Below, piece by piece: positions 1 through 64,000 of a stretch of DNA of 64,000 bases. How positions within the stretch are numbered: the stretch's first letter is position 1; each line of letters begins with the position of its first letter. The notes beneath the pieces are model-generated. The model was not told where the DNA came from and did no database searches. It saw only the letters and a list, made by a program, of their open reading frames with translations. Made by a program: the position numbers and the translations under genes. The DNA is from Anaerolineales bacterium (lineage in GTDB: Bacteria > Chloroflexota > Anaerolineae > Anaerolineales > Villigracilaceae), in NCBI GenBank assembly GCA_016789025.1, contig JAEURC010000050.1, forward strand, positions 1-64,000. Reading direction: 5' to 3'.

Positions 1-1
1 A

Positions 2-1630
2 GAGGCTGTCTTGCGGATCAACACCGGTACCTATCCCGATGTGATCGACCCGCAGAAATCCTCCTTCGTCAATGAAATTGGTCACCTCGACAAGATCTAC
101 ATGGGCTTGACCACATTGAACGAAAAACTCGAAACCGTCCCTGGCGCTGCTGAGTCATGGACGTTCAATGATGACGCCACCCAGTTGGTCTTCACCCTGA
201 AGCCCGGTCTGGTCTATAGCGACGGATCCGTGCTCAACGCCAAGCGCTTTGAGTATTCCTTCCAACGCAACATCGACCCCACCACCGCTGGTGAATACGC
301 CTCCATCACCGACGAGATCGTTGGCGCTCCTGAATGGCGCGCCGCCGACACCGCCGCTGAAGGATATGACCCCGAAACCTTCAAGGCCGCGTTGGGCGTC
401 AAAGCCTCGCATGCCGATGGCTCTGCCTGTGCTGACTATGAAGACACCGCCTGCGATACCCTCACCTTGAACTTCTCGAAGCCCGCCCCGTACTTCGCGA
501 CCATCGCAGGTATCTGGGTTGGTTATCCTGCTAAGGAAGAGAACATTGCCGAAGGCGGAGACATCTGGTGGACCAGCTCCAAGTTCCAAGTTGGTAACGG
601 ACCCTTCATCTGGAAGAGCGTGGACCCGTTCGTCAAGTCCGTCTTTGTCCCGAACCCCAACTTCGTGGGCGGCGCCGTGCCTACCTTCTCGATGGAATAT
701 AGCTACATCACAGATTCCGCTGTGGCTTTTGAAGCCTACCTCAACAACGAGTTCGATATCGTTGCTTCCGTAGCGGAAGACCTCCCTGTGATCGACGCTG
801 ACGCGGACCTGACCGCCCAGCACGTGAAGTATGCTGGCTCGTGCACGATCAAGATCCAGTACAGCTTCCACCCCACCTGGAACGGCCAGCCGAACCCCTT
901 CACCGACAAGAAAGTCCGCGAAGCCTTCGCTTTGGCGTTCGATGCCGAATCCTGGGTTCGTGACGTGGATGGCTCCCTCTCCCTGGCGACCTGGACATGG
1001 ATTCCCCCCGGATATCCTGGATACGATGCCAACACCCCGTTGCACTTCGATCCGGAAGCCGCGAAAGCCGCCCTTGCCGCCGCCTCTGAACCTTTCAACT
1101 CTGCTGAAAAGCTGAACGCGTTGGGACTCAAGATGGCATTCTCTGACTCAGCCCGCAACCGCCAACGCCATGAGTGGATCGCCGCTCAATACAAGGAAAT
1201 TCTGGGTGTGGATCTGGCGCTCGACCCGGTTGAGCCCACCACCTACACTGCCATCCAGAAAGATCCGGACACCTACCCGCTTCTCTCTCGTGGCGGCTGG
1301 TGCGCGGACTATGCGGACCAACAAAACTGGTTGAGCGTGTACTGGCGCACAGGCACCTTCTCTGATCGCTGGGGCTATTCCAATCCTGAATTCGATGCCC
1401 TGGTGGATGAAGCGGATACCACGATCGATACCGCCAAGCGCGCTGAATTGTATGCCCAAGCCCAGCAAATCCTGCTCAATGATATCCCTGGCGCTTTCGG
1501 TTATAACTCGCTCAATCACTACCTGGTGAAACCGTGGGTGCAGGGTTTCCTGACCACCCCGCAAGATCACATGTTCCCCGGCGATCTCACACCGTGGACG
1601 ATCACCATCGACACCTCAATGATCCCGTAA
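2..1630 (+). CDS. Peptide-type ABC transporter substrate-binding protein (5' end outside window)
   Basis: This is the 3' part of a family 5 (SBP_bac_5) solute receptor, which captures oligopeptides or similar solutes outside the membrane and delivers them to a DppBC-type permease. The reading frame is open to the left edge, so the start and signal peptide are missing. The visible protein begins near the first conserved lobe and keeps the canonical order: 'TYPDVIDPQ' early, the lobe-II motif 'KKVREAFALAFD' around residue 300, and a C-terminal tail ending 'TIDTSMIP'. It is followed by a strong hairpin and two permease genes. No ATPase genes follow before the next terminator, so ATPases are probably shared from elsewhere. 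The solute is unknown. Confidence 0.93.
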   Translation, partial: EAVLRINTGTYPDVIDPQKSSFVNEIGHLDKIYMGLTTLNEKLETVPGAAESWTFNDDATQLVFTLKPGLVYSDGSVLNAKRFEYSFQRNIDPTTAGEYASITDEIVGAPEWRAADTAAEGYDPETFKAALGVKASHADGSACADYEDTACDTLTLNFSKPAPYFATIAGIWVGYPAKEENIAEGGDIWWTSSKFQVGNGPFIWKSVDPFVKSVFVPNPNFVGGAVPTFSMEYSYITDSAVAFEAYLNNEFDIVASVAEDLPVIDADADLTAQHVKYAGSCTIKIQYSFHPTWNGQPNPFTDKKVREAFALAFDAESWVRDVDGSLSLATWTWIPPGYPGYDANTPLHFDPEAAKAALAAASEPFNSAEKLNALGLKMAFSDSARNRQRHEWIAAQYKEILGVDLALDPVEPTTYTAIQKDPDTYPLLSRGGWCADYADQQNWLSVYWRTGTFSDRWGYSNPEFDALVDEADTTIDTAKRAELYAQAQQILLNDIPGAFGYNSLNHYLVKPWVQGFLTTPQDHMFPGDLTPWTITIDTSMIP

Positions 1631-1657
1631 GTCTGGCGTTTCATTGAACTGAACTAC

Positions 1658-1689
1658 CTGGGACGGGGAACCGCGGTTCCCCGTCCCAG
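1658..1689 (+). promoter_or_regulatory. Perfect hairpin between receptor and permease genes
   Basis: A 32-base perfect palindrome with arms CTGGGACGGGGAACC and its complement lies 28 bases after the receptor stop. No strong T-run follows directly. Such hairpins after receptor genes often protect the receptor mRNA or partly terminate, giving more receptor than permease. That role is inferred from position. Confidence 0.7.
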
Positions 1690-1761
1690 ACCTTGCTTTT
1701 GTATGCAATCTTTTGAATTTTGCCGCGCGGTTGTTTTTATTCCGTTCGCAAGCGAGTTACC

Positions 1762-2763
1762 ATGACCACCTACATCATCCGAAGATTACTTTGGCTAATT
1801 CCTGTTCTGCTCACCGTCTCCGCAGTGACGTTCGTGGTCATGCGCAACGCTCCAGGTGGTCCTTGGGATACTGACGCGGAACGTCGTCAGGTGGATGCCG
1901 CCACCGCGAAATCGCTGGCGGCTTATTATGGGCTGGATAAGCCCATGTGGCGGCAATTTTATGCCTATGTCATTGGCGATACGAACAGTCAGACCAAAGA
2001 ATGGGTCTGCGGCGTCGTCTGTGGCAACCTGGGTCCTTCCTATCGTCAGCGCGGCCGAACAGTGCAGAATATTTTGTTTTCCCCTCCGGAAGGTAAAACG
2101 TTCTGGCAAAGCCGTTTTGGGTATTCCATCCGTCTTGGTGTACTGGCGCTTTCCATGGCGATTTTTATCGGCATTCCATTGGGTATCATTGCCGCGTTGA
2201 AACAAAACACCATTGTCGATTACGCCGCCTTGTTCATCGCGACCAGCGGCATATCGGTGCCCAGTTTTGTGCTCGCAATTTTTTTGATCATTATTTTTGC
2301 TTCGCGCCTGCATTGGATCGATATCGTCGTGGACGATTGGACACAGATCAAGTACTGGTTCATGCCCATGGCGGTGTTGGGTTTCGGTACGCTGGCATAC
2401 ACTGCCCGTCTGACGCGCTCTTCCATGCTGGAGGTGATGCGACAGGATTACGTTCGCACCGCGCGCGCCAAAGGGCTCGCGGAACGGATCGTGATCTTCA
2501 TCCACATGCTCAAGAACGCGCTTATCCCCGTCATCACGATCCTCGGTCCCGCGCTGGCTGGGTTGGTTACCGGCTCATTCATCATCGAAACGATGTTCAG
2601 TTTTCCGGGAATGGGGCGCGCCTATGTGCAGGCAATCGGTCAGCGCGATTACTCCATGATCATGGGAACCACCCTCGTCTATGCCTTGCTGGTCGCGGTC
2701 GCTAATTTGAGCGTTGATATTATTTATGTGTTTATCGATCCGCGCATCCGCCTGGAAGAATAA
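1762..2763 (+). CDS. Peptide-type ABC transporter permease, DppB family
   Basis: This integral membrane permease forms half of the channel of a peptide or nickel-type ABC importer. The protein (333 residues from this start) opens with 'MTTYIIRRLLWLIPVLL', the usual DppB first helix, followed by 'NAPGGPWD'. The BPD cytoplasmic loop 'RTARAKGLAERIVIFIHMLK' that contacts the ATPase is near residue 235, and 'DPRIRLEE' ends the protein. I chose ATG 1762 because the family begins at this helix. A TTG at 1720 would add 14 unconserved residues. The DppC-type partner starts 11 bases downstream, so the two are co-transcribed. Confidence 0.94.
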   Translation: MTTYIIRRLLWLIPVLLTVSAVTFVVMRNAPGGPWDTDAERRQVDAATAKSLAAYYGLDKPMWRQFYAYVIGDTNSQTKEWVCGVVCGNLGPSYRQRGRTVQNILFSPPEGKTFWQSRFGYSIRLGVLALSMAIFIGIPLGIIAALKQNTIVDYAALFIATSGISVPSFVLAIFLIIIFASRLHWIDIVVDDWTQIKYWFMPMAVLGFGTLAYTARLTRSSMLEVMRQDYVRTARAKGLAERIVIFIHMLKNALIPVITILGPALAGLVTGSFIIETMFSFPGMGRAYVQAIGQRDYSMIMGTTLVYALLVAVANLSVDIIYVFIDPRIRLEE

Positions 2764-2774
2764 AAGGACTTGAT

Positions 2775-3761
2775 ATGACCGCTCAAACTACAGCGTCTGG
2801 TAAGATCGCCGAATTCAACGATGTTTTTCGCCCAAGTAAAAGTCTGGGGCAGGAAGCCTGGTCGAGGTTGGTTCGTAACAAAGCGTCCATGTTCGGTTTG
2901 GTCATAATCGTCTTCTTCATCTTCATGGCGGCGTTTGCATCGGTCATTTCCCCGATGAACCCGCTTGAATTGCATGGCGGAAAACGATTTCTCCCTCCGC
3001 CCTTTGATCAGGGCGCGACGAATATCAAAGCCGAACCGGAGTTCTTACTCGGCACCGATTCTCTGGGGCGTGATACCCTCAGCCGAACCATCTATGGCGC
3101 GCGGGTTTCCATGGTGGTCGGTTTTCTTCCCACGATCATTATCCTCCTGCTGGGAACTACGGTCGGCATGTTGGCAGGATATATTGGCGGCCACACCGAC
3201 AACTTCCTCATGCGCTTGACCGATGTGATTTATGCGTTTCCAGACCTGCTGTTCTTCATCATCATCATGGTTGCCCTGCGCGATACGTTTATCGGGCAGT
3301 TTATGAACGGGTTGGTGTTGTTGTTTGCCGCGCTCGCCATTGTGAATTGGGTGGGTGTGGCGCGCCTCGTGCGCGGGCAGGTCTTGTCTGTCAAGCAGAA
3401 GGAATTTGTTGAAGCCGCCCGTTGTATCGGCGCCAAAGACAACCGCATTATGCTCCGCCATATCCTCCCCAACTGCCTCAGCCCGTTGATCGTCAGCGCG
3501 GCGTTTCAAATACCGGGCCTCATCATAACCGAGGCCATCCTCGGTTATTTGGGGGTTGGCTTACGCCCCGCCACCGACAGCGCCAGTTTCTTTATTACCA
3601 GTTGGGGCGCGCTCATGCTGGATGGGCAGTCCGCCATCAACTCACAACCATACCTGTTGCTGGCACCCGCCATCTGTGTTGCATTGGTTGTGCTTGCCTT
3701 TACTTTTCTCGGCGACGGCTTGCGCGACGCGCTCGATCCTCGCATGCGTGGCACGCAATAG
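2775..3761 (+). CDS. Peptide-type ABC transporter permease, DppC family
   Basis: This is the second membrane subunit of the importer, pairing with the DppB-type protein just upstream. The 328-residue protein has a soluble N-terminal stretch, a first helix near residues 35-60, the family motif 'LGTDSLGRDTLSRTIYG' near residue 95, and the ATPase-contact loop 'EAARCIGAKDNRIMLRHILP' near residue 215. It ends 'DGLRDALDPRMRG', typical of DppC. An AAAGGA ribosome site sits upstream of ATG 2775. It is the last gene of this operon, because a clear terminator follows and no ATPase genes are present here. Confidence 0.95.
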   Translation: MTAQTTASGKIAEFNDVFRPSKSLGQEAWSRLVRNKASMFGLVIIVFFIFMAAFASVISPMNPLELHGGKRFLPPPFDQGATNIKAEPEFLLGTDSLGRDTLSRTIYGARVSMVVGFLPTIIILLLGTTVGMLAGYIGGHTDNFLMRLTDVIYAFPDLLFFIIIMVALRDTFIGQFMNGLVLLFAALAIVNWVGVARLVRGQVLSVKQKEFVEAARCIGAKDNRIMLRHILPNCLSPLIVSAAFQIPGLIITEAILGYLGVGLRPATDSASFFITSWGALMLDGQSAINSQPYLLLAPAICVALVVLAFTFLGDGLRDALDPRMRGTQ

Positions 3762-3782
3762 ATTATCGATTGGTTTTTTCTG

Positions 3783-3813
3783 ACACCCCGACATCTAGAG
3801 TTGGGGTGTTTTT
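3783..3813 (+). terminator. Rho-independent terminator after first transporter operon
   Basis: Arms ACACCCC and GGGGTGT close a short loop and run into TTTTTC. It sits 21 bases after the DppC-type stop codon and separates this operon from the promoter at 3912. Confidence 0.85.
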
Positions 3814-3911
3814 CTGAAAAGTAAACCCCTCTGGAGAACTGTTTTTTGGCAATACCAGGGTTCCGTTTCCTTAAATACAAGTCGTTTTCTCGCGATTCTC
3901 TGGTATTACCG

Positions 3912-3939
3912 TTGACGCTCGAATAGAATTGGATATAAT
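3912..3939 (+). promoter_or_regulatory. Sigma-70-type promoter of second transporter operon
   Basis: TTGACG (3912-3917) and TATAAT (3934-3939) are spaced by 16 bases. Transcription would start near 3946, leaving a leader of about 155 bases before the receptor gene at 4102. The early leader can fold with CGGACA/TGTCCG and CTAG/CTAG arms (about 3957-3993). The leader matches no riboswitch class I recognise. Confidence 0.75.
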
Positions 3940-4101
3940 TCCGCTACCTATGAGCCGGACACAGTGTCTAGTCCTATATCTAGCGCTGTCCGATGATGAA
4001 TCCAATGATTCAGAAAGGAGTGTTGCGGGGAACCAACCAACCATCTCATTCGAACGTTCACATCAAAAAATTCAAATCAAAATTTGTAGGAGAGAAATCC
4101 A

Positions 4102-5976
4102 ATGTCCAAGAATCGAACTATGATCGTTCTCGGGTTGCTCGTAATCGCAAGCATGGTTCTTTCGGCTTGCGGTACGCCCGCTCCCGCCGAGCCGGCTGAA
4201 CCCATCGTGGTGACTCAGGAAGTCGTCGTGACCGAGGTTGTGGAAGTGGAGCGCGAAGCGTTCACCACGCCGCACCCGATCCTCAGCGACCTCAAGGTCC
4301 GCCAGGCGCTTTCGTACTGCACTAACAAGTCTGACCTGCTCGCCTCGGTTTACCCTCTTACCGACGAAACCACTCGCGCGAACCTCGTCATGCACACCTT
4401 CATCCCGCGCGATCACTGGGCGTATGCCGGCGATGACAATATCACCATCTATGCGTTCGATCCCGCTGCGGGCCAAGCGTTGCTCGATGAAGCCGGCTGG
4501 ACCCTCGCCGAAGGCGCATCCTTCCGCACCAATGCCAATGGCGATGAACTGGCTTTGCAGTTCACCACCACCAGCGCCGCCTTCCGCCAGACCTGGGCTG
4601 CGATCTGGGAACAGCAAATGGCCGACTGTGGCGTTCGCGTCGTCCGCTTGCATGCTCCCGCCTCCTGGTGGTTCGGCGATACCACGGGTATTGCCCGCCG
4701 CGACTATGAACTCGGCGCGTTTGCCTGGGTTGGCCAGGCCGATCCCGGCGGACAGACCCTGTATGCTTGCGATCAGATTCCCGCCCCCAATAACGGCTGG
4801 GAAGGTCAAAATGCCATGGGCTGGTGTAACGAAGCCGCCAGCACGAACATTAAATTGGCGAACAACACCCTTGTGAAAGATGAACGTATTGCTGCATATA
4901 CTATCGTCCAGCAGGAATTCACTAAGGATGTCCCGAGCATTCCGCTCTTCAACCGCACCGACACCTATGCATACAATGCCGCGTTGACCGGCCTCGAACC
5001 GAAACCGGGCGAACCGTATTACACCTACAACGTTTCGGATTGGGCGCTCGAAGGCTCCGACACCATCATCATGGGCTTCACGCAGGAACCCGCCTCGCTC
5101 TTCACCCTCGTGGAAGACGCGTTCGTATCGCAATTGGCGTATACGCTCATCCGCCCGAACCAATCCACCGGCTTGAACTATGACTTCCAGGCTCAGTTGG
5201 TTAAGCAATTGCCCACCATCGAAAATGGTGGTACCACTAACAATGATGTGGAAGTGTCCGAAGGCACCAAAGTTGTGGATGTTAATGGCGATGTGGTCGA
5301 CCTCGCGGCTGGCGTCAAAGTCAAGAACGCGGCTGGCGAAGAAGTCGAATTCACTGGCGGCACCGTGATGATGAAACAGTTGGTCTCCCGCTTCGATCTG
5401 ATTGACGGACTCACCTGGGAAGACGGCACGCCCGTTTCTGCCGCCGACCTCGAACTGGGCCAAAAGATCTCCTGCGATCCCGAATCCGGCGCGACCTCCT
5501 TCATCGTCTGTGATAAGACAGCCAGCGCCACATTCGATGGCGTTGGATACACCCAGACCTGGGTTCCCGGCGTTCAAGACCCGCTATACTTCCTCCCTGT
5601 GTGGCCCATCTACCCCGCTCATCAGTTGGGTGATGTTCCCGCCAAAGACTGGGCGACCAACCCGCTTGTCGCTGAAACCCCGCTTTCCTACGGTCCGTAC
5701 AAGATCGTGGGCTGGGAAAAGGGCGTCAAGATGGAATTCACAGCCAACGAATTCTGGCCCGGTGGCGTTGCCACCCCGAATATCGTGATCCAGATCATCA
5801 CGCCCGAATCGCAGGAAACCCTCCTGCTCGGCGGTGAGATCGACATCCTCGATTCAACCTCCCTCGTTGGTCTGACCGAAACGCTTGTCGCCGCTGAAGG
5901 CGAAGGCAAGATCAAAACCATTGTGGAACCAAGCGCCACCTGGGAACACATCGATATCTCCCTGTTCGTTCGCTAA
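4102..5976 (+). CDS. Lipoprotein solute receptor with circularly permuted SBP_bac_5 fold
   Basis: This is a lipoprotein receptor of a peptide-type ABC importer. A signal peptide ends in the lipobox LSAC (Cys23), followed by a Pro/Val-rich linker to about residue 52. The order of the mature halves is swapped relative to the family. The segment that normally lies in the middle, 'HPILSDLKVRQALSYC', comes first at about residue 55 and runs through the usual C-terminal part ('DVPSIPLFNR') to about residue 315. Then the usual N-terminal start appears ('TIIMGFTQEPASLF'), followed by 'LIDGLTWEDGTPVSAADL' and 'PLSYGPYKIVGWEKG'. The protein ends where lobe II would normally begin. GGAGAG precedes ATG 4102. 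A permease and ATPase set follows. The receptor family is clear, and the permutation is read from motif order. Confidence 0.92.
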   Translation: MSKNRTMIVLGLLVIASMVLSACGTPAPAEPAEPIVVTQEVVVTEVVEVEREAFTTPHPILSDLKVRQALSYCTNKSDLLASVYPLTDETTRANLVMHTFIPRDHWAYAGDDNITIYAFDPAAGQALLDEAGWTLAEGASFRTNANGDELALQFTTTSAAFRQTWAAIWEQQMADCGVRVVRLHAPASWWFGDTTGIARRDYELGAFAWVGQADPGGQTLYACDQIPAPNNGWEGQNAMGWCNEAASTNIKLANNTLVKDERIAAYTIVQQEFTKDVPSIPLFNRTDTYAYNAALTGLEPKPGEPYYTYNVSDWALEGSDTIIMGFTQEPASLFTLVEDAFVSQLAYTLIRPNQSTGLNYDFQAQLVKQLPTIENGGTTNNDVEVSEGTKVVDVNGDVVDLAAGVKVKNAAGEEVEFTGGTVMMKQLVSRFDLIDGLTWEDGTPVSAADLELGQKISCDPESGATSFIVCDKTASATFDGVGYTQTWVPGVQDPLYFLPVWPIYPAHQLGDVPAKDWATNPLVAETPLSYGPYKIVGWEKGVKMEFTANEFWPGGVATPNIVIQIITPESQETLLLGGEIDILDSTSLVGLTETLVAAEGEGKIKTIVEPSATWEHIDISLFVR

Positions 5977-6002
5977 TTTGAACGAATACGCGTGCTAAAA
6001 TG

Positions 6003-6030
6003 AAGGTGTGCCTCGCAAGAGGCACACCTT
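6003..6030 (+). promoter_or_regulatory. Stable hairpin with GCAA loop plus TATAAT, receptor-permease gap
   Basis: Twelve-base perfect arms (AAGGTGTGCCTC and complement) close a GCAA tetraloop. A TATAAT lies at 6033-6038, three bases after the stem. No T-run follows, so I read it as an mRNA-stabilising or attenuating hairpin rather than a full terminator. The TATAAT could be an internal promoter with the palindrome over its -35 area. Confidence 0.65.
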
Positions 6031-6054
6031 CCTATAATGTCAAGAGGTTTCACT

Positions 6055-7257
6055 ATGACAGCCTATTTCATTCGACGTATCTTTCAAATGATTTTAGTGG
6101 TATTGATTTCAGCGGTCGCTTCGTATGCGCTGTTGAACCTTGCCCCCGGCGGACCTCTCCAGGGCTTGCGTCAGATTCAACAAGGCGGGCGTTTTCAAAT
6201 TACCGAAGATGATATCGCGCGCATCCGCGCTTATTTTGAATTGGATTTATTTTTGCCTTATCGATTTACCCGTTGGTTGATCGGCGAACCGCGCGGACCC
6301 CTCGTGATCGGCGGACAGGAATATTTTTCCGATCTAAAAGTGGGCTGTAGAAAACCGATCGAATCTGAAAAACTGAACGAAGATACCGGGGAATTTGAAT
6401 CGATCATTACCGGTTGCAAAGAAGACGTGTTTCTGAAAGATCTGGTGGGGCGCCGCACCAGCCGGGGCGTTCTGTTCGGCGATTTTGGATTATCGTGGAA
6501 GGTTCTGCGCGATCGCCCGGTGACCGAACTTCTGGCGAGCCGTATCCCAAAAACGATCCAATTGATCGGTTTGCAATCCCTACTTTCGATCCTCATTGGC
6601 ATCCCGCTTGGGGTTTATTCCGCCATACGTCAATACTCTCGTTTTGATTACATCTTTACATCGCTCGCATTCATGGGCTCTGCCATGCCGACTTTCTTCT
6701 TCGGCATTTTGTTGATCCTCGCATTTTCCATCATCCCGAAAGATGCCGGCTGGATGTATCTGCCAGCCGGGCTATCCGAATCGATCCGCGATTATTCCAT
6801 TCCCATCATCGGGGCTGTGGAGGCGGGGTCGCTCAAAGACCGCTTTCTGCATCTCGTGCTCCCGCTCAGCGTGTTGACCATGGTAAACATCGCGGGTTGG
6901 AGCCGCTTCGTCCGCGCCAGCATGCTCGAGGTAATGCGTCAGGATTACGTGCGCACCGCGCGCGCCAAGGGATTGTCTGAACGCGTGGTGATCATGAGGC
7001 ACGCCTTCCGCAACGCGCTCATCCCATTCATCACCATTGTGGTCTTCACCCTGCCTGGTCTATTCGGCGGCGCCATCATTACAGAAAGTATCTTCGCCTG
7101 GCCCGGCATGGGGTTGTTGTACATCAAAGCCCTGGGAGACTTTGATTACCCGGTGGCGATGTCTATCTTCTTCATTCTTGCCGTGCTGACCGTCATTGCC
7201 ACCCTGCTCAGGGATGTGCTGTACACGCTCGTCGATCCAAGAATCCGATTGTCGTAA
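6055..7257 (+). CDS. Peptide-type ABC transporter permease, DppB family (long form)
   Basis: This channel subunit pairs with the DppC-type protein just downstream and is served by the permuted receptor. It has about 400 residues, longer than the usual 310-340, because a soluble loop between helices 1 and 2 is expanded (about residues 40-165, including 'LKVGCRKPIESEKL'). It opens 'MTAYFIRRIFQMILVVL', has 'NLAPGGPLQ' near residue 35, and carries the ATPase loop 'RTARAKGLSERVVIMRHAFR' near residue 300. ATG 6055 is preferred over ATG 6037 because AAGAGG lies at proper distance and the family starts here. Confidence 0.93.
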   Translation: MTAYFIRRIFQMILVVLISAVASYALLNLAPGGPLQGLRQIQQGGRFQITEDDIARIRAYFELDLFLPYRFTRWLIGEPRGPLVIGGQEYFSDLKVGCRKPIESEKLNEDTGEFESIITGCKEDVFLKDLVGRRTSRGVLFGDFGLSWKVLRDRPVTELLASRIPKTIQLIGLQSLLSILIGIPLGVYSAIRQYSRFDYIFTSLAFMGSAMPTFFFGILLILAFSIIPKDAGWMYLPAGLSESIRDYSIPIIGAVEAGSLKDRFLHLVLPLSVLTMVNIAGWSRFVRASMLEVMRQDYVRTARAKGLSERVVIMRHAFRNALIPFITIVVFTLPGLFGGAIITESIFAWPGMGLLYIKALGDFDYPVAMSIFFILAVLTVIATLLRDVLYTLVDPRIRLS

Positions 7258-7272
7258 CGAGGTCTTTCTCTC

Positions 7273-8268
7273 ATGTCTGCCGCACAGGTCGCATCCCTTT
7301 CACCCGAAGCCGTTACCATCGAGGAACGTTCGCCGTTCCAGATCGTCATGCGCCGTTTCCAGCGTCACCGCCTGGCGATGATCTCGCTCGTCATCATGCT
7401 GGTGATGTTCATGATCACCATCCTCGCGCCGTATATTGCCCCCTTTGAAATCCAGGAACTCTCGGTCAATAAATATTTTGTTCCCTGGGGAACCGTAGAC
7501 GCGGAAACGGGTCGCGTGCACCACATGGGCACCGATCATATCGGGCGCGATTACTTCTCCCGCCTGATCTATGCCGGGCGCATCTCGCTAACGGTCGCCA
7601 TCCTGTCGGTTCTCATCTCCGAGACGATCGGCATCGTCATCGGAGCGATCTCTGGCTTCTTCGGCGGGTGGATCGACACCATCCTCATGCGGTTTGTCGA
7701 ATTCATGCTGACGATTCCACAACTGCCATTGCTTTTGATCATCTCCTCCATGCTCTTGCGCAACGAAGAACTGATCGCCATTCCGGACCCGGTCTTGAAG
7801 TTTATGGGCGATATCCTTCTGCTCAGCCCGCGCGATTCGCGCAATGCCGTGCTGATCGTGTTGGTCCTGGCGGGTTTCGGCTGGTTGAGCGCGGCGCAGT
7901 TGATGCGCGGAACTGTGCTTTCCCTGCGCGAACAAACTTTCGTTGAAGCCTCGCGTTCGCTGGGGGCGTCAAACTTCCGCATCATCCTGCGCGATATGAT
8001 CCCCAACGCCATGGCGCCCATCATCGTGGATGCATCCCTCGGCTTGGCGGGCTACATTGTAGGCGAAGCCGCTCTTGCCTTTTTAGGTTTCGGGATTCAA
8101 GATCCCGTTCCCACGTGGGGGAATATGCTTGCCGCTTCACAACAGTTTATGCTGGACCGCCCGTGGTTGCCACTCGTGCCGGGTTTGCCCATCTTCCTCT
8201 GCTCCCTTGCCTTCAACTACATCGGCGACGGCTTGCGCGATGCGCTCGACCCGCGCCTTAAGTTGTAA
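7273..8268 (+). CDS. Peptide-type ABC transporter permease, DppC family
   Basis: This is the partner permease of the DppB-type gene 15 bases upstream. The 331-residue protein has the first helix near residues 35-60, the motif 'MGTDHIGRDYFSRLIYAGR' near residue 85, the ATPase loop 'EASRSLGASNFRIILRDMIP' near residue 225, and the ending 'DGLRDALDPRLKL'. It lies in the middle of a five-gene operon (receptor, B, C, D, F), the standard order for dipeptide/oligopeptide importers. Confidence 0.95.
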   Translation: MSAAQVASLSPEAVTIEERSPFQIVMRRFQRHRLAMISLVIMLVMFMITILAPYIAPFEIQELSVNKYFVPWGTVDAETGRVHHMGTDHIGRDYFSRLIYAGRISLTVAILSVLISETIGIVIGAISGFFGGWIDTILMRFVEFMLTIPQLPLLLIISSMLLRNEELIAIPDPVLKFMGDILLLSPRDSRNAVLIVLVLAGFGWLSAAQLMRGTVLSLREQTFVEASRSLGASNFRIILRDMIPNAMAPIIVDASLGLAGYIVGEAALAFLGFGIQDPVPTWGNMLAASQQFMLDRPWLPLVPGLPIFLCSLAFNYIGDGLRDALDPRLKL

Positions 8269-8289
8269 TTTCTTTCTTCGGAGACTTCC

Positions 8290-9327
8290 GTGACTGATAC
8301 AAAAGAAGCACAGAAACCCCTGCTTGAGGTCCGAAACCTTCAAACCCATTTCTTCACCGAAGACGGGGTGGTGAGAGCGGTGGACGGCGTCGACATCACG
8401 GTGTACCCCGGTGAAGTGCTGGGCATCGTGGGCGAATCGGGATGCGGCAAGAGCGTCACATCGCTTTCCATCATGAGGTTGATCGGACAGCCCGGAAAAG
8501 TGGTAGGCGGCGAGATCCTATTCGATGGCAAGGATTTGCTAAAACTTCCCGAATCTGAAATGATGACGGTGCGCGGCAACCGCATTTCGATGATCTTCCA
8601 ACAACCCCAAACTTCGCTGAACCCGGTCTTCCGCGTGGGCGAGCAGATCGGCGAGGTGCTGAACGTTCACCAGGATTTCGGCAAGGAAGCCGCGCAAAAA
8701 CGCACCGTTGAATTGCTCAAACTGGTGGGCATTCCCGACGCCGAACGCCGCGCCGAAGCCTTCCCGCACGAACTCTCCGGCGGTATGGCACAGCGCGTAA
8801 TGATCGCCATGGCGCTTGCCTGTCTCCCCGATTTGTTGATCGCCGATGAACCGACGACCGCGCTCGACGTGACGATTCAAGCCCAAATTTTGGATCTGAT
8901 GCGGAACATGCGCGAACAATTCGGTTCGGCGGTTATCCTCATCACGCACGATCTCGGCGTTATTGCCGAAATGGCAGATCGCGTCGCGGTCATGTACGCC
9001 GGCGAGATCGTCGAACAGACGAGTGTGCTCAGCCTTTTCAAAGAACCTTTGCATCCCTACACTAAAGGGTTGATCGGCTCGACGCCTGTGCTTGGGCGGG
9101 TGCGTGAAAAACTGGATGTGATCCCCGGCGCGGTTCCTAATCTCGTCAACCTGCCGAAGGGATGTCGTTTTGCGCCGCGTTGCGCCGCGCGCGTTCAACA
9201 CAACCTCGCCATTTGTACCGAACAAGACCCCGACCTGATTCAATACAACGAGAACCACATCATACGCTGTTGGCTGTATCAGGATTCCAGCCAGCACACC
9301 GCGCCCCTCAAAAATCCATCTACCTAG
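8290..9327 (+). CDS. Peptide-type ABC transporter ATPase, DppD family
   Basis: This cytoplasmic ATPase energises the importer together with the DppF-type protein downstream. The 345-residue protein has Walker A 'GESGCGKS' near residue 50, the signature 'LSGGMAQRV' near 163, Walker B '[12 protein letters not shown]' near 181 and the switch His in 'LITHDLGV'. It ends with the oligopeptide-ATPase tail containing '[11 protein letters not shown]'. It starts at GTG 8290, preceded by CGGAGA at good spacing, since no ATG lies near the conserved N-terminus. A close paralogue is at 12613. Confidence 0.95.
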
Positions 9328-9336
9328 AGTGAAATC

Positions 9337-10335
9337 ATGCCGATGAATCCATCCAATGAAAAATACGACCTCGTTGTCGTCAAAGACCTGGTGAAATATT
9401 TCCCGGTACGCGCTGGCGTGCTTCAACGCGTGAAGGCGCACGTGCAGGCTGTGGACAAGGTCAGCTTCTCTGTGAAGGAAGGCGAAACGCTGGGCATGGT
9501 GGGCGAGTCCGGTTGCGGAAAGACCACCGTCGGGCGCGCCATCCTGCGCTTGATCGAGCCGACGTCCGGGTCGGTTTTCATCAACGGGGAAGATATCGTG
9601 CAGATGCGTTCGCAGTCGCTCAAACAAGCGCGTCGCAACATGCAAATGATCTTTCAGGACCCGTACGCTTCGCTCAACCCGCGCCTGCCCATCGGCGAAT
9701 CGGTGATGGAAGGTTTGCACATTCACGGCATCGGTCACCCCAAAGAACGCTGGGATATTGCCATCAACATGTTGAAAAAAGTGGGGCTGGAAGATTATCA
9801 CGCCCGCCGCTACCCGCACGAATTCTCCGGCGGTCAACGCCAGCGCATCGGAATTGCGCGCGCGCTTGCCCTGCAACCCAAGTTCATTGTCTGCGACGAG
9901 CCGGTCTCCGCGTTGGATGTGTCCATCCAATCGCAGGTGTTGAACATCCTCAAAGATTTGCAGGCAGAGTTCGGGCTTACCTATTTATTTATCGCGCACA
10001 ACATGAGCGTGGTCGAACACATCTCAGACCGCGTAGCGGTGATGTACCTCGGCAAAATGGTGGAACTTGCCGAACGCGAAGAACTCTTTCGCAACCCGCT
10101 TCACCCGTACACCAAAGCCCTCATGTCGGCGATCCCGATCCCCGATCCGACCGTGAAGCGTGAGCGCATTATCCTCAAAGGCGATGTGCCCAGCCCGTTG
10201 AATCCGCCCAAAGGGTGCCGCTTCCATCCGCGTTGCCCGGTTGCGATCGATATCTGTTCGCAACACGAGCCTGAGTTCAAGGAACTCGCGCCGGGGCATT
10301 TCGTCGCCTGTTGGGTTGCGGAAAAAAACGGATAA
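9337..10335 (+). CDS. Peptide-type ABC transporter ATPase, DppF family
   Basis: This is the second ATPase of the importer and the last gene of this operon. The 332-residue protein has '[12 protein letters not shown]' near the N-terminus, Walker A 'GESGCGKT' near 58, signature '[10 protein letters not shown]' near 165, Walker B '[12 protein letters not shown]' near 185 and 'LFIAHNMSV'. The tail has the conserved 'GCRFHPRCP' found in this ATPase family. The start may be ATG 9337 or 9343. The paralogue at 13648 is strongly similar along its length. Confidence 0.95.
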
Positions 10336-10342
10336 GCGAATA

Positions 10343-10381
10343 AAACCCGTGGCGCCATGGCGCCACGGGTTTCGTTATAAT
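10343..10381 (+). promoter_or_regulatory. Perfect palindrome plus TATAAT before third receptor gene
   Basis: A 30-base perfect palindrome (10343-10372, centred on GGCGCCATGGCGCC) ends the DppF-type gene region. TATAAT (10376-10381) follows four bases later. The stem core CCCGTGGCGC recurs after the tRNA at 15930. It may be a terminator-like hairpin for the upstream operon, an operator for the promoter, or both. Confidence 0.6.
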
Positions 10382-10397
10382 GGGGAGAATACACCGA

Positions 10398-12338
10398 ATG
10401 GAATTTCACATGAAAAAACTCATTTCAAGTTTTTTAGTTCTGCTCATCATCGCTTCGTGCGCCCCGCAACAGGAAACAGAAATTCCCACCTTGCCTGATG
10501 CGCCAACGGAAACACCCGCGCCTCTTCCCACCGCCACGCCTGCCACGCGCGCCCTCAACATTTGCCTCGGGGAAGAGCCAACCACGCTCTATCCACTTGG
10601 GAGTTTAAATGCCGCGGCGCGCAGTGTGCTTTCCGCCATTTATGATGGTCCCATGGATGTGATCGAATATGGGTATGAACCGGTCCTCCTCGAAAAAATC
10701 CCGAACCTTGAAGACGGCGACGCGCAAATCGAAACGGTGACTGTGCAACCTGGCGACCAGATCGTGGACGCGAGCGGCAACGTAGTGGGTCTAGTTAAAG
10801 GCACGCAACTTTTCCCAAGCAAATGCCGAAGCGATGAATGCAAAGTGACTTATGACGGCGTCAGTAATATCAACATGGATCAAATGGTGGTCACCTTCAC
10901 CATGCTCGAAGGCTTGCAATGGTCCGATGGCGCGCCGCTCACCGCCGATGATTCGGTATTCTCATTCGAACTTTCCGCCAACGACGCCACGCCTGGCTCC
11001 AAGTTCCTGATCGATCGCACACAAACGTACGAAGCCGCCTCCGATGGCGTGACAGTTCAATGGTGGGGAATGCCCGGCTTTATCGATCCCGATTATTACA
11101 CCAATTTCTTCATGCCACTGCCGCGACATGTTTGGGGAGAGCAATCTCCCGCAGACTTGGCGCGGCTCGAACTTTCGGCGCGCTTCCCGTTGGGTTGGGG
11201 TCCGTATATCGTGAAGGAATGGAACGCCGGTGAAAATATCCTGCTCACGAAAAACCTGAATTACTTCCGCGCTTCGAGCGGATTGCCCCATTTCGATGAA
11301 GTGAACTTTATCATCATGCTCGATTCGAACGCCGCCTTCAGCGCCCTGTTGGAGGGAAAGTGCGACGTTCTCGACCCAACCGTTCATCTCGACGGGCAGG
11401 TGGGCTTGCTTCAGCAATTGGAATCGCAGGGGCAGGCGAAGCTCATCACCGCGCAAACGATGACGATGGAATGGCTGGGCATTGGCGTTTCACCGTCTGC
11501 TTATGACGACGGCGTGAAATCGCAAACCGACCGCCCCGATCTTTTTGGCGATGCGCGCATGAGGCAGGCGCTGGCATACTGTCTCGACCGTCAAAAAGTG
11601 GTGGATACGGTTTTGTTCGGGCTCTCGCAAGTTCCCGATAGTTACCTGCCATCCGATCACCCGCTTCACAACGGCAATCTCCAAACCTATACCTTCAATC
11701 CCCAAGCCGGGAAAGACCTGCTCGATGCCGTCGGCTGGCTGGATTCAGACAACGACCCAACCACGCCGCGGCTGGCGTTTGGGGTCACGGGCGTGCCCGC
11801 TAGAACGCCGCTGGTTCTCGATTACTACACCACCACTGCCACCCAGCGTCACCAAGTGACAGAGATTTTCGCGCAATCGCTTGCCGCATGCGGCATCGGG
11901 CTAAATGCCGCGTTCTACGAAGCGCCGAATTTTTACGCGCAAGGACCGATCGGTCCCTTATTCAGCCGTCAATTCCAACTTGCCGAATATGCCATCGGCG
12001 TGAGCAGCCTTGAACCGCAATGCGGTTGGTTCACCTCGGCGCAAATCCCCACCGAAAAAAACCACTGGCTTGGCACGAACATCAGCGGTTATAAAAACCC
12101 GGAGTTTGACAAGGCTTGCGCGCAAGCGCTACGATCCCTGCCCGGCGAACCGGAATACGCTTCCCATCAACAAGCGCAGGCGACCTTTGCTTCCGAACTC
12201 CCGTCGATTCCGCTTTACCTGCGGCTTCGAGTTGCCGCCGCTCGCGCAGATATGTGCGGCTTTAACCTCGACCCATCTTCCAACTTCCCGCTCGCCGAAA
12301 TCGAACTCTTCGATTATGGGACGGGTTGTAAACCATAG
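10398..12338 (+). CDS. Lipoprotein solute receptor, SBP_bac_5 family (canonical order)
   Basis: This lipoprotein receptor is of the peptide-type ABC family. Its signal peptide is 'MKKLISSFLVLLIIASC' with lipobox IASC, followed by a Pro/Thr-rich linker. The halves are in normal order. 'LNICLGEEPTTLYPL' starts the fold near residue 50, 'LQWSDGAPLTADDS' follows, and the lobe-II motif 'DARMRQALAYCLDRQKVV' comes near residue 380. It is the best internal comparison for the permuted receptor at 4102. Starts at 10398 and 10410 are both possible. GGGGAGA lies at good distance from 10398. It stands alone after the promoter-like region, with a second ATPase pair following under its own promoter. Confidence 0.92.
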   Translation: MEFHMKKLISSFLVLLIIASCAPQQETEIPTLPDAPTETPAPLPTATPATRALNICLGEEPTTLYPLGSLNAAARSVLSAIYDGPMDVIEYGYEPVLLEKIPNLEDGDAQIETVTVQPGDQIVDASGNVVGLVKGTQLFPSKCRSDECKVTYDGVSNINMDQMVVTFTMLEGLQWSDGAPLTADDSVFSFELSANDATPGSKFLIDRTQTYEAASDGVTVQWWGMPGFIDPDYYTNFFMPLPRHVWGEQSPADLARLELSARFPLGWGPYIVKEWNAGENILLTKNLNYFRASSGLPHFDEVNFIIMLDSNAAFSALLEGKCDVLDPTVHLDGQVGLLQQLESQGQAKLITAQTMTMEWLGIGVSPSAYDDGVKSQTDRPDLFGDARMRQALAYCLDRQKVVDTVLFGLSQVPDSYLPSDHPLHNGNLQTYTFNPQAGKDLLDAVGWLDSDNDPTTPRLAFGVTGVPARTPLVLDYYTTTATQRHQVTEIFAQSLAACGIGLNAAFYEAPNFYAQGPIGPLFSRQFQLAEYAIGVSSLEPQCGWFTSAQIPTEKNHWLGTNISGYKNPEFDKACAQALRSLPGEPEYASHQQAQATFASELPSIPLYLRLRVAAARADMCGFNLDPSSNFPLAEIELFDYGTGCKP

Positions 12339-12398
12339 CGAATGGACCCGCTTCATTCCGCCATTACGCCTGATTCCAATCCCATGACTTTCTCAAAG

Positions 12399-12494
12399 CC
12401 TGAGATTCAATCTCTCAGGTACACGGATTGCGCGGATTGAACAGATTTTTGTTTTTTCACGGAGAGTTCAGTGTCGTCCGTGCGATCCGTGTAC
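12399..12494 (+). repeat. Hairpin and ACACGGATT-type palindromic repeat
   Basis: CCTGAGA/TCTCAGG arms (12399-12419) form a short hairpin. A larger inverted repeat follows, with GTACACGGATT at the left and GATCCGTGTAC at the right end (12494). It fills most of the gap between the receptor and the next ATPase genes, and resembles a dispersed intergenic repeat rather than a gene. Confidence 0.65.
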
Positions 12495-12571
12495 AGAAAT
12501 TGATTTTATCTAGCGATAATGAGAAAGCCATAATTCGAACCCTGTAAAGTGTTTTCTCTCGCGCGGTAATT

Positions 12572-12580
12572 TGCTATAAT
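12572..12580 (+). promoter_or_regulatory. Extended -10 promoter of second ATPase pair
   Basis: TGCTATAAT is an extended -10 (TGn plus consensus TATAAT), which can work without a good -35, and none is clear here. Transcription would start near 12587, about 26 bases before ATG 12613. Confidence 0.6.
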
Positions 12581-12612
12581 GCGCCCATCCCTGCTCGTTG
12601 GAGTTTCTCCTC

Positions 12613-13626
12613 ATGACCAGTAGCCAGCCTCTGCTTGCTGTGAAAGACCTCAAGACATACTTCTATACCGAAGACGGCATTGTCCGCGCGGTGGATGGCG
12701 TGAATTTTGAAGTGTATCCCGGCGAAGTGCTTGGGCTGGTGGGAGAGTCGGGATGCGGCAAGAGCGTCACATCATTATCCATTATGGGGTTGGTCTCCAA
12801 ACCCGGCAGAGTGAATGGGGGAGAGATACTCCTTGAAGGCAACAACCTGCTCAAACTACCGGAGGATGAAATGGTGAAGATACGCGGCAATCGCGTATCG
12901 ATGATCTTCCAACAGCCTCAATCGGCGTTAAACCCCGTGTTCAAAGTTGGCGATCAGCTTTCTGAAGTGCTGAACGTGCATCAGGATATGGGCAAAGAGG
13001 CAGGCTGGAACCGCGCGGTTGCATTGCTCAAAATGGTCGGCGTGCCAGACCCTGAGCGGCGCGCGCACGCGTATCCGCATGAACTTTCCGGCGGTATGGC
13101 GCAGCGCGTGATGATCGCCATGGCGCTGGCATGCGTGCCTGAACTCCTTATTGCGGACGAACCCACCACCGCGCTGGACGTGACCATTCAAGCGCAGATC
13201 CTTGACCTGATGCGCGACCTGCGCCGCGAAATGGGGACAGCCGTCATCCTCATCACGCATGATCTTGGCGTGGTTGCCGAAATGGCAGACCGCGTGGCGG
13301 TGATGTACGCCGGCGAAATTGTGGAGCAGACCGACGTCAATTCGCTGTTCGACGAGCCGTTACATCCATACACGCAGGGCTTGATCGGCTCGATCCCAAT
13401 TCTGGGCGAACTCAAGGAAAAACTGGATGTGATACCCGGCTCCGTTCCTAACCTCATCAACCTGCCGCCCGGGTGCCGTTTTGCGCCGCGCTGTGAGGCG
13501 CGCGTCAAATATTCGCTGGCAATCTGCACCGAGACCAAACCCGAACTTGACGATGTGAGACCCAGTCATAAAGTGCGTTGCTGGCTGTATCAAAACGGGG
13601 CGGGGCATTCCGCGCCGTTGAAGTAA
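12613..13626 (+). CDS. Peptide-type ABC transporter ATPase, DppD family (second copy)
   Basis: This ATPase subunit, about 337 residues, is a close paralogue of the protein at 8290. It has Walker A 'GESGCGKS', signature 'LSGGMAQRV', Walker B '[12 protein letters not shown]' and tail '[11 protein letters not shown]'. ATG 12613 is preceded by TTGGAG. It has its own promoter and is followed 21 bases later by a DppF-type partner. With no permeases in this operon, it may serve the receptor and permeases of the first operon, which lacks ATPases. That link is inference. Confidence 0.94.
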
Positions 13627-13647
13627 CCCCTTTCTGGAGAAAATTTC

Positions 13648-14649
13648 ATGTCAAACAACGCCAGCCAAAAAGGGGAAACCCTCGTTGAGGTTAACAATCT
13701 CGTAAAATATTTTCCGGTGCGGGCAGGTTTATTACAGCGCGTAGTCAACCACGTGAAAGCGGTGGACGATGTCAGCTTCTTTGTGCGCAAAGGCGAGACG
13801 CTCGGCATGGTGGGCGAATCCGGTTGCGGCAAAACCACCGTCGGCAGAACGATGCTCCGCTTGGTCGAGCCAACCTCTGGCTCGGTAAAGTTCGGCGGCC
13901 AAGATGTGTTCGCGCTCAAACAAAATGAGTTGAAACCTATCCGTCGCAATATGCAGATCATCTTTCAAGACCCGTATGCCTCGCTCGACCCGCGCGTGCC
14001 CATCGGCGAATCGGTGATGGAAGGATTGCACATCCATCGCATCGGCTCTCCTAAAGAGCGCGTGGATATCATGCTCGAAACGCTTAAGAAAGTGGGGCTG
14101 GAGGATTATCACGCCCGGCGTTATCCGCATGAGTTCTCCGGCGGTCAGCGTCAACGCATTGGCATTGCGCGCGCGCTGGCATTGCGCCCACAGTTCATCA
14201 TCTGCGATGAGCCGGTCTCCGCGCTGGATGTGTCGATCCAATCGCAGGTGTTGAATATTTTGAAAGACCTGCAAAAGGAATTTGGTCTCACCTATCTGTT
14301 CATTGCGCACAATCTCTCGGTGGTCGAGCACGTGTCGGACCGCGTGGCGGTGATGTACCTCGGCAAAATGGTCGAATTGGCAACGCGCGACGATCTGTTC
14401 CGCGAAGCCCTGCATCCCTATACACAAGCGTTGATGTCTGCCATCCCCGTGCCGAACCCGCGTTTGAAACGCGAGCGCACCATCCTCAAGGGCGATGTGC
14501 CCAGCCCGCTCAACCCGCCGAAGGGATGCCGCTTCCACCCGCGTTGTCCGGTGGCAATCGAAAGATGCTCGCAGGATGAGCCGCAGTTCAAAGAACTCCG
14601 ACCCGATCATTGGGTGGCGTGCTGGGTCGCCGAACAGAATTTGAAATAA
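13648..14649 (+). CDS. Peptide-type ABC transporter ATPase, DppF family (second copy)
   Basis: This 333-residue ATPase is paralogous to the one at 9337 and shares '[12 protein letters not shown]', Walker A 'GESGCGKT', '[10 protein letters not shown]', 'DEPVSALD' and the tail 'GCRFHPRCP'. It forms a pair with the DppD-type gene upstream (21-base gap, TGGAGAA ribosome site). The two ATPase pairs look like an operon-level duplication. A response-regulator gene begins 12 bases after its stop and may be co-transcribed. Confidence 0.94.
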
Positions 14650-14661
14650 ACCTTACCGATT

Positions 14662-15792
14662 ATGGCATCGCCCTGCGTTTTACTTGTTGACGACCAGAAA
14701 GACATTGTCCGGCTGTTGCATTCCACATTGCAAACGCTGGGACATACGTTGGATATTGTCGACGCGCCCTCCGGGGAAGAAGCGCTGCTCGAAGCCTCCC
14801 GCCGCAATGTAGATTTACTCGTGTCCGATTATCTTTTGCCGGGCATCTCTGGGGTAGAGTTGATGCGCAAGGTAAAAGCGCGCAACCCCGGGTTAAAAGT
14901 GATCTTCATCTCCGGCATGGCTGAGCGTAAAGCGCGCGATGAGATGCTCTCGGCGGGCGCGATGGCGATCTTCAACAAGCCTATTCCGCTGGCAGATTTT
15001 CTGGACGCGGTCGAACGCGGTTTGGGGTTGGTGCGTACCATCTTCCCCCCCGAAGCCGCGAAAGAGGTCGAGGAGCATCGCCAGACCCTTTCCGAGTTGC
15101 TGACCGGGTTCCGTCAGAAAGTGAAAGCCGACGCGGTGTTCCTCATCAACGATCGTGGGCGCGTGCTTGCCCGCGCGGGCGATCTGTACGATAGCAGTAT
15201 GGAAGTGTCCATGCTTTCCGCGTTGATGGGAATTTACAGCGCGGGGTTAAAGGTCTCGCGTTTTATCCGCCAGGAACAATTGGAAAATTATCATGTTTTT
15301 CGCGGCGGCGACCATGATTTGATCCTCATCCCGGTCAATTCGTCTCATGCGTTGCTGTTGGCTGGGAAGGAATTGGCAAGCAGAGATCGAATTATGAATA
15401 CTGTGGAGGGGATGTTGTTCGTGCGCGGCGATGTGGAGAATATCTTGCAGTCGCTGGGGGTGGCGCCGGCCGCCACGATAACCGAACCAGCCGTCCCTGC
15501 GGAAGAGGCGAGCGATTATGTCCCGCCTTTTATCATGGAGGAAGAATCCGAACCGGAGCCTGAAGTGGATGTGGACGCGTTGTTCGCCTCCGCCGAAAAG
15601 AAATCCAAGGTGAAAGATGTGGACGCGTTTTGGGATGATGCGGTGGAAAAGGCCGGCAACATTCCGCTCAACCCGGACGTGATCACGTTTGATGAGGCGA
15701 ATAAACTGGGGCTTGCGCCGGGCAAAGAAGGCTTGACGATTCCCCGCCCGGTGACCGGCGCTCTCAAGATCAGCGCGGCAAAAAAGAAGTGA
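14662..15792 (+). CDS. Response regulator with roadblock/LC7-like domain
   Basis: This is a 376-residue cytoplasmic signalling protein. Residues 4-120 form a receiver domain with acidic residues D10/D11, phospho-acceptor D56 in 'LLVSDYLLPG' and the conserved Lys in 'FNKPIP'. Residues of about 140-265 ('ADAVFLINDRGRVLARAGD', 'LILIPVNSSHALLLAG') look like a roadblock/LC7 or GAF-like regulatory fold. An acidic linker and a basic tail follow. There is no DNA-binding domain, so it probably acts through protein contacts. No partner kinase is seen here. It follows the ATPase pair by 12 bases, suggesting co-transcription. Confidence 0.85.
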   Translation: MASPCVLLVDDQKDIVRLLHSTLQTLGHTLDIVDAPSGEEALLEASRRNVDLLVSDYLLPGISGVELMRKVKARNPGLKVIFISGMAERKARDEMLSAGAMAIFNKPIPLADFLDAVERGLGLVRTIFPPEAAKEVEEHRQTLSELLTGFRQKVKADAVFLINDRGRVLARAGDLYDSSMEVSMLSALMGIYSAGLKVSRFIRQEQLENYHVFRGGDHDLILIPVNSSHALLLAGKELASRDRIMNTVEGMLFVRGDVENILQSLGVAPAATITEPAVPAEEASDYVPPFIMEEESEPEPEVDVDALFASAEKKSKVKDVDAFWDDAVEKAGNIPLNPDVITFDEANKLGLAPGKEGLTIPRPVTGALKISAAKKK

Positions 15793-15812
15793 CACAGCGT
15801 ATGGCGCAGGTG

Positions 15813-15841
15813 TTGCTCCGCGAATTTCGGTGTGATACAAT
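15813..15841 (+). promoter_or_regulatory. Promoter of tRNA-Gln
   Basis: TTGCTC (15813-15818), a 17-base spacer ending TGA, and TACAAT (15836-15841) form an extended -10 promoter. The predicted start is just before the tRNA at 15853. Confidence 0.65.
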
Positions 15842-15852
15842 GTGCGCCTTAC

Positions 15853-15926
15853 AGGGGCGTGGTGCAACGGCAGCACACCAGCCTTTGGAGCTGTGGATCT
15901 TGGTTCGAGTCCAGGCGCCCCTGCCA
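15853..15926 (+). tRNA. tRNA-Gln (anticodon TTG)
   Basis: The acceptor stem AGGGGCG pairs with CGCCCCT. The D arm is GTGC/GCAC. The anticodon stem CCAGC/GCTGT closes loop CTTTGGA, giving anticodon TTG. The T arm is CTTGG/CCAGG around TTCGAGT. G73 is followed by an encoded CCA. Reading the anticodon as TGG (Pro) would break the stem. One anticodon-stem pair (27-43) is mismatched. Confidence 0.93.
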
Positions 15927-15929
15927 ATT

Positions 15930-15953
15930 CCCGTGGCGCATTGGCGCCACGGG
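15930..15953 (+). repeat. CCCGTGGCGC hairpin, second copy
   Basis: Arms CCCGTGGCGC and GCGCCACGGG around ATTG lie four bases after the tRNA CCA end. The same stem forms the core of the palindrome at 10343. It may help 3' processing or termination. Confidence 0.6.
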
Positions 15954-15964
15954 GCTTATTTTGT

Positions 15965-16009
15965 AAAAAGGATTTGTCGCCAATGCCTCGCGCGCAAATC
16001 CTTTTTTGT
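15965..16009 (+). terminator. Terminator after tRNA-Gln
   Basis: AAAAAGGATTTG pairs with CAAATCCTTTTTT across a GC-rich loop, and the right arm runs into a T-tract. It lies 38 bases after the tRNA. Confidence 0.8.
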
Positions 16010-16092
16010 TTATTCTCTTCCATCGGGAGAGAGCATTGTAGGAGTATTATGAAACTCACCTCATCCACTTTGAAACTATCAAACTATCAGTT

Positions 16093-16162
16093 ATGTCACC
16101 CTGAGCGACAGCGAAGGGTCTCTTATGCCGTGACGGGGATTCTTTGCTCCGCTCAGAATGAC
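16093..16162 (+). repeat. TGTCA...TGACA bipartite palindromic repeat, copy A
   Basis: The left end is TGTCACCCTGAGC and the right end GCTCAGAATGACA, with inner parts GCGAAGGGTCTC and GGGATTCTTTGC. It belongs to the family also found at 31033, 33541 and 41440. It lies just upstream of glmU. Confidence 0.8.
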
Positions 16163-16179
16163 ATTGGATAAGGTAAGTT

Positions 16180-17547
16180 ATGAAAGTAACCGCCGTTCTC
16201 CTTGCCGCAGGGCAGGGGACTCGCATGAAATCGGCTTTGCCGAAAGTGTTGCATCCGTTGTGCGGCAAGCCGATGGTTTGGCATGTGTTGGAAGCGTTGA
16301 AACAAGCCGCGACCGAAACGCCGGTGGCAGTGGTCGGTCATGGCGCGGACGAGGTGAAAAAATATTTGGGGGATTCAGCGCATTGCGTGTTGCAGGAACC
16401 GCAACTCGGTACGGGTCATGCGGCGATGCAAGCCGAATCGTTACTCAAAAATAGAACAGACTTTATCATTGTCACCTATGCGGATATGCCTCTCTTGCGC
16501 GGCGAGACGTTCGCGCGACTCGCGCAGACCCAACGCCTCAACCCCGGACCGTTCAGCCTGATCACCGTTTTCGCCGACGATCCCCACGGTTTCGGGCGGA
16601 TTCTGCGAAACGCCGACGGGACAGTTTCCGCCATCGTCGAAGAATATGTTGCCACGCCGGAACAGCAGAAAATCAAAGAGTTGAACGTCGGCGCATATTG
16701 TTTCAAAGCCGACTGGCTGTGGGACGCCCTGCATCGTATCCCGAAGAACGAGAAAAAGGGCGAATATTATCTGACCGATGTGGTCGAACTTGCGGTGAAA
16801 GATAACCTGCCCGTGCAGGCTGTCGTCCATGATGATTTTAGCGAGACCATCGGCATCAACACGCGCGTCCATCTTGCCGAAGCCGAAGCCGCGATGCGGA
16901 TGCGGATCAACCGCGAACACATGCTAAACGGCGTGAGCATGGCGGACCCGTTGTCCACGTATATTGACGCGGGCGTGAGAATCGGCAAGGATACGACGAT
17001 CATGCCGAACACATACATTTATGGAGAATCCGAAATGGGTGAGGGGAATGTAATTGGTCCGAACACGATCATCCGCGATTCGAAGATTGGAAATCACTGT
17101 AAAGTTTTGGCGTCTGTGTTGGAAGGCGCGAGGCTTGAAGACGACGTGGATATGGGTCCGTTCGCGCGGTTGAGGAAAGGCGCGCATTTGAAGAGTCATG
17201 TCCACATGGGGAACTTCGGCGAGGTGAAAGATTCCACGCTCGAAGAAGGCGTGAAGATGGGACATTTCTCGTACATCGGCAACGCGAAGATCGGCGCGAA
17301 CACCAACATCGGCGCGGGGACCGTCACCGCGAATTACGACGGCGAGAACAAACTTCCCACCGAGATCGGCGAGGATGTGTTCATCGGCGTAGACACGATG
17401 CTGGTCGCTCCGCTGAAACTCGGAGATGGCGCGCGCACAGGCGCAGGCGCGATCGTAACGAAAAACGTGGCGGAAGATACGCTGGTCGTCGGGATGCCGG
17501 CGCGTCCCATCAAGAAAGTGGAAAGAAGGAAGAAGAAGGCGAAGTAA
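16180..17547 (+). CDS. glmU: Bifunctional GlmU: glucosamine-1-P acetyltransferase / GlcNAc-1-P uridylyltransferase
   Basis: GlmU makes UDP-GlcNAc for cell-wall and glycan synthesis. It acetylates glucosamine-1-phosphate with its C-terminal domain and transfers UMP from UTP with its N-terminal domain. The 455-residue length is typical. The uridylyltransferase motif 'LAAGQGTRMKSALPKVLHPL' is at the N-terminus and 'TYADMPLL' follows near residue 105. From about residue 250, hexapeptide repeats form the left-handed beta-helix, with 'NYDGENK' in the acetyltransferase site. The tail is Lys/Arg-rich. It stands alone, with repeat elements on both sides. Confidence 0.97.
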   Translation: MKVTAVLLAAGQGTRMKSALPKVLHPLCGKPMVWHVLEALKQAATETPVAVVGHGADEVKKYLGDSAHCVLQEPQLGTGHAAMQAESLLKNRTDFIIVTYADMPLLRGETFARLAQTQRLNPGPFSLITVFADDPHGFGRILRNADGTVSAIVEEYVATPEQQKIKELNVGAYCFKADWLWDALHRIPKNEKKGEYYLTDVVELAVKDNLPVQAVVHDDFSETIGINTRVHLAEAEAAMRMRINREHMLNGVSMADPLSTYIDAGVRIGKDTTIMPNTYIYGESEMGEGNVIGPNTIIRDSKIGNHCKVLASVLEGARLEDDVDMGPFARLRKGAHLKSHVHMGNFGEVKDSTLEEGVKMGHFSYIGNAKIGANTNIGAGTVTANYDGENKLPTEIGEDVFIGVDTMLVAPLKLGDGARTGAGAIVTKNVAEDTLVVGMPARPIKKVERRKKKAK

Positions 17548-17592
17548 TACGCAATACGAAGTACGAAGTATTGCGTACTGCGTATTGCGTAA
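17548..17592 (+). repeat. TACGCAATAC inverted repeat between glmU and cdd
   Basis: TACGCAATAC and GTATTGCGTA arms flank GAAGTACGAA, followed by another CTGCGTATTGCG unit. It fills the glmU-cdd gap and looks like a dispersed intergenic repeat. No T-run is present. Confidence 0.5.
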
Positions 17593-17602
17593 GGAAAAGG
17601 TT

Positions 17603-18013
17603 ATGACAATCACCCAACATGAAAAACAATCTCTCATTGATCTTGCCAACGAAGCGCGGAAGCGGGCTTACGTGCCGTATTCTAAATATCCCGTCGGCTC
17701 GGCGCTGCGGACCAAGACCGGTAAAATTTTCACCGGTGTAAATATCGAGAACGCGGCGTATCCGCAAACGATGTGCGCGGAACGTGTGGCGATCTTCAAA
17801 GCCGTTTCGGAGGGCGAAAAAGAATTTGAAATTATTTCTGTGGTCACAGACAACGGCGGCTCGCCCTGTGGTGGATGCCGCCAAGTGATGGCAGAGTTTG
17901 GACTTGATACGATCGTTCTCCTGGCAGATAAAAATGGCAATCTCGTGAAAGAGACAACTGTGAAAAAACTTCTGCCCGAAGCGTTTACGCCGGAAAAGCT
18001 GGTAAACAAGTAG
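17603..18013 (+). CDS. cdd: Cytidine deaminase
   Basis: Cdd deaminates cytidine and deoxycytidine to uridine and deoxyuridine in pyrimidine salvage. From ATG 17603 the protein has 136 residues, the size of the homotetrameric type. Zinc ligands are in 'TMCAERVAIF' (Cys plus catalytic Glu) and 'PCGGCRQ' (two Cys). 'YSKYPVGSAL' and 'GVNIENAAYP' are the substrate-site motifs. The strong AAGGAAAAGG ribosome site decides for 17603 over an upstream TTG. It lies between glmU and recO, with repeat sequences in both gaps. Confidence 0.96.
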   Translation: MTITQHEKQSLIDLANEARKRAYVPYSKYPVGSALRTKTGKIFTGVNIENAAYPQTMCAERVAIFKAVSEGEKEFEIISVVTDNGGSPCGGCRQVMAEFGLDTIVLLADKNGNLVKETTVKKLLPEAFTPEKLVNK

Positions 18014-18066
18014 ACAAGGAAACACGTAGTCACGTGTGTACCTGTATACCTGTTTACGTGTATACG
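18014..18066 (+). repeat. CACGTGT/TACACGT-type short repeats
   Basis: The unit TAGACAAGGAAACACGTAGT and the following CACGTGTG...TACCTGTTTACGTG segments recur in related form inside rlmD at 27100-27134. It is an intergenic repeat with self-complementary parts, not coding. Confidence 0.5.
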
Positions 18067-18076
18067 CCCCTCCCCC

Positions 18077-18841
18077 ATGCCCCAACCAAAATTCCGTTCC
18101 CTGCGCGTGGATGCGGTGGTGCTTCGTCACAGCGATTATGGCGAAGCCGACCGGCTACTCACGCTGTACACGCGTCAGTGCGGCAAAATGCGCGTGGTCG
18201 CTAAAGGTGCGCGTAAGATCGCCTCGCGCAAGGCGGGTCACATTGAGCCGTTCACGCACGTCAAATTGCAACTCGCCGCCGCGCGCGAGATGTTCATCCT
18301 CACCCAAGCCGACACGATAGACGCCTACCTGCCCCTGCGCGACGATTTGATTCTCACCAGTCACGCCGCGTATGTATTGGAATTATTGGATCGTTTTACT
18401 TACGAGGATGAAACCGAAAACGCGACGATCTTCCGTTTGCTGACGGACACGCTCTCGCGCCTCGCCTCCAACGCGGACGTGTGGCTGGTTCTCCGCTTCT
18501 ATGAGATGCGTCTCCTCGACCAACTTGGCTTTCGTCCCCAACTCTTCGAGTGTGTCAACTGCGGGCGCGCGATTCAACCTGAAGACCAATTCTTCTCGTT
18601 CAGCGCGGGCGGAGTCATCTGTCCGCGCTGTGGGCAGGGATTGAAACATCTTCATTCCATTTCAGTGGAAGCGTTGAAATACCTCCGCCACTTTCAACGG
18701 AGCAGTTACGCCGAAGCCTCGCGCGCCCGTCCCGATGCCGATGTGCAGCGCGAGACCGAATCCCTCATGCAGGGATACTTCACATATCTTCTCGAACGCG
18801 AATTAAATACACCGGGGTTTTTGAAAAAAATTAAAGCGTAA
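18077..18841 (+). CDS. recO: DNA repair protein RecO
   Basis: RecO helps load RecA onto SSB-coated single-stranded DNA in the RecFOR pathway of gap repair. The 254-residue protein has the N-terminal OB fold ('VDAVVLRHSDYGEADRLLTL', residues 10-29) and a helical C-terminal domain. A zinc finger lies around residues 155-182 ('CVNCGRA' and 'CPRCGQG'), as in Deinococcus-type RecO. The terminal 'LERELNTPGFLKK' resembles other family members. It faces the phosphoesterase gene tail to tail, with an inverted repeat between them. Confidence 0.93.
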   Translation: MPQPKFRSLRVDAVVLRHSDYGEADRLLTLYTRQCGKMRVVAKGARKIASRKAGHIEPFTHVKLQLAAAREMFILTQADTIDAYLPLRDDLILTSHAAYVLELLDRFTYEDETENATIFRLLTDTLSRLASNADVWLVLRFYEMRLLDQLGFRPQLFECVNCGRAIQPEDQFFSFSAGGVICPRCGQGLKHLHSISVEALKYLRHFQRSSYAEASRARPDADVQRETESLMQGYFTYLLERELNTPGFLKKIKA

Positions 18842-18856
18842 CCTATCTCGACAATA

Positions 18857-18983
18857 GACTCTATCGGAAATAACTTTGGGACGCAGATGAACGCTGACCA
18901 CGCTGATTCAAAGAGGAAAATCTGCGTTTTTCTGCGTTTATCAGCGTCCAACATGGGTTTTCGGCTTATTACCGATAAAGTCT
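18857..18983. repeat. Nested inverted repeat between convergent genes
   Basis: The outer arms AGACTCTATCGG...ATAA and TTAT..CCGATAAAGTCT enclose an inner palindromic repeat (18880-18949) with GACGCAGATGAACGCTGA at one end and TTTATCAGCGTCC at the other. It lies in the recO/phosphoesterase convergence zone and may act as a two-way transcription barrier. Confidence 0.6.
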
Positions 18984-18986
18984 AAT

Positions 18987-20411
18987 TTATGCATACATGC
19001 CGCTCCACGTTTCGAAGCGGCGATCTTCTCGTTCGCCGTCTTTATAAAAGGTGAGATAAGTCATCCCTTTGTAAGGAACAAATTTTTTCTCGCTGGGGTT
19101 TTTACGCGCGAGGTCGAAATAGGTGTGCCATGTGCCGGAGTTGAAGTAGATCTGGTTTCCGCGAGTTGTGTTGTTCTCAAGCGCGATGGTTTCGGGGAAG
19201 TGTGTGTGACCGTACACGATGTAACGCGCTGAGCCGTCGAGGAAGGACGGTTCGAGCAGGGCGTGCTTAGCGAAAGAGATGTCGCCGCGCTTTTTGCCGC
19301 CCTGAAGTTTGAGGGTGAGTTTGTCGATGATCTCGAACGAAACGAGGCTCGATAGTTTGATGCCCGCCTTCAACGCGTCTACCACGTCTAATCTGAGCTT
19401 TTTGTTGGTTTGTTTCACAAAATCGAGTTCGAGAAATTCAGCGGCGAGCGTATCCCACACTTTTTTCAGGTCGTTCTCTGTGATCGTGTCCATCAGATTT
19501 TGTTCGGCAAGCAAACGGATCTGCGCGTTCACCCATAGCGGCGTGGCAAAGCCGGGGCGCACATTGGCGATCTCGCTCAAGTTTTGTACGAAAAGCGGAT
19601 CGATCCCGGGCATGGTTTTCAATACTTCAGGATATTTATTGATTATTTCAACTCCAAGCGCATCGCCAAGCGTGGGGTAGCCGCGCCCTCGTTCGCGATT
19701 GAAATTGAATTTGTCGTATAGGTCGCCATGGCGGGCGAAAACCCCGTATTCCTCGAAGAGTTTGCGAATGGCGGGCGCGTTATCCTCCTGCCAAGGGAAG
19801 TCCTTGTCCGTTTTTCGCAGGTCGAATGGGAACGGCTCTGGCGAGTTGCTCAATGCCATGGTTTGTATGATCTCGCGGCGGATGGCATCAAAAGACTCAC
19901 CTTTGAGATAATAGTACCAGTCGTGGTTGCCAACCATGTAGTGAAAGCGAACATTGAGCGGAATTTTTTGATCGCTGTTGCGGTCACGGTTGCCCTGATC
20001 ATCCGGGAAGTCGAACTCGATCGCTTTGCCGCCTGCCAATTTGCGCATGATCTCGAAGGAATCTTTGTTCGCTTCGAGGATGGCGCGCGTCACCTCAAGT
20101 AGTTTTGCCGCGTATTTTGGGTCGTTCGGGTCGCTCCACGGGCGGATGTAGTCCGTTTCGCCGGGGCGCGTGATGTGGTCACGAATTTCATCCCCAACGG
20201 CGTACAGCCAGCGGGTGGAGTGAAGTACTTCAAGAATATCGCCCAGCAGGATGACATCCAATTCTTCGATGGGGCGGTAGCGTCCGCCCTGTGCCGAAGC
20301 AAAATGCGCGTCGAGGCGGAGGCGCTTGGCGAATAATTGGAATGCGCTGGTTGGAATGGATGAACCGGTGGTTCCATCCCCCAAATGCAAGTCGCTGATG
20401 ATAACGAGCAT
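18987..20411 (-). CDS. Calcineurin-like metallophosphoesterase
   Basis: This is a 474-residue member of the metallophosphoesterase superfamily, which uses a dinuclear metal site to cut phosphoesters. The family motifs are in order: 'DLHLGDG' (D-x-H) at the N-terminus, 'LLGDILEVL' near residue 60, 'VGNHDWYY' near residue 160 and 'YGHTHFPE' near residue 420. The long insertion between GNHD and GHTH is helical and charged. The start at 20411 has a clear AAGGAG and places the first strand at residue 1. An upstream in-frame ATG at 20441 is less likely. The substrate is not evident. It is monocistronic. Confidence 0.85.
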   Translation of the reverse strand: MLVIISDLHLGDGTTGSSIPTSAFQLFAKRLRLDAHFASAQGGRYRPIEELDVILLGDILEVLHSTRWLYAVGDEIRDHITRPGETDYIRPWSDPNDPKYAAKLLEVTRAILEANKDSFEIMRKLAGGKAIEFDFPDDQGNRDRNSDQKIPLNVRFHYMVGNHDWYYYLKGESFDAIRREIIQTMALSNSPEPFPFDLRKTDKDFPWQEDNAPAIRKLFEEYGVFARHGDLYDKFNFNRERGRGYPTLGDALGVEIINKYPEVLKTMPGIDPLFVQNLSEIANVRPGFATPLWVNAQIRLLAEQNLMDTITENDLKKVWDTLAAEFLELDFVKQTNKKLRLDVVDALKAGIKLSSLVSFEIIDKLTLKLQGGKKRGDISFAKHALLEPSFLDGSARYIVYGHTHFPETIALENNTTRGNQIYFNSGTWHTYFDLARKNPSEKKFVPYKGMTYLTFYKDGEREDRRFETWSGMYA

Positions 20412-20572
20412 GACAATCTCCTTGGCGCGTTTGTTTGACAAGTATGGTTTCTATTATAGTACCGAGGCGTATCACAGGTATATGGCTTCGCTGGATGCGT
20501 GAGTGTTTCACACCCTCCCATATCATAAGAATTCGGCTTTCATCGTCGCTTAATAGGGGGTAGACTCCAAGC

Positions 20573-20806
20573 GTGAAATTCGAGATCGTTGACGAGATTG
20601 AGGGAATTGAAACTATCGCTGTCGGAACCAAAATCCGTGATCTTGCGTACTTGCAGAAAATGCACGGGCGCGGACGTTGGAGAAAACTCAAGGGCTCTGC
20701 CCATATCAAATAGCCAAACGGCAATATTCGCTATGTTGAGCTTCACTGGTATGAAGCGCGCGGGATCGGTCGAAAAGACATCAAGATCAAACGATATTTG
20801 GATTGA
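20573..20806 (+). pseudogene. Small conserved-type gene with in-frame amber stop
   Basis: From GTG 20573, preceded by AGGGGG, the frame encodes 'FEIVDEIEGIETIAVGTKIR' and then 'GRWRKLKGSAHIK' before TAG at 20711-20713. The same frame continues without break through 'PNGNIRYVELHWYEARGIGR' and 'KIKRYLD' to TGA at 20804. The sequence after the stop keeps coding character and ends three bases before the next gene, as in an operon pair. I read this as one gene of about 77 residues broken by a point mutation at codon 47, or read through. I recall similar small proteins in cyanobacteria and Chloroflexota but know no function. A sequencing error is possible. Confidence 0.65.
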
Positions 20807-20809
20807 CCT

Positions 20810-21031
20810 ATGAACACTAAAAAACAATTTGTGCTTTGCATTGACAATACAGATTACGAAGCGTCTTTAATCACGAGAAAAGTCTACGAGGTCATCCCTG
20901 ATGAGCAGGCGGAAAAGGACGATCTGATTCGCGTGATTGATGAAAGCGGGGAAGATTATCTGTATCACACCAGCCATTTCGTTTTTATTCACCTCCCAGT
21001 GGAAGTGGAAAAAGCGCTGACTGTGGCATAA
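20810..21031 (+). CDS. Small acidic protein of unknown function, paired with upstream gene
   Basis: The 73-residue soluble protein starts 'MNTKKQFVLCIDNTDYEASL' and has 'RKVYEVIPDEQAEKDDLIRV' followed by 'DESGEDYLYHTSHFVFI'. It is mostly beta-strand-like with a conserved-looking 'DESGEDYLY' core. It starts three bases after the stop of the amber-interrupted frame, so the two probably form a unit. I recall similar short proteins in other bacteria, without a function. A terminator follows, supporting an independent small operon. Confidence 0.7.
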   Translation: MNTKKQFVLCIDNTDYEASLITRKVYEVIPDEQAEKDDLIRVIDESGEDYLYHTSHFVFIHLPVEVEKALTVA

Positions 21032-21056
21032 CAGACTTGAGAATAGCAGACCTTAC

Positions 21057-21086
21057 GAGCGGACTTTAAGTCCGCTCGCTTGTTTT
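21057..21086 (+). terminator. Terminator of the small gene pair
   Basis: GAGCGGACTT and AAGTCCGCTC form a 10-base stem with a one-base centre, followed by GCTTGTTTTA. The spacing from the stop at 21031 is 25 bases. Confidence 0.8.
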
Positions 21087-21115
21087 ATAATTCGGGGACA
21101 ATTACGAAATACGCA

Positions 21116-21177
21116 GTAAGGGCACAGCAAGACGATTCTTCGTCAAGAGAACTTGCAGTTTCCCGCTGTGCCCCTAC
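21116..21177. repeat. GTAGGGGC-type palindromic repeat
   Basis: GTAAGGGCACAGC and GCTGTGCCCCTAC arms enclose about 36 bases. It sits just upstream of the ABC-F gene. Related GC-rich palindromes lie inside the ABC-F gene (22944) and lysC (34139). Confidence 0.6.
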
Positions 21178-21187
21178 ATAAACCACC

Positions 21188-23200
21188 ATGTCCCTCATCA
21201 CCGTCTCCTCCCTCTCCAAATCCTTCGGCGCGGAAGATCTATTTTCTGGCGTCACGTTTTCCGTTGCGAAAGGCGCGCGGCTTGCCATTGTGGGACCGAA
21301 CGGCATTGGCAAGACGACTCTCCTTCGCATCCTCATCGGCACAGACGAAGCCTCAGGCGGGACGATCGCGCGCGCAAAGAATCTGCGCATCGGCTATCTC
21401 TCACAGGAAGCAGACTTTGAATTGCAAGGCGTGTTGTGGGATGTATGTCTTGAACCGTTCGCCGAGTTGATTCGCATGGAAGGCGAACTGAAAAAACTCG
21501 AAGATGAGATGTCAGACCCGAGTAAACGCGAGCAGGCTTTGGTCCGATATGGAAGCGTGCAGCACACATTCGAGGAACGCGGCGGATACATGTATCCGAT
21601 CCGCATCAAGCAGGTGCTCACTGGTTTGGGATTCGACGAACCTGATTTTCACATGTCGCTCGATCATCTGTCTGGCGGACAACGCACGCGCGCGCATCTC
21701 GCGCGATTGTTGTTATCGAATCCCGATCTGTTGTTACTTGACGAGCCGACGAATCATCTCGACATCAAAGCCGTCGAGTGGCTCGAAAGTTATCTCACGC
21801 AATGGGACGGCGCGGCGATCATCGTTTCGCATGACCGATATTTTCTCGATCACGCTTGCAACGCGTTGCTCGAAATGGCGGTGAGCGGTTCGGAATATTA
21901 TCGCGGCAATTACACAACTTATTTGAACGAGCGTGAGATCCGCTGGGCGCATCGCTTTGAACTGTATGAAAGTGAAAAGGAAAAACTTTTAAAGGAAGTT
22001 GAATACATCAAGAAAAATATTTCGGGGCAGAACACGTTGCAAGCCAAAGGAAAACTCAAACGTTTGTCGCGCATGATGCAGGGCATCGAGCTAGTTGGCT
22101 TGGAAGCCATGCTCAATTCAAACTGGGCGGAACTTGGCATTAGCACGACGACCAGCCATTTTAGCGTGGAGGAAGCCGAGCGACGCGTCCGCGCGTTGAG
22201 ACCGCCCCAGCGCGTCACGCCCGATCTGCATTTGCATCTGCGTTCGACGAATCGTTCGGGCGATCTCGTCATCCGCACGAAAAATTTGAAAGTCGGATAT
22301 CAAGCCGAAAACGGAACGCCTGAAAAATTTCTTTTCTCGACTCCCGATATTGAATTGAGACGATTGGACTGCGCCGCCTTGATCGGACCGAACGGAGCGG
22401 GCAAATCAACCTTCCTCAAAACGATACTCGGTTCTCTCGCCCCTCTAGCTGGCGAGGCGATTCTGGGAGCGAGTCTACACGTCGGCTATTTCGCGCAGGC
22501 GCACGAGGGACTCGACCCCGAGAAAACTGTTATCGATGAGATCGTCGCGGCGTCTGGGATGCTGCCCTATCAAGCGCGCGACTATCTCGGCAAATATCTT
22601 TTCTCGGGCGACGACGCGTTCAAACTCGTGTCCATGCTCTCAGGCGGCGAACGCGGACGTTTGGCATTAGCCAAACTCGCTTTGCAAGACACGAACTTGT
22701 TGTTGCTCGATGAGCCAACGAATCATTTGGATATCCCCTCGCAAGAAATTTTGCAATCCGTGTTGGATTCGTACAAAGGGACGATCCTCCTCGTCACCCA
22801 CGATCGCTATCTCGTCGATGCGCTTGCCACTCAAATTTGGGAGATCGATCCTGACGAGTCGCACATGACGACATTCAACGGCACATACTCTCAAATGAAA
22901 GAAGAACGCGAGAAACAAATGGCGCGTGAAATTGAAAATAACAGTAAGGGCGGCCGGCCGGCCGCCCCTACGCAAAAACAACGAACATCTTCTAACAAAG
23001 AAGAACGCCGCCGCGTCGCTCAGTTACAAGAGTTAGAAAACTCCATCGCCGAACTCGAAGCGACGCTGGCGAATCTTGGCACGCAGTTGGAGAGTCCGTT
23101 CGTGAAGCCTGCCGAAGCCGCGACGTTGGGAACGGAATACGAGCGCGTGCAAAAAGAGATGGATGCGAAGCTGGGCGAATGGGAGAGGATGCAAGTTTGA
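21188..23200 (+). CDS. ABC-F family ATP-binding protein (translation-associated)
   Basis: ABC-F proteins have two fused ABC domains and no membrane part, and they act on ribosomes. This 670-residue protein has Walker A 'GPNGIGKTT' near residue 36, signature 'LSGGQRTRAHLARL', Walker B 'LLLLDEPTNHLD' near 180, a linker rich in Lys/Glu, then Walker A 'GPNGAGKST' near 400, 'LSGGERGRLALAKL' and 'LLLLDEPTNHLD'. A C-terminal coiled coil ('AELEATLANLGTQLE') resembles Uup/YdiF members. An in-frame GC palindrome encodes 'SKGGRPAAPT' just before the coiled coil. It could be a housekeeping factor or a resistance-type ABC-F. The linker does not decide this by eye. Confidence 0.93.
   Translation: MSLITVSSLSKSFGAEDLFSGVTFSVAKGARLAIVGPNGIGKTTLLRILIGTDEASGGTIARAKNLRIGYLSQEADFELQGVLWDVCLEPFAELIRMEGELKKLEDEMSDPSKREQALVRYGSVQHTFEERGGYMYPIRIKQVLTGLGFDEPDFHMSLDHLSGGQRTRAHLARLLLSNPDLLLLDEPTNHLDIKAVEWLESYLTQWDGAAIIVSHDRYFLDHACNALLEMAVSGSEYYRGNYTTYLNEREIRWAHRFELYESEKEKLLKEVEYIKKNISGQNTLQAKGKLKRLSRMMQGIELVGLEAMLNSNWAELGISTTTSHFSVEEAERRVRALRPPQRVTPDLHLHLRSTNRSGDLVIRTKNLKVGYQAENGTPEKFLFSTPDIELRRLDCAALIGPNGAGKSTFLKTILGSLAPLAGEAILGASLHVGYFAQAHEGLDPEKTVIDEIVAASGMLPYQARDYLGKYLFSGDDAFKLVSMLSGGERGRLALAKLALQDTNLLLLDEPTNHLDIPSQEILQSVLDSYKGTILLVTHDRYLVDALATQIWEIDPDESHMTTFNGTYSQMKEEREKQMAREIENNSKGGRPAAPTQKQRTSSNKEERRRVAQLQELENSIAELEATLANLGTQLESPFVKPAEAATLGTEYERVQKEMDAKLGEWERMQV
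22944..22971. repeat. GTAGGGGC-type palindrome inside the ABC-F gene
   Basis: The palindromic core GGGCGGCCGGCCGGCCGCCC is flanked by GTAA and CTAC, the same ends as the repeat at 21116. It is in frame and encodes part of a flexible linker before the coiled coil. Confidence 0.6.
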
Positions 23201-23259
23201 TGATAGGCGATGGTCCATTGTCAATGGTGTTTTGGCATGATCTACTTTAGGAGGCGCAA

Positions 23260-23502
23260 ATGACGGAACCCAAAACTTGTCCCAAATGCAAAGGCGCGAT
23301 GACGCAAGGCAGAATCATGAAATACAACGAGTATTCATGGAAAAGCCAATACATGTATGTCTTTGCGCCTGACGACGATTCGGGACCCGATCTCTCGAAG
23401 ATGTTTTCGGGAAAGCCATTGTCGAAGGGTCGAAAGGCGTTGGTTGCGTTCGCGTGTAACGAATGCGGGTTCACGGAATTCTATGCTCAATCTCCTGAAT
23501 GA
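23260..23502 (+). CDS. Small zinc-ribbon protein
   Basis: The 80-residue protein has a zinc ribbon made of 'TCPKCKGAM' near the N-terminus and 'CNECGFTEFYA' near the C-terminus, with about 55 residues between. The middle holds 'WKSQYMYVFAPDDD' and a Lys-rich loop. AGGAGG precedes ATG 23260. It resembles short bacterial zinc-ribbon families of unknown role, possibly nucleic-acid binding. Its neighbours give no functional hint. Confidence 0.75.
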   Translation: MTEPKTCPKCKGAMTQGRIMKYNEYSWKSQYMYVFAPDDDSGPDLSKMFSGKPLSKGRKALVAFACNECGFTEFYAQSPE

Positions 23503-23592
23503 TTGGTGACATTTGGGAATGTAAAGCGGGGGAAGAAAGCGCTATAGTAGTTGCAGTGTGGGGATGTTGCCTGGTTCTGAAAGGAGGCACAC

Positions 23593-24609
23593 ATGTCTTG
23601 GAAGAACCAACTGCGAAGCGACTCCACCCTGTGGCTACTGGAGTCTGAAAATCCCGGCGTACGCTATCTCGCCATGCGCGACCTGCTCGATCTTTCCCCT
23701 GATGACAGAAAATTGAAATCTGCTCGCAAATTGGCTCATAAAGAGAGACCGATCTCGCACATCCTATCCAAGATGGATGAGGAGGGATACTGGCAGAGAC
23801 CGGGAACGGGCTATGGACCCAAGTATAAATCCACAGTGTGGGCGTTGATCCTGCTGGCGCAGTTGGGCGCGTCGGTGAAAGAGGATAAGCGCATCAGGCT
23901 GGCGTGCAAGTATTATCTCGATCATGCCCTCAGCCCCGGTGGACAACTCTCTGCGATGACGAACAACTCTCCTTCTGGTACGGCCGACTGCCTGCAAGGG
24001 AACATGCTCTGGTCGTTGATGGAGTTGGGCTATGAGGATAAACGCATGGACTTGGCTTATGAGTGGATGGCGCGCACGGTCACAGGAGAGGGGGTCGCGC
24101 CGATGAAAGACAAGCGCGCGCCGGTCCGTTATTTCGCGGGCAAGTGTGGTCCGACCTTCGCGTGCGGGGCAAACAACAAACTGCCGTGCGCGTGGGGTGG
24201 GGTAAAAGTTTTACTAGCGCTGAGCAAACTGCCCGTCGAGAAACGAAGCGAATTGATCGAGCGGGCAATCCGTCACGGCGTGGAATTTTTCTTCCATGTG
24301 GATCCATCCACAGCGGATTATCCAAACGGCTGGGCATCAAAACCAAGCGGCAATTGGTGGAAGTTTGGCTTCCCTGTTTTCTACGTTACCGACATTTTGC
24401 AGATCGCAGAGGCGTTGGTTGCTTTGGGATTCGGCAAAGACAAACGCTTGAAAAACACGCTCGAACTCATCCGCTCGAAGCAGGATGAGCAGGGGCGCTG
24501 GATGCTCGAATACGATTACGACGGCAAGACGTGGATGAGATTTGGAAAGATGAAAGAACCGAACGAGTGGGTCACGTTGCGGGCATTGAGGGTATTGAAG
24601 GCGGTTTGA
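23593..24609 (+). CDS. Alpha/alpha-toroid (terpenoid-cyclase-like) protein of unknown substrate
   Basis: The 338-residue soluble protein has repeated helix pairs and motifs such as 'GYWQRPGTGYGPKYKSTVWA', 'CLQGNMLWSLMELGY' and 'DEQGRWMLEYDYDGKTWMRF', like the prenyltransferase/squalene-oxidase repeat fold. A cluster of Cys residues ('GKCGPTFACGANNKLPCAWG') near residues 180-205 could bind metal. Similar proteins are often auto-annotated with misleading names. I see no catalytic DxDD motif, so terpene cyclisation is not supported. AAAGGAGG precedes ATG 23593. It appears monocistronic. Confidence 0.75.
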   Translation: MSWKNQLRSDSTLWLLESENPGVRYLAMRDLLDLSPDDRKLKSARKLAHKERPISHILSKMDEEGYWQRPGTGYGPKYKSTVWALILLAQLGASVKEDKRIRLACKYYLDHALSPGGQLSAMTNNSPSGTADCLQGNMLWSLMELGYEDKRMDLAYEWMARTVTGEGVAPMKDKRAPVRYFAGKCGPTFACGANNKLPCAWGGVKVLLALSKLPVEKRSELIERAIRHGVEFFFHVDPSTADYPNGWASKPSGNWWKFGFPVFYVTDILQIAEALVALGFGKDKRLKNTLELIRSKQDEQGRWMLEYDYDGKTWMRFGKMKEPNEWVTLRALRVLKAV

Positions 24610-24745
24610 TGTGATAATCTAAGAATCTAGAAGAATGACCTGGCCCGTTAGAATCGCGCTGATCAGGAAGTAAATCCACCATCGGGGGGAAACGATAGAA
24701 TCCAAATCATCATATAATTCTCCATCATTTCACTGTGGAGGTTAT

Positions 24746-26650
24746 ATGAAACCCTCGTTCCGTCAAAAATTCAGGTATTGGTTCGATAACTTAATGTCGC
24801 GCGGCACGCCCGCGATGATCGGCATGTTGTTCGTGTTGTCGCTGGCGGTGGTGTTCGTGGCTGGCGCGATCATTTCGATTACAGGATTTGTACAAGAAGG
24901 ACAAAGCGAACGCATCCCCTTCGGCGAAGCGGCGTGGGAAAGTTTGATGCGCACCCTTGACTCAGGCACGATGGGCGGAGACACAGGCACGGGCTATCGC
25001 ATCGTCATGCTGCTCGTCACGCTGGGCGGCATCTTTGTCGTCAGCGCGTTGATCGGCGTGTTGAACAACGCCATCGAAGGGCAAATGGATCGTTTGCGAA
25101 AAGGTCGTTCGCAAGTGCTTGAAACGAATCATACGCTCGTGCTGGGTTGGTCGGCGCAAATTTTTACCGTGCTCAACGAATTGATGGTTGCCAACGAAAA
25201 CCAAAGCAATGCGCGCATTGTGGTGCTGGCAGATAAAGATAAAGTAGAAATGGAAGATGAGATCCGCGAGCGCGTGGAATTCAAAGGCAAGACGCGCATC
25301 ATCTGCCGCAACGGAAGCCCGATCGACCCGAACGATATCGAGATCACCAGCCCGCATGACGCGAAAGCCATCATCATTTTGCCGCCTGAAAACGAAGACC
25401 CCGATACCGATGTGATCAAAACCACATTGGCGGTCACCAATAATCCCGCTCGCCGCGCCGCGCCGTATCACATCATCACGCAGATCCGCCACGCGAAGAA
25501 CATGGCAGTCTTGAAACTCGTCGGCGAAAAAGATAAAGTGCAAGCCATCCTCACGGGCGAACTCATCGCGCGCGTTGTGGCGCAAACGTCGCGCCAATCG
25601 GGGCTTTCGATGGTGTACACCGAATTGATGAACTTCGGCGGCGATGAAATTTATTTCAAACACGAACCCGCGCTGGCAGGCAAAACCTTCGGTGAGGCGT
25701 TGCTCGCCTTTGAAGATTCATGCGTGATGGGTTTGCGCAAAACGGATGGAACGATCCTCCTCAGCCCGCCAATGGATTCGCGCCTCGAAAAGGATGACCA
25801 GATCTTCGCCCTCTCGGCAGATGACGACACGATCCGCATCTCTCCCACATCGGGCTTGGCACAGATCAACAACGCGCTCATCCACTCGAGCCGACAGCCG
25901 CTAAAACCCAAGCCCGAAAAATGCCTCATCCTCGGTTGGAACCGAAGCGGCACGACCATCGTGCACGAACTCGATAACTACGTTCCAAAAGGCTCGCAAG
26001 TGACCGTCGTTGCCGATATTTACAACATCGAAAAACAGATCCGCGCGCAGGGCGGCAAACTCAAGAATCAAAAACTCGTTGTGATGGAAGGTGAAACTAC
26101 CGACCGCGACCTGCTCAACAAACTCGGCGTGGAAGAGTACGATCACGTGATCGTCCTTGCCTACAGCACCATGGAGCCGCAAGAGGCAGACGCGAAGACG
26201 CTCGTCACATTACTGCATCTGCGCGACATGGCGGAGAAAGATGAAACGCCGTTCTCCATCGTCAGCGAAATGCTCGACCTGCGGAACCGCGAACTCGCCG
26301 AAGCCACGCAGGTAGACGACTTCATCGTCAGCGAACACCTCGTCAGTTTGATGATGTCGCAGCTTTCAGAGAACGGCGAACTGTTCGATGTATTCACCGA
26401 TGTGTTCGACCCCGAAGGCGCCGAGATCTACCTCAAGCCGATCAGCGATTATGTGTCTCTCGGCGAAGCGGTCAATTTTTATACGGTGGTCGAGGCGGCG
26501 CGAAGGCGCGGGGAAACTGCGCTCGGCTATCGGCTGGAGAAAGAAGCGAGCGAGGCGGGCAAGTCGTATGGCGTGCATACGAATCCGAAAAAGTCCGAGG
26601 CGGTCGTCTTTACATCCGATGATAAAGTGATCGTGATCGCAGAAAATTAA
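24746..26650 (+). CDS. CASTOR/POLLUX-type ion channel with RCK/TrkA-N domains
   Basis: The 634-residue membrane protein resembles the CASTOR/POLLUX ion-channel family known from plant symbiosis and also present in bacteria. Helix 1 is near residues 24-48, a pore loop 'LMRTLDSGTMGGDTG' near 70-85, and helix 2 near 90-112. Then two large Rossmann-type RCK domains follow, beginning 'ETNHTLVLGWSAQIFTVLNE' near 130 and 'KPEKCLILGWNRSGTTIVHE' near 388. The ion is not certain from sequence. Family members conduct K+ or Ca2+. A possible -10 TATAAT lies at 24713, and AGGTT precedes ATG. A strong terminator follows. Confidence 0.88.
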   Translation: MKPSFRQKFRYWFDNLMSRGTPAMIGMLFVLSLAVVFVAGAIISITGFVQEGQSERIPFGEAAWESLMRTLDSGTMGGDTGTGYRIVMLLVTLGGIFVVSALIGVLNNAIEGQMDRLRKGRSQVLETNHTLVLGWSAQIFTVLNELMVANENQSNARIVVLADKDKVEMEDEIRERVEFKGKTRIICRNGSPIDPNDIEITSPHDAKAIIILPPENEDPDTDVIKTTLAVTNNPARRAAPYHIITQIRHAKNMAVLKLVGEKDKVQAILTGELIARVVAQTSRQSGLSMVYTELMNFGGDEIYFKHEPALAGKTFGEALLAFEDSCVMGLRKTDGTILLSPPMDSRLEKDDQIFALSADDDTIRISPTSGLAQINNALIHSSRQPLKPKPEKCLILGWNRSGTTIVHELDNYVPKGSQVTVVADIYNIEKQIRAQGGKLKNQKLVVMEGETTDRDLLNKLGVEEYDHVIVLAYSTMEPQEADAKTLVTLLHLRDMAEKDETPFSIVSEMLDLRNRELAEATQVDDFIVSEHLVSLMMSQLSENGELFDVFTDVFDPEGAEIYLKPISDYVSLGEAVNFYTVVEAARRRGETALGYRLEKEASEAGKSYGVHTNPKKSEAVVFTSDDKVIVIAEN

Positions 26651-26652
26651 TT

Positions 26653-26686
26653 TATAGGGCAGACAAAAGTCTGCCCTATATTTTTT
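26653..26686. terminator. Strong terminator overlapping the rlmD stop codon
   Basis: Twelve-base arms TATAGGGCAGAC and GTCTGCCCTATA flank AAAA, followed by TTTTTT on the plus strand. It ends the channel transcript. The minus-strand rlmD stop (26676-26678) lies inside the right arm, so both convergent genes share the structure. Confidence 0.9.
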
Positions 26687-27980
26687 CAAAAAGGGAGATT
26701 GCTTCGATGTGAAATGTTTGGGGGAATAGATCGAACGGCGTCACATCTTTGAGTTTGTAGCCGCCGACGATCAACCGCGCCGCGTCACGCGCCAACGTGG
26801 AAGGGTCGCACGAGACATAGGCGATGTGTTTCGGATTCAATTTCAGGATTCCATCCACGACGCGTTTGTCTAACCCTGAGCGCGGCGGGTCTACCACAAC
26901 GACATCTGGTTGCGCTTCGAGATGCGTTATCGCATCTTCAGCCGCGCCTTCGTACAATTCCACGTTTTCGAATTCATCGAGGTTTACTGTAAAGTCATCA
27001 CAGGCTGATGTAGAAGATTCGATTCCAATTACCGTTTTGCATTTTGGCGCAAAGAACGCGCTGAAGAGACCGACGCCGCAATAGAGGTCAAGTAAAGTCG
27101 TAGACAGGGAAACAGGTAGACACGTAATCAGGTGTTCCACCATTTTTTCAGCCATGACCGTGTTCACTTGAAAGAACGACGCGGCGGAGACTTTGAAGTC
27201 GCGATCAAGGACATGGATGAGGATGTGGTCGTTGCCTGCAATGACAACAGAATTTTCCTCATAAATGTGCGCGACGGAAATCCCCGCTTCGATCTCCAAT
27301 TCGGGCGGTTCTGGTGAATCCGATTCGAGAACGAGCATGAGGTCATCGTCTTTCCCCGCGCGAAGCGACACGCGCTCGATGTCTGTTTCAGGCTCGAATT
27401 CAAGTTGATGCCAGAAATCGTTGATAGGAGATTCGGGGAGGTGACATTCGGTGATTGCCATCACCCTACCCTCTCCCAAAGGGAGAGGAAATACGTAGCC
27501 CAATTTTCCATCTTCTGTCAAAGAAAATTGAATGTGATTGCGATAGTTCCATGGATTCGGACACGCGATCATCGGCTGAACGGGAGGATTTTCAATTTTG
27601 CCGATGCGTTTGAGTTGGTCAACTAAAATTTCGGTTTTGATCTCGAGTTGTTTTTCGTACGGAATATGCTGATAATGACATCCGCCGCAAGCCCTCACCC
27701 CTAGCCCGCCCCTTCGGGGTGCTTCGCGATCTCCCTCGGGGAGAGGGGAAAAGAAATGTTTGCAACGAGGTTGGATACGGTCAGGCGAGGATTCGAGAAT
27801 TTGGAGAATTTCGCCGCGCGCGAAATTTTTCTTCTCCTCCACCAACCTCACGCGGACTTTTTCTCCCGCCAGCCCAAACGGAACAAACACCGCGCGACCA
27901 TCGGGCAAACGTCCCATCGCGTCGCCGCCGTAGGTCATTGTTGAAAGTTGCAAGTCAAAGGTCACTGGTTGTAAATCCAT
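26676..27980 (-). CDS. 23S rRNA (uracil-C5)-methyltransferase, RlmD/TrmA family
   Basis: Enzymes of this family methylate C5 of specific uridines in rRNA or tRNA using SAM. The 434-residue protein has an N-terminal TRAM-like domain ('YGGDAMGRLPDGRAVFVPFG'), 4Fe-4S cysteines ('RCKHF', 'CGGCHYQH'), 'ASFFQVN', the SAM motif 'LLDLYCGVGLFSAFF', and the catalytic 'DPPRSGLD' and 'YVSCDPSTLARD' near the C-terminus. Three repeat-derived segments lie in frame: about 20 residues between the first cluster Cys and CGGC, 'PLPLGEGR' in the central domain, and 'TCLPVSLST' before the SAM motif. The frame is intact despite them. Which uridine is modified cannot be told. Confidence 0.92.
   Translation of the reverse strand: MDLQPVTFDLQLSTMTYGGDAMGRLPDGRAVFVPFGLAGEKVRVRLVEEKKNFARGEILQILESSPDRIQPRCKHFFSPLPEGDREAPRRGGLGVRACGGCHYQHIPYEKQLEIKTEILVDQLKRIGKIENPPVQPMIACPNPWNYRNHIQFSLTEDGKLGYVFPLPLGEGRVMAITECHLPESPINDFWHQLEFEPETDIERVSLRAGKDDDLMLVLESDSPEPPELEIEAGISVAHIYEENSVVIAGNDHILIHVLDRDFKVSAASFFQVNTVMAEKMVEHLITCLPVSLSTTLLDLYCGVGLFSAFFAPKCKTVIGIESSTSACDDFTVNLDEFENVELYEGAAEDAITHLEAQPDVVVVDPPRSGLDKRVVDGILKLNPKHIAYVSCDPSTLARDAARLIVGGYKLKDVTPFDLFPQTFHIEAISLFEKI
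27100..27134. repeat. In-frame repeat inside rlmD (site 3)
   Basis: The plus-strand unit GTAGACAGGGAAACAGGTAG and following ACACGTAATCAGGTG resemble the intergenic repeat at 18014 (TAGACAAGGAAACACGTAG). It encodes about 12 residues just upstream of the SAM-binding motif. Confidence 0.5.
27462..27488. repeat. In-frame CTCTCCC/GGGAGAG repeat inside rlmD (site 2)
   Basis: CCCTCTCCC and GGGAGAGG are inverted arms around AAA. On the coding strand they give 'PLPLGEGR', a peptide typical of this widespread intergenic repeat when it falls in a gene. Confidence 0.65.
27692..27748. repeat. In-frame CTCTCCC-type repeat inside rlmD (site 1)
   Basis: The segment runs from CCCTCACCCCTAGCCCGCC to CGGGGAGAGGGG, with a CCCCTTCGGGG hairpin inside. 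It encodes 'SPLPEGDREAPRRGGLGV', which separates the first cluster cysteine from CGGC in the iron-sulfur site. Most homologues have only a few residues there. Confidence 0.65.
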
Positions 27981-28064
27981 TGCTCAATTATAAATAAAAA
28001 GAGTCTGGGCAAGAAATCAAAATCTGCCAGACTCTCAAACTTTAAACCTTCCAACCTGCAACGT

Positions 28065-29135
28065 TCAACTCTTTTTCAGATACTCTTCCATCGCCGCGAG
28101 CAATTTCTCGATATCTTCCATTTGAATTTCGCCCATGTGCGCGATGCGGAACGTAGATTCTTTGATAGGACCATACCCGCCTGCGATGCGCATCTCGCGC
28201 TGTTTGAGGAAGGCGTTCAAGTCTGAGACGTTGATGCCGCGCTCGTTCTTGATAGTCGTCACCGTTTGCGAGCGGTAGCCTTCAGGCGCGTACATTGAGA
28301 GGTCGTGCGCGTCTGCCCACTCTTGCACGCGCTTCGCCATCGCGGAGTGACGCGCGAAGCGATTCTCCAAACCTTCGGCGAGGATGCGGTCGAGTTGAAA
28401 GTCGAGCGCATAAATGAGCGACATCGCTGGTGTGGCAGGGGACGAATCTTTCAGGCGATGTTTTTCCATGCGGACGAGGTCAAAGTACCAGCCGCGATTC
28501 TCGACCGATTTGGCTCTTTCCATCGCGCGGTCTGAGACGGCTCCAAGCGCAAGTCCAGGAGGAAGCGCGAGACATTTTTGCGACGAGGTGAGAACCATAT
28601 CGAGTCCCCACGCGTCCATTTCGATTCTTGCGCCGCCGAGGGAGGAGACCGCGTCCACAAGAATCAACGTGTCGGGCGCAACCGCGCGTACAGCCTCCGC
28701 AATTTCTTTCACGGGATTCTGCAACCCAGTGGACGTTTCGTTGTGGACGACGGTCAGGGCTTCAAATCCGCCTTTTGTAACTGTGTCCGCTATCTGGTCG
28801 GGTGAAGCGGGTTTGTCCCAGTCGAAAGAAAGTTTTTCGACATCTTTCCCATTTGAAACGGCGACTTCGTGCCAGCGATCCGCAAACGCGCCGTTGACAA
28901 TGGAAAGCACGCGCTTGTTCACGAAGTTGCGAATCGCGGCTTCTTGCAATCCCGTTCCAGAGGATGCGCTGAGAAAGACTCGATAGTTTGTGTAAAAAAG
29001 TTTCTGCGCTTTTTCGGAAGCACGGCGAAAGATGGCTTCGAATTCCTTGCTTCGATGAGGAAGCATCGGCGCGGCTTGCGCCTGCAGAACTTCATCGGCA
29101 ACGTCTACGGGACCGGGGACAAACATGCGCGACAT
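28065..29135 (-). CDS. Class-V aminotransferase (serine/alanine-glyoxylate type)
   Basis: This is a PLP-dependent enzyme of the SerA-glyoxylate/alanine-glyoxylate aminotransferase group, about 356 residues from the chosen start. 'MFVPGPVDVADEVLQA' is the usual N-terminus, 'SASSGTGLQEAAIRNF' binds PLP phosphate, 'ILVDAVSSLGG' holds the PLP-pyridine Asp, and 'LTSSQKCLALPPGLA' holds the Schiff-base Lys. The C-terminal 'FRIAHMGEIQMEDI' is typical. Start 29135 has GGAGAG nearby. An upstream ATG at 29171 is less likely. The amino-group donor is not determined. The small membrane-protein gene upstream on the same strand may be co-transcribed. Confidence 0.9.
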   Translation of the reverse strand: MSRMFVPGPVDVADEVLQAQAAPMLPHRSKEFEAIFRRASEKAQKLFYTNYRVFLSASSGTGLQEAAIRNFVNKRVLSIVNGAFADRWHEVAVSNGKDVEKLSFDWDKPASPDQIADTVTKGGFEALTVVHNETSTGLQNPVKEIAEAVRAVAPDTLILVDAVSSLGGARIEMDAWGLDMVLTSSQKCLALPPGLALGAVSDRAMERAKSVENRGWYFDLVRMEKHRLKDSSPATPAMSLIYALDFQLDRILAEGLENRFARHSAMAKRVQEWADAHDLSMYAPEGYRSQTVTTIKNERGINVSDLNAFLKQREMRIAGGYGPIKESTFRIAHMGEIQMEDIEKLLAAMEEYLKKS

Positions 29136-29175
29136 AAACTCTCCATTTTGCGGATTAACAATCCGCTCCACGATA

Positions 29176-29337
29176 TTATTTCAAAAAGAACGAAAGCACG
29201 ATCAGCGCGACGATGAAGAATCCAGCCAGCGTTCCGATGCGCGCCAGATCTTTTTTGACGTACGTGTAATCGGGGTTGAATTCGGCGCGGCTCTGCGAAG
29301 AAACCATGTTCACGATCAGTCTTTTATTTTTTGCCAT
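29176..29337 (-). CDS. 53-residue single-helix membrane protein
   Basis: This short gene starts at ATG 29337 after an ideal AAGGAG and ends TAA. The protein is 'MAKNKRLIVNMV' followed by 'SSQSRAEFNPDYTYVKKDLA' and a hydrophobic helix 'LAGFFIVALIVLSFFLK' at the C-terminus, with a positive N-terminal side. It lies 40 bases upstream of the aminotransferase gene on the same strand. The function is unknown. The clean ribosome site and charge-then-helix pattern support a real gene. Confidence 0.75.
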   Translation of the reverse strand: MAKNKRLIVNMVSSQSRAEFNPDYTYVKKDLARIGTLAGFFIVALIVLSFFLK

Positions 29338-29363
29338 TTGATCTACTCCTTGAAATTTTCATC

Positions 29364-29498
29364 TGGTGGTCGAGTAGGTCGAGGCGATAGCCGAGACCGT
29401 ATCGAGACCACAAATTTCATTTGAAAAAATATTTTGATAGCTCAAATTTCTGGTCTCGATACGTCCCGCGATGCTCGTCGCGGGACGTATCGAGACCA
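29364..29498. repeat. GGTCTCGATAC/GTATCGAGACC palindromic repeat, copy 1
   Basis: GGTCGAGTAGG...GACCGTATCGAGACCA and TGGTCTCGATACGTCCCGCG...GTATCGAGACC form nested inverted repeats between the small membrane-protein gene and the sortase gene. The second copy is at 63653. Confidence 0.75.
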
Positions 29499-29504
29499 GC
29501 CCCA

Positions 29505-30401
29505 TTAATTCTGCAATCTTCCAAACACAACAATGCGCTCATCGTTGACAAGATACGGATAACATGAGATCAACGTCACAGTTGGGCTTCCTGTGCTTGC
29601 CATCACTTCCACCGCCGTCGGCTCGACGACCGCCGTGCGGTCCACCACATATACATATTGCCGCTGTTGAGTATAAACGATGATCTGATCGCCAGGCACA
29701 AGTTTGTCTAGATAGCGAAACAACTCGCCGTACACATCGTTGTGAGCCGAAAGGATCATGTTGCCGTTATCGCCCGGGTTCGCCGAAGCCAGATTCTGCC
29801 CGACCCCTTTTTTGAGTTGTTCCCAGCCATCGCCCTGCACGATCGGCGCATCCACACCAAGCGACGGGATCTGCAAACGGATCGCCTGATCGGGCGCGGA
29901 CGTGGGAATCGGCAGATTCTCCAGCGACTGCACCATCGGTCGCAAATGCTCAGGAATTTCCTCGACGTTCGGTCGCGTGTTTCCCTGCGCATCGGGCGGC
30001 AGATGTCCCGACGGCAACACCACCGCCATCACCAGCGGCGTCGGCGTCAACTCCACTTGCACAAAAGCGGATGCGACCTCTTCATTTAGATCGCGCAAGA
30101 CTCCGAACCCGCTGATGAGGACTCCGACGAGTCCCACCACCGCGAGGACTTCCACTGCCAACAGGACACGGTCCATCACCCGTCGACGCTTCGCCTCCGG
30201 AACTTGAGGCTGGTCGCTGGTTTCCTCGAGCGTCTCCACTACCGGGGCGGATGACTCGAGCGCGTCAGGTTCCACCGCTACAACCCGACCTGTTCTTTTA
30301 AAATGCTCCAGCCGCTCACGCCGCGCGCCGCGCCGTTTTTCGATCAACAAACGGCGTAATTCTTCCACAGATAGATCTTCGGGGGATTTTCTTCGAACCA
30401 T
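29505..30401 (-). CDS. Sortase-family transpeptidase
   Basis: Sortases are membrane-anchored cysteine transpeptidases that join or anchor surface proteins. The 298-residue protein has a charged cytoplasmic N-terminus (about 1-75), one helix ('VLLAVEVLAVVGLVGVLISG', about 80-100), an extracellular linker and the sortase barrel. Catalytic residues are His in 'MILSAHNDVYG', Cys in 'TLISCYPYLV' and Arg in 'NDERIVVFG'. The ATG at 30401 matches the first conserved region, and the frame extends further upstream without support. A -10-like TATAAT on this strand (30417-30412) ends only about 10 bases before ATG, so the mRNA may be nearly leaderless. No substrate gene is adjacent. Confidence 0.87.
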   Translation of the reverse strand: MVRRKSPEDLSVEELRRLLIEKRRGARRERLEHFKRTGRVVAVEPDALESSAPVVETLEETSDQPQVPEAKRRRVMDRVLLAVEVLAVVGLVGVLISGFGVLRDLNEEVASAFVQVELTPTPLVMAVVLPSGHLPPDAQGNTRPNVEEIPEHLRPMVQSLENLPIPTSAPDQAIRLQIPSLGVDAPIVQGDGWEQLKKGVGQNLASANPGDNGNMILSAHNDVYGELFRYLDKLVPGDQIIVYTQQRQYVYVVDRTAVVEPTAVEVMASTGSPTVTLISCYPYLVNDERIVVFGRLQN

Positions 30402-30558
30402 TGCGGTGGAGATTATACCGCACTCAATTATGGCGTTATCAAGAACGGAATACTTGGGAGTGTCCAAGATGAAAAATAAAGGAAACAACTTTATGTCATT
30501 AGTATACTGAGGCGCGCTCTCCCTGGCGCCGCCCACTAGGGGAGGTGTGCCCTTTACT

Positions 30559-30593
30559 GCGAAGAATCTCACCGGTAAGCTCAGAGTAACACG
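30559..30593. repeat. Degenerate half copy of the TGTCA/TGACA repeat
   Basis: GCGAAGAATCTC and GCTCAGAGTAACACG match the right half of the repeat family at 31033 with changes. The rest of 30402-30769 shows no convincing gene or structure. Confidence 0.4.
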
Positions 30594-30769
30594 ATAGGAG
30601 ATATATTTGATGCTAAGACACCCCCACGATTTTAGAGTGGTGAAACCAGTGCATAAAAGTTCTCCTTGCTACAGTAGTCGCTGAGATCATAAAGAGAAAA
30701 CATCAAACTCTCTGTGTGCTCTTTGGCTTCACATACCACAGTTGCCATACACGGAACCACATTTAACTC

Positions 30770-30799
30770 TTGACACATCTCAAATCGCCGTGATATAAC
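30770..30799 (+). promoter_or_regulatory. Promoter of the SAM-riboswitch transcript
   Basis: TTGACA (30770-30775), an 18-base spacer ending TGA, and TATAAC (30794-30799) form a strong promoter with an extended -10. The predicted start is near 30806, 13 bases before the riboswitch. Confidence 0.85.
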
Positions 30800-30818
30800 A
30801 CGCGCAATTAAATATTCG

Positions 30819-30937
30819 CTCTTATCCAGAGAAGCGGAGGGACCGACCCTTTGATGCTTCGGCAACCAGACGAAAGTTATGGTGCCAAATTCGGCAAATA
30901 TGAATGGCAACAGCCATTCACATCTGGAAGATGAGAG
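30819..30937 (+). promoter_or_regulatory. SAM-I (S-box) riboswitch
   Basis: The SAM-I aptamer pattern is complete: P1 arms CTCTTATC (30819) and GATGAGAG (30930-30937), 'AGAGAAGCGGAGGGACCGAC', 'TGATGCTTCGGCAACC' and 'GGTGCCAAATTC'. SAM-I riboswitches lower expression of methionine and sulfur genes when SAM is abundant. This fits metY and metA downstream. A terminator with overlapping pairing follows at 30957. Confidence 0.93.
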
Positions 30938-30956
30938 GACGGAATCGTCACAGATG

Positions 30957-30991
30957 CCTCTTCTTGTATTTTCAGGAGAGGTAAATTTTTT
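30957..30991 (+). terminator. Regulated terminator of the SAM riboswitch
   Basis: CCTCTTCT (30957) pairs with AGGAGAGG (30974-30981), followed by TAAATTTTTT. The 3' strand of aptamer P1 (GAGAGG) can pair with the same CCTCTTC as an antiterminator. This is the standard S-box on/off design: SAM stabilises P1, frees CCTCTTCT and allows termination. Confidence 0.88.
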
Positions 30992-31032
30992 AAACTTCTC
31001 CTGATGGGCGGATAAAAAATCATCTTTTGGTA

Positions 31033-31117
31033 TGTCATTCTGAGCCGCGCTCTTGGTTTTTGCGGCGAAGAATCTCCAACGTTGTTTAGAGACCCTTCGC
31101 TATTGCTCAGGGTGACA
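31033..31117. repeat. TGTCA...TGACA bipartite palindromic repeat, copy B
   Basis: The ends are TGTCATTCTGAGC and GCTCAGGGTGACA, with inner GCGAAGAATCTC and GAGACCCTTCGC in inverted order. It lies in the leader between the riboswitch terminator and metY. Confidence 0.85.
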
Positions 31118-31150
31118 TGCTAGGATGAAACTACACTCAAGGAGAGTTAA

Positions 31151-32437
31151 ATGTCCACAGTTCTCGAACGTCAATATGGTTTTAGCACGCGTCAGTTACA
31201 TTCGGGGTACGAACCCGATGCGGTGACGGGAAGCCGCGCCGCGCCGATCTACCTCACCACCGCGTACGACTTGCAAAGCACCAATCGCGCCGCGCGGCTG
31301 TTTGCGTTGCAAGAAGCGGGCAACATCTACACCCGCATCGGCAACCCGACATCCAACATCGTCGAGCAACGCATCGCCGATCTCGAAGGCGGAGTCGCCG
31401 CATTGGAGGTGAGTTCGGGTCACGCCGCACAAGCAACCGCGATCCTCGCCATCTGCGAAGCGGGCGACCACATCGTTTCATCGTCGAAGTTATACGGCGG
31501 AACGGTGAGTCAATTCAAATACACGTTCCCGCGTTTGGGAATTGACGTGACGCTGGTTGACCCCGCCGACCCAGAGAACTTCCGCAAAGCGATCAAGCCG
31601 AACACAAAATTGATCTTCGGCGAAACGGTCAGCAACCCGTTTGCAAACATCTTCCCGTTTGAAGAAGTTGCGAAGATCGCCGAAGAGTTCCACATCCCGC
31701 TTGTCATTGACAACACCGCCGCCACACCGTATCTCTGCCGACCGTTCGAGTGGGGCGCGCACATCGTCACGCACTCCACCTCCAAATACATCGGCGGACA
31801 CGGCGCCACCATCGGCGGCGTGATTGTGGACAGCGGCAAGTTCAAATGGTCTGGAAGCGAACGTCACAAGAATTTCAACACGCCCGACCCGTCGTATCAC
31901 GATGTTGTCTACGCCGACGATTTCGGTCCGCTGGCGTTCATCTCACGCGCGCGCGCGGGCATCCTGCGCGACATCGGCGCCTGCCAATCGCCGTTCAACT
32001 CGTGGGTCTTCATTCAGGGACTCGAAACCCTCTCCCTGCGCATGGATCGTCACGTGCAAAACGCGCAAGCCGTGGCGGAATTTTTAACGAGTCATCCCGA
32101 CGTCAACTGGGTCGCCTACTCGGGCTTGCCCAATCACCCCGACTACGCCCGCGCGCAAAAATATCTCCCCAAAGGACCCAGCGCGGTGTTCGGCTTCGGC
32201 GTCAAAGGCGGACGAGAAGCGGGCGCGCGCTTCATTGACAACCTCAAGCTGTTCACACACGTCGCCAACTTCGGCGACGCCAAGTCGCTCGCCATTCATC
32301 CCGCCAGCACCACGCACTCGCAACTTTCGGATGAAGAACAACGCGCCGCAGGCGTTAACCCCGATTTCATCCGCCTCTCGATCGGTCTCGAAGATATCGA
32401 AGATATTCTTTGGGATCTGGATCAAGCGCTTGCGTAA
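31151..32437 (+). CDS. metY: O-acetylhomoserine sulfhydrylase (MetY)
   Basis: MetY is a PLP enzyme that makes homocysteine from O-acetylhomoserine and sulfide. The 428 residues are typical of MetY rather than the shorter MetB/MetC. Motifs include 'YTRIGNPTSNIVEQRIADLE' near residue 58, 'SSGHAAQATAILAI' near 88, and the PLP-Lys motif 'THSTSKYIGGHGATIGG' near 205. 'PSSTTHSQL'-like 'HPASTTHSQLSDEE' is near 385 and 'RLSIGLEDIEDI' at the end. CAAGGAGAG precedes ATG 31151. It is controlled by the SAM-I riboswitch and is followed by metA, which should supply its substrate. Confidence 0.95.
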   Translation: MSTVLERQYGFSTRQLHSGYEPDAVTGSRAAPIYLTTAYDLQSTNRAARLFALQEAGNIYTRIGNPTSNIVEQRIADLEGGVAALEVSSGHAAQATAILAICEAGDHIVSSSKLYGGTVSQFKYTFPRLGIDVTLVDPADPENFRKAIKPNTKLIFGETVSNPFANIFPFEEVAKIAEEFHIPLVIDNTAATPYLCRPFEWGAHIVTHSTSKYIGGHGATIGGVIVDSGKFKWSGSERHKNFNTPDPSYHDVVYADDFGPLAFISRARAGILRDIGACQSPFNSWVFIQGLETLSLRMDRHVQNAQAVAEFLTSHPDVNWVAYSGLPNHPDYARAQKYLPKGPSAVFGFGVKGGREAGARFIDNLKLFTHVANFGDAKSLAIHPASTTHSQLSDEEQRAAGVNPDFIRLSIGLEDIEDILWDLDQALA

Positions 32438-32441
32438 TACT

Positions 32442-32584
32442 CCGTCCTGAGCGGAGCCGCACGTTTGTTGTGCGGCGCAGTCGAAGGACATGTTGCAAGG
32501 TATTGTAAATACACATGCAACCGCCCTTCGACTTCGTTCGTCGCAATGGCGCCCCAGCACCACTCCTCACTCCGCTCAGGGCGT
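32442..32584. repeat. Repeat-rich gap between metY and metA
   Basis: TCCTGAGCGGAGCCGCACG, GCAGTCGAAGGACA, CCCTTCGAC and CCGCTCAGGGCG make a large imperfect inverted repeat related to the TGTCA/TGACA family. It holds no gene. The metA frame is open through it, but the true start is at 32595. Confidence 0.55.
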
Positions 32585-32594
32585 GGAGGTTTCC

Positions 32595-33518
32595 ATGCCC
32601 GTAAAAATCCCAACCACCCTCCCTGCCCGCTTCATCCTTGAACGCGAAAATATTTTCGTGATGGATGAAGACCGCGCGTCGCATCAAGATATCCGCGCTT
32701 TGCGTGTTGCGATTCTGAATCTGATGCCGACGAAAGTGATCACCGAAACGCAACTCTTGCGCTTGCTTTCCAACTCGGCATTGCAAGTGGACGTCACGTT
32801 AATTCACACTGCCTCGTACGAATCAAAAAACACATCGGCTGAACATTTGCTCAAACACTACGTCACCTTCGATGAGATCAAACGCGAAAAGTTCGACGGG
32901 CTCATCGTCACGGGCGCGCCTGTCGAGCAGATGCCGTTTGAAGACGTGGATTACTGGGACGAACTCACCCGCATCTTCGATTGGGCTGAAACGCACGTCG
33001 AATCCACGTTCAACATTTGTTGGGGAGCGCAAGCCGCGTTGTATCACAAATACGGGATTCCCAAATACGACCTGCCGCATAAGATGTTCGGAGTCTACGA
33101 GCACCGCCTCTTAAATGCGGACTCCAATCTGGTCCGCGGTTTCGACGACATTTTCTACGCCCCGCATTCCCGTCACACCGAAATCCGCGCTGAGGATGTT
33201 CAACAAGTAAACGAGTTGGAAATCCTCGCTCAATCCGACGAGGCGGGTGTGTACATCGCCGCTTCAAAGGATGGACGCCACTTCTTCGTCACAGGTCACT
33301 CCGAATATGACCCATTGACTCTCAAAGCCGAATATGACCGCGATGTGAACAAAGGATTACCGATCCACGTCCCGCAAAATTATTATCCGAAAGACGACCC
33401 CGCGCAGATTCCCAACGTCCGCTGGCGTGGACATGCCAATTTGTTGTATTCCAATTGGCTCAATTATTTTGTCTATCAAGTCACGCCGTTCGATGTGAAT
33501 GAGATTAGGAGTGTCTAA
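32595..33518 (+). CDS. metA: Homoserine O-acyltransferase, MetA family (probable acetyltransferase)
   Basis: MetA-family enzymes acylate homoserine, the first step specific to methionine synthesis. The protein has about 307 residues. '[20 protein letters not shown]' is the N-terminal signature, the catalytic Cys is in '[17 protein letters not shown]', and 'TGHSEYD' gives the catalytic His and Glu. In '[17 protein letters not shown]' the position after Val is Glu, which in this family is linked to acetyl-CoA use, while Gly is linked to succinyl-CoA. That fits MetY using O-acetylhomoserine. GTGGAGG decides for ATG 32595 over the longer frame through the repeat. Confidence 0.93.
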
Positions 33519-33540
33519 CACAAGGAACAAAATCATTATG

Positions 33541-33626
33541 TGTCATTCTGAGCCGCGCTCTTGTTCTTTGCGGCGAAGAATCTCCATGATCGTCTCAGAG
33601 ACCCTTCGCTAACGCTCAGGGTGACA
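33541..33626. repeat. TGTCA...TGACA bipartite palindromic repeat, copy C
   Basis: It is nearly identical in plan to copy B: TGTCATTCTGAGCCGCGCTC at the left, GCGAAGAATCTCC inside, AGAGACCCTTCGC, and GCTCAGGGTGACA at the right. It lies after metA and before the lysC promoter. Confidence 0.85.
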
Positions 33627-33657
33627 TGCCGCGTTATAGGTTTTAGACACTTCCCAC

Positions 33658-33686
33658 TTGACTCTATCCCATGCCTCGCATAGAAT
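33658..33686 (+). promoter_or_regulatory. Promoter of the lysC leader transcript
   Basis: TTGACT (33658-33663), a 17-base spacer and TAGAAT (33681-33686) form a good promoter. The start would be near 33693, only a few bases before the leader-peptide ATG at 33697. Confidence 0.75.
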
Positions 33687-33696
33687 ACCGCCCAAC

Positions 33697-33780
33697 ATGC
33701 GCCACGTTTGCTACACCACCATGACCACAAAACCCTCAGGAACTCTCCGTGAGGAATTTGCGCTTGGATGGATGAAGTAA
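33697..33780 (+). CDS. Candidate leader peptide of a lysC attenuator (27 residues)
   Basis: The frame encodes 'MRHVCYTTMTTKPSG' then 'TLREEFALGWMK' and TAA. Four of residues 7-11 are Thr with a Met between ('TTMTT'), like the control codons of threonine-operon leader peptides. It begins a few bases after the predicted transcription start, so translation would be nearly leaderless. Just after the Thr codons, CCTCA (33734) can pair with TGAGG (33750), and CCGTGAGG (33747-33754) can instead pair with CCTCGCGG in the terminator stem. A ribosome stalled at codons 10-11 would cover CCTCA. Existence as a peptide is inferred, and the pairing is read from the bases. Confidence 0.55.
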   Translation: MRHVCYTTMTTKPSGTLREEFALGWMK

Positions 33781-33807
33781 CTGGCTCGAAAGTTATCTCA
33801 AAACGCA

Positions 33808-33841
33808 AAACGCCTCGCGGAAACGTGGGGCGTTTTTGTTT
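33808..33841 (+). terminator. Attenuator terminator upstream of lysC
   Basis: AAACGCCTCGCG and CGTGGGGCGTTT form a 12-base stem with two wobble pairs around a GAAA loop and run into TTTTTGTTT. The left arm shares CCTCGCGG with the alternative partner CCGTGAGG in the leader frame, so the two pairings are mutually exclusive. Confidence 0.8.
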
Positions 33842-33850
33842 CTAAATCTT

Positions 33851-33940
33851 AACCACAAAGGACACGAAGGTCACAAAGGTTTAATCCTTGAGGGCTTCGT
33901 CCCTTTTCCTTCCTTAGTGTACTTGGTGTCCTTTGTGTTT
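33851..33940. repeat. ACCACAAAGGACAC palindromic repeat
   Basis: ACCACAAAGGACACGAAGGT and CTTGGTGTCCTTTGTGTT are inverted ends about 90 bases apart. It lies between the attenuator and lysC. The lysC ribosome site AAAAAGGAG directly follows it. Confidence 0.7.
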
Positions 33941-33954
33941 AAAAAGGAGAAAAT

Positions 33955-35373
33955 ATGGACAAAACACTCGTAATGAAATTCGGCGGGACATCGGTTGGGT
34001 CTGCGGATGCGCTCACTCGCGCGGTGGAGATCATCCGCGATGCGACGAGGGATTGGGCGCGCGTCGTGGTTGTGACCTCAGCGATGTCTGGCGTGACTGA
34101 TTTGTTGTTGAGTTCCGCCAATCCATCTGAGGCGTCGGTGGGGGCGGACAGCTGTCAGCCCCTACGGGATGCGGAAAATAAATTGCGAGAAAAACATTTC
34201 GCCGCGCTTGATTCACTCGTCAAAGATGAAACACTCCGCGAGCAAACAAAGACCGAGATCAATTCTCTAATTCTCTCGCTTGTTGACCTCTGCAAAGCCA
34301 TTGCCGTGATCGGCGAAGCCAGTCCGCGGGCGTTGGATGCGGTGGCGTCGTTGGGCGAACGGATGAGCGTCCGCTTGCTGGCGGGGGTGGTGAATGAAGC
34401 GGGGATAAAAGCCCAATGGACTGAATCAACTTCCTTTGTCGTCACGAACGCTCACTTCCAGAACGCGAATCCCGATTTCAAAGTCACGTCAGAAAAAACG
34501 CGCGCAGTGTTGAATCCGATCCTCGATGCGGGAATTATTCCGATCACAACGGGGTTCATCGGCGCGACGCCCGACGGAGTCATCACCACGCTGGGGCGCG
34601 GAGGGAGCGATTATTCTGCCGCGATCATTGGCAAAGCCCTGCCCGCCGATGAGGTGTGGATCTGGACCGACGTGGATGGCGTGATGACGACCGACCCGCG
34701 CATCGTGAAAGAGGCGCAGACACTGCCTGAAATTAGTTATGGCGAAATTGCCGAACTCGCATATTACGGCGCGAAGGTGTTGCACCCGAAAACGATCCGC
34801 CCTGTGGTGGAAGCGGGAATCGGTTTAAGAATTTGCAACACGTTCAACCCGAGTCATGCTGGCACGCGATTAACGTCGAACGGGAAAAAGAACGGGCGCG
34901 TGATCAAAGCCGTGACCGCGATTCAAAAACAACGATTGGTGACCATCGAGGGGCGCGGCATGTTGGGCGTGCCAGGCGTGGCGGCGCGCGCGTTCGGCGC
35001 GGTGGCGTCTACGGGAACGAGCGCGCCATTGATCACGCAAGCCTCGTCTGAGCAATCCATTTGTTTTGCTGTGCCATCTGAAACGGCAACGACGGTTACC
35101 ACCGCGTTGGAAGAAACGTTCGCGCGCGAGATCGAAGATAACGACATCGATCGCGTGTGGTCAACGGATGACATTTCAATTGTGACCGTCGTCGGCGCGG
35201 GAATGCGTCACACGCCTGGCGTGGCGGGACAAGTGTTCAGCCGCCTCGGCGAGGAGGACGTCAACGTGCTCGCCATCGCGCAAGGTTCATCCGAAGTTTC
35301 GATAAGCCTCGTCGTGGATGCAGCGGATACAGAAAATGCGGTGAAGGCGTTGCATGGGTTGATCGTTCAATAG
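33955..35373 (+). CDS. lysC: Aspartate kinase
   Basis: Aspartate kinase phosphorylates aspartate, the entry step to lysine, threonine and methionine. The 472-residue protein has the kinase start 'MKFGGTSVGSADAL', the ATP/Asp motifs 'GFIGATPDGVITTLGRGGSD' near residue 203 and 'WTDVDGVMTTDPR' near 238, and two C-terminal ACT domains ('LVTIEGRGMLGVPGVAARAF' and 'SIVTVVGAGMRHTPGVAGQV'). It is monofunctional, the long class of about 450-470 residues. A GC palindrome in frame near residue 62 encodes 'SVGADSCQPL'. AAGGAG precedes ATG 33955. Asd follows. The leader suggests threonine-responsive control. Confidence 0.95.
   Translation: MDKTLVMKFGGTSVGSADALTRAVEIIRDATRDWARVVVVTSAMSGVTDLLLSSANPSEASVGADSCQPLRDAENKLREKHFAALDSLVKDETLREQTKTEINSLILSLVDLCKAIAVIGEASPRALDAVASLGERMSVRLLAGVVNEAGIKAQWTESTSFVVTNAHFQNANPDFKVTSEKTRAVLNPILDAGIIPITTGFIGATPDGVITTLGRGGSDYSAAIIGKALPADEVWIWTDVDGVMTTDPRIVKEAQTLPEISYGEIAELAYYGAKVLHPKTIRPVVEAGIGLRICNTFNPSHAGTRLTSNGKKNGRVIKAVTAIQKQRLVTIEGRGMLGVPGVAARAFGAVASTGTSAPLITQASSEQSICFAVPSETATTVTTALEETFAREIEDNDIDRVWSTDDISIVTVVGAGMRHTPGVAGQVFSRLGEEDVNVLAIAQGSSEVSISLVVDAADTENAVKALHGLIVQ
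34139..34165. repeat. GTAGGGGC-type palindrome inside lysC
   Basis: GGGGCGGACAGCTGTCAGCC with CCTAC at its end has an inverted centre GACAGCTGTC and the GTAGGGGC end of the family seen at 21116. It is in frame in a surface-loop region of the kinase domain. Confidence 0.5.
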
Positions 35374-35376
35374 CCT

Positions 35377-35437
35377 GTCAAAGGTCAAAGGTTGAAGGTC
35401 AAAGGTCGCGTGACTTTTGACCTTCAACCTTCAACCA
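35377..35437. repeat. GTTGAAGGTCAAAGG inverted repeat
   Basis: GTCAAAGGTTGAAGGTCAAAG and CTTTTGACCTTCAACCTTC form a long hairpin in the lysC-asd gap. Related units lie at 50731 and, in frame, at 62598. It has no T-run and probably does not fully terminate. Confidence 0.65.
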
Positions 35438-35469
35438 ATTTCATCATTCACTCTTGAAAGGAATTTATT

Positions 35470-36528
35470 ATGCCCTCCCCCATCCCCGTAGCCATCCTCG
35501 GCGCCACAGGTTCCGTCGGTCAGCGATTCATTTCGCTATTAGATAACCACCCTTGGTTCAAAGTGGTCGCGCTTGCCGCGTCCGATAGATCGGTCGGACA
35601 AAAATATTCGCAAGCCACGCGTTGGATTCTGAACGAACCCATGCCCGACTATGCAAAAGACATGATCGTCGTGCCAGCCACAGTCGAAGCCGCGCAGGCG
35701 AAAATCGTTTTCTCGGCTTTGCACAATGAGATCGCCAAAGACCTCGAACCGCAATTCGCGCGCGCGGGCATGGCGGTTTGTTCCAACGCCTCGTCCTATC
35801 GCCGCGACGAAGACGTGCCATTGCTCCTCCCCGAGATCAACGCCGATCATATTCATCTCGTCACGCAACAACGCAAGAACAAAAACTACAGCGGATGCAT
35901 CGTCACGAATCCGAATTGCACAAGCACGGGCTTAACCATCGCGCTCAAAGCGCTCGACGATGCGTTCGGCGTGAAAAAAGTTTTCGCCGTATCGTTGCAG
36001 GCGCTTTCGGGCGCGGGCTACCCTGGCGTCGCCTCGCTCGACATCGCCGACAATGTGATCCCCAACATCAAAGGCGAAGAGGAAAAAGTGGAATGGGAGC
36101 CCCGCAAGATGCTCGGCAAATTGGACAACGGCAAGATCGCTCTGGCGGATATCCAATTCAGCGCGCACACCACCCGCGTCGCAGTGACAGATGGTCACCT
36201 CGTCTGCGCCAGCGTGGAGTTGGCGAGTCACGCGCAAGCGGACGTTCAAACTGCCGAGGCGATCCTGCGAGATTTCTCGCCCGTGGAATCGGCGCGCGAG
36301 TTGCCGTCGAGTCCGCGACCAGTGATCCAAGTCCGCGAAGAAGCGGATCGTCCCCAACCGCGCCTTGACCGATTAACTGGCAACGGCATGACGACCGTCG
36401 TCGGCAGAATCAGGCGCGATCCGATTCTCGATCTGAAGTTTGTCGTGCTGTCCCACAACACCATCCGCGGCGCGGCGGGCGGCTCGATCTACAACGCCGA
36501 GTTGCTGGTGAGCGAGAATTTATTGTGA
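35470..36528 (+). CDS. asd: Aspartate-semialdehyde dehydrogenase
   Basis: Asd reduces aspartyl phosphate to aspartate semialdehyde with NADPH, the step after LysC. The 352-residue protein belongs to the archaeal/fungal-type branch. It has the NADP motif 'AILGATGSVGQRF' at residues 8-20, the catalytic Cys in 'VTNPNCTSTGLTIALK' near residue 150, 'SGAGYPG' near 182, and the catalytic-region His in 'SAHTTRVAVTDGH' near 235. It ends '[20 protein letters not shown]'. GAAAGGAA precedes ATG. The last 38 or so codons and the downstream flank are duplicated at 37906-38083. Confidence 0.95.
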   Translation: MPSPIPVAILGATGSVGQRFISLLDNHPWFKVVALAASDRSVGQKYSQATRWILNEPMPDYAKDMIVVPATVEAAQAKIVFSALHNEIAKDLEPQFARAGMAVCSNASSYRRDEDVPLLLPEINADHIHLVTQQRKNKNYSGCIVTNPNCTSTGLTIALKALDDAFGVKKVFAVSLQALSGAGYPGVASLDIADNVIPNIKGEEEKVEWEPRKMLGKLDNGKIALADIQFSAHTTRVAVTDGHLVCASVELASHAQADVQTAEAILRDFSPVESARELPSSPRPVIQVREEADRPQPRLDRLTGNGMTTVVGRIRRDPILDLKFVVLSHNTIRGAAGGSIYNAELLVSENLL

Positions 36529-36590
36529 CGAGTGCCCCATGTATGAAAAATCAGATATCCTGCATACAGCGAAGAAGTTGCAAGGTGGTT

Positions 36591-36650
36591 TTGGGTGTAC
36601 AATGCGAGAGATAAGATGTTATACGGAAACCGTATAACCCCTAGTTGGGC
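36591..36650 (+). other. asd-downstream junction segment ending GTTGGGC (attI-like candidate), copy 1
   Basis: TTGGGTGTACAATG...GAGATAAGATGT leads, after a 22-base insertion carrying the inverted repeat GTTATACGG/CCGTATAAC, to TAGTTGGGC. Copy 2 at 38045-38084 has the same parts without the insertion and ends GTTGGGT. Different genes follow each copy right after GTTGGGY, as at an integration junction. Confidence 0.5.
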
Positions 36651-37755
36651 TGTTACTCAAACTAATACGATGCTCCTAAAGGACGACTTCGCATGATTGA
36701 TATAAAAAACGCGCCGCCTATTGTCGGATTGAATTTTCGCCATTTTCAAGGTGAGGGCGATTATTCGCAAATTGCGGCTGTGGTAACTGCGAGTGAAGCG
36801 GCAGATAATGTGACGCGCAACGTAAAGGCGGAGGATATTGCCAACGCCTTTCAACATCTAAATAATTGCGACCCATTCACGGACATTATTGTCGCTGAAG
36901 TTTTCGGGACAATGGTTGGGTATGCGCGTGGCTCGCGGGAAGACGATACAAATTCTGGGCGGGTGTTCCACCATAATGGTTTTCTTGTTCCCGAATGGCG
37001 ACGAAAAGGTATCGGTACTGCGATGTTGCTGTGGATGGAAAACCATTTTTACGAAATAGCCACGTCACATCATCTTGACGGTGCAAGATGTTATCAGGTT
37101 GGGGTCACGCAATTCCAAAAGGGCGCTTCCATTATGTTGGAGCGCGCAGGTTATCAGCCTGCGCGATATTTTTACGAAATGCAACGCCCCTCACTCGAGG
37201 AGATTATTGAATTTCCGTTGCCTAATGGTTTAGAAATTCGCCCAGTAACATCCGACCACTATCCAGCCATTTGGAAGTCAATGGACGATCCGAGTGGAGA
37301 CGAATGGGGATCCAAAGAACTAACGGCGGAGGATTACCAAGAATGGCTGGTCAACCCGCACTTTCAACCTCATCTATGGCAAGTGGTTTGGGAGATTTCT
37401 ACCAATCAGATTGTAGGTCATGTTCTGACATTTATTGATGATGTTGAAAACGAACAATTCAATCGAAAACGTGGTTACACAGAAGGCATTGGCGTCAACC
37501 AATCTTGGCGGCGACGTGGAGTAGCCCGCGCCTTGATCAGCCGTAGTCTTCAAGCACAAAAAGCTGCTGGAATGACCGAGTCCGCTCTGGCTGCTGATAG
37601 CGACAGCACAAGCAATGTCTTACGGCTATATGAAAGTTGTGGTTTTCAAATTGTTAAACGCGATACAATTTACCGAAAGTCTTTCTAGCCATAACACAGC
37701 CCAAGAAAGTGTGCAGGCGACGGCGCTTCCTTCGCTATACGCCTGACACGAGCCG
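36645..37755 (+). mobile_element. Integron-like gene cassette carrying an acetyltransferase
   Basis: The proposed cassette starts at TTGGGCTG (36645, after G36644) and ends at G37755 of GAGCCG. Its end holds CAGCCCAA (37697-37704), the exact complement of its start, as the R'' and R' sites of a circularised cassette would require. Between them lies one promoterless-looking gene with its stop a few bases before the attC-like hairpin. No integrase gene is in the window. Confidence 0.5.
36693..37688 (+). CDS. Tandem-domain GNAT acetyltransferase
   Basis: GNAT enzymes move acetyl groups from acetyl-CoA to amines of small molecules or proteins. The 331-residue protein has two GNAT folds. The first carries the acetyl-CoA loop 'PEWRRKGIGTAMLLWMENHF' near residue 100, and the second carries 'NQSWRRRGVARALISRSLQA' near residue 272 and 'LYESCGFQIVKRD' at the end. 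AAGGA lies nine bases before ATG 36693. It looks AT-richer than lysC/asd. It is the single gene of the cassette-like unit between two copies of asd-derived sequence. The substrate is unknown. Acetyltransferases are common cassette cargo. Confidence 0.88.
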   Translation: MIDIKNAPPIVGLNFRHFQGEGDYSQIAAVVTASEAADNVTRNVKAEDIANAFQHLNNCDPFTDIIVAEVFGTMVGYARGSREDDTNSGRVFHHNGFLVPEWRRKGIGTAMLLWMENHFYEIATSHHLDGARCYQVGVTQFQKGASIMLERAGYQPARYFYEMQRPSLEEIIEFPLPNGLEIRPVTSDHYPAIWKSMDDPSGDEWGSKELTAEDYQEWLVNPHFQPHLWQVVWEISTNQIVGHVLTFIDDVENEQFNRKRGYTEGIGVNQSWRRRGVARALISRSLQAQKAAGMTESALAADSDSTSNVLRLYESCGFQIVKRDTIYRKSF

Positions 37756-37762
37756 TTACTCC
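37697..37762 (+). mobile_element. attC-like recombination site
   Basis: CAGCCCAAG is followed by AAA, GTGT-G-CAGGCG (37709-37719), a 20-base terminal loop, CGCCTGACAC (37740-37749), GAGCC and GTTACTC (37755-37761). The two inner arms pair fully except for one bulged G (37713), as attC sites have extrahelical bases. The R'' box reads GCCCAAG, one base off the RYYYAAC consensus. Confidence 0.5.
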
Positions 37763-37910
37763 CTAAACCTCACATACGACCCCAGCACCCGCAACACGGA
37801 CGTATATCGTCCCAACTCATCGAGCGCGCGTTGGATCATCTCATCGCGTGTCGCGCTGATGAGGTACAAAAAAAAACGTATTCCCACGGCTTGCCCTGCA
37901 ACAGGCGCGA
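37756..37910 (-). pseudogene. Remnant of a pheA 3' end (copy 1)
   Basis: The plus-strand CCCTAAACCTCACATACGAC through TTCCCACGGCTTGCCCTGCA aligns with the end of the intact pheA gene (49910-50060). On the minus strand it still reads '[10 protein letters not shown]' and '[10 protein letters not shown]' like prephenate dehydratase, but with a frameshift near a T-run. It differs enough from the intact gene to have come from a related homologue. It joins directly to an asd tail at about 37908. Confidence 0.75.
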
Positions 37911-38019
37911 TCCGATCTTGGATCTGAAATTTGTTGTCCTATCGCACAACACCATCCGCGGCGCGGCGGGAGGTTCGATCTACAACGTTGAATTGCTGGT
38001 GAACGAGAATTTGTTGTGA
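37906..38019 (+). pseudogene. Remnant of an asd 3' end
   Basis: The last 38 or so codons of asd are duplicated here, encoding '[20 protein letters not shown]' and '[12 protein letters not shown]' and the same TGA-CGAG end. It lacks the rest of the gene and a start. The join with the pheA remnant is at shared GCGCGATCCGAT/GATCT sequence, suggesting illegitimate recombination at microhomology. Confidence 0.8.
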
Positions 38020-38044
38020 CGAGTGGAGGAGATTGGACTTGGTG

Positions 38045-38084
38045 TTTGGGTGTACAATGTCGAGGAGATAAGATGTAGTTGGGT
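38045..38084 (+). other. asd-downstream junction segment ending GTTGGGT (attI-like candidate), copy 2
   Basis: TTTGGGTGTACAATG, GAGGAGATAAGATGTA and GTTGGGT repeat the layout found after the intact asd gene. Sequence unrelated to the acetyltransferase cassette follows at once (GGCTGCATTG), leading to the membrane-protein gene at 38146. Confidence 0.5.
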
Positions 38085-38145
38085 GGCTGCATTGATCTGC
38101 CCTAAAAGCGTCTCGGAACGAAACCGCACAGAATGGAGACAAACC

Positions 38146-38739
38146 ATGTTCAAAAATCATAAAACAAGCTGGATGTTCCTTTACTGGAACCTGGGCAATC
38201 TTCTGGGTTGGGCTTTCATTTTGGCGCTGCGTACCGTACTACCGCACGTGAGATCCCTTCACGGCTTCTTTGTAGCGCTTCTGGTTGTCGGGATACTCTT
38301 TGGTCTTGCGCAATGGTTGGTTTTGCGCCGCTTCATCCCCGTTTCACCGCTGTGGGTGGTTACAATCCCGATTAGCTGGTTTCTTTTCTATCTTATCCCT
38401 TACATAATTCCAGAATCTCTGTTGCGGAATATCAATGATGAAGCTACCAGTAGTCTTACTTTTTCGTTCCTGGTGATGGGCGCAATGATGGGACTGTCTC
38501 AATGGCTGATTCTGCGGCGCAAGCTAACCAGCGCCGCGCTATGGATATTGGGTAGCTCTCTTGGTGTAGGTCTTGGTTTTGGCATTGTCCTAGCGACGGG
38601 GCTCATCAATCAGTATGAATACATCTCCTACACGGTTGTCGTACTTGTCTACAGCATGGCAACGGGTTTGCTCCTGTCGTGGCTGCTACATCATAAGACT
38701 CATCTCTACGATCAACAATTCAACGCCATCTACCGATGA
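38146..38739 (+). CDS. Multi-pass membrane protein of unknown function
   Basis: The 197-residue protein has about six hydrophobic helices in two similar halves. Each half carries a short motif: 'LFGLAQWLVLRRFIPVSPLW' and 'MMGLSQWLILRRKLTSAALW'. This internal repeat 'GLxQWLxLRR' suggests duplication of a three-helix unit. ATG 38146 has GGAG upstream. An upstream in-frame extension runs through the asd remnant and is not credible. It lies between duplicated host gene tails and is probably acquired. I do not recognise a named family. Confidence 0.75.
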   Translation: MFKNHKTSWMFLYWNLGNLLGWAFILALRTVLPHVRSLHGFFVALLVVGILFGLAQWLVLRRFIPVSPLWVVTIPISWFLFYLIPYIIPESLLRNINDEATSSLTFSFLVMGAMMGLSQWLILRRKLTSAALWILGSSLGVGLGFGIVLATGLINQYEYISYTVVVLVYSMATGLLLSWLLHHKTHLYDQQFNAIYR

Positions 38740-38786
38740 ACACCGATGAACCGCAACATCAAGGATAAAGAGAAAAGCAAATGCAG

Positions 38787-38829
38787 AAAGCCCCGAGCCA
38801 GGCAAAAGGCATCGGGGCTTTTTCTTTTT
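38787..38829 (+). terminator. Terminator duplicated with the pheA tail
   Basis: AAAGCCCCGA and TCGGGGCTTT form the stem and TTCTTTTTC follows. The same structure and flanks precede the intact pheA end at 49851. Confidence 0.8.
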
Positions 38830-38837
38830 CGGGCTGA

Positions 38838-38935
38838 TTTCCTTACCCCCTAAACATCGCATACGACCCCGGCACGCGCAACGTCGACGCGTATTCGTTC
38901 AGATGGTCGAGCCGATCAAGTCGGCATCGGCTGAG
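38838..38935 (-). pseudogene. Remnant of a pheA 3' end (copy 2) with its terminator
   Basis: CGGGCTGATTTCCTTACCCC through CATACGACCCCGGCACGCGC and GTATTCGTTCAGATGGTCGA aligns with the plus-strand sequence over the end of the intact pheA (49891-49975). Only about the last 30 codons remain. After about 38935 the similarity stops. The rest, to 39188, has no gene I can support. Confidence 0.7.
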
Positions 38936-39188
38936 TTTTCGTCCCATCCCCTCGTCGGCGCCGTCCAAAAAACAAGGTCATTTGTAACGGGGATAAAAAT
39001 GACTTAAATCGTATTGTTAAACCACGCCTTGTAGTAGACTTCAATTGCAACGCTGTCCGCTGTGATTGATCGGACCTTTGTTATATCTTTTCTGTCCATT
39101 TCACCTCGATGCAAGATATCCGCATTGCGCATCGGGCGAGGGATCGACACAACGGTGGCAAATCCATTCGCAGATGGAGGAGCAGTTC

Positions 39189-39551
39189 ATGACCGAACCG
39201 TTACCGATCCCGGAACTATCCCCCCTTGATCAAATCCGCATGGCTGAATCGGAGGTGTCTCGCGCGTTGATCGCGGCGCGCGAGACCTCCGAACGCGCGA
39301 CCGCCGAAGCGCGCGCGCAAGCCTCGCGCCTGAAAGTGGAAGCGCGCGAATCCGGTCTGCGGCAGGGACAGAACCGTCACAAGGAGATCGTTTCGCAAGC
39401 CGAAGAGCAGGCGCAGCGGATCGTCGAGCGCGCCAATGAAGACGCGGAGAGGCTGAAGCGGCGGGGGCAAGCCAACATGGAGGCGGCGATCCGGGAGGCG
39501 ATGAACATCGTGCTCGGTCTGAAAGGAAGCGGGAGTCCCAATGAATCGTGA
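39189..39551 (+). CDS. V/A-type ATPase peripheral-stalk subunit G/H
   Basis: This 120-residue helical protein is the first gene of the V/A-ATPase operon. It is almost entirely one charged helix with Ala/Glu/Arg repeats ('ARETSERATAEARAQASRLK', 'QAEEQAQRIVERANEDAERL'), as expected for the peripheral-stalk partner of subunit E. The gene position before subunit I matches other bacterial V-ATPase operons. GATGGAGGAG lies before ATG 39189. Its last 11 bases overlap the start of the I-subunit gene, indicating translational coupling. Confidence 0.85.
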   Translation: MTEPLPIPELSPLDQIRMAESEVSRALIAARETSERATAEARAQASRLKVEARESGLRQGQNRHKEIVSQAEEQAQRIVERANEDAERLKRRGQANMEAAIREAMNIVLGLKGSGSPNES

Positions 39552-41430
39552 AATGGTCCCCATCCAGATCGTCGGGTTGAAAAACGACTTGCAGGCATCC
39601 GTCCGCGCGCTGCGCGCGCTGGGGTGTGTGCATATCGAGGAACTCGCCGAGCTGCCCGAAATTTCGGCGCGCCCACTGATGCTGGATCATGAAACGGCGC
39701 GCGCGCAGGAGGAACTCAGCCTGCTCCTCGCGCGGACCGGCGGCTTGCTCGATGCGCTCCACGGAACCGCGCCGAAGACCCTGCCCGCGCTTTCGGAAGA
39801 CTATGTGAACGAAGCGCGCGCCGGCGTGGATGAGTTGATGCCCAAATTGAAATCACTCACTTCGCAAAAGGAAAAACTGGAAGCCGAACTCGCCTCATTG
39901 CCGCGCTTCGAAACGACCCTGCGAAAGTTATTGCCGATCCTGCCGCCTTCGGTGCGCGAACCGGAGAATCGCTCGGTGGGAATTTTGGTCAGCCGCGAAC
40001 ACATGGATATTTTAGACCTCATCGGCAAGCGCGTGCTCGAACTCACGCAAGGACAAGCCGATGCGGTCGCCACGGACGTGGATTCATCCACGCGCGCGAT
40101 GTTGATCGTATTCAACGAAAAATTCACACACGAGATCGAATCCCTGCTCGGGCGTGAGGATATTTCACGCTTGCGCCTCCCTGCCGAATTGGGCGAAGGC
40201 TCGCCCGATGTGGTGCTTGCCGCTTTATACCGCCGCATGAAGGTCATCCCCGATCAGATCGCGGGGATCAACCGGGAGATCGCCGCATTGTCTGAACAGT
40301 GGAGCGGAAAACTCTTCGCCTGGCGCGCCGCGTTGCAGGAGGAGATCGACGCGTCGTCCATCCTGCCGAAGTTCGGCGAAACGGACTCGACCTTCGTGCT
40401 GGCGGGCTGGGTTCCGGCAGATCAGTTCGAAGCCGTCGAAGCCGCCCTGCGCGGAATTTCCGACGGCGCTTCGGTCTTCCTCCAAAAATTACAGATGACG
40501 CCCGCGTTGAAGAAACGCGCGCCGGTGATTTTACAGAACCCTTCGGTGGTGAAGCCGTTCGAGAGTCTCGTCAACATGCTTGCCCTGCCGCGCTACGGTC
40601 ACATCGATCCGTCGCGGCTCATGGCGTTCTTCCTGCCGATCTTCTTCGGCATGATCCTCGGCGACGTGGGGTATGGGACGCTCGCGCTCCTCATCAGCCT
40701 CGGCTTGTTGCGCCGCTTCAAAGCAGGCGTAACGCGCGACATCCTGCTCGTGCTGGCAATGGGATCGGCATGGGCGATCCTGTTCGGATTTCTATTCGGC
40801 GAAGCGTTCGGCACGCTTGGCGAACATTTCGGTATGCGCGCGTTGTGGTTCGACCGCGCCAGCCCGGAGAATGTGATGAGCCTCCTGCTGATGACGGTGG
40901 GCATCGGCGCGGCGCACATCACGCTGGGTCTTCTGCTCGGCGTGTGGGAGGCGATCAAAGATAAAAGCCGCAATCACCTGCTTGAACGCGGCGGCATGTT
41001 GCTCGGCTTGATCGGTTTGTTCTTCATCGTGGGCATTCTCGCCGATTTGATGCCGCAGGGATTCATGTCGGTCTCCATCGCGTTCGTCATCGTCGGCGTG
41101 GTGATGCTGGGCGCGTCGCTCGGCACGCTTGGGATCGTGATGGGTCCCATCGAATTCCTCACCCTGATCGGCAATGTGCTTTCCTACCTAAGGATCGCGG
41201 CGATCGGGCTGGCTTCGGTGTTCCTCGCCAAAGTTGCGAACGAGATGGCGGGCATGGTCGGCAACGTCGTCGTCGGCGCGATCCTCGCCATCCTCATCCA
41301 CGCGTTGAATCTGGTGTTGGGCATGTTCAGTCCCACCATCCACAGCCTGCGTCTGCATTACGTGGAATTCTTCCGCAAATTCTACGAAGGCGGCGGCAGG
41401 CGCTACGAACCTTTCAAGAGTCGTTTATAG
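39541..41430 (+). CDS. V/A-type ATPase subunit I (a-subunit)
   Basis: Subunit I is the membrane stator that carries ions past the rotor ring. The 629-residue protein has a long cytoplasmic N-terminal part (about 1-340) with coiled-coil segments ('LTSQKEKLEAELASLP') and seven or eight helices from about residue 360. 'FFLPIFFGMILGDVGYGTLA' is the family's first membrane segment. 'FLTLIGNVLSYLRIAAIGLA' carries the conserved Arg that faces the rotor carboxylate. The C-terminus 'RLHYVEFFRKFYEGGGRRYE' is typical. A palindromic repeat separates it from subunit K. Confidence 0.95.
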   Translation: MNREMVPIQIVGLKNDLQASVRALRALGCVHIEELAELPEISARPLMLDHETARAQEELSLLLARTGGLLDALHGTAPKTLPALSEDYVNEARAGVDELMPKLKSLTSQKEKLEAELASLPRFETTLRKLLPILPPSVREPENRSVGILVSREHMDILDLIGKRVLELTQGQADAVATDVDSSTRAMLIVFNEKFTHEIESLLGREDISRLRLPAELGEGSPDVVLAALYRRMKVIPDQIAGINREIAALSEQWSGKLFAWRAALQEEIDASSILPKFGETDSTFVLAGWVPADQFEAVEAALRGISDGASVFLQKLQMTPALKKRAPVILQNPSVVKPFESLVNMLALPRYGHIDPSRLMAFFLPIFFGMILGDVGYGTLALLISLGLLRRFKAGVTRDILLVLAMGSAWAILFGFLFGEAFGTLGEHFGMRALWFDRASPENVMSLLLMTVGIGAAHITLGLLLGVWEAIKDKSRNHLLERGGMLLGLIGLFFIVGILADLMPQGFMSVSIAFVIVGVVMLGASLGTLGIVMGPIEFLTLIGNVLSYLRIAAIGLASVFLAKVANEMAGMVGNVVVGAILAILIHALNLVLGMFSPTIHSLRLHYVEFFRKFYEGGGRRYEPFKSRL

Positions 41431-41439
41431 ATTTTGAAG

Positions 41440-41550
41440 TGTCATTCTCCCGAAGAACATCGGGACGATGTGAGCCGAAGCGAAGAATCTCCAACACGAA
41501 AAAAGAGACCCTTCGGTCGTGGCGCGAGGCGCCGCTCCCTCAGGGTGACA
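41440..41550. repeat. TGTCA...TGACA bipartite palindromic repeat, copy D, inside the ATPase operon
   Basis: The left end is TGTCATTCTCCCGAAG and the right end CCCTCAGGGTGACA, with inner GCGAAGAATCTCC and GAGACCCTTCGG. It is longer than other copies. It lies between subunits I and K. Confidence 0.75.
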
Positions 41551-41572
41551 CGATTACGAAAAAGGAGACAAC

Positions 41573-41812
41573 ATGGAACTTGACCTCACCGCAATCGGAA
41601 CGGGACTCACCGCCATCGGCGCGGGGCTTGCCATCGGGCTTGCCGCCATCGGCACGGGTCTCGCGCAAGGACGCATCGGCTCGGCTGGGGCGGGCGTGAT
41701 CGCCGAAAAGCCCGAAGCGCTCGGCACGATCATCCTGCTCATCGCCATCCCCGAAACGATGGTGATCCTCGGCTTCGCTGTCGTGGCAATGCTCTTGCTC
41801 CTCGGCGGTTGA
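41573..41812 (+). CDS. V/A-type ATPase rotor subunit K (c-subunit, single hairpin)
   Basis: This 79-residue proteolipid has two helices. The ion-binding carboxylate is Glu61 in helix 2 ('LIAIPETMVILGF'), and helix 1 has Gln32 in 'IGTGLAQGRIGSAG'. The short single-hairpin form resembles Thermus-type V/A rotors rather than the doubled form of Enterococcus. Gln32 with Glu61-Thr62 is a ligand set seen in sodium-binding rings. The ion is still inference. AAAGGAG precedes ATG 41573. The next gene starts one base after the stop. High translation is expected because many copies are needed per complex. Confidence 0.93.
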   Translation: MELDLTAIGTGLTAIGAGLAIGLAAIGTGLAQGRIGSAGAGVIAEKPEALGTIILLIAIPETMVILGFAVVAMLLLLGG

Positions 41813-41813
41813 G

Positions 41814-42428
41814 ATGAGCCTGCCCGCCATACTGGAAAAGATCCGCGCATCGGGGCAGGAAGGATTGCGCGGCATCGAAGAGTGCGCTCGTATCGCGGCG
41901 GAGGAAATCGTCGCGCAGGCGCAGGCAGACGCGCGTCAGATCGAAGCGGATGCCATCGAACGCGCCATCGCGCCCGGCCTTGCCGAACGCGCGCGCACCC
42001 TTCACCGGGCGCGTATGGATTCCCTGCGCATCGTCGGCAACGTGAAGGAAGATTTGCTGGATGCCGCCCTCGCCGCCGCCGGAGCGCGTCTCGCCCCCAT
42101 TCGGGCTGACTCGTCCTACCCCGGCGTTTTGCGCACCTTGATCCATGAAGCGCTGGACGAGTTGTCCTCCGAGGGAAAAGAAAACGCGCAACTCGACGCG
42201 GACCCGCGCGACAAAACATGGATCGAAAATATCCTCGTTGAGTCCGGCTCGAAGATTCCCGTCAACTTCACGTTGACCTGCTGGGGCGGCGTGATCGCCA
42301 AAAGCATGGACGGCAAAGTGACGGTCATCAACACCCTTGAGGCGCGGCTCGCGCGCATCACACCGTTCCTGCGCGGGCATCTCGCCGCGCTGTTCGAGCG
42401 GGAACAACTCGCGGCAATGGATGTGTAA
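41814..42428 (+). CDS. V/A-type ATPase subunit E (peripheral stalk)
   Basis: Subunit E forms the stator stalk with the G/H protein. The 204-residue protein has a helical N-terminal half rich in Ala/Glu/Arg ('IVAQAQADARQIEADAIERA') and a mixed C-terminal globular domain ('GGVIAKSMDGKVTVINTLEA', 'RLARITPFLRGHLAALFERE'), the standard E layout. It starts one base after the K stop and its stop codon directly abuts the next ATG, so coupling is tight. Confidence 0.9.
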   Translation: MSLPAILEKIRASGQEGLRGIEECARIAAEEIVAQAQADARQIEADAIERAIAPGLAERARTLHRARMDSLRIVGNVKEDLLDAALAAAGARLAPIRADSSYPGVLRTLIHEALDELSSEGKENAQLDADPRDKTWIENILVESGSKIPVNFTLTCWGGVIAKSMDGKVTVINTLEARLARITPFLRGHLAALFEREQLAAMDV

Positions 42429-43508
42429 ATGTCCGCCGACTACGATTACGGCAATGCCCGGCTGCGCGTGATGAAAACGCGATTGCTTTCACCGCGCGAA
42501 CTGGAATCGTTGGCCGGCGCAGGCGCCATGCCGGGGTTGATCGCGGCGCTCACACGGACGGTCTACCAGAAATCCGTCGAGTCCGCGCTGGCGTATTCGA
42601 CGGGGATGCAGTGCATCGACGCGGCGCTGAAAAGCGACCTCGTTGCCGTCATCGGTAAATTGCGCGGCTTCTACAAAGAAGATGCCGGGAAAATGATCGC
42701 GTTATTTTTACGCGCGTACGATATCCACAACCTCAAAGCCATCCTGCGCGGACTCTCGAGTAACACGCCCGCATCCGACATCGTTTCGGTTTTGCTCCCC
42801 ATCGGCGAACTGGACGCGAACCTGCTCGGTCAACTCGTGCGCTTGAACAACCCGCGCGAAGTGGTGGACCTGCTTGCGAGCATGAGCCTGCCCTTTGCCG
42901 CGCCGCTGCTCAACGTGCGGGCGGAATTTCCGGGCGCCGGCGTGTTTGTGATGGAACTCGCCCTCGACCAATGGCGCTTTTCGGAAGCGGCAAAGATCCT
43001 GAAAGACGAAGCCGATCACCCCGACGCGTTCGCCGGCGCGCTCGCCCTCGAAACGGATATCGCCAACGCGCTGACCGCCCTGCGCTTTGCGCAATTCCCC
43101 GCCGAACGCGAACGGCTCCATGAACAGATCGGCAACAACGAGATCGCCCGCCTGTTCATCCAGCCGAGTCGCATCCCGGTCGAAGCGCTCGAAGGCGCAT
43201 CGCGGCAGGATCAGGTTGCATCCGCGGTGGAGGCGCTCTCGAAGAGTCCGCTCGCCCCCGCGTTGCGCGTCGGATTGGAAAAATACAATCTCTCGCATCG
43301 CCTGAGCGATCTGGAACGCGCGTTGAAACGGTATCAATTGAAGTGGCTCGCCGGGCAGATCGCCCGCGACCCGCTCGGCATCGGTGTGGCGCTGGGTTTC
43401 GCGGCGTTGAAGGTCAACGAAATAGGCAACATCCGTTGGATCGCGCATGGCGTCCATTTGGGGCTGCGGGCAGATGCGATCCACGCGGGCGTGGAGTTGT
43501 TGCAATGA
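42429..43508 (+). CDS. V/A-type ATPase subunit C (central stalk cap, d-type)
   Basis: Subunit C/d seats the rotor ring on the central stalk. The 359-residue, all-helical protein begins 'YDYGNARLRVMKTRLLSPRE', and the characteristic 'FLRAYDIHNLKAILRG' is near residue 92. The C-terminal 'RDPLGIGVALGFAALKVNEI' is typical of the family. The ATG follows the E stop directly, and its own stop overlaps the start of subunit F in ATGA. Confidence 0.92.
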   Translation: MSADYDYGNARLRVMKTRLLSPRELESLAGAGAMPGLIAALTRTVYQKSVESALAYSTGMQCIDAALKSDLVAVIGKLRGFYKEDAGKMIALFLRAYDIHNLKAILRGLSSNTPASDIVSVLLPIGELDANLLGQLVRLNNPREVVDLLASMSLPFAAPLLNVRAEFPGAGVFVMELALDQWRFSEAAKILKDEADHPDAFAGALALETDIANALTALRFAQFPAERERLHEQIGNNEIARLFIQPSRIPVEALEGASRQDQVASAVEALSKSPLAPALRVGLEKYNLSHRLSDLERALKRYQLKWLAGQIARDPLGIGVALGFAALKVNEIGNIRWIAHGVHLGLRADAIHAGVELLQ

Positions 43509-43852
43509 CCCAATTATTTGTCATCACCCGCCCCGCATTGACGACCGGCTTTCAACTTGCCGGCGTGGACGCTTACGGCATGGACGATGTGGAGAGCGCG
43601 CAGGAACTGATCCAAAAATGGATCGGCGCCGGCGAAGGCGGTTTGCTGGCAATCGACGACGGCTTGTTCGCGCGCATGGATGAAGCGTTCCTCAAAAGGC
43701 TCGACTCGGCTGAACAGTTGCCGTATATCGTCATCCCCGGCGGCAAGCCGCTGGGCGAAGAGGCTTCACAGAAGAGTCGCATCGCCGCGTTGATCCATCA
43801 AGCGATCGGCGCGCATATCACATTCAAAGCGAAAGATGAAAATGATGAATGA
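43505..43852 (+). CDS. V/A-type ATPase subunit F
   Basis: Subunit F is a small regulator of the central stalk. The 115-residue protein has a receiver-like alpha/beta fold: 'LFVITRPALTTGFQLAGVDA' with strand 1, 'GLLAIDDGLFARMDEAF', 'PYIVIPGGKPLGEEASQKSR' and a terminal helix. ATG 43505 overlaps the C stop as ATGA. Its end overlaps the start of subunit A by 17 bases. Confidence 0.9.
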   Translation: MTQLFVITRPALTTGFQLAGVDAYGMDDVESAQELIQKWIGAGEGGLLAIDDGLFARMDEAFLKRLDSAEQLPYIVIPGGKPLGEEASQKSRIAALIHQAIGAHITFKAKDENDE

Positions 43853-45635
43853 AACCCACACCACCGGGAAGATCGTCCGCATTGCGGGGCCTGTCGTGCG
43901 CGCGGCGGGGTTGGACAATATCCGCCTGTACGATGTGGCGCGCGTGGGCGAGATCGGACTCATCGGCGAGGTCATCCGCCTTTCGGAAGGATTGACGACG
44001 ATTCAAGTGTATGAAGATACATCAGGAATCCGCGTGGGCGAGCCGGTGTATAACACCGGTTATCCGCTGGTGGCATATCTCGGACCCGGCTTGTTGGGTC
44101 AGGTCTACGACGGGTTGCAAAGGCCGTTGAACATCCTAGCGGAGCAGGGTGAGGAATTCATCCAGCGCGGGGTGCAGGCATCGCCGCTGCCGGCGGAGAA
44201 GCGCTGGCATTTCACGCCGCGCGTGTCGGAGGGCGATCTCGTGGAACCCGGCGATATCTTGGGCGTGGTGCAAGAATCCAGGACCATCGAGCATCGCATC
44301 ATGATGCCGCCGAACGCGCGCGGGCGCGTGACGAAGATCCGCGAAGGCGAGTTAAAAGTCGACGAGGTGGCGGCAGTTGTAAGGTCGGAGGAAGCGGGCG
44401 GCGAAATCGAGGTCACGCTCGCGCAACGCTGGCCCGTTCGCCAGCCGCGTCCGTCTCGCATGCGTCTCGCGCCGCGCGAACCGATGATGACCGGCACGCG
44501 CATCATCGATTCGTTCTTCCCGATCGCGAAAGGCGGCGCGGCGATCATCCCCGGCGGATTCGGCACGGGCAAGACGATCACCGAACACAGCCTGGCGCGT
44601 TGGGCGGAAGCGGATGTGGTGGTGTATGTGGGTTGCGGGGAACGCGGAAACGAAATGACCGAAGTGCTGGAGGAATTCCCAAAACTCGAAGACCCGCGCA
44701 CCGGCGCAAAGTTGATGGAGCGCACGGTCTTGATCGCGAACACGTCGAACATGCCGGTGGCGGCGCGCGAGGCGAGCATTTACACCGGCATCACCATCGC
44801 GGAGTATTACCGCGACATGGGCTACGATGTGTTGATGCTCGCCGACTCGACCTCGCGCTGGGGCGAGGCGCTGCGCGAAATTTCCGGTCGTTTGGAGGAG
44901 ATGCCGGGCGAGGAGGGATACCCAGCCTATCTGGCGGCGCGTCTGGCGGAGTTTTACGAACGCGCCGGCCGGGTGGATTGCATCGGGAATCGCGGCGGCG
45001 AATCGGACAACGACGCGCGAACGGGTTCGGTTTCCATCGTCGGCGCGGTTTCGCCGCCCGGAGGCGATTTCTCGGAACCGGTCACGCAAAACTCGATGCG
45101 CGTGGCAAGCACGTTTTGGGCGCTCGATTACAACCTCTCGCGCCGGCGTCACTTCCCTGCCATCAATTGGACGAACAGTTACTCGCTCTACGATTTCAAG
45201 GACTGGTTCGAACGCGAAGTGGCGGACGATTGGAACGAACTGACACAAGAAGCGATGGCATTGTTGCAGCGCGAGGTGGAACTGCTCGAGATCGTCCAGC
45301 TCGTGGGACCCGACGCGCTGGCGGAACCCGAACGCGCCATCCTTGCAACGGCGCGTATGTTGCGCGAGGATTTCCTCCAGCAATCGTCGTTCCACGAGGT
45401 GGATCGGTATTGCATGATCCAAAAATCGTACTGGATGCTGAAAGCCATTATGGATTTTCACCGACTTACGCAAGCCGCGCTCGAAAGGAACGTGCCGCTC
45501 TCGCGCGTCACATCCATGCCGGTTATCCCGCTGATCGCGCGCATGAAGGAATTCCCGGCGCAATCTGCCGAAGCGGATGTTCAAGAACTCATGTCGCGCG
45601 TGCGGCAGGATTTTTCAACGATGGGAGTCAATTGA
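43836..45635 (+). CDS. V/A-type ATPase catalytic subunit A
   Basis: Subunit A carries the catalytic nucleotide sites. The 599-residue protein has the N-terminal beta barrel ('[16 protein letters not shown]'), the bulge region typical of A-type subunits (about residues 110-190, '[18 protein letters not shown]'), the P-loop 'GGFGTGKT' near residue 240, '[13 protein letters not shown]' with the catalytic Glu, and '[20 protein letters not shown]'. Starts at 43836, 43842 and 43845 are all possible because ATGs repeat. It overlaps F and is followed one base later by B. Confidence 0.97.
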
Positions 45636-45636
45636 C

Positions 45637-47037
45637 ATGCTCAAAACCATCCCCATGCCTCGCCTGTTCACCACCGAATATCGCACGTTGTCGCAGATCC
45701 GCGGTCCGCTTGTGTTCGTCGAACGTATCGCGGACGTGGCGTATAACGAGATCGTGGAGATCGAGGGACCCGACGGCGATGTGCGCCTCGGACAAGTCCT
45801 CGATGTGGATCAGCAGCACTGTATGGTGCGCATCTTCATCGGGACCTCGGGCTTGGATCTCCAGCGGACGCGTGTGCGCTTCACCGGCGACGTGGCGCGG
45901 CTGGGCGTTTCGCTTTCCATGCTCGGACGAGCGCTGAACGGCGCCGGCGTTCCCATTGACGGAGGTCCGCCCATCACGCCGGAGCAAATGCTCGATATCA
46001 ACGGCTTGCCGATCAACCCTTCGATGCGCGCACAGCCGAGCGAGTTCATCCAGACCGGCGTTTCTGCCATAGACGGGTTGAATACGTTGACGCGCGGGCA
46101 GAAACTTCCCATTTTTTCCGGCGCGGGCTTGCCAGCCAACGAACTTGCCGCGCAGGTCGCGTCGCACGCGAGTGTGACGGGGGGAAACGGCAGTGAGCCT
46201 TTCGCGGTGGTCTTCGCCGCCATCGGAATCACTCAACGCGAAACGTCGTTTTTTATGGATCAGTTCCGTGCCAGCGATTCGATGGACCGCACCCTGCTGT
46301 TCATCAACCGCGCCGACGACCCTTCGATTGAACGAATCCTCACGCCGCGCACCGCGCTCACCGCCGCCGAATATCTGGCGTTCACGCACAACCGTCATGT
46401 GCTGGTCATTCTCACCGACATGACCAACTATTGCGAAGCCCTGCGCGAGATCGCCGCGGCAAGCGAGGAAGTGCCGGGGCGGCGCGGCTATCCGGGCTAC
46501 ATGTATTCCGATCTTTCGAGTCTCTACGAACGCTCCGGGCGAATCCGTGGGAAGTCCGGTTCGGTGACGCAGTTGATCATCCTTACCATGCCCGATGACG
46601 ACATCACGCATCCCATCCCCGACCTGACGGGCTATATCACCGAAGGGCAGATCGTGTTGAACCGCGACCTGCACCGCAAGGGAATCTATCCGCCGATCGA
46701 TGTGCTTCCATCTCTCTCAAGATTGATGAACGAAGGTATCGGTAAGAACAAAACGCGCGCCGATCATCGCTCGGTCGCGGATCAGTTGTACGCGTTGTAT
46801 GCCGAAGGGCGCGACCTGCGCCGCCTGGTGGCGATCATCGGTGAAGCCGCGCTTTCCACAGAAGACCGCCGCGTGCTCGAGTTCGCCAACCGTTTCGAGG
46901 GAACCTTCGTCGGGCAGGGAACTGCGAGCCGCGAGATCGCGCAAACTTTGGATGCCGCGTGGGACTTGTTGTCGCCCATGCCGCCCGATCTGCTCAAGCG
47001 GATTCCGCGCGAGTTCATCGAGCAGTATCACAAATAA
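45637..47037 (+). CDS. V/A-type ATPase regulatory subunit B
   Basis: Subunit B forms the hexamer with A and has a non-catalytic site. The protein has 466 residues from ATG 45637. It begins with '[17 protein letters not shown]', has '[17 protein letters not shown]' where A has the P-loop, '[19 protein letters not shown]' and '[20 protein letters not shown]', all typical of B. The GATGGGA site and single-base spacing after A support this start over a frame that begins inside A. A short hairpin separates it from D. Confidence 0.97.
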
Positions 47038-47046
47038 GAAATAATA

Positions 47047-47077
47047 GACCTGACGGGTTTTGGAAACCTGCCTGGTC
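47047..47077 (+). repeat. GACCTGACGGGTTT hairpin between subunits B and D
   Basis: GACC...GGTTTTGGAAACC...GGTC forms a nested imperfect hairpin. Its AAACCTG core is shared with a short palindrome at 60657 (AAACCTGACAGGTTT). It may lower D expression. Confidence 0.45.
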
Positions 47078-47090
47078 TGATGTGAAAACC

Positions 47091-47729
47091 ATGAGCAACG
47101 TATCCGTCACCCGCATGGAACTCCTCGCCCGTAAGGCGCAGACCTCGCTTGCCAAACAAGGGCGCGACCTGTTGGAGCAAAAACGCACCGCGTTAATGAA
47201 GGAATTCATGCGCGCCGCGGGCGCGGCGCTCGAACGTTCGGAGGCGTTGCAAGAGTCTGCGGCGGAGGCGAGCCAGGCGTTGGCGCGGGCAGAGGCGATG
47301 GCGGGCGCCGAGGCGGTGAGGTCAGCCGCGCTGGCGTCGCGAGGCAGGTTCCATCTCGAAGTCTCGACCAGAAGCGTGATGGGCGTGCGCGTCCCGCACA
47401 TCGAGCAGAAAAGCCCGTCGCGCTCGCTGTTGGAACGCGGCTACTCCATCGTGGGAACGTCCACCAGCATCGATGAAACCGCTTCGGCTTTTGAACGGGA
47501 GGTGAAGGATATGATCCAGCTTGCAGATACCACCCTGCGTCTCATGCGGCTGGGCGACGAGATCCGCCGCACCTCGCGGCGGTTGAATGCGCTCGATCAC
47601 AATTTAATTCCGCGCCTGCAATCGGAACAACGCTTCATCGAAACCGCGCTGGACGAACGCGAACGCGCCGATCATTTTCGGTTGAAACTGGTGAAGAGGT
47701 CGTTGGAGCGAAAACGAGGGGAGCGATGA
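47091..47729 (+). CDS. V/A-type ATPase subunit D (central stalk)
   Basis: Subunit D is the rotating shaft inside the A3B3 head. The 212-residue protein is a long coiled coil of N- and C-terminal helices ('RMELLARKAQTSLAKQGRDL', 'LLEQKRTALMKEFMRAAGAA' and 'LNALDHNLIPRLQSEQRFIE') around a short middle. 'RRLNALDHNLIP' is the family hallmark. ATG 47091 was chosen because the frame upstream runs inside B and the hairpin. It is the last gene of the ATPase operon. Confidence 0.93.
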   Translation: MSNVSVTRMELLARKAQTSLAKQGRDLLEQKRTALMKEFMRAAGAALERSEALQESAAEASQALARAEAMAGAEAVRSAALASRGRFHLEVSTRSVMGVRVPHIEQKSPSRSLLERGYSIVGTSTSIDETASAFEREVKDMIQLADTTLRLMRLGDEIRRTSRRLNALDHNLIPRLQSEQRFIETALDERERADHFRLKLVKRSLERKRGER

Positions 47730-47825
47730 TTGTTGTTGAGTTTGTCTCGATGATAAAGACGCGCCGCGAGGAACGATGTCGTACAAAATATCCGCCATAT
47801 AAATTCCCCACAGCGTTTTATGCGG

Positions 47826-47856
47826 CGAAAAGCAGGAGTGCGATGTAGCTATCCGC
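47826..47856 (+). repeat. AAAAGCAGGA...GATGTAGCT element, copy 1
   Basis: CGAAAAGCAGGAGTGCGATGTAGCTATCCGC shares its AAAAGCAGGA, GATGTAGCT and CGC blocks with the element at 48467. Each lies upstream of an accessory gene, and GATGTAG also ends the junction segments at 36591 and 38045. Confidence 0.45.
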
Positions 47857-47893
47857 TCTATTGAACATCAAACATATCGTCAAAGGAAATTCG

Positions 47894-48424
47894 ATGACCA
47901 ATAAAATTCTTGTAACCTATTCCAGTCGCACGGGCTGGACACCTGGAGTGGCAGAAGCAATCGGAAAAACACTTACGGAAAATAGCTTTCAAGTAGATGT
48001 AATTCCCATGCTGGAAGTACAGAGCCTTTCGACATACAATGGAGTGGTGGCGGGGAGCGCTATTCGCAGTAGGGCATGGCTGCCCGAAGCTGTGCAATTC
48101 ATCCGCGCACATCAAGACGAATTAAGAGTAAGACCTTTTGCCGCTTTTTTGGTCTGCATGACTTTAGCAATGCCAAGTGGAGAAAACTATCGTTCGCAAA
48201 TATCCACATGGCTTGATCCTGTGCGCGCGCTTGTAAAGCCAGTTAGTACGGGACTCTTCGCGGGCGGATTGGATATCAGCCGAGTTGAAAATTTCAGCGA
48301 CAGATTGATGTTTAAATTGAGCGTCATGTTCGGCGTGTGGAAGGAAGGCGATCACCGCGACTGGAATGCCATTCATCAATGGGCGATACAACTAAAACCT
48401 CTTTTGCTGAACTATTCAGAGTGA
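47894..48424 (+). CDS. Flavodoxin-domain protein
   Basis: The 176-residue protein is a flavodoxin-like fold. The FMN phosphate loop is 'VTYSSRTGWTPGVAEAIGK' at residues 7-25, and 'YNGVVAGSAIRSRAWLPEAV' gives the second FMN loop. 'TGLFAGGLDISRVENFSDRL' fits the protoporphyrinogen-oxidase-like (HemG-type) flavodoxin branch. ATG 47894 has AAAGGAA upstream. Base composition looks AT-richer than the ATPase operon. It lies in a patch of unrelated single genes, so no pathway is suggested. Confidence 0.85.
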   Translation: MTNKILVTYSSRTGWTPGVAEAIGKTLTENSFQVDVIPMLEVQSLSTYNGVVAGSAIRSRAWLPEAVQFIRAHQDELRVRPFAAFLVCMTLAMPSGENYRSQISTWLDPVRALVKPVSTGLFAGGLDISRVENFSDRLMFKLSVMFGVWKEGDHRDWNAIHQWAIQLKPLLLNYSE

Positions 48425-48466
48425 CACAAATTGGTCTACCGTAGTAAAGACTCGAGTTGTTTTGAG

Positions 48467-48499
48467 CCAAAAAGCAGGATTAAGATGTAGCTGGGCGCC
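48467..48499 (+). repeat. AAAAGCAGGA...GATGTAGCT element, copy 2
   Basis: CCAAAAAGCAGGATTAAGATGTAGCTGGGCGCC matches copy 1 at 47826 in spaced blocks and also contains the AAGATGTAG-TGGGC part of the asd junction segments. It precedes the gene at 48555. Confidence 0.45.
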
Positions 48500-48554
48500 T
48501 GCCGCCAAATTAGAAAAATGATTTTTCGACCCGTTGTAACGAAAGGACGATGCT

Positions 48555-48986
48555 ATGTTGAAGTATTTGATTGTAGTAATTCTCATTGGACATGGTTTCA
48601 TTGTGAGCGCTCAATCGGGAGGGAACTTTGGTGGCGGGAATTCTCAAATAACTAACCCATCTTGGTTGAATTGGTTTCCAATGACCCTGGGGCGTTCATG
48701 GTTCTTAACCGCTTTCAAACTTGAAGGAACGCTTGTTGATAAGATCTTTGGTTTCATCTGGCTGGCATCAGGGCTGTGCCTTATAGCCGCCGCGCTTGGT
48801 GTTTTGGGCTTCATCGTTCCGAGCGAACTCTGGCGAACACTCGCCGTTTACGGAGCTTCAGGTTCGCTCTTAATGCTTTTAGTCTATTTCCACCCGTTCT
48901 TTATTATTGGCATTCTCGTAGATGTTGCCATCTTGGTTACGCTACTCTGGACAAACTGGCCGCCCAAAACCTTGATGGGGGCGTAG
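48555..48986 (+). CDS. Small four-helix membrane protein (DoxX-like)
   Basis: The 143-residue protein has about four hydrophobic helices (residues 2-18, 63-88, 92-112 and 113-133) and a polar loop between helices 1 and 2 ('QSGGNFGGGNSQITNPSWLN'). Size and topology resemble DoxX-like membrane proteins, but I see no decisive motif. GAAAGGA precedes ATG 48555. It is one of three AT-richer accessory genes between the ATPase and pheA. Confidence 0.65.
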   Translation: MLKYLIVVILIGHGFIVSAQSGGNFGGGNSQITNPSWLNWFPMTLGRSWFLTAFKLEGTLVDKIFGFIWLASGLCLIAAALGVLGFIVPSELWRTLAVYGASGSLLMLLVYFHPFFIIGILVDVAILVTLLWTNWPPKTLMGA

Positions 48987-49113
48987 CGCCAAGAGATAAT
49001 CCATATTTTTGGATGGACGATTCCTGTAAATTTGGCGTCAAGATATTACACTGTTGGTAAATTGACAACCTTGCTCTGAATAAATTCACACCATTCATGG
49101 ATAGGAAACACAA

Positions 49114-49770
49114 ATGAAATACAAGTTTTTAATGATCTGTGGAATTTTGGCTCCGGTAGTTTACATCCTCACTGTCATACTTGGGGGAGCTATAAGACCA
49201 GGCTACAGTCATATATCTCAAGCGGTGAGTGATTTAATTGCAACTGAAGCGCCCAATAAATCCATTCTTGATTCGTTGTTTGCTCTCTACAATCTCCTGA
49301 CCATTGCTTTTGGAGCAGGATTGTTTCTATATGTGCGTAGCGACCATCAGAATCGCAGAAAAGTTATTGGGGCTCTGGGCGCTATTATATTAATCGTAGA
49401 AGGCGTATTTGGGATTATTACGCTTTTCTTCCCCGAAGATGCTGGAGGCATGAAATCTGCCATCTCGAGTACGGGCGCAATGCATATTGTCTTTGCTGGT
49501 TTGAGTTCATTGACCACAATGCTCGCCATTTTGTTCATGGGTTTCTGGTTTAGGAATAGCCAGACTATGCGTAGATATGGTCTGTATTCCTTCATGTCTG
49601 TTGCCGCTGTGTTTTTATCGGGCGGGTTTGCCGCTTTCAGTGTAGCCACCCAGAGTCCCATTGGCGGACTTGTTGAACGTATCACGATCGGCGGGTTCTT
49701 GCAGTGGCTGTTCATTATTGCATTGATGATGTACTTTTCTAAGGCAACAAGTAGACTGCCAAGCAGTTAA
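49114..49770 (+). CDS. DUF998-type membrane protein
   Basis: The 218-residue protein has six hydrophobic helices. Features of DUF998 are the N-terminal helix, 'ILGGAIRPGYSHISQAVSDL' after it (the family's 'RPGYSHxxxxVSDL'), a loop 'FFPEDAGGMKSAISSTGAMH' with acidic residues near 100-125, and a His-containing third segment. The role is unknown. AGGAAA lies before ATG 49114. A terminator follows at 49851, and the pheA gene converges from the other side. Confidence 0.8.
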   Translation: MKYKFLMICGILAPVVYILTVILGGAIRPGYSHISQAVSDLIATEAPNKSILDSLFALYNLLTIAFGAGLFLYVRSDHQNRRKVIGALGAIILIVEGVFGIITLFFPEDAGGMKSAISSTGAMHIVFAGLSSLTTMLAILFMGFWFRNSQTMRRYGLYSFMSVAAVFLSGGFAAFSVATQSPIGGLVERITIGGFLQWLFIIALMMYFSKATSRLPSS

Positions 49771-49850
49771 GTCATAAGGTTTCGTACAATGGTCGCCGCT
49801 CATTAATGAACAGCAGCGGCAAAGGTAAACAGAAAAAGAGAATGATGAAG

Positions 49851-49891
49851 ACCCCGAGCCAGACGAAAAGCATTGGGGCTTTTTCTTTTTC
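49851..49891 (+). terminator. Terminator between the DUF998 gene and pheA
   Basis: ACCCCGA and TTGGGGCT form a stem with a wobble pair, followed by TTTTCTTTTTC on the plus strand. A better-paired copy with the same flanks lies at 38787. Confidence 0.75.
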
Positions 49892-49903
49892 GGGCGGATT
49901 TCG

Positions 49904-50716
49904 TTATCCCTTAAACCTCGTATACGACCCCAGCACGCGCAAGGTCACCGCATATTCGTCCAGATGATCGAGTGCGCGTTTTGTTTTTTCGTCGTCCGTC
50001 GAACCGATGAAGTCAATATAAAACAAATAGTCCCACGGCTTGCCCTGCAACGGACGCGACTCGATCTTGGTCAGGTCAATGTCTCGCAGGGCAAATGCCG
50101 ATATGGCTCTGAACAACGAGCCGGGTTGATTCTTCAACGTGAACACGATGGAGGTCTTCGCCTCGCCCGTTGGGATAACCGCTTCTTTTTGGATGGCGAG
50201 GAATCTCGTGTAATTCTCCGCGTTGTCCTCGATGCCCTCTTCGAGAATTTGCATCCCGTACAACTCCGCCGCGCGGCGCGATGCGATAGCCGCCGTATCG
50301 TGCGCGCCCGACTCTTTCAGCATCTTCACGCTCCCCGCCGTGTCGTAGACTGCCTCCGCGATAATGCCGCGCTTCCGTAAATACCCCGCGCACTGACCCA
50401 ACGCCTGCGGATGGCTGATGGCTTTTTTGATGTCCGCCATTTGCGCGCCGGGTAACGCGATCAAACAATGACGCACGCGCAGTAAATACTCGCCCACGAT
50501 GTGCAGGTCGTTGCGCAGTAACAGATCGTAATTCTGGTGGATGCTCCCCGCCAGCGAATTTTCGATGGGGATCAACGCCGCCTCGCTCCGCCCCGCGTTG
50601 ACCGCCTCGAATACCGCGTCGAACGACTCGCACGGCAGCGACTCGACCTCCCCAAAATAATCGAACACCGCTTGCTCACTATACGCGCCGGGTTCTCCTT
50701 GAAATGCGATTTTCAA
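49904..50716 (-). CDS. pheA: Prephenate dehydratase
   Basis: PheA converts prephenate to phenylpyruvate in phenylalanine synthesis. The protein has about 270 residues and is monofunctional, without a chorismate-mutase domain. It opens 'KIAFQGEPGAYSEQA', has 'LIPIENSLAGSIHQNYDLL' near residue 50, the catalytic-region 'NYTRFLAI' near 170, and a C-terminal ACT domain ('SIVFTLKNQPGSLFRAISAF', 'LTKIESRPLQGKPWDYLFYI') for phenylalanine feedback. The start is TTG 50716 with a strong TGGAGG five bases upstream. The aminotransferase upstream on this strand is likely in the same operon. Its 3' end is duplicated twice near 37.8 and 38.9 kb. Confidence 0.94.
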   Translation of the reverse strand: MKIAFQGEPGAYSEQAVFDYFGEVESLPCESFDAVFEAVNAGRSEAALIPIENSLAGSIHQNYDLLLRNDLHIVGEYLLRVRHCLIALPGAQMADIKKAISHPQALGQCAGYLRKRGIIAEAVYDTAGSVKMLKESGAHDTAAIASRRAAELYGMQILEEGIEDNAENYTRFLAIQKEAVIPTGEAKTSIVFTLKNQPGSLFRAISAFALRDIDLTKIESRPLQGKPWDYLFYIDFIGSTDDEKTKRALDHLDEYAVTLRVLGSYTRFKG

Positions 50717-50730
50717 AATGCCTCCAGTTT

Positions 50731-50786
50731 CAAGTCGAAGGTTGAACGTCGAAGGTGGCGAAACCTGAAAGCTTGAACCTGAAACT
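50731..50786. repeat. GAAGGTTGAACGTCGAAGG repeat between aminotransferase and pheA
   Basis: TCAAGTCGAAGGTTGAACGT and the following CGAAGGTGGCGAAACCTGAAAGCTTGAACC units are related to the hairpin repeat at 35377. It lies inside the presumed operon. Confidence 0.5.
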
Positions 50787-51963
50787 ATTGCTCCTCCGCC
50801 CACTCCACGATTCTCCTAAATCCAACTTCCACTTCCTCATCCGACGCGGCGATGGACATGCGGATGAATCCCTCGCCCTGATCGCCGAACGCGGAACCGG
50901 GGACAAGCCCGACGCTTTTCTCCTCGAGGATCCGCTCGCACATCTCAACGTCGTTCATCTTCAACGCGCGCAGATCGAGGAAGCAATAGAACGCGCCTTG
51001 CGGAGGCGTGACGATAACTCGCTCGCTTTCCAATTCAGCCGATAATTTCATCACGAGCGCACGCCGCCGCGTGTATGCCTCGCGCATCTTCGCCGTCTCT
51101 TGCTGGACGCCGGGATCCGTCAACGCGAACGCGGCGGCTTTTTGGATGAACGGCGCGACGCACGTGATGGAGTTCTGTCCCGCCTTCACCGCGTTCTCGA
51201 TGACTGGAGCAGGCGCGGCGAGAAAGCCCACGCGCCAGCCGGTCATCGCGTAGGTCTTCGAGAGGCTTTGAATGATCAACGTCCGTTCTTTTGCGCCCTC
51301 GAATGCCGCGAGCGAGGTCGGCTTCTCTTCAAAATATAAACTGTCATAGACTTCATCTGTGATTACCCACAAATCATGCGCTTTTGCAAAGTTTTGTAAC
51401 TCTTGTAAATATTCACGAGATGGGACAATGCCCGTTGGGTTGGATGGATAGTTCACGATGATCGCGCGCGTCTTCGGCGAAACAGCCTGCGCCCACGAGT
51501 CGAATGAAGGGATGAATCCAGCCTCCGCGGGGGCAGGGACGCGGATCACTTCCGCTCTCAGCATCATCGCCAGGTTGACGTGAGTCGCCCACGTGGGGTC
51601 GGGGATCAAGACCTCGTCGCCGGGATTCAAAATGGATTGCATCGCCGAAAAATATGCGTGGATGCCGCCGTGCGTGACGATGATCTCGGAAGCGGGGTCG
51701 TACAAAACGCCCTCATCGCGTTTCAACTTGCTGGCAATGGCATTGAGCAAGTCTGGTCTGCCGCGCGAGGGTCCGTAGTGAGTCAGTCCCTCTTGCAGGG
51801 CTTTGCACGCAACATCCATCACGGCTTGCGGAGTCGTAAAATCGGGATCGCCTTGTTGCAAGCCGATAATTTTTTTCCCGCTGGCTTTGAGCGCGGAGAT
51901 GCGGTCGCCCATTGCCACCGTCGGCGATTGACGAAATTGTTCGAACTGCTCATTGAGATTCAT
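50785..51963 (-). CDS. Class I/II aminotransferase (aspartate/aromatic type)
   Basis: This is a PLP aminotransferase of the AspC-like Ib group. The 392-residue protein has 'GLQQGDPDFTTPQAVMDVAC' near residue 34, 'HYGPSRGRPDLLNAIASKL' near 62, 'NYPSNPTGIVPSREYLQ' near 172, the Schiff-base Lys in 'IIQSLSKTYAMTGWRVGFLA' near 238, and the carboxylate-binding Arg in 'GFIRMSIAAS' near 370. GGAGG precedes ATG 51963. Being just upstream of pheA, it may aminate phenylpyruvate or prephenate, but a general aspartate role is also possible. Confidence 0.92.
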   Translation of the reverse strand: MNLNEQFEQFRQSPTVAMGDRISALKASGKKIIGLQQGDPDFTTPQAVMDVACKALQEGLTHYGPSRGRPDLLNAIASKLKRDEGVLYDPASEIIVTHGGIHAYFSAMQSILNPGDEVLIPDPTWATHVNLAMMLRAEVIRVPAPAEAGFIPSFDSWAQAVSPKTRAIIVNYPSNPTGIVPSREYLQELQNFAKAHDLWVITDEVYDSLYFEEKPTSLAAFEGAKERTLIIQSLSKTYAMTGWRVGFLAAPAPVIENAVKAGQNSITCVAPFIQKAAAFALTDPGVQQETAKMREAYTRRRALVMKLSAELESERVIVTPPQGAFYCFLDLRALKMNDVEMCERILEEKSVGLVPGSAFGDQGEGFIRMSIAASDEEVEVGFRRIVEWAEEQ

Positions 51964-51982
51964 GCTACGCCTCCATTTGAAA

Positions 51983-52008
51983 ACAGCCCCCGCATTCGCG
52001 AGGGCTGT
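51983..52008 (-). terminator. Terminator of tpx
   Basis: On the minus strand ACAGCCC and GGGCTGT with inner CGC/GCG arms form a hairpin followed by TTTTC. It lies five bases after the tpx stop and separates it from the aminotransferase operon. Confidence 0.8.
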
Positions 52009-52013
52009 ATGAG

Positions 52014-52538
52014 TTATCCTAACGCCTGCTTCGCGGCTTGTATCACTTCGTCATAATTCGGTTCTTCGCCCAACACGGGCAAATATTTTACATACGTCAA
52101 TTTGCCGTCGCGCCCGACGATGAACACCGAACGGCGGAAGTAACGGCGTTCTTTGATCAGCACGCCATATTTGACTCCGAACTCCGCATCCACCACATCC
52201 GAAACGACCTTCACTTTATCCACGCCCGCCGCGCCGCACCAGCGTTTTTGCGCCATCGGAAAATCGCAACTGATGGTGTAGATGACAATATCCTCGCTGA
52301 GTTTTGCGGCTTCTTCATTGAATCGGCGCGTCTCGCGGTCGCAGACGTCGGTATCGAGCGACGGCACCGCGGACAGGATGATCACCTTCCCCTTCGATTC
52401 CTCCAGCGGATTCACGCTTCCCCACCCCGGGACAACTGACGTGAAGGCGGGAGCCGTATCTCCCACTTTGACCTCATCGCCCAACAACGTGGCGAACTTG
52501 TCGCCGATCTTGAAAACATCAGAACGAACAGTAACCAT
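52014..52538 (-). CDS. tpx: Thiol peroxidase (Tpx-type peroxiredoxin)
   Basis: Tpx reduces hydroperoxides with electrons from thioredoxin. The protein has about 174 residues. 'VGDTAPAFTSVVPGWGSVNP' is the peroxiredoxin start, the peroxidatic Cys is in 'VPSLDTDVCDRETRRFNEEA' near residue 60, and the resolving Cys is in 'AQKRWCGAAG' near 95, both at the Tpx positions. ATG 52538 has GGAG upstream and is preferred over ATG 52547. It is a single gene with its own terminator. Confidence 0.94.
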   Translation of the reverse strand: MVTVRSDVFKIGDKFATLLGDEVKVGDTAPAFTSVVPGWGSVNPLEESKGKVIILSAVPSLDTDVCDRETRRFNEEAAKLSEDIVIYTISCDFPMAQKRWCGAAGVDKVKVVSDVVDAEFGVKYGVLIKERRYFRRSVFIVGRDGKLTYVKYLPVLGEEPNYDEVIQAAKQALG

Positions 52539-52745
52539 TTGATTCACTCCAATTGATTGATTGGTCGTTATTGTACTTGATTTAGCAAGAAGATGACCAG
52601 TGTTTGGTTTGCCGCCGTCCAGTCAGTGTGACGATAAGAAAACCATCGCAGGCCTCGTCTGTGAAATTGGCGTATCGCTATGCCGATGTGAACAGTTCTA
52701 TCGAAAATAGTAAAATGATTCCAAACTCAGGGAGCAAGGAGAATA

Positions 52746-52823
52746 ATGATGGACATCCATGATGACCCCGCGCTTCGTTCGGAGTTTTTCACTGCCTGCG
52801 GTTTGCAAAGGAATGAAAGATGA
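52746..52823 (+). CDS. Possible 25-residue peptide coupled to the FrnE-like gene
   Basis: The frame 'MMDIHDDPALRSE' then 'FFTACGLQRNER' starts after a strong AAGGAG at ideal spacing and stops in ATGA, overlapping the start of the next gene. It could be a small protein, a coupling frame, or a remnant. There is no recognisable motif. Upstream, 52560-52745 shows only a TAAAAT that may be a -10. Confidence 0.35.
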   Translation: MMDIHDDPALRSEFFTACGLQRNER

Positions 52824-53521
52824 CCATGTCGCAAAATACGATCCCGGAAATATGGGAATGGGCTGAATATTATTGCCCCTGGTGTTATGTTGCGGCTGTG
52901 CGCTTGCACAAGATCGCGCCCGAATATGAAGGACATGTTCGTTTGGTGGAAAAGGCTTTCCCGCTGGAGGTGTATGGCGGAGGTCCGCCTGATCGCAAAG
53001 AACTTGAATTGGAAATCTGGCTCGCCGCGCTTCAAGAATCGAAAGCCGTGTTCAAACCGTTTTCCGATGACTGGCCCATAACCACGCTTCCCGCATTCGA
53101 TGCGGCGTGGTGCGCGTTTCAACAATGCGAATCCATTGGACGCGATTTTGACCTGCGGATCCGCCGCGCGTTCTTCGCCGAAGGACGCAACATCGGCAAG
53201 CGCGACGTGATGCTCGATCTCGCGCGCGAAGCAGGACTCGACCTGGACGACTTCACCCGCCTCTTCAACAGCGACGAACCTCGCGCCGCGATTCTGGCGG
53301 AGGGCAAACTCGGCAAGGAGAAATTCGGCGTGACCGGTACGCCGACGATCATGTTGAGCGACGGCGCGAAACTACGTCATCCGCTGGCGTATGCGAACAT
53401 TCAGCATGAAAGAATTGTTTCGGTTGGTCGCCTGCCGTGTAGCGGCGAAGGATGTTATCAAGCCACGCGCGAACTATTCGAAAAAGCGTTAGACCATGAA
53501 CCGCAAGAGGGCGCCGCATGA
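52820..53521 (+). CDS. FrnE-like DsbA-family oxidoreductase
   Basis: The 233-residue protein has a thioredoxin/DsbA fold with the redox motif 'YYCPWCYVAAVRLHKI' (CPWC) near residue 18 and the cis-Pro loop 'VTGTPTIML' near 176. Helical insertion between them ('AAWCAFQQCESIGRDFDLRI') is as in FrnE/HCCA-isomerase relatives. No signal peptide is seen, so it is likely cytoplasmic. A second Cys pair 'LPCSGEGCYQA' near the C-terminus may cooperate. It is followed by a DUF488 gene, probably in one transcript. Confidence 0.88.
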   Translation: MTMSQNTIPEIWEWAEYYCPWCYVAAVRLHKIAPEYEGHVRLVEKAFPLEVYGGGPPDRKELELEIWLAALQESKAVFKPFSDDWPITTLPAFDAAWCAFQQCESIGRDFDLRIRRAFFAEGRNIGKRDVMLDLAREAGLDLDDFTRLFNSDEPRAAILAEGKLGKEKFGVTGTPTIMLSDGAKLRHPLAYANIQHERIVSVGRLPCSGEGCYQATRELFEKALDHEPQEGAA

Positions 53522-53584
53522 TGGATTGGCAGAATGCAATCATCCGCTGTAAAAAAGTTTGGCAGAGAAAGGTTTGGTTCAGTT

Positions 53585-53959
53585 ATGTTGAAGATCAAAC
53601 GCGTGTACGAAGCCGCCGCAAAAAGCGACGGGTCTCGTTTTCTCGTCGAAAGGCTGTGGCCGCGCGGCATGAAAAAAGAATCGCTGAAGATGAAGGCGTG
53701 GCTGAAGAACGTCGCGCCCAGCGCCGACTTGCGGAATTGGTTCGCGCACGACCCGCTCAAATGGGCGGAGTTTCAGAAGCGCTATCAAGCCGAACTAAAA
53801 GCCAACCCCGCCGAATGGCAACCTATTCTCGAAGCCGCCAAACAAGGCGATGTGACCCTGCTCTATAGCGCGCATGATCTGGAACATAACAACGCGCTGG
53901 CACTCAAAAAATTTTTAGAGAAGCGATTGAAGTCAGGCAACGTTCACGTTGCGTTGTAA
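53585..53959 (+). CDS. DUF488 family protein
   Basis: The 124-residue protein matches DUF488, a small soluble family of unknown function. Hallmarks are 'MLKIKRVYEAAAKSDGSRFL' with 'VERLWPRGMKKESLKMKAWL' near residue 22, 'LRNWFAHDPLKWAEFQKRYQ' near 52, and 'TLLYSAHDLEHNNALALKKF' near 95. ATG 53585 is chosen because the family starts here. The longer frame from 53534 adds unconserved residues. It follows the FrnE-like gene by 63 bases. Confidence 0.88.
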   Translation: MLKIKRVYEAAAKSDGSRFLVERLWPRGMKKESLKMKAWLKNVAPSADLRNWFAHDPLKWAEFQKRYQAELKANPAEWQPILEAAKQGDVTLLYSAHDLEHNNALALKKFLEKRLKSGNVHVAL

Positions 53960-54000
53960 TGGCAAGATAATGGAAATTAACAAATAAATATCGTAATCGC

Positions 54001-54054
54001 GTGTAGTTGGCGTTCTCTAACGCCAACGGGCGCGTAAGAGAACGCGCCCTACAC
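54001..54054. repeat. GTGTAG...CTACAC palindromic repeat
   Basis: GTGTAGTTGGCGTTCTCTAA and TAAGAGAACGCGCCCTACAC are inverted with CGCCAACGGGCGCG in the centre. It belongs to the same broad style as the GTAGGGGC palindromes. The remaining gap to 54198 holds a possible -10 TATAAT at 54082. Confidence 0.65.
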
Positions 54055-54198
54055 AAATTACATGATTATTTTCTTAAAGTTTATAATCCTGCCGTACGAC
54101 GACGCTCACGTTGCTTCGTAATGAAATAGTCAAAAACGGCTGACCTGCAAACGCAGATTCGCCGATTTTAAAAATCACACCCAAAGGAGAGACACACC

Positions 54199-54438
54199 AT
54201 GTCCGAAAACATCACGTTAGACGTGCGCGAAATTCCCCCACGCGAACGCCACCCGAAGATCTTCCAAACCTTCGACGCGTTGAAGGAAGGCGAGTTCTTC
54301 ACGCTGATCAACGATCACGATCCCAAACCTCTTTACTATCAATTCATGCACGAACGTGAAGGACAATTCGGTTGGAAGTATCTGGAAGAAGGTCCCGAAG
54401 CGTGGCGCGTACAGATCAGCCGCGTTGCATCCGCTTGA
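54199..54438 (+). CDS. DUF2249 domain protein
   Basis: The 79-residue protein is a stand-alone DUF2249 domain: 'LDVREIPPRERHPKIFQTFD' at the N-terminus, 'LKEGEFFTLINDHDPKPLYY' near residue 30, and a final 'GPEAWRVQISR'. The domain resembles TusA-like sulfur-carrier folds but lacks the Cys-Pro motif here. It is often found with hemerythrin or nitrogen-oxide genes, none of which are adjacent. AAAGGAGAG precedes ATG 54199. Confidence 0.85.
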   Translation: MSENITLDVREIPPRERHPKIFQTFDALKEGEFFTLINDHDPKPLYYQFMHEREGQFGWKYLEEGPEAWRVQISRVASA

Positions 54439-54600
54439 TGTATGAAAGATCGAAGCGGGGACTACAATCAAGACAATCCAAAAAGAACGGCTGACATTTT
54501 CTTTTGTCGCAGAGCGCATGGAAAAAAACTTTGCGGCTGAGACTGTGACGTTCGCCGCTCCCGTGGTTTGGACAACCTTCGGGATGCTTGGTAAACTATA

Positions 54601-54637
54601 GCGAAGAATCTCCCGTTTTGTGGCGGAGATTCTTCGC
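54601..54637. repeat. GCGAAGAATCTCC hairpin before sucA
   Basis: GCGAAGAATCTCC and GGAGATTCTTCGC are perfect 13-base arms around an 11-base loop. The arm is the inner part of the TGTCA/TGACA repeat family, here alone. It lies 48 bases before sucA. The region 54439-54600 shows no gene. Confidence 0.7.
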
Positions 54638-54684
54638 TCCGCGTATATCACCCCAAACAGCGAAATAATTTTTACAGGCGCATC

Positions 54685-57477
54685 ATGAATCTCGAACACG
54701 AATTTTTCGGACCCAACTACGGCTACATCCTCGAACTGTACGACCGCTATCAAAAAAATCCCGACTCGGTGGATGAATCCACCCGCCGCTTATTCAGCCA
54801 GTGGACGCCGCGGACCGCGCAGGATTCCACGCCCGCTTCGGGGATCGACCTCCGCAGTCTCATCGGCGCGGTGAACTTAGCCCACGCGATTCGTTCGCAG
54901 GGATATCTGGTCGCCAAACTTGATCCTTTGAACGCATCCCCAGCCACCTACCCCACGCTGACGCTGGATTTCCACGAACTGACTCAAGCCAACCTGTCGC
55001 AACTCCCCGCAGACTTGGTGAAACTGCGCGGCGATCACCAAGCGGAAAATGCCTCGCAGGCAATCGAGATATTGCGCTCGATCTATTGCGGAGCCCTCGG
55101 CTATGAGTACGGTCACATCCGCAACCCCGAGGAACGCAACTGGCTACAACAAGTCGCCGAGACGCGGCGTTTTCATCCAACGACGCAAACGATGGATTCG
55201 ACTCGTCTCCTTGACCGCCTCAGCCAGGTGGAGGCATTCGAGGTCTTCCTCAACCGCATCTACCCCGCAAAGACGCGCTTCTCCATCGAGGGACTCGACA
55301 TGCTCGTGCCGATGTTGGACGAACTCATCCGCGAGGCGGACCGTGAAAATATTCGCCTGATGTTGATTGGCATGGCGCACCGCGGACGTTTGAACGTGCT
55401 GGCGCACATCCTCCATAAGCCGTACGAACAAATTCTGGCGGAGTTCAAAGACCCGAAAGACCGCTCGCGCACGTGGGACGAAATGGGCTGGACGGGCGAC
55501 GTGAAATATCACGCGGGCGCGTCCAAAGCCATTGAAGGCGCGGATCATATCGGCTTGGTCGTGAGCATGCTCGCCAACCCGAGTCATCTTGAATTGGTGG
55601 ACCCTGTCATTCAAGGCATGTCTCGCGCCGCGAACAGCAAAATGGATAACGCAGGCGCGCCGAAAATGACGATGAACGAGTCTCTGCCGATCCTGATTCA
55701 CGGCGACGCGTCGTTCATCGGGCAGGGAATTGTCGCCGAGTCGCTTAACCTTTCGCAACTTCATGCATACACCACGGGCGGGAGTTTGCACATCATCGCC
55801 AACAACCAGATCGGGTTCACCGCCACGGAGAACGAATCGCGGAGCAGTCTGCACGCCAGCGACCTCGCAAAAGGATTCGAGATTCCCGTCATCCACGTCA
55901 ACGCCGACGAGCCCGAGGCTTGTTTCGAAGCGGCATATACCGCCATCGCGTATCGCCAGAAATTCCACAAAGATTTTGTCATTGACCTGATCGGGTATCG
56001 CCGCCACGGACACAACGAAGGCGACGAGCCGCGCTTTACCCAGCCGACCATGTACGCCAGCATCGAGTCGCATCCAACTGTTCGACAGTTATGGGCAAAG
56101 AAATTAGAAAAAGAAGGAAGCGTTCAACCCGCGCAGGCTGAACAGATTCTGCACAAGTATTTGAACGACTTGCAAGAGATCAACCAAAAACTGGACGCCG
56201 AACATGCGCTTCAAGAACCCGTCCCGACGATGCCTCCGCCGAAAGCGGCGCAAAAGGCGCACACGTCTGTTTCAATCGAGCGCTTGCGAAGCCTGAACGA
56301 GTCGCTGTTGAAATTCCCAGCGGACTTTCAGCCGAATTCGAAATTGCTTCGCGCCGCCGAAAAACGCCGCGCGGTGTTAGATGACGCCGAAGCCTCCAGC
56401 GTGGATTGGGCGACCGCCGAAGAGTTAGCCTTCGCTTCCATTTTAGAGGACGGCATCGCGATCCGCATGACGGGACAGGATTCGGTGCGCGGCACGTTCA
56501 GCCAGCGTCACGCATCGTTTTACGACGCGAAGACGAACCAGAGTTACACGCCGTTGCAATCCATCCCGCAGGCGAAAGCCGCGTTTGAAATTTACAACAC
56601 GCCCGTCAGCGAGGCGGGACCCGTCGGCTTTGAGATTGGCTACAACTTGCAGGCTCCCGAACGATTGGTGTTGTGGGAAGCGCAATACGGCGACTTCGCC
56701 AACAACATTCAAACGGTGGTGGATGAGTTTTTATTTTCTGGTCGCGCAAAATGGGGACTGACGCCTTCACTTGTTTTACTCTTACCGCATGGGAACGAAG
56801 GCATGGGACCCGATCACTCGTCCGCGCGAATCGAGCGGATATTAAATCTTGCGGCGGCGGGGAATATGCGCGTCGCCATCCCGACAACCGCCGCGCAATA
56901 TTTTCATTTGTTGCGCAGGCAGGCATTGCTGTTGAAGACCGATCCATTGCCGCTCACGATCTTCACACCGAAGGGATTCTTGCGGCATCCGCTCGCGGCT
57001 TCCACTCCGAATCAACTTGCAAGCGGAGGCTGGCAGGCGCTGGTTGAAGAACCGACAACTAAACGAAATAATAAAACGATCAAGAATTTAATTCTGTGCA
57101 GTGGTCGCGTGTATTTCGATCTGGTCGGCGATGAGGAGCGGCAGGACAGCAAAGACACAGCCATCGTCAAAATGGAACAACTCTATCCGCTTCCATTGCA
57201 AGCCATCGAAGAATTGATCAACGAATATTCCGCGCTCGAAAAAGTGATCTGGGCGCAAGAAGAGCCAATGAACATGGGCGCGTGGGATTTTCTCCGCCCG
57301 CGCTTGCGGCAACTGCTCGGAAAAACCCCGTTATATTATGTTGGGCGTCCCGAAAGCTCAAGCCCTGCCGAGGGTTCGTCCACGCTGTATCGAATCAATC
57401 AAAAGGCTTTGGTTCAACGCGCGCTCAAATTTGAAGAGCATGCGCATGCGCCAAGCGTGAGCATCGAGAGAGGTTGA
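54685..57477 (+). CDS. sucA: 2-oxoglutarate dehydrogenase E1 component
   Basis: SucA is the thiamine-diphosphate decarboxylase of the 2-oxoglutarate dehydrogenase complex in the TCA cycle. The 930 residues match the family. It begins '[20 protein letters not shown]' (E2-binding end), has '[20 protein letters not shown]' near residue 231, the ThDP/Mg motif '[20 protein letters not shown]' with 'NNQIGFT' near 335-370, '[14 protein letters not shown]' near 440, and the C-terminal transketolase-like part '[20 protein letters not shown]' near 695. It is followed by sucB with ATG starting one base after the stop. No E3 gene is present in the window. Confidence 0.97.
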
Positions 57478-57478
57478 C

Positions 57479-58726
57479 ATGTCAATTGAAATCATCGTTC
57501 CCGAAATGGGAGAATCCGTCATCGAAGCGACCGTCCGCGCGTGGCTGAAAAAAGAGGGCGACTTTGTCGAAGCGGGCGAAGCGCTCGTGGAGTTGGAAAC
57601 GGACAAGGTCAACCTCGAAGTCGGCGCGAAAGCCGCGGGCGTGCTGGCGAAGATTCAAGTGGGCGAAGGGCAGGATGTGAAAGTGGGCGACGTGCTCGGT
57701 TCGATCAATGCGGATGCGAAACAGTCCGCTTCCAAACCCGACACTTCGACACCGCTCAGTGCAGGCACTCAGCCTGCCTCGCCCGTAGCAAGCGACTCCA
57801 CGCCTCAAGAAAAACCGCAAGCCGCCCAGCCGCAAGTGACTCCCGTCGCATCGCGCGTGGCGCGCGAACAAAACGTGGACGTGTCGCAAGTGCGCGGCAC
57901 GGGTCCCGATGGGCGCGTGACCAAATCGGACGTGCAACAATTTGTGCAGAATCAAACTTCGGTCGCGGGCGGGACGGCGAAACAGGCGTCCACGCCGAGT
58001 CAAGCCGAAAGAGTTGAGTCCGCTTCACGGCGGGAAGAGCGCGAGCGCATGTCCCGCAGACGACGCACAATCGCCCAACGTCTGCTCGAAGCGAAACAAA
58101 ACACGGCGATGCTGACCACGTTCAATGAGATCGATATGTCGGCGGTGATGGAGTTGCGGAAGCGGCGCAACGACGAATTCCAAAAACGTCACGGCATCAA
58201 GTTGGGTTTCATGTCGTTGTTCACAAAAGCGGCGATCAGTGCCTTGAAAGCGTTTCCCGCGATCAACGCTGAAATTGACGGCGACGAAATCGTGTTCAAA
58301 CAGTATTACGATATTGGCATGGCGATCGGCTCTGAAGAAGGGCTGGTTGTGCCTGTGATTCGAGACGCGGATAAACTTTCGTTTGCCGATATTGAAAAAA
58401 ATATTAAAGTGTTTTCCGAAAAAACACAACAAGGAAAGTTATCCGTTGAGGATCTGCGTGGCGGCACGTTTACCATCACGAACGGAGGCGTGTTCGGCTC
58501 GCTGCTCAGCACGCCGATCTTGAATCCTCCTCAAGTGGCGATTCTCGGTTTGCATAAGATCGAAGAGCGCCCCATCGCGCTGAACGGCGAGGTTGTGATC
58601 CGCCCGATGATGTATGTGGCGCTCAGTTACGATCACCGCATCGTGGACGGACGCGAAGCCGTGCAATTTTTGGTGCATATCAAACAATTGCTCGAAGACC
58701 CCGCGTGGATGTTGGTGGAGGGGTAG
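57479..58726 (+). CDS. sucB: 2-oxoglutarate dehydrogenase E2 (dihydrolipoyl succinyltransferase)
   Basis: SucB transfers the succinyl group to CoA on a lipoyl arm. The 415-residue protein has a lipoyl domain (residues 1-75, lipoyl-Lys in '[12 protein letters not shown]'), a Pro/Ala/Ser linker, an E3-binding domain ('[20 protein letters not shown]', about 123-155), another linker and the catalytic domain from about 185, with '[20 protein letters not shown]' holding the active-site His. The first linker contains an in-frame TTCGAC/GCTCAGTGCAGG-type repeat. Tight spacing after sucA indicates one operon. Confidence 0.96.
57741..57777. repeat. CTCAGTGCAGGC-type repeat in the sucB linker
   Basis: ACACTTCGACACCGCTCAGT and the following GCAGGCACTCAGCCTGC contain the inverted GCAGGC/GCCTGC and resemble the TTCGAC...GCTCAG units of the intergenic repeats. 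It is in frame and encodes part of a flexible linker. Confidence 0.45.
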
Positions 58727-58729
58727 ATT

Positions 58730-59026
58730 TTGTGGTATTCCAAATCGCTCGGCGACGGGATGTGGGCGCCGAGCGCCCGCGCGGAGATCGAGCGACTCTT
58801 CCAGCCGCTGTTTGAATTAGCGGGCAAGCCCAAAGATATGGCTGTCTTCCTGCGCGAGGAGGCTGGGGAGTTGCACTGCGAATGGATCGCCTATTTCTCG
58901 CCCGCGTCGGAACAGGTCGCCAAAGCGGCGGACGCGCGTCCATGCAACCGCCCCGCGCGCGAGGGGCTGAGCCTGCTAGCGGGGGATGAAGGTTGCTGGT
59001 TGGAGTTGTTTGGCGACGGATATTAG
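58730..59026 (+). CDS. Small protein of unknown function downstream of sucB
   Basis: The 98-residue soluble protein starts at TTG 58730 with GGAGGGG seven bases before and lies three bases after sucB, so it is likely in the same operon. It has 'WYSKSLGDGMWAPSARAEIE' at the start, 'MAVFLREEAGELHCEWIAYF' in the middle and 'PAREGLSLLAGDEGCWLELF' at the end. The mixed alpha/beta pattern is not one I recognise. TTG is used because there is no in-frame ATG before residue 11. Confidence 0.65.
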   Translation: MWYSKSLGDGMWAPSARAEIERLFQPLFELAGKPKDMAVFLREEAGELHCEWIAYFSPASEQVAKAADARPCNRPAREGLSLLAGDEGCWLELFGDGY

Positions 59027-59062
59027 GAAGTTTTTATTGTACAGATCAAGGAATACAATGCT

Positions 59063-59347
59063 ATGAAAACGACTATAGTTGCGATAGTTACATTCTTGAC
59101 TGGTATCCTTTACATTTATTTATTTGGAGTTAGGGAAATTAGTCTTATCAAACTATTTCAGACCCGCGAGAATATGAATTCCGCAGGTATATTGCTAATG
59201 TTGCTGAGTTTGCTGGTCTTGGTTAGCCTAGACAAAAATTCGGACAAAAACTCGAGTATAACTTTGTATGAGGTGATAAAGGTCATATTTATCAGTTTGT
59301 CAGTATTTCTAAGCTTTGAGTTAATTTTTGGAGTTTTTTCGAACTAA
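59063..59347 (+). CDS. AT-rich three-helix membrane protein
   Basis: The 94-residue protein has three hydrophobic segments ('TTIVAIVTFLTGILYIYLFG', 'GILLMLLSLLVLVSLD' and 'VIFISLSVFLSFELIFGVFS') with short polar loops. Its base composition is clearly AT-richer than sucAB and its codon use differs, suggesting recent acquisition or weak constraint. No clear ribosome site better than CAAGGAA is seen before ATG 59063. No family is recognised. Confidence 0.55.
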   Translation: MKTTIVAIVTFLTGILYIYLFGVREISLIKLFQTRENMNSAGILLMLLSLLVLVSLDKNSDKNSSITLYEVIKVIFISLSVFLSFELIFGVFSN

Positions 59348-59401
59348 CCTGAAGATTGCTGGTCGCAGTTGTTTGTTGAGGAGGGCGGGTGAGAAGTGAA
59401 A

Positions 59402-59434
59402 AGACCTCGGAGTTCTGCCAGAACTCCGAGGTCT
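59402..59434. terminator. AGACCTCGGAGTTCTG hairpin
   Basis: AGACCTCGGAGTTCTG and CAGAACTCCGAGGTCT form a near-perfect long hairpin downstream of the plus-strand genes. No long T-run follows. It may terminate with the next structure. Confidence 0.55.
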
Positions 59435-59456
59435 AAAGAATGGAGGGTCAGATGGA

Positions 59457-59504
59457 AAATGAAAACGGTCTCCGGCGCAATGTCCGCGAGACCGTTTTCA
59501 TTTT
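59457..59504. terminator. Bidirectional terminator before DUF2270 gene end
   Basis: AAAATGAAAACGGTCTC and GAGACCGTTTTCATTTT are 17-base perfect arms. A- and T-rich outer ends allow use in both directions between convergent transcripts. Confidence 0.8.
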
Positions 59505-59517
59505 GGAATAAAATCTA

Positions 59518-60585
59518 TTACTTCTCCTCCAGCGGGTTGAACCCGCGCCCCAAAATTTCCTGCGCCGGAGAAACGATGACGAATGCGTGAGGGTCTTCTT
59601 TGGCGACAGCCGATTTCAAGTTGTGAACTTCGGTGACCGTCAGCGCGCACATCAAAATCGAACGCTCGCTTCCGGTATACATTCCTTTGCCTTGCATCGC
59701 AGTCACGCCGCGTCTCAGTTCAGCCAGGATGCGTTTCGAAACAGCCTCTGCTTTGCTGGTGATCACGAGCGCAAGCAATTGACGACGGCGGTTACGCGGC
59801 GCGAGAATTGAGCGCAAACCTTTGGGCTTTTCCTCGGCGGCGGATAAGACATGGGCTGTATCATCATCCCCAAAGCGCGGAAGGATCTCGCCTGTGGCGC
59901 GTGTCATCGTGATGGTTGCCACAGCAATGATCGTGAGCGTTAAGTAAAATACAACGCCAAACAAGATCATCACCTGTCCCGGCACAGGTCCCACGGCGCT
60001 GCGGCTGATGAATTCAGCGAACGATTTTGCAGGTTCCGGAAACAACCAGATTTTCGCTGCCCACGATGCGTAAAGGATGAGCAAGATCCAAAAATAATTA
60101 CGGCGCAGGCGACGCCCAAACGCTTCCCACATCGAAATCGGGAACTTGGGAGAAAGCAGGTTTTCTGCCAGACTTTCCGCCCATTCGGGTGAAGGATGGA
60201 ACGGCGGCACAAGCATTGCCGCGTAAAAATCCGTTTCCATCAATCGCACGCGATAACTCCATAGTTCATAATATCGATAGCGCCGCGCTTCGATGAACAA
60301 GAACCACAACACCAGCAATGTATTCAGGATGATGATGGCGTGATGCACGGATGCCTGGCTGAACGCGATGGATAATGTCGCGCCGGTGGCAACCACCGCC
60401 CAGTTCGTGGTCGTGTCCAATCGTTGACGCCAGACATTGGCGCGCTGAATTTCGGCGCGGAAGAAATGCACCATCGCCGTCACAAACTCGCTGGACTTGA
60501 GTTGATAACCGCGATAGGTCCAGACCGGCTCTTCGGGTTCTTCCTCTTTTGGATTCTTTTTCGGTTTTGTGTTTTTGACTGGCAT
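59518..60585 (-). CDS. DUF2270 membrane protein with C-terminal DUF2179-like domain
   Basis: The 355-residue protein has a charged N-terminus, a DUF2270-type membrane region ('AEIQRANVWRQRLDTTTNWA', helices near 65-100, 165-185 and 205-230), and a cytoplasmic C-terminal domain 'LRRGVTAMQGKGMYTGSERS' followed by 'ILMCALTVTEVHNLKSAVAK' and 'DPHAFVIVSPAQEILGRGF'. That last part looks like DUF2179, the ligand-sensing-like tail of YitT proteins. The combination suggests a membrane protein regulated by a small molecule. This is inference. It lies downstream of the Mo oxidoreductase gene on the same strand. Confidence 0.8.
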   Translation of the reverse strand: MPVKNTKPKKNPKEEEPEEPVWTYRGYQLKSSEFVTAMVHFFRAEIQRANVWRQRLDTTTNWAVVATGATLSIAFSQASVHHAIIILNTLLVLWFLFIEARRYRYYELWSYRVRLMETDFYAAMLVPPFHPSPEWAESLAENLLSPKFPISMWEAFGRRLRRNYFWILLILYASWAAKIWLFPEPAKSFAEFISRSAVGPVPGQVMILFGVVFYLTLTIIAVATITMTRATGEILPRFGDDDTAHVLSAAEEKPKGLRSILAPRNRRRQLLALVITSKAEAVSKRILAELRRGVTAMQGKGMYTGSERSILMCALTVTEVHNLKSAVAKEDPHAFVIVSPAQEILGRGFNPLEEK

Positions 60586-60673
60586 AAGGTTTCTTCCTTC
60601 GTGGGATGACGCTTCAGACTCAGGGACAGTTGATCCCTGTTTCGGTGAAATGTTTCAAACCTGACAGGTTTTT

Positions 60674-63640
60674 TTATTTCGGCAGTTTATACGCTTCTTT
60701 CGTCGGTTTGAGCGGACGCGCCAGCCAATACGGACGGCGGTTGCCATCGGGACTGACTTTATCAGCCGGGCGCGTCATTGCCAGCCATTGACGGTAAATT
60801 GTCATGGACTTGTTCGTATCCACAAACAAATCGCCTGCTTTTTCGCCCACCTCGGCTTTGCGGACGCTGAATACTTTTTGCAGCCAGCAGTGGACTCCGC
60901 TAATGGGATCGGGGTGAACGGCATGAGCGAGGTTCTGATTCACGCCGACGTTGCTCCACCAGATGCGGCTTGTGTCGGGGTCGGACGAGTCCCATGCCGC
61001 CGCGCCGTGAATGACGCGCATGAGGAAGCCGCCTTTGCCATCGTCGTGGAGTTCAACAAGATTCGATGAGCCTTTATTCACGCCAGAATCTTCGCTCAAA
61101 CGCCAGCGCCCGAGGTGATGGCTGATGGCGATGATGCCAGGTTTGATTCCTTCGGTGACCCAGACAGAATCAACGAAGTGACCGATTTCGGTTTTCACTT
61201 TGGCGAGGTCGCCTGTGTCGAGTCCGAGACGTTGCGCGTCTTCGGGATTCATCCAGATGGGATTCTTGTGCGAGATTTCATACAGCCATTTTGCATTTGC
61301 ACTGCGCGTGTGAATCAATGTCGGCAGGCGGAAGTTCGGCAGAAGGATCATCTCGCCTTTTTCGCGGTTGATAGTATCGGGATGAATGTGACTCTTGACT
61401 GCCCACGGGATGACATTTTCTTTTTCACTCCAGCCCCAATTCGCGAGCGTGGCGCTGAAGAATTCGAGTTTCTTCGAGGGAGTGTCGAAGCCCGCTTTCA
61501 GTTGTCCGTCCACCATCAGACCGACGATAGTGCCGTCTTTGATGAAGCGATCATAAGTATCAACTTCAAAAGTAGATTGGGAATTGGCAGATTGGTCATT
61601 ATCGTTCACTAATTTACCATTCACCAATTTACCAATTGTCTTCTCGAACGGAGCGTAGTTCTCTTTCTTGACTTCATACACGCCATACTTCCGCATGTAC
61701 GCGAGCGGAGTCAATCCTTCTTTCGCGGCGGTTTCGGGAAGTCCAGGCACGGAATTTTCAAAGATCCATTGATAGTATTCGTCCACGCTGATGATCTCGC
61801 CTTTGCGATACGGCGACTCGAACCATTGACGGATGCCGAGCGCGCCGTCGGGATCCATCTTCGCGGAAAGTTGAATCCAGAACTCGTTCTCTTCCCAGAC
61901 CTCGCCAGGGTTGGCTTGATAGGTGAAATCCACCTTCATGCCCGCGCGTTCCATCGCCACGCGGCGCACGGGTTGACGGAACGCGATCCATTGGCTTGAA
62001 TGTGTTTCCTGACTCATCAGGTCGTGGCGCTCGGGTCCGTGACCTGTGGGCAAAACATAATCGGCGAACCACGCAGTCTCATTCCACGTGGGCGTGAGCG
62101 CGACATAACATTTTATTTTCGAGTCTTCATCTTTGAGCGCCTTGAGCCACATGAAGCCGTCGGGGTTGACCCACATCGGGTTGTAAACGCGCGTGAAATA
62201 CACGTCAATGTCGCCGCGACCTTCCGCGAGCATGTGCGGCAGAAGAATGGACATCTCGTAATGCGCGAGCGGATATTCGATGGGATAGTGAAGTTCGTTC
62301 CATGTTTCGGGAGCGGGTGCGCCTTTGAAAGGCTTGGGCACAAATTTATTCCAGTTGGTCATGGATGTGCCGCCCTTGTTGCCGATGCTTCCTGTCAGTA
62401 CGTTGAGGAAGAACAGACAGCGCGATACCTGCCATCCGCCGAGATTGCCGACGCTGGCGCTGCGCCAAACATGCGTGGCGAGTTTGCCTTCACAGTTGGC
62501 GACGAGTCGCGCCGTTTCCTGAATGCGCTCGATGGGGACTTCGGATTCTTGCGCGGCGCGTTCGAAGGTGTATTCGGAATATAAGTCTTTGAGGAGGAGG
62601 TCAAAGAGGTCGAAAGTCAAAAGTCGAAGGTCGGATGCGGCACTTCGAATCTCCGCCGCTAACTGTTCACTGTTTACTGATAACTGGTTACTGGCTACTG
62701 CCTTTAGTGTTTCCTTCCAGTTAACCCATTTCTGCATGAAGTCTTTGTTATACAAATTATTTTGAATCAGATAATTCGCAATCGAAAGCAAGATGGTGTT
62801 CTCGCTGCCAGGATAGGTCGGCAGCCAGACATCGCTCATGGATGCGGTATTGCTCAAACGAGGGTCGAAGGTGATGAGTTTCGCGCCGTCCGTTTTGGCT
62901 TCGATGATGCGCTGGGCGTGCGGGTTGAAGTAATGTCCCGTTTCGAGGTGACTGGAAATCAGCAGAATGACTCTTGCATTGGCAAAATCTGGGCTGGGGC
63001 GGTCTTGCCCGATCCAGAAGTTGTAGCCCGCGCGAGAAGATGACGAGCAGATGTTGGTGTGGCTGTTGTGACCATCCATGCCCCAGGTCTGCACGACGCG
63101 GTTGGTGTATCCGTCTTCGCCAGGGCGACCGACGTGATAGACAATTCCATTCGGGCGGCGCAGTTTGCTCTCGCGCATTTTCTCGGCGATTTCGGTTAAC
63201 GCCTGCTCCCAGGAGATCTGCTCCCATTTGCCTTCGCCGCGTTTGCCGACTCTTTTTAGCGGATACAAAATCCGCTCAGGGTCATAGACTTGGTTATGGG
63301 TGGCAGGTCCCTTGGCGCAATTGCGTCCGCGCGAGCCAGGGTGGACGGGGTTGCCTTCGAATTTGCGAATCTCGTAGGTGTCCTTGTCCACGTAGGCGAG
63401 AAGTCCGCATGCCGATTCGCAGTTGAAGCAGACGGTCGGCACGAGGGTATATCTCCGCGCCACTTTGCGAGGCCACTCCTTACCGTCCCATTCCACCCAG
63501 TCATCCCATGCTTCGGGTGGTGGATACTGGCTGATGCGCCCATCGGGATGGACAACTTCGGTCAGTTTGATTGGCTTGCGGTCAGAGTCCGCGAATTGCG
63601 GGACAGCGGCGCCTGCGGAGGTTTGAGGGATTTTGGTCAT
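60674..63640 (-). CDS. Molybdopterin (Mo-bisPGD) oxidoreductase catalytic subunit
   Basis: This is a large MopB/CISM-family enzyme of about 988 residues. A 4Fe-4S site is formed by 'CFNCESACG' near residue 72 and 'NCAKGPATHNQVYDPER' near 107. 'GMDGHNSHTNICSSSSRAGY' near residue 185 may hold the Cys ligand of molybdenum. 'WVNPDGFMWLKALKDED' and 'MNPEDAQRLGLDTGDLAKVK' (C-terminal cofactor domain) follow. The start is ATG 63640 with GGAG. No twin-arginine signal is visible. An NrfD-type membrane gene lies upstream, so it is probably part of a quinone-linked complex. The substrate is unknown. Two repeat-derived stretches interrupt it in frame. Confidence 0.88.
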   Translation of the reverse strand: MTKIPQTSAGAAVPQFADSDRKPIKLTEVVHPDGRISQYPPPEAWDDWVEWDGKEWPRKVARRYTLVPTVCFNCESACGLLAYVDKDTYEIRKFEGNPVHPGSRGRNCAKGPATHNQVYDPERILYPLKRVGKRGEGKWEQISWEQALTEIAEKMRESKLRRPNGIVYHVGRPGEDGYTNRVVQTWGMDGHNSHTNICSSSSRAGYNFWIGQDRPSPDFANARVILLISSHLETGHYFNPHAQRIIEAKTDGAKLITFDPRLSNTASMSDVWLPTYPGSENTILLSIANYLIQNNLYNKDFMQKWVNWKETLKAVASNQLSVNSEQLAAEIRSAASDLRLLTFDLFDLLLKDLYSEYTFERAAQESEVPIERIQETARLVANCEGKLATHVWRSASVGNLGGWQVSRCLFFLNVLTGSIGNKGGTSMTNWNKFVPKPFKGAPAPETWNELHYPIEYPLAHYEMSILLPHMLAEGRGDIDVYFTRVYNPMWVNPDGFMWLKALKDEDSKIKCYVALTPTWNETAWFADYVLPTGHGPERHDLMSQETHSSQWIAFRQPVRRVAMERAGMKVDFTYQANPGEVWEENEFWIQLSAKMDPDGALGIRQWFESPYRKGEIISVDEYYQWIFENSVPGLPETAAKEGLTPLAYMRKYGVYEVKKENYAPFEKTIGKLVNGKLVNDNDQSANSQSTFEVDTYDRFIKDGTIVGLMVDGQLKAGFDTPSKKLEFFSATLANWGWSEKENVIPWAVKSHIHPDTINREKGEMILLPNFRLPTLIHTRSANAKWLYEISHKNPIWMNPEDAQRLGLDTGDLAKVKTEIGHFVDSVWVTEGIKPGIIAISHHLGRWRLSEDSGVNKGSSNLVELHDDGKGGFLMRVIHGAAAWDSSDPDTSRIWWSNVGVNQNLAHAVHPDPISGVHCWLQKVFSVRKAEVGEKAGDLFVDTNKSMTIYRQWLAMTRPADKVSPDGNRRPYWLARPLKPTKEAYKLPK
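61574..61639. repeat. In-frame AATTTACCA/TGGTCATT-type repeat in the Mo oxidoreductase
   Basis: Short repeated units (GATTGGGAATTGGCAGATTGG, TTCACTAATTTACCATTCAC, CAATTTACCAATTG) encode 'IGKLVNGKLVNDNDQSANSQ', a low-complexity stretch unlike the rest of the enzyme. Confidence 0.6.
62598..62700. repeat. Two in-frame repeat units in the Mo oxidoreductase
   Basis: AGGTCGAAAGTCAAAAGTCG is a unit of the 35377/50731 repeat family. AACTGTTCACTGTTTACTGA and the following TAACTGGTTACTGGCTACTG are tandem CTGTTTACTG-like units. Together they encode about 35 residues ('SNQLSVNSEQ', 'SDLRLLTFDLFDLLLK') between conserved segments. Confidence 0.65.
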
Positions 63641-63652
63641 AAGTACTCCGTT

Positions 63653-63779
63653 GGTTGAGTAGGCGGTGCTTGTCCGCCGTATCGAAACCAACATGTTATA
63701 TGAAAACGTAAAGTTTGCTTTGTAACCTGGTGGTCTCGGTACGCCCCTCAAAGAACATTCGGGGCTACTCGACCACTGA
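63653..63779. repeat. GGTCTCGATAC-type palindromic repeat, copy 2
   Basis: GGTTGAGTAGGCGGTGCTTG...CCGTATCGAAACCA and TGGTGGTCTCGGTACGCC...GGGGCTACTCGACCAC form an inverted repeat between the NrfD-type and Mo oxidoreductase genes. Copy 1 is at 29364. Confidence 0.7.
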
Positions 63780-63784
63780 GTTGC

Positions 63785-64000
63785 TTACGAATTCGGAATA
63801 TACTGCGGCGCCATCACGAAGGCGTATTCGTAGAAGAACAAGCCGACAACGGTACATGGAACAGCTAGGGGCGCAAACCCGCTGAATGCAAGAAGCAACA
63901 CCAGCGGGATAACATGCCCAAGAACGATTCCGCCTAGCCAGTAGTGAATACGGAAGCGTCCGTGCGTCATCTCACGGGAGGCGAGCATGGCGGTATCGGT
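63785..64000 (-). CDS. C-terminal end of an NrfD/PsrC-type membrane subunit (start outside window)
   Basis: The frame is open to the right edge, so only the last 71 codons are seen. It ends with two hydrophobic helices ('HYWLGGIVLGHVIPLVLLLA' and 'VPCTVVGLFFYEYAFVMAPQ') after 'LASREMTHGRFRI'. This matches the C-terminal helices of NrfD/PsrC proteins, which exchange electrons with the quinone pool for Mo oxidoreductases. The Mo enzyme gene follows on the same strand after a repeat, which supports the assignment. Confidence 0.75.
   Translation of the reverse strand, partial: TDTAMLASREMTHGRFRIHYWLGGIVLGHVIPLVLLLAFSGFAPLAVPCTVVGLFFYEYAFVMAPQYIPNS

Follow-up and report, generated by a model that had tools for sequence, protein, structure and literature searches.

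Evidence for a naturally circularly permuted cluster C solute receptor in Chloroflexota

The closest described precedent is TpMglB-2 (Tp0684), a naturally permuted, membrane-tethered sugar receptor of cluster B that belongs to a conserved family (PMC4990184). It was proposed to represent a Type Ic / Cluster Bc receptor, and tethering was suggested to favor permutation (PMC4990184). Its cut lies within the N lobe and adds a fourth crossing between the lobes (PMC4990184). Natural permutation of solute-binding proteins (SBPs) is thus already known. For cluster C receptors, we found no report of it in the open-licence literature, where TpMglB-2, from cluster B, was the only case that we found. SBP classifications take hinge crossings and chain order as fixed.

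Here, we analyze a 64,000-nucleotide stretch of Anaerolineales DNA (the window), which lies in contig 76 of a 3.4-Mb draft genome in 103 contigs (G000). It encodes a permuted SBP_bac_5 lipoprotein of 624 amino acids, which we call cpSBP (positions 4102 to 5976, forward strand, ATG start), recognized with Pfam, PDB, and custom profiles. We consider it very probable that cpSBP is a true natural circular permutant of a cluster C receptor, which most likely adopts the normal bilobed form, binds a solute, and passes it to the importer encoded downstream. Like AppA (1xoc), NikZ (4oet), DppA (1dpp/1dpe), and Thermus OppA (2d5w), it belongs to PF00496, has the halves of a bilobed receptor, and lies in an Opp/Dpp-type operon. 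Unlike canonical cluster C receptors, its halves are swapped, its termini are predicted to lie at the first lobe crossing, and its anchor would be on lobe II. It also differs from TpMglB-2 in cluster (C), in cut site (at a lobe crossing), and in crossing number (one probably opened). The Type Ic / Cluster Bc class therefore does not describe this PF00496 member, cut near DppA residues 263 to 272. With one crossing probably open and the anchor on the other lobe, this conserved family is a direct natural experiment on the connections that a Venus-flytrap receptor requires.

Chain order and predicted structure

The gene follows a candidate sigma-70-like promoter (TTGACG-16-TATAAT, 3912 to 3939, forward strand), called by consensus match only, at 11 of 12 positions. 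The sequence also contains a ribosome-binding site, AGGAGAG (4088 to 4094, forward strand), 7 nucleotides 5' of the ATG. All parts of the protein are encoded on the forward strand. A lipoprotein signal peptide (4102 to 4170), kept in the alignment of homologues, ends in the lipobox LSA-Cys23, and residues 24 to 56 (4171 to 4269) form a linker predicted to be disordered (pLDDT below 50 for residues 1 to 55). The canonical second half, running from lobe II to the canonical C-terminus, comes first (residues 57 to 316; 4270 to 5049), as delimited with VIA-align. The canonical first half, running from the N-terminus to the first lobe crossing, comes last (residues 318 to 624; 5053 to 5973), as delimited by an AlphaFold model of the half and its structural match. 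Alignments place a compact seam between them (5041 to 5061), in which the canonical last strand is followed by about four residues and then by the canonical first strand. The initial annotation had put the motifs of the two halves at about residues 55 and 315, and these positions were correct.

The swapped order claimed in that annotation is borne out by several sequence comparisons. In the Pfam search, cpSBP scored 111.7 bits against PF00496 (cut-off 32.4) in two stretches, with residues 53 to 221 corresponding to profile positions 205 to 358. A six-frame search likewise placed profile positions 205 to 358 at 4258 to 4764 and then positions 17 to 178 at 5380 to 5862. Sequence searches of the PDB aligned NikZ (4oet) 62 to 214 with cpSBP 428 to 582 and NikZ 246 to 493 with cpSBP 54 to 315, and Thermus OppA (2d5w) was similarly swapped. 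The window also holds two receptors in canonical order, which the initial annotation had proposed as internal controls. One lies 5' of cpSBP (2 to 1630; recognized with Pfam), its gene cut by the window edge and starting at base 2, and the other, SBP2, lies at 10380 to 12338 on the forward strand. Both are collinear with the SBP_bac_5 profile.

The same order extends to the homologues. We built half-profiles for the canonical first half (A) and second half (B), and found the order B-A in every homologue (L001-L017, L033, L034, and L051-L094) and A-B in every canonical relative (L095-L130). Against a profile made from 103 canonical proteins, all 57 non-identical B-A homologues gave two swapped domains in native order (median best score, 234 bits). 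After in silico rotation, each gave a single full-length domain (57/57; median, 445 bits), so the swapped order is not due to chance. The family's chain also ends at a set point, exactly six residues past the WEHxD strand in 55 of the 57. The canonical chain order, usual for SBP_bac_5 proteins though not part of the family definition, is absent from cpSBP. Rotation restores one collinear match and the seam joins the former C- and N-termini, as in a natural permutation. A collinear alignment of cpSBP to SBP_bac_5 members is ruled out by Pfam, by the PDB, and by the 57-homologue profile test. Such receptors are a caution to annotators, because collinear profiles split or under-score them.

Structure prediction gave the class C fold in two complementary pieces, in line with the initial annotation. 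A whole-protein AlphaFold2 model, with 19 permuted homologues as input, reached a pLDDT of 82.8 and a pTM of 0.78, and the second half of cpSBP modelled alone reached 91.4 and 0.87. We compared the two halves with crystal structures separately, and the matched ranges were complementary, with Z scores of 19 to 24. In the predicted model, residues 57 to ~316-317 matched AppA (1xoc) 274 to 520 (Z 24.0) and DppA (1dpe) 272 to 507 (Z 21.7), in each case as far as the end of the chain (VIA-align). The half model of residues 318 to 624 matched AppA (1xoc) 21 to 318 (Z 21.7) and DppA (1dpp) 1 to 263 (Z 19.3). Both halves of the predicted models thus have the cluster C fold. Because one set of matches ends at DppA 263 and the other begins at 272, the cut falls at about DppA 263 to 272, in agreement with the initial annotation, which had the protein end just at the point where lobe II normally starts. 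We take this region to be the first of the two lobe crossings in DppA.

On these models, cpSBP most likely folds into a normal bilobed receptor. The chain would start from a lipid anchor at Cys23 and run through the linker of about 33 residues into lobe II, the canonical C-terminal strand, and the seam of about four residues. It would then continue through the canonical N-terminus, domain II, and the remainder of lobe I, stopping at the first lobe crossing. Such a path would leave open one of the two covalent connections between the lobes and would place the lipid tether on lobe II rather than lobe I. Residues 604 to 621 form a strand in the full model. When this half is modelled by itself, pLDDT falls below 50 over the final 11 residues, consistent with a strand that may need the other half.

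Origin of the permutation

Trees of the separate halves indicate a single origin of the permutation. In both, the permuted proteins occupy one side of a branch with support of 99 to 100. Their nearest canonical relative in both trees is a receptor of a Chloroflexia metagenome-assembled genome, L095 (5740 to 7677 of its locus), a sister placement that comes from one long-branch sequence and quick trees. Like cpSBP, L095 carries the pair Cys458/Cys470; it differs in having the canonical order, a shorter insert, and no recognized transporter gene beside it. SBP2, by comparison, is a related receptor of the same cluster, in canonical order.

A different history would make cpSBP a chimera, with its halves taken from two paralogous receptors such as those encoded by neighbouring tandem genes. 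Canonical SBP2 genes often lie directly upstream of cpSBP, and the half scores differ, with SBP2 nearer in the first half of the protein and L095-like proteins nearer in the second. The first trees also placed L095 in conflict between the halves, after which further sequences (L131-L160) were added. With these included, both halves favored L095: the B-half tree gave it a support of 88, and an A-half tree that unites the cpSBP family with L095 scored better than the free tree. Approximately unbiased (AU) tests rejected SBP2 as the B-half sister (p = 0.008) and did not reject it for the A half (p = 0.37). The shared characters do not all agree on the sister. Among the groups compared, the A-half pair Cys458/Cys470 is common to cpSBP and L095 only, whereas the characters shared with SBP2 fall in both halves (Cys73/Cys176 in B and a hairpin insert in A). 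After the added sequences and the AU tests, the chimera is unsupported, and we regard it as rather unlikely.

From these sequence comparisons, we conclude that the order probably arose by one permutation in one canonical Chloroflexota receptor close to L095, through an intermediate that we did not see. The initial annotation had called for a search for homologues with the same order; such homologues were found, and their origin maps to one event in the half-trees. The initial annotation suggested a tandem duplication whose outer halves were later lost. This route is a plausible hypothesis: canonical and permuted genes are often in tandem, but no A-B-A-B frame was found among the seam matches from 400 Chloroflexota genomes, where the longest open frame across the full seam was 822 amino acids.

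Operon context, distribution, and probable role

Linked ABC permease and ATPase genes are present at the cpSBP locus. On the forward strand, cpSBP is followed by permease 1 (BPD_transp_1; 6037 to 7257) and permease 2 (OppC_N and BPD_transp_1; 7273 to 8268), both recognized with Pfam. Next come an OppD/DppD-like ATPase (8290 to 9327) and an OppF/DppF-like ATPase (9337 to 10335), each recognized by Walker A and signature motifs and by its conserved place in the operon. Among homologous loci, the permuted gene usually heads the operon, followed by permease, permease, ATPase, and ATPase. The protein would capture its solute and hand it to this Opp/Dpp-type importer encoded just downstream. Most permuted sequences have Gln or Glu at the site aligned by eye with the Asp of DppA and OppA that we take to bind the peptide amine (DppA Asp408 / OppA Asp419), so this position gives no clear support to a peptide ligand for cpSBP. 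A second OppD/OppF-like ATPase pair lies 3' of SBP2 (12598 to 14649), which brings the cluster in the window to three receptors and two pairs each of permeases and ATPases.

Between cpSBP and permease 1 is a 13-bp stem-loop with no T tail (6002 to 6031, forward strand; z = −5.67 against shuffles). Strong stem-loops directly follow the cpSBP stop codon in 17 of 17 loci folded (the window and 16 others), with sequences unlike one another. Stems that protect the receptor message are known for other receptor genes. Because the T tail is absent, we read this stem as one that may protect the cpSBP message. A strong stem after the stop codon fits a receptor made in excess over the permease.

The protein could also be a real permutant that has lost its transport role and now works as a sensor or scavenger, with SBP2 as the transport receptor. 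A canonical receptor is present in several cpSBP clusters; SBP2 lies up- or downstream of cpSBP in many loci and, sharing the cluster in many genomes, could be the main receptor. Moreover, no transporter gene was recognized near five permuted copies (L077, L079, L082, L033, and L034), for which contig ends are partly responsible. Against this, permease genes directly follow cpSBP in most loci, and the flanks of roughly 6 kb around the Chloroflexia loci L065-L072 contain no recognized canonical receptor. We judge a sensor or scavenger to be distinctly unlikely and favor a transport receptor.

When 400 Chloroflexota genomes were sampled and searched with the seam alignment, 42 contained the full-length seam (E < 1e-30; counted from the listing), and canonical proteins matched just its first half (E = 1e-13 to 1e-9). 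All named homologues come from Chloroflexota, and the closest of them mostly from Anaerolineae. In a scan of 84,980 species with two short peptide patterns, the permuted proteins among the matches listed were all in Chloroflexota records except for those of two bins, one carrying the label Singulisphaera (L069) and the other Gracilibacteria (L092). The proteins in these bins resemble Chloroflexota ones, and the labels may be wrong. Given short patterns and listed matches, divergent permuted copies may also occur outside Chloroflexota.

Against close homologues, cpSBP has dN/dS values of 0.064 to 0.173, indicating purifying selection over the whole gene. This selection, the usual place at the head of a permease/ATPase operon, and the seam in 42 of 400 genomes suggest that cpSBP is probably a working receptor. 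The initial annotation had also argued for function, which gains sequence-based support from the dN/dS range (0.06 to 0.17), the conserved operon, the 11/12 promoter match, and the conserved stem-loop. That assembly or gene calling misjoined the halves of neighbouring genes, as a draft of 103 contigs might allow, has a negligible chance of being correct and is ruled out by homologues in many genomes: the same order recurs in tens of genomes obtained independently, among them single-contig assemblies (G011 and G025) and the cultured isolates Bellilinea caldifistulae (L062) and Chloroploca asiatica (L066), with purifying selection across the entire gene.

Further permuted and unusual receptors

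Two further permuted families, cut differently and missed by the initial annotation, occur in the lineage. The source genome itself encodes a type 2 permuted SBP_bac_5 lipoprotein of 589 amino acids (L195:1258-3027, forward strand; G000 contig 60, 8094 to 9860), with a permease gene next after it. Haem-binding HbpA 131 to 505 matched its residues 85 to 458 and HbpA 17 to 125 matched residues 478 to 580, while DppA 126 to 500 matched residues 87 to 459. These matches place the cut near DppA 125. Type 2 relatives were found in 46 of 61 genomes, and the order is kept in nearly all of the loci L203-L242.

A survey of 15 genomes gave a type 3 receptor of 853 amino acids (L243:695-3256, reverse strand; G025 contig 1). 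In this protein, SBP_bac_5 profile positions 146 to 355 precede positions 25 to 152, the cut lies near DppA 200, and the C-terminal tail is Ig-like. Residues 401 to 587 of 7fi3 matched its residues 130 to 305, with a weak match of 7fi3 99 to 289 to residues 518 to 716. Type 3 relatives were found in 30 of 61 genomes. Against the type 1 canonical profile, types 2 and 3 are swapped in native order, yet rotation gains few bits, so their permutation is read mainly from Pfam and PDB order.

The cut points and closest relatives of the three types differ, which marks them as separate events, so that permutation is recurrent in this lineage. It is possible, and we propose it tentatively, that SBP_bac_5 permutation in Chloroflexota is recurrent and selected, with at least three cut points (near DppA 125, 200, and 265) fixed in three subfamilies, perhaps because a moved tether or an open hinge crossing alters a tethered receptor at the envelope. 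If confirmed, three cut points that arose independently within a single phylum would serve as replicates and could guide the engineering of permuted binding proteins.

Other unusual architectures were also observed. On contig 73 of the source genome, a 2144-residue frame (L031:2491-8922, reverse strand) contains the second half of SBP_bac_5 only (residues 1512 to 1751), positioned after a carboxypeptidase-regulatory-like domain, and the first half is absent. A 957-residue lipoprotein on contig 3 of G050 (L233:2159-5032, reverse strand) fuses SBP_bac_1 with a type 2 permuted SBP_bac_5. On contig 104 of G032, a 958-residue fusion (L034:9604-12477, forward strand) joins a receptor of the phosphonate type (PF12974) to a canonical SBP_bac_5 receptor, and its gene adjoins that of a divergent permuted receptor.
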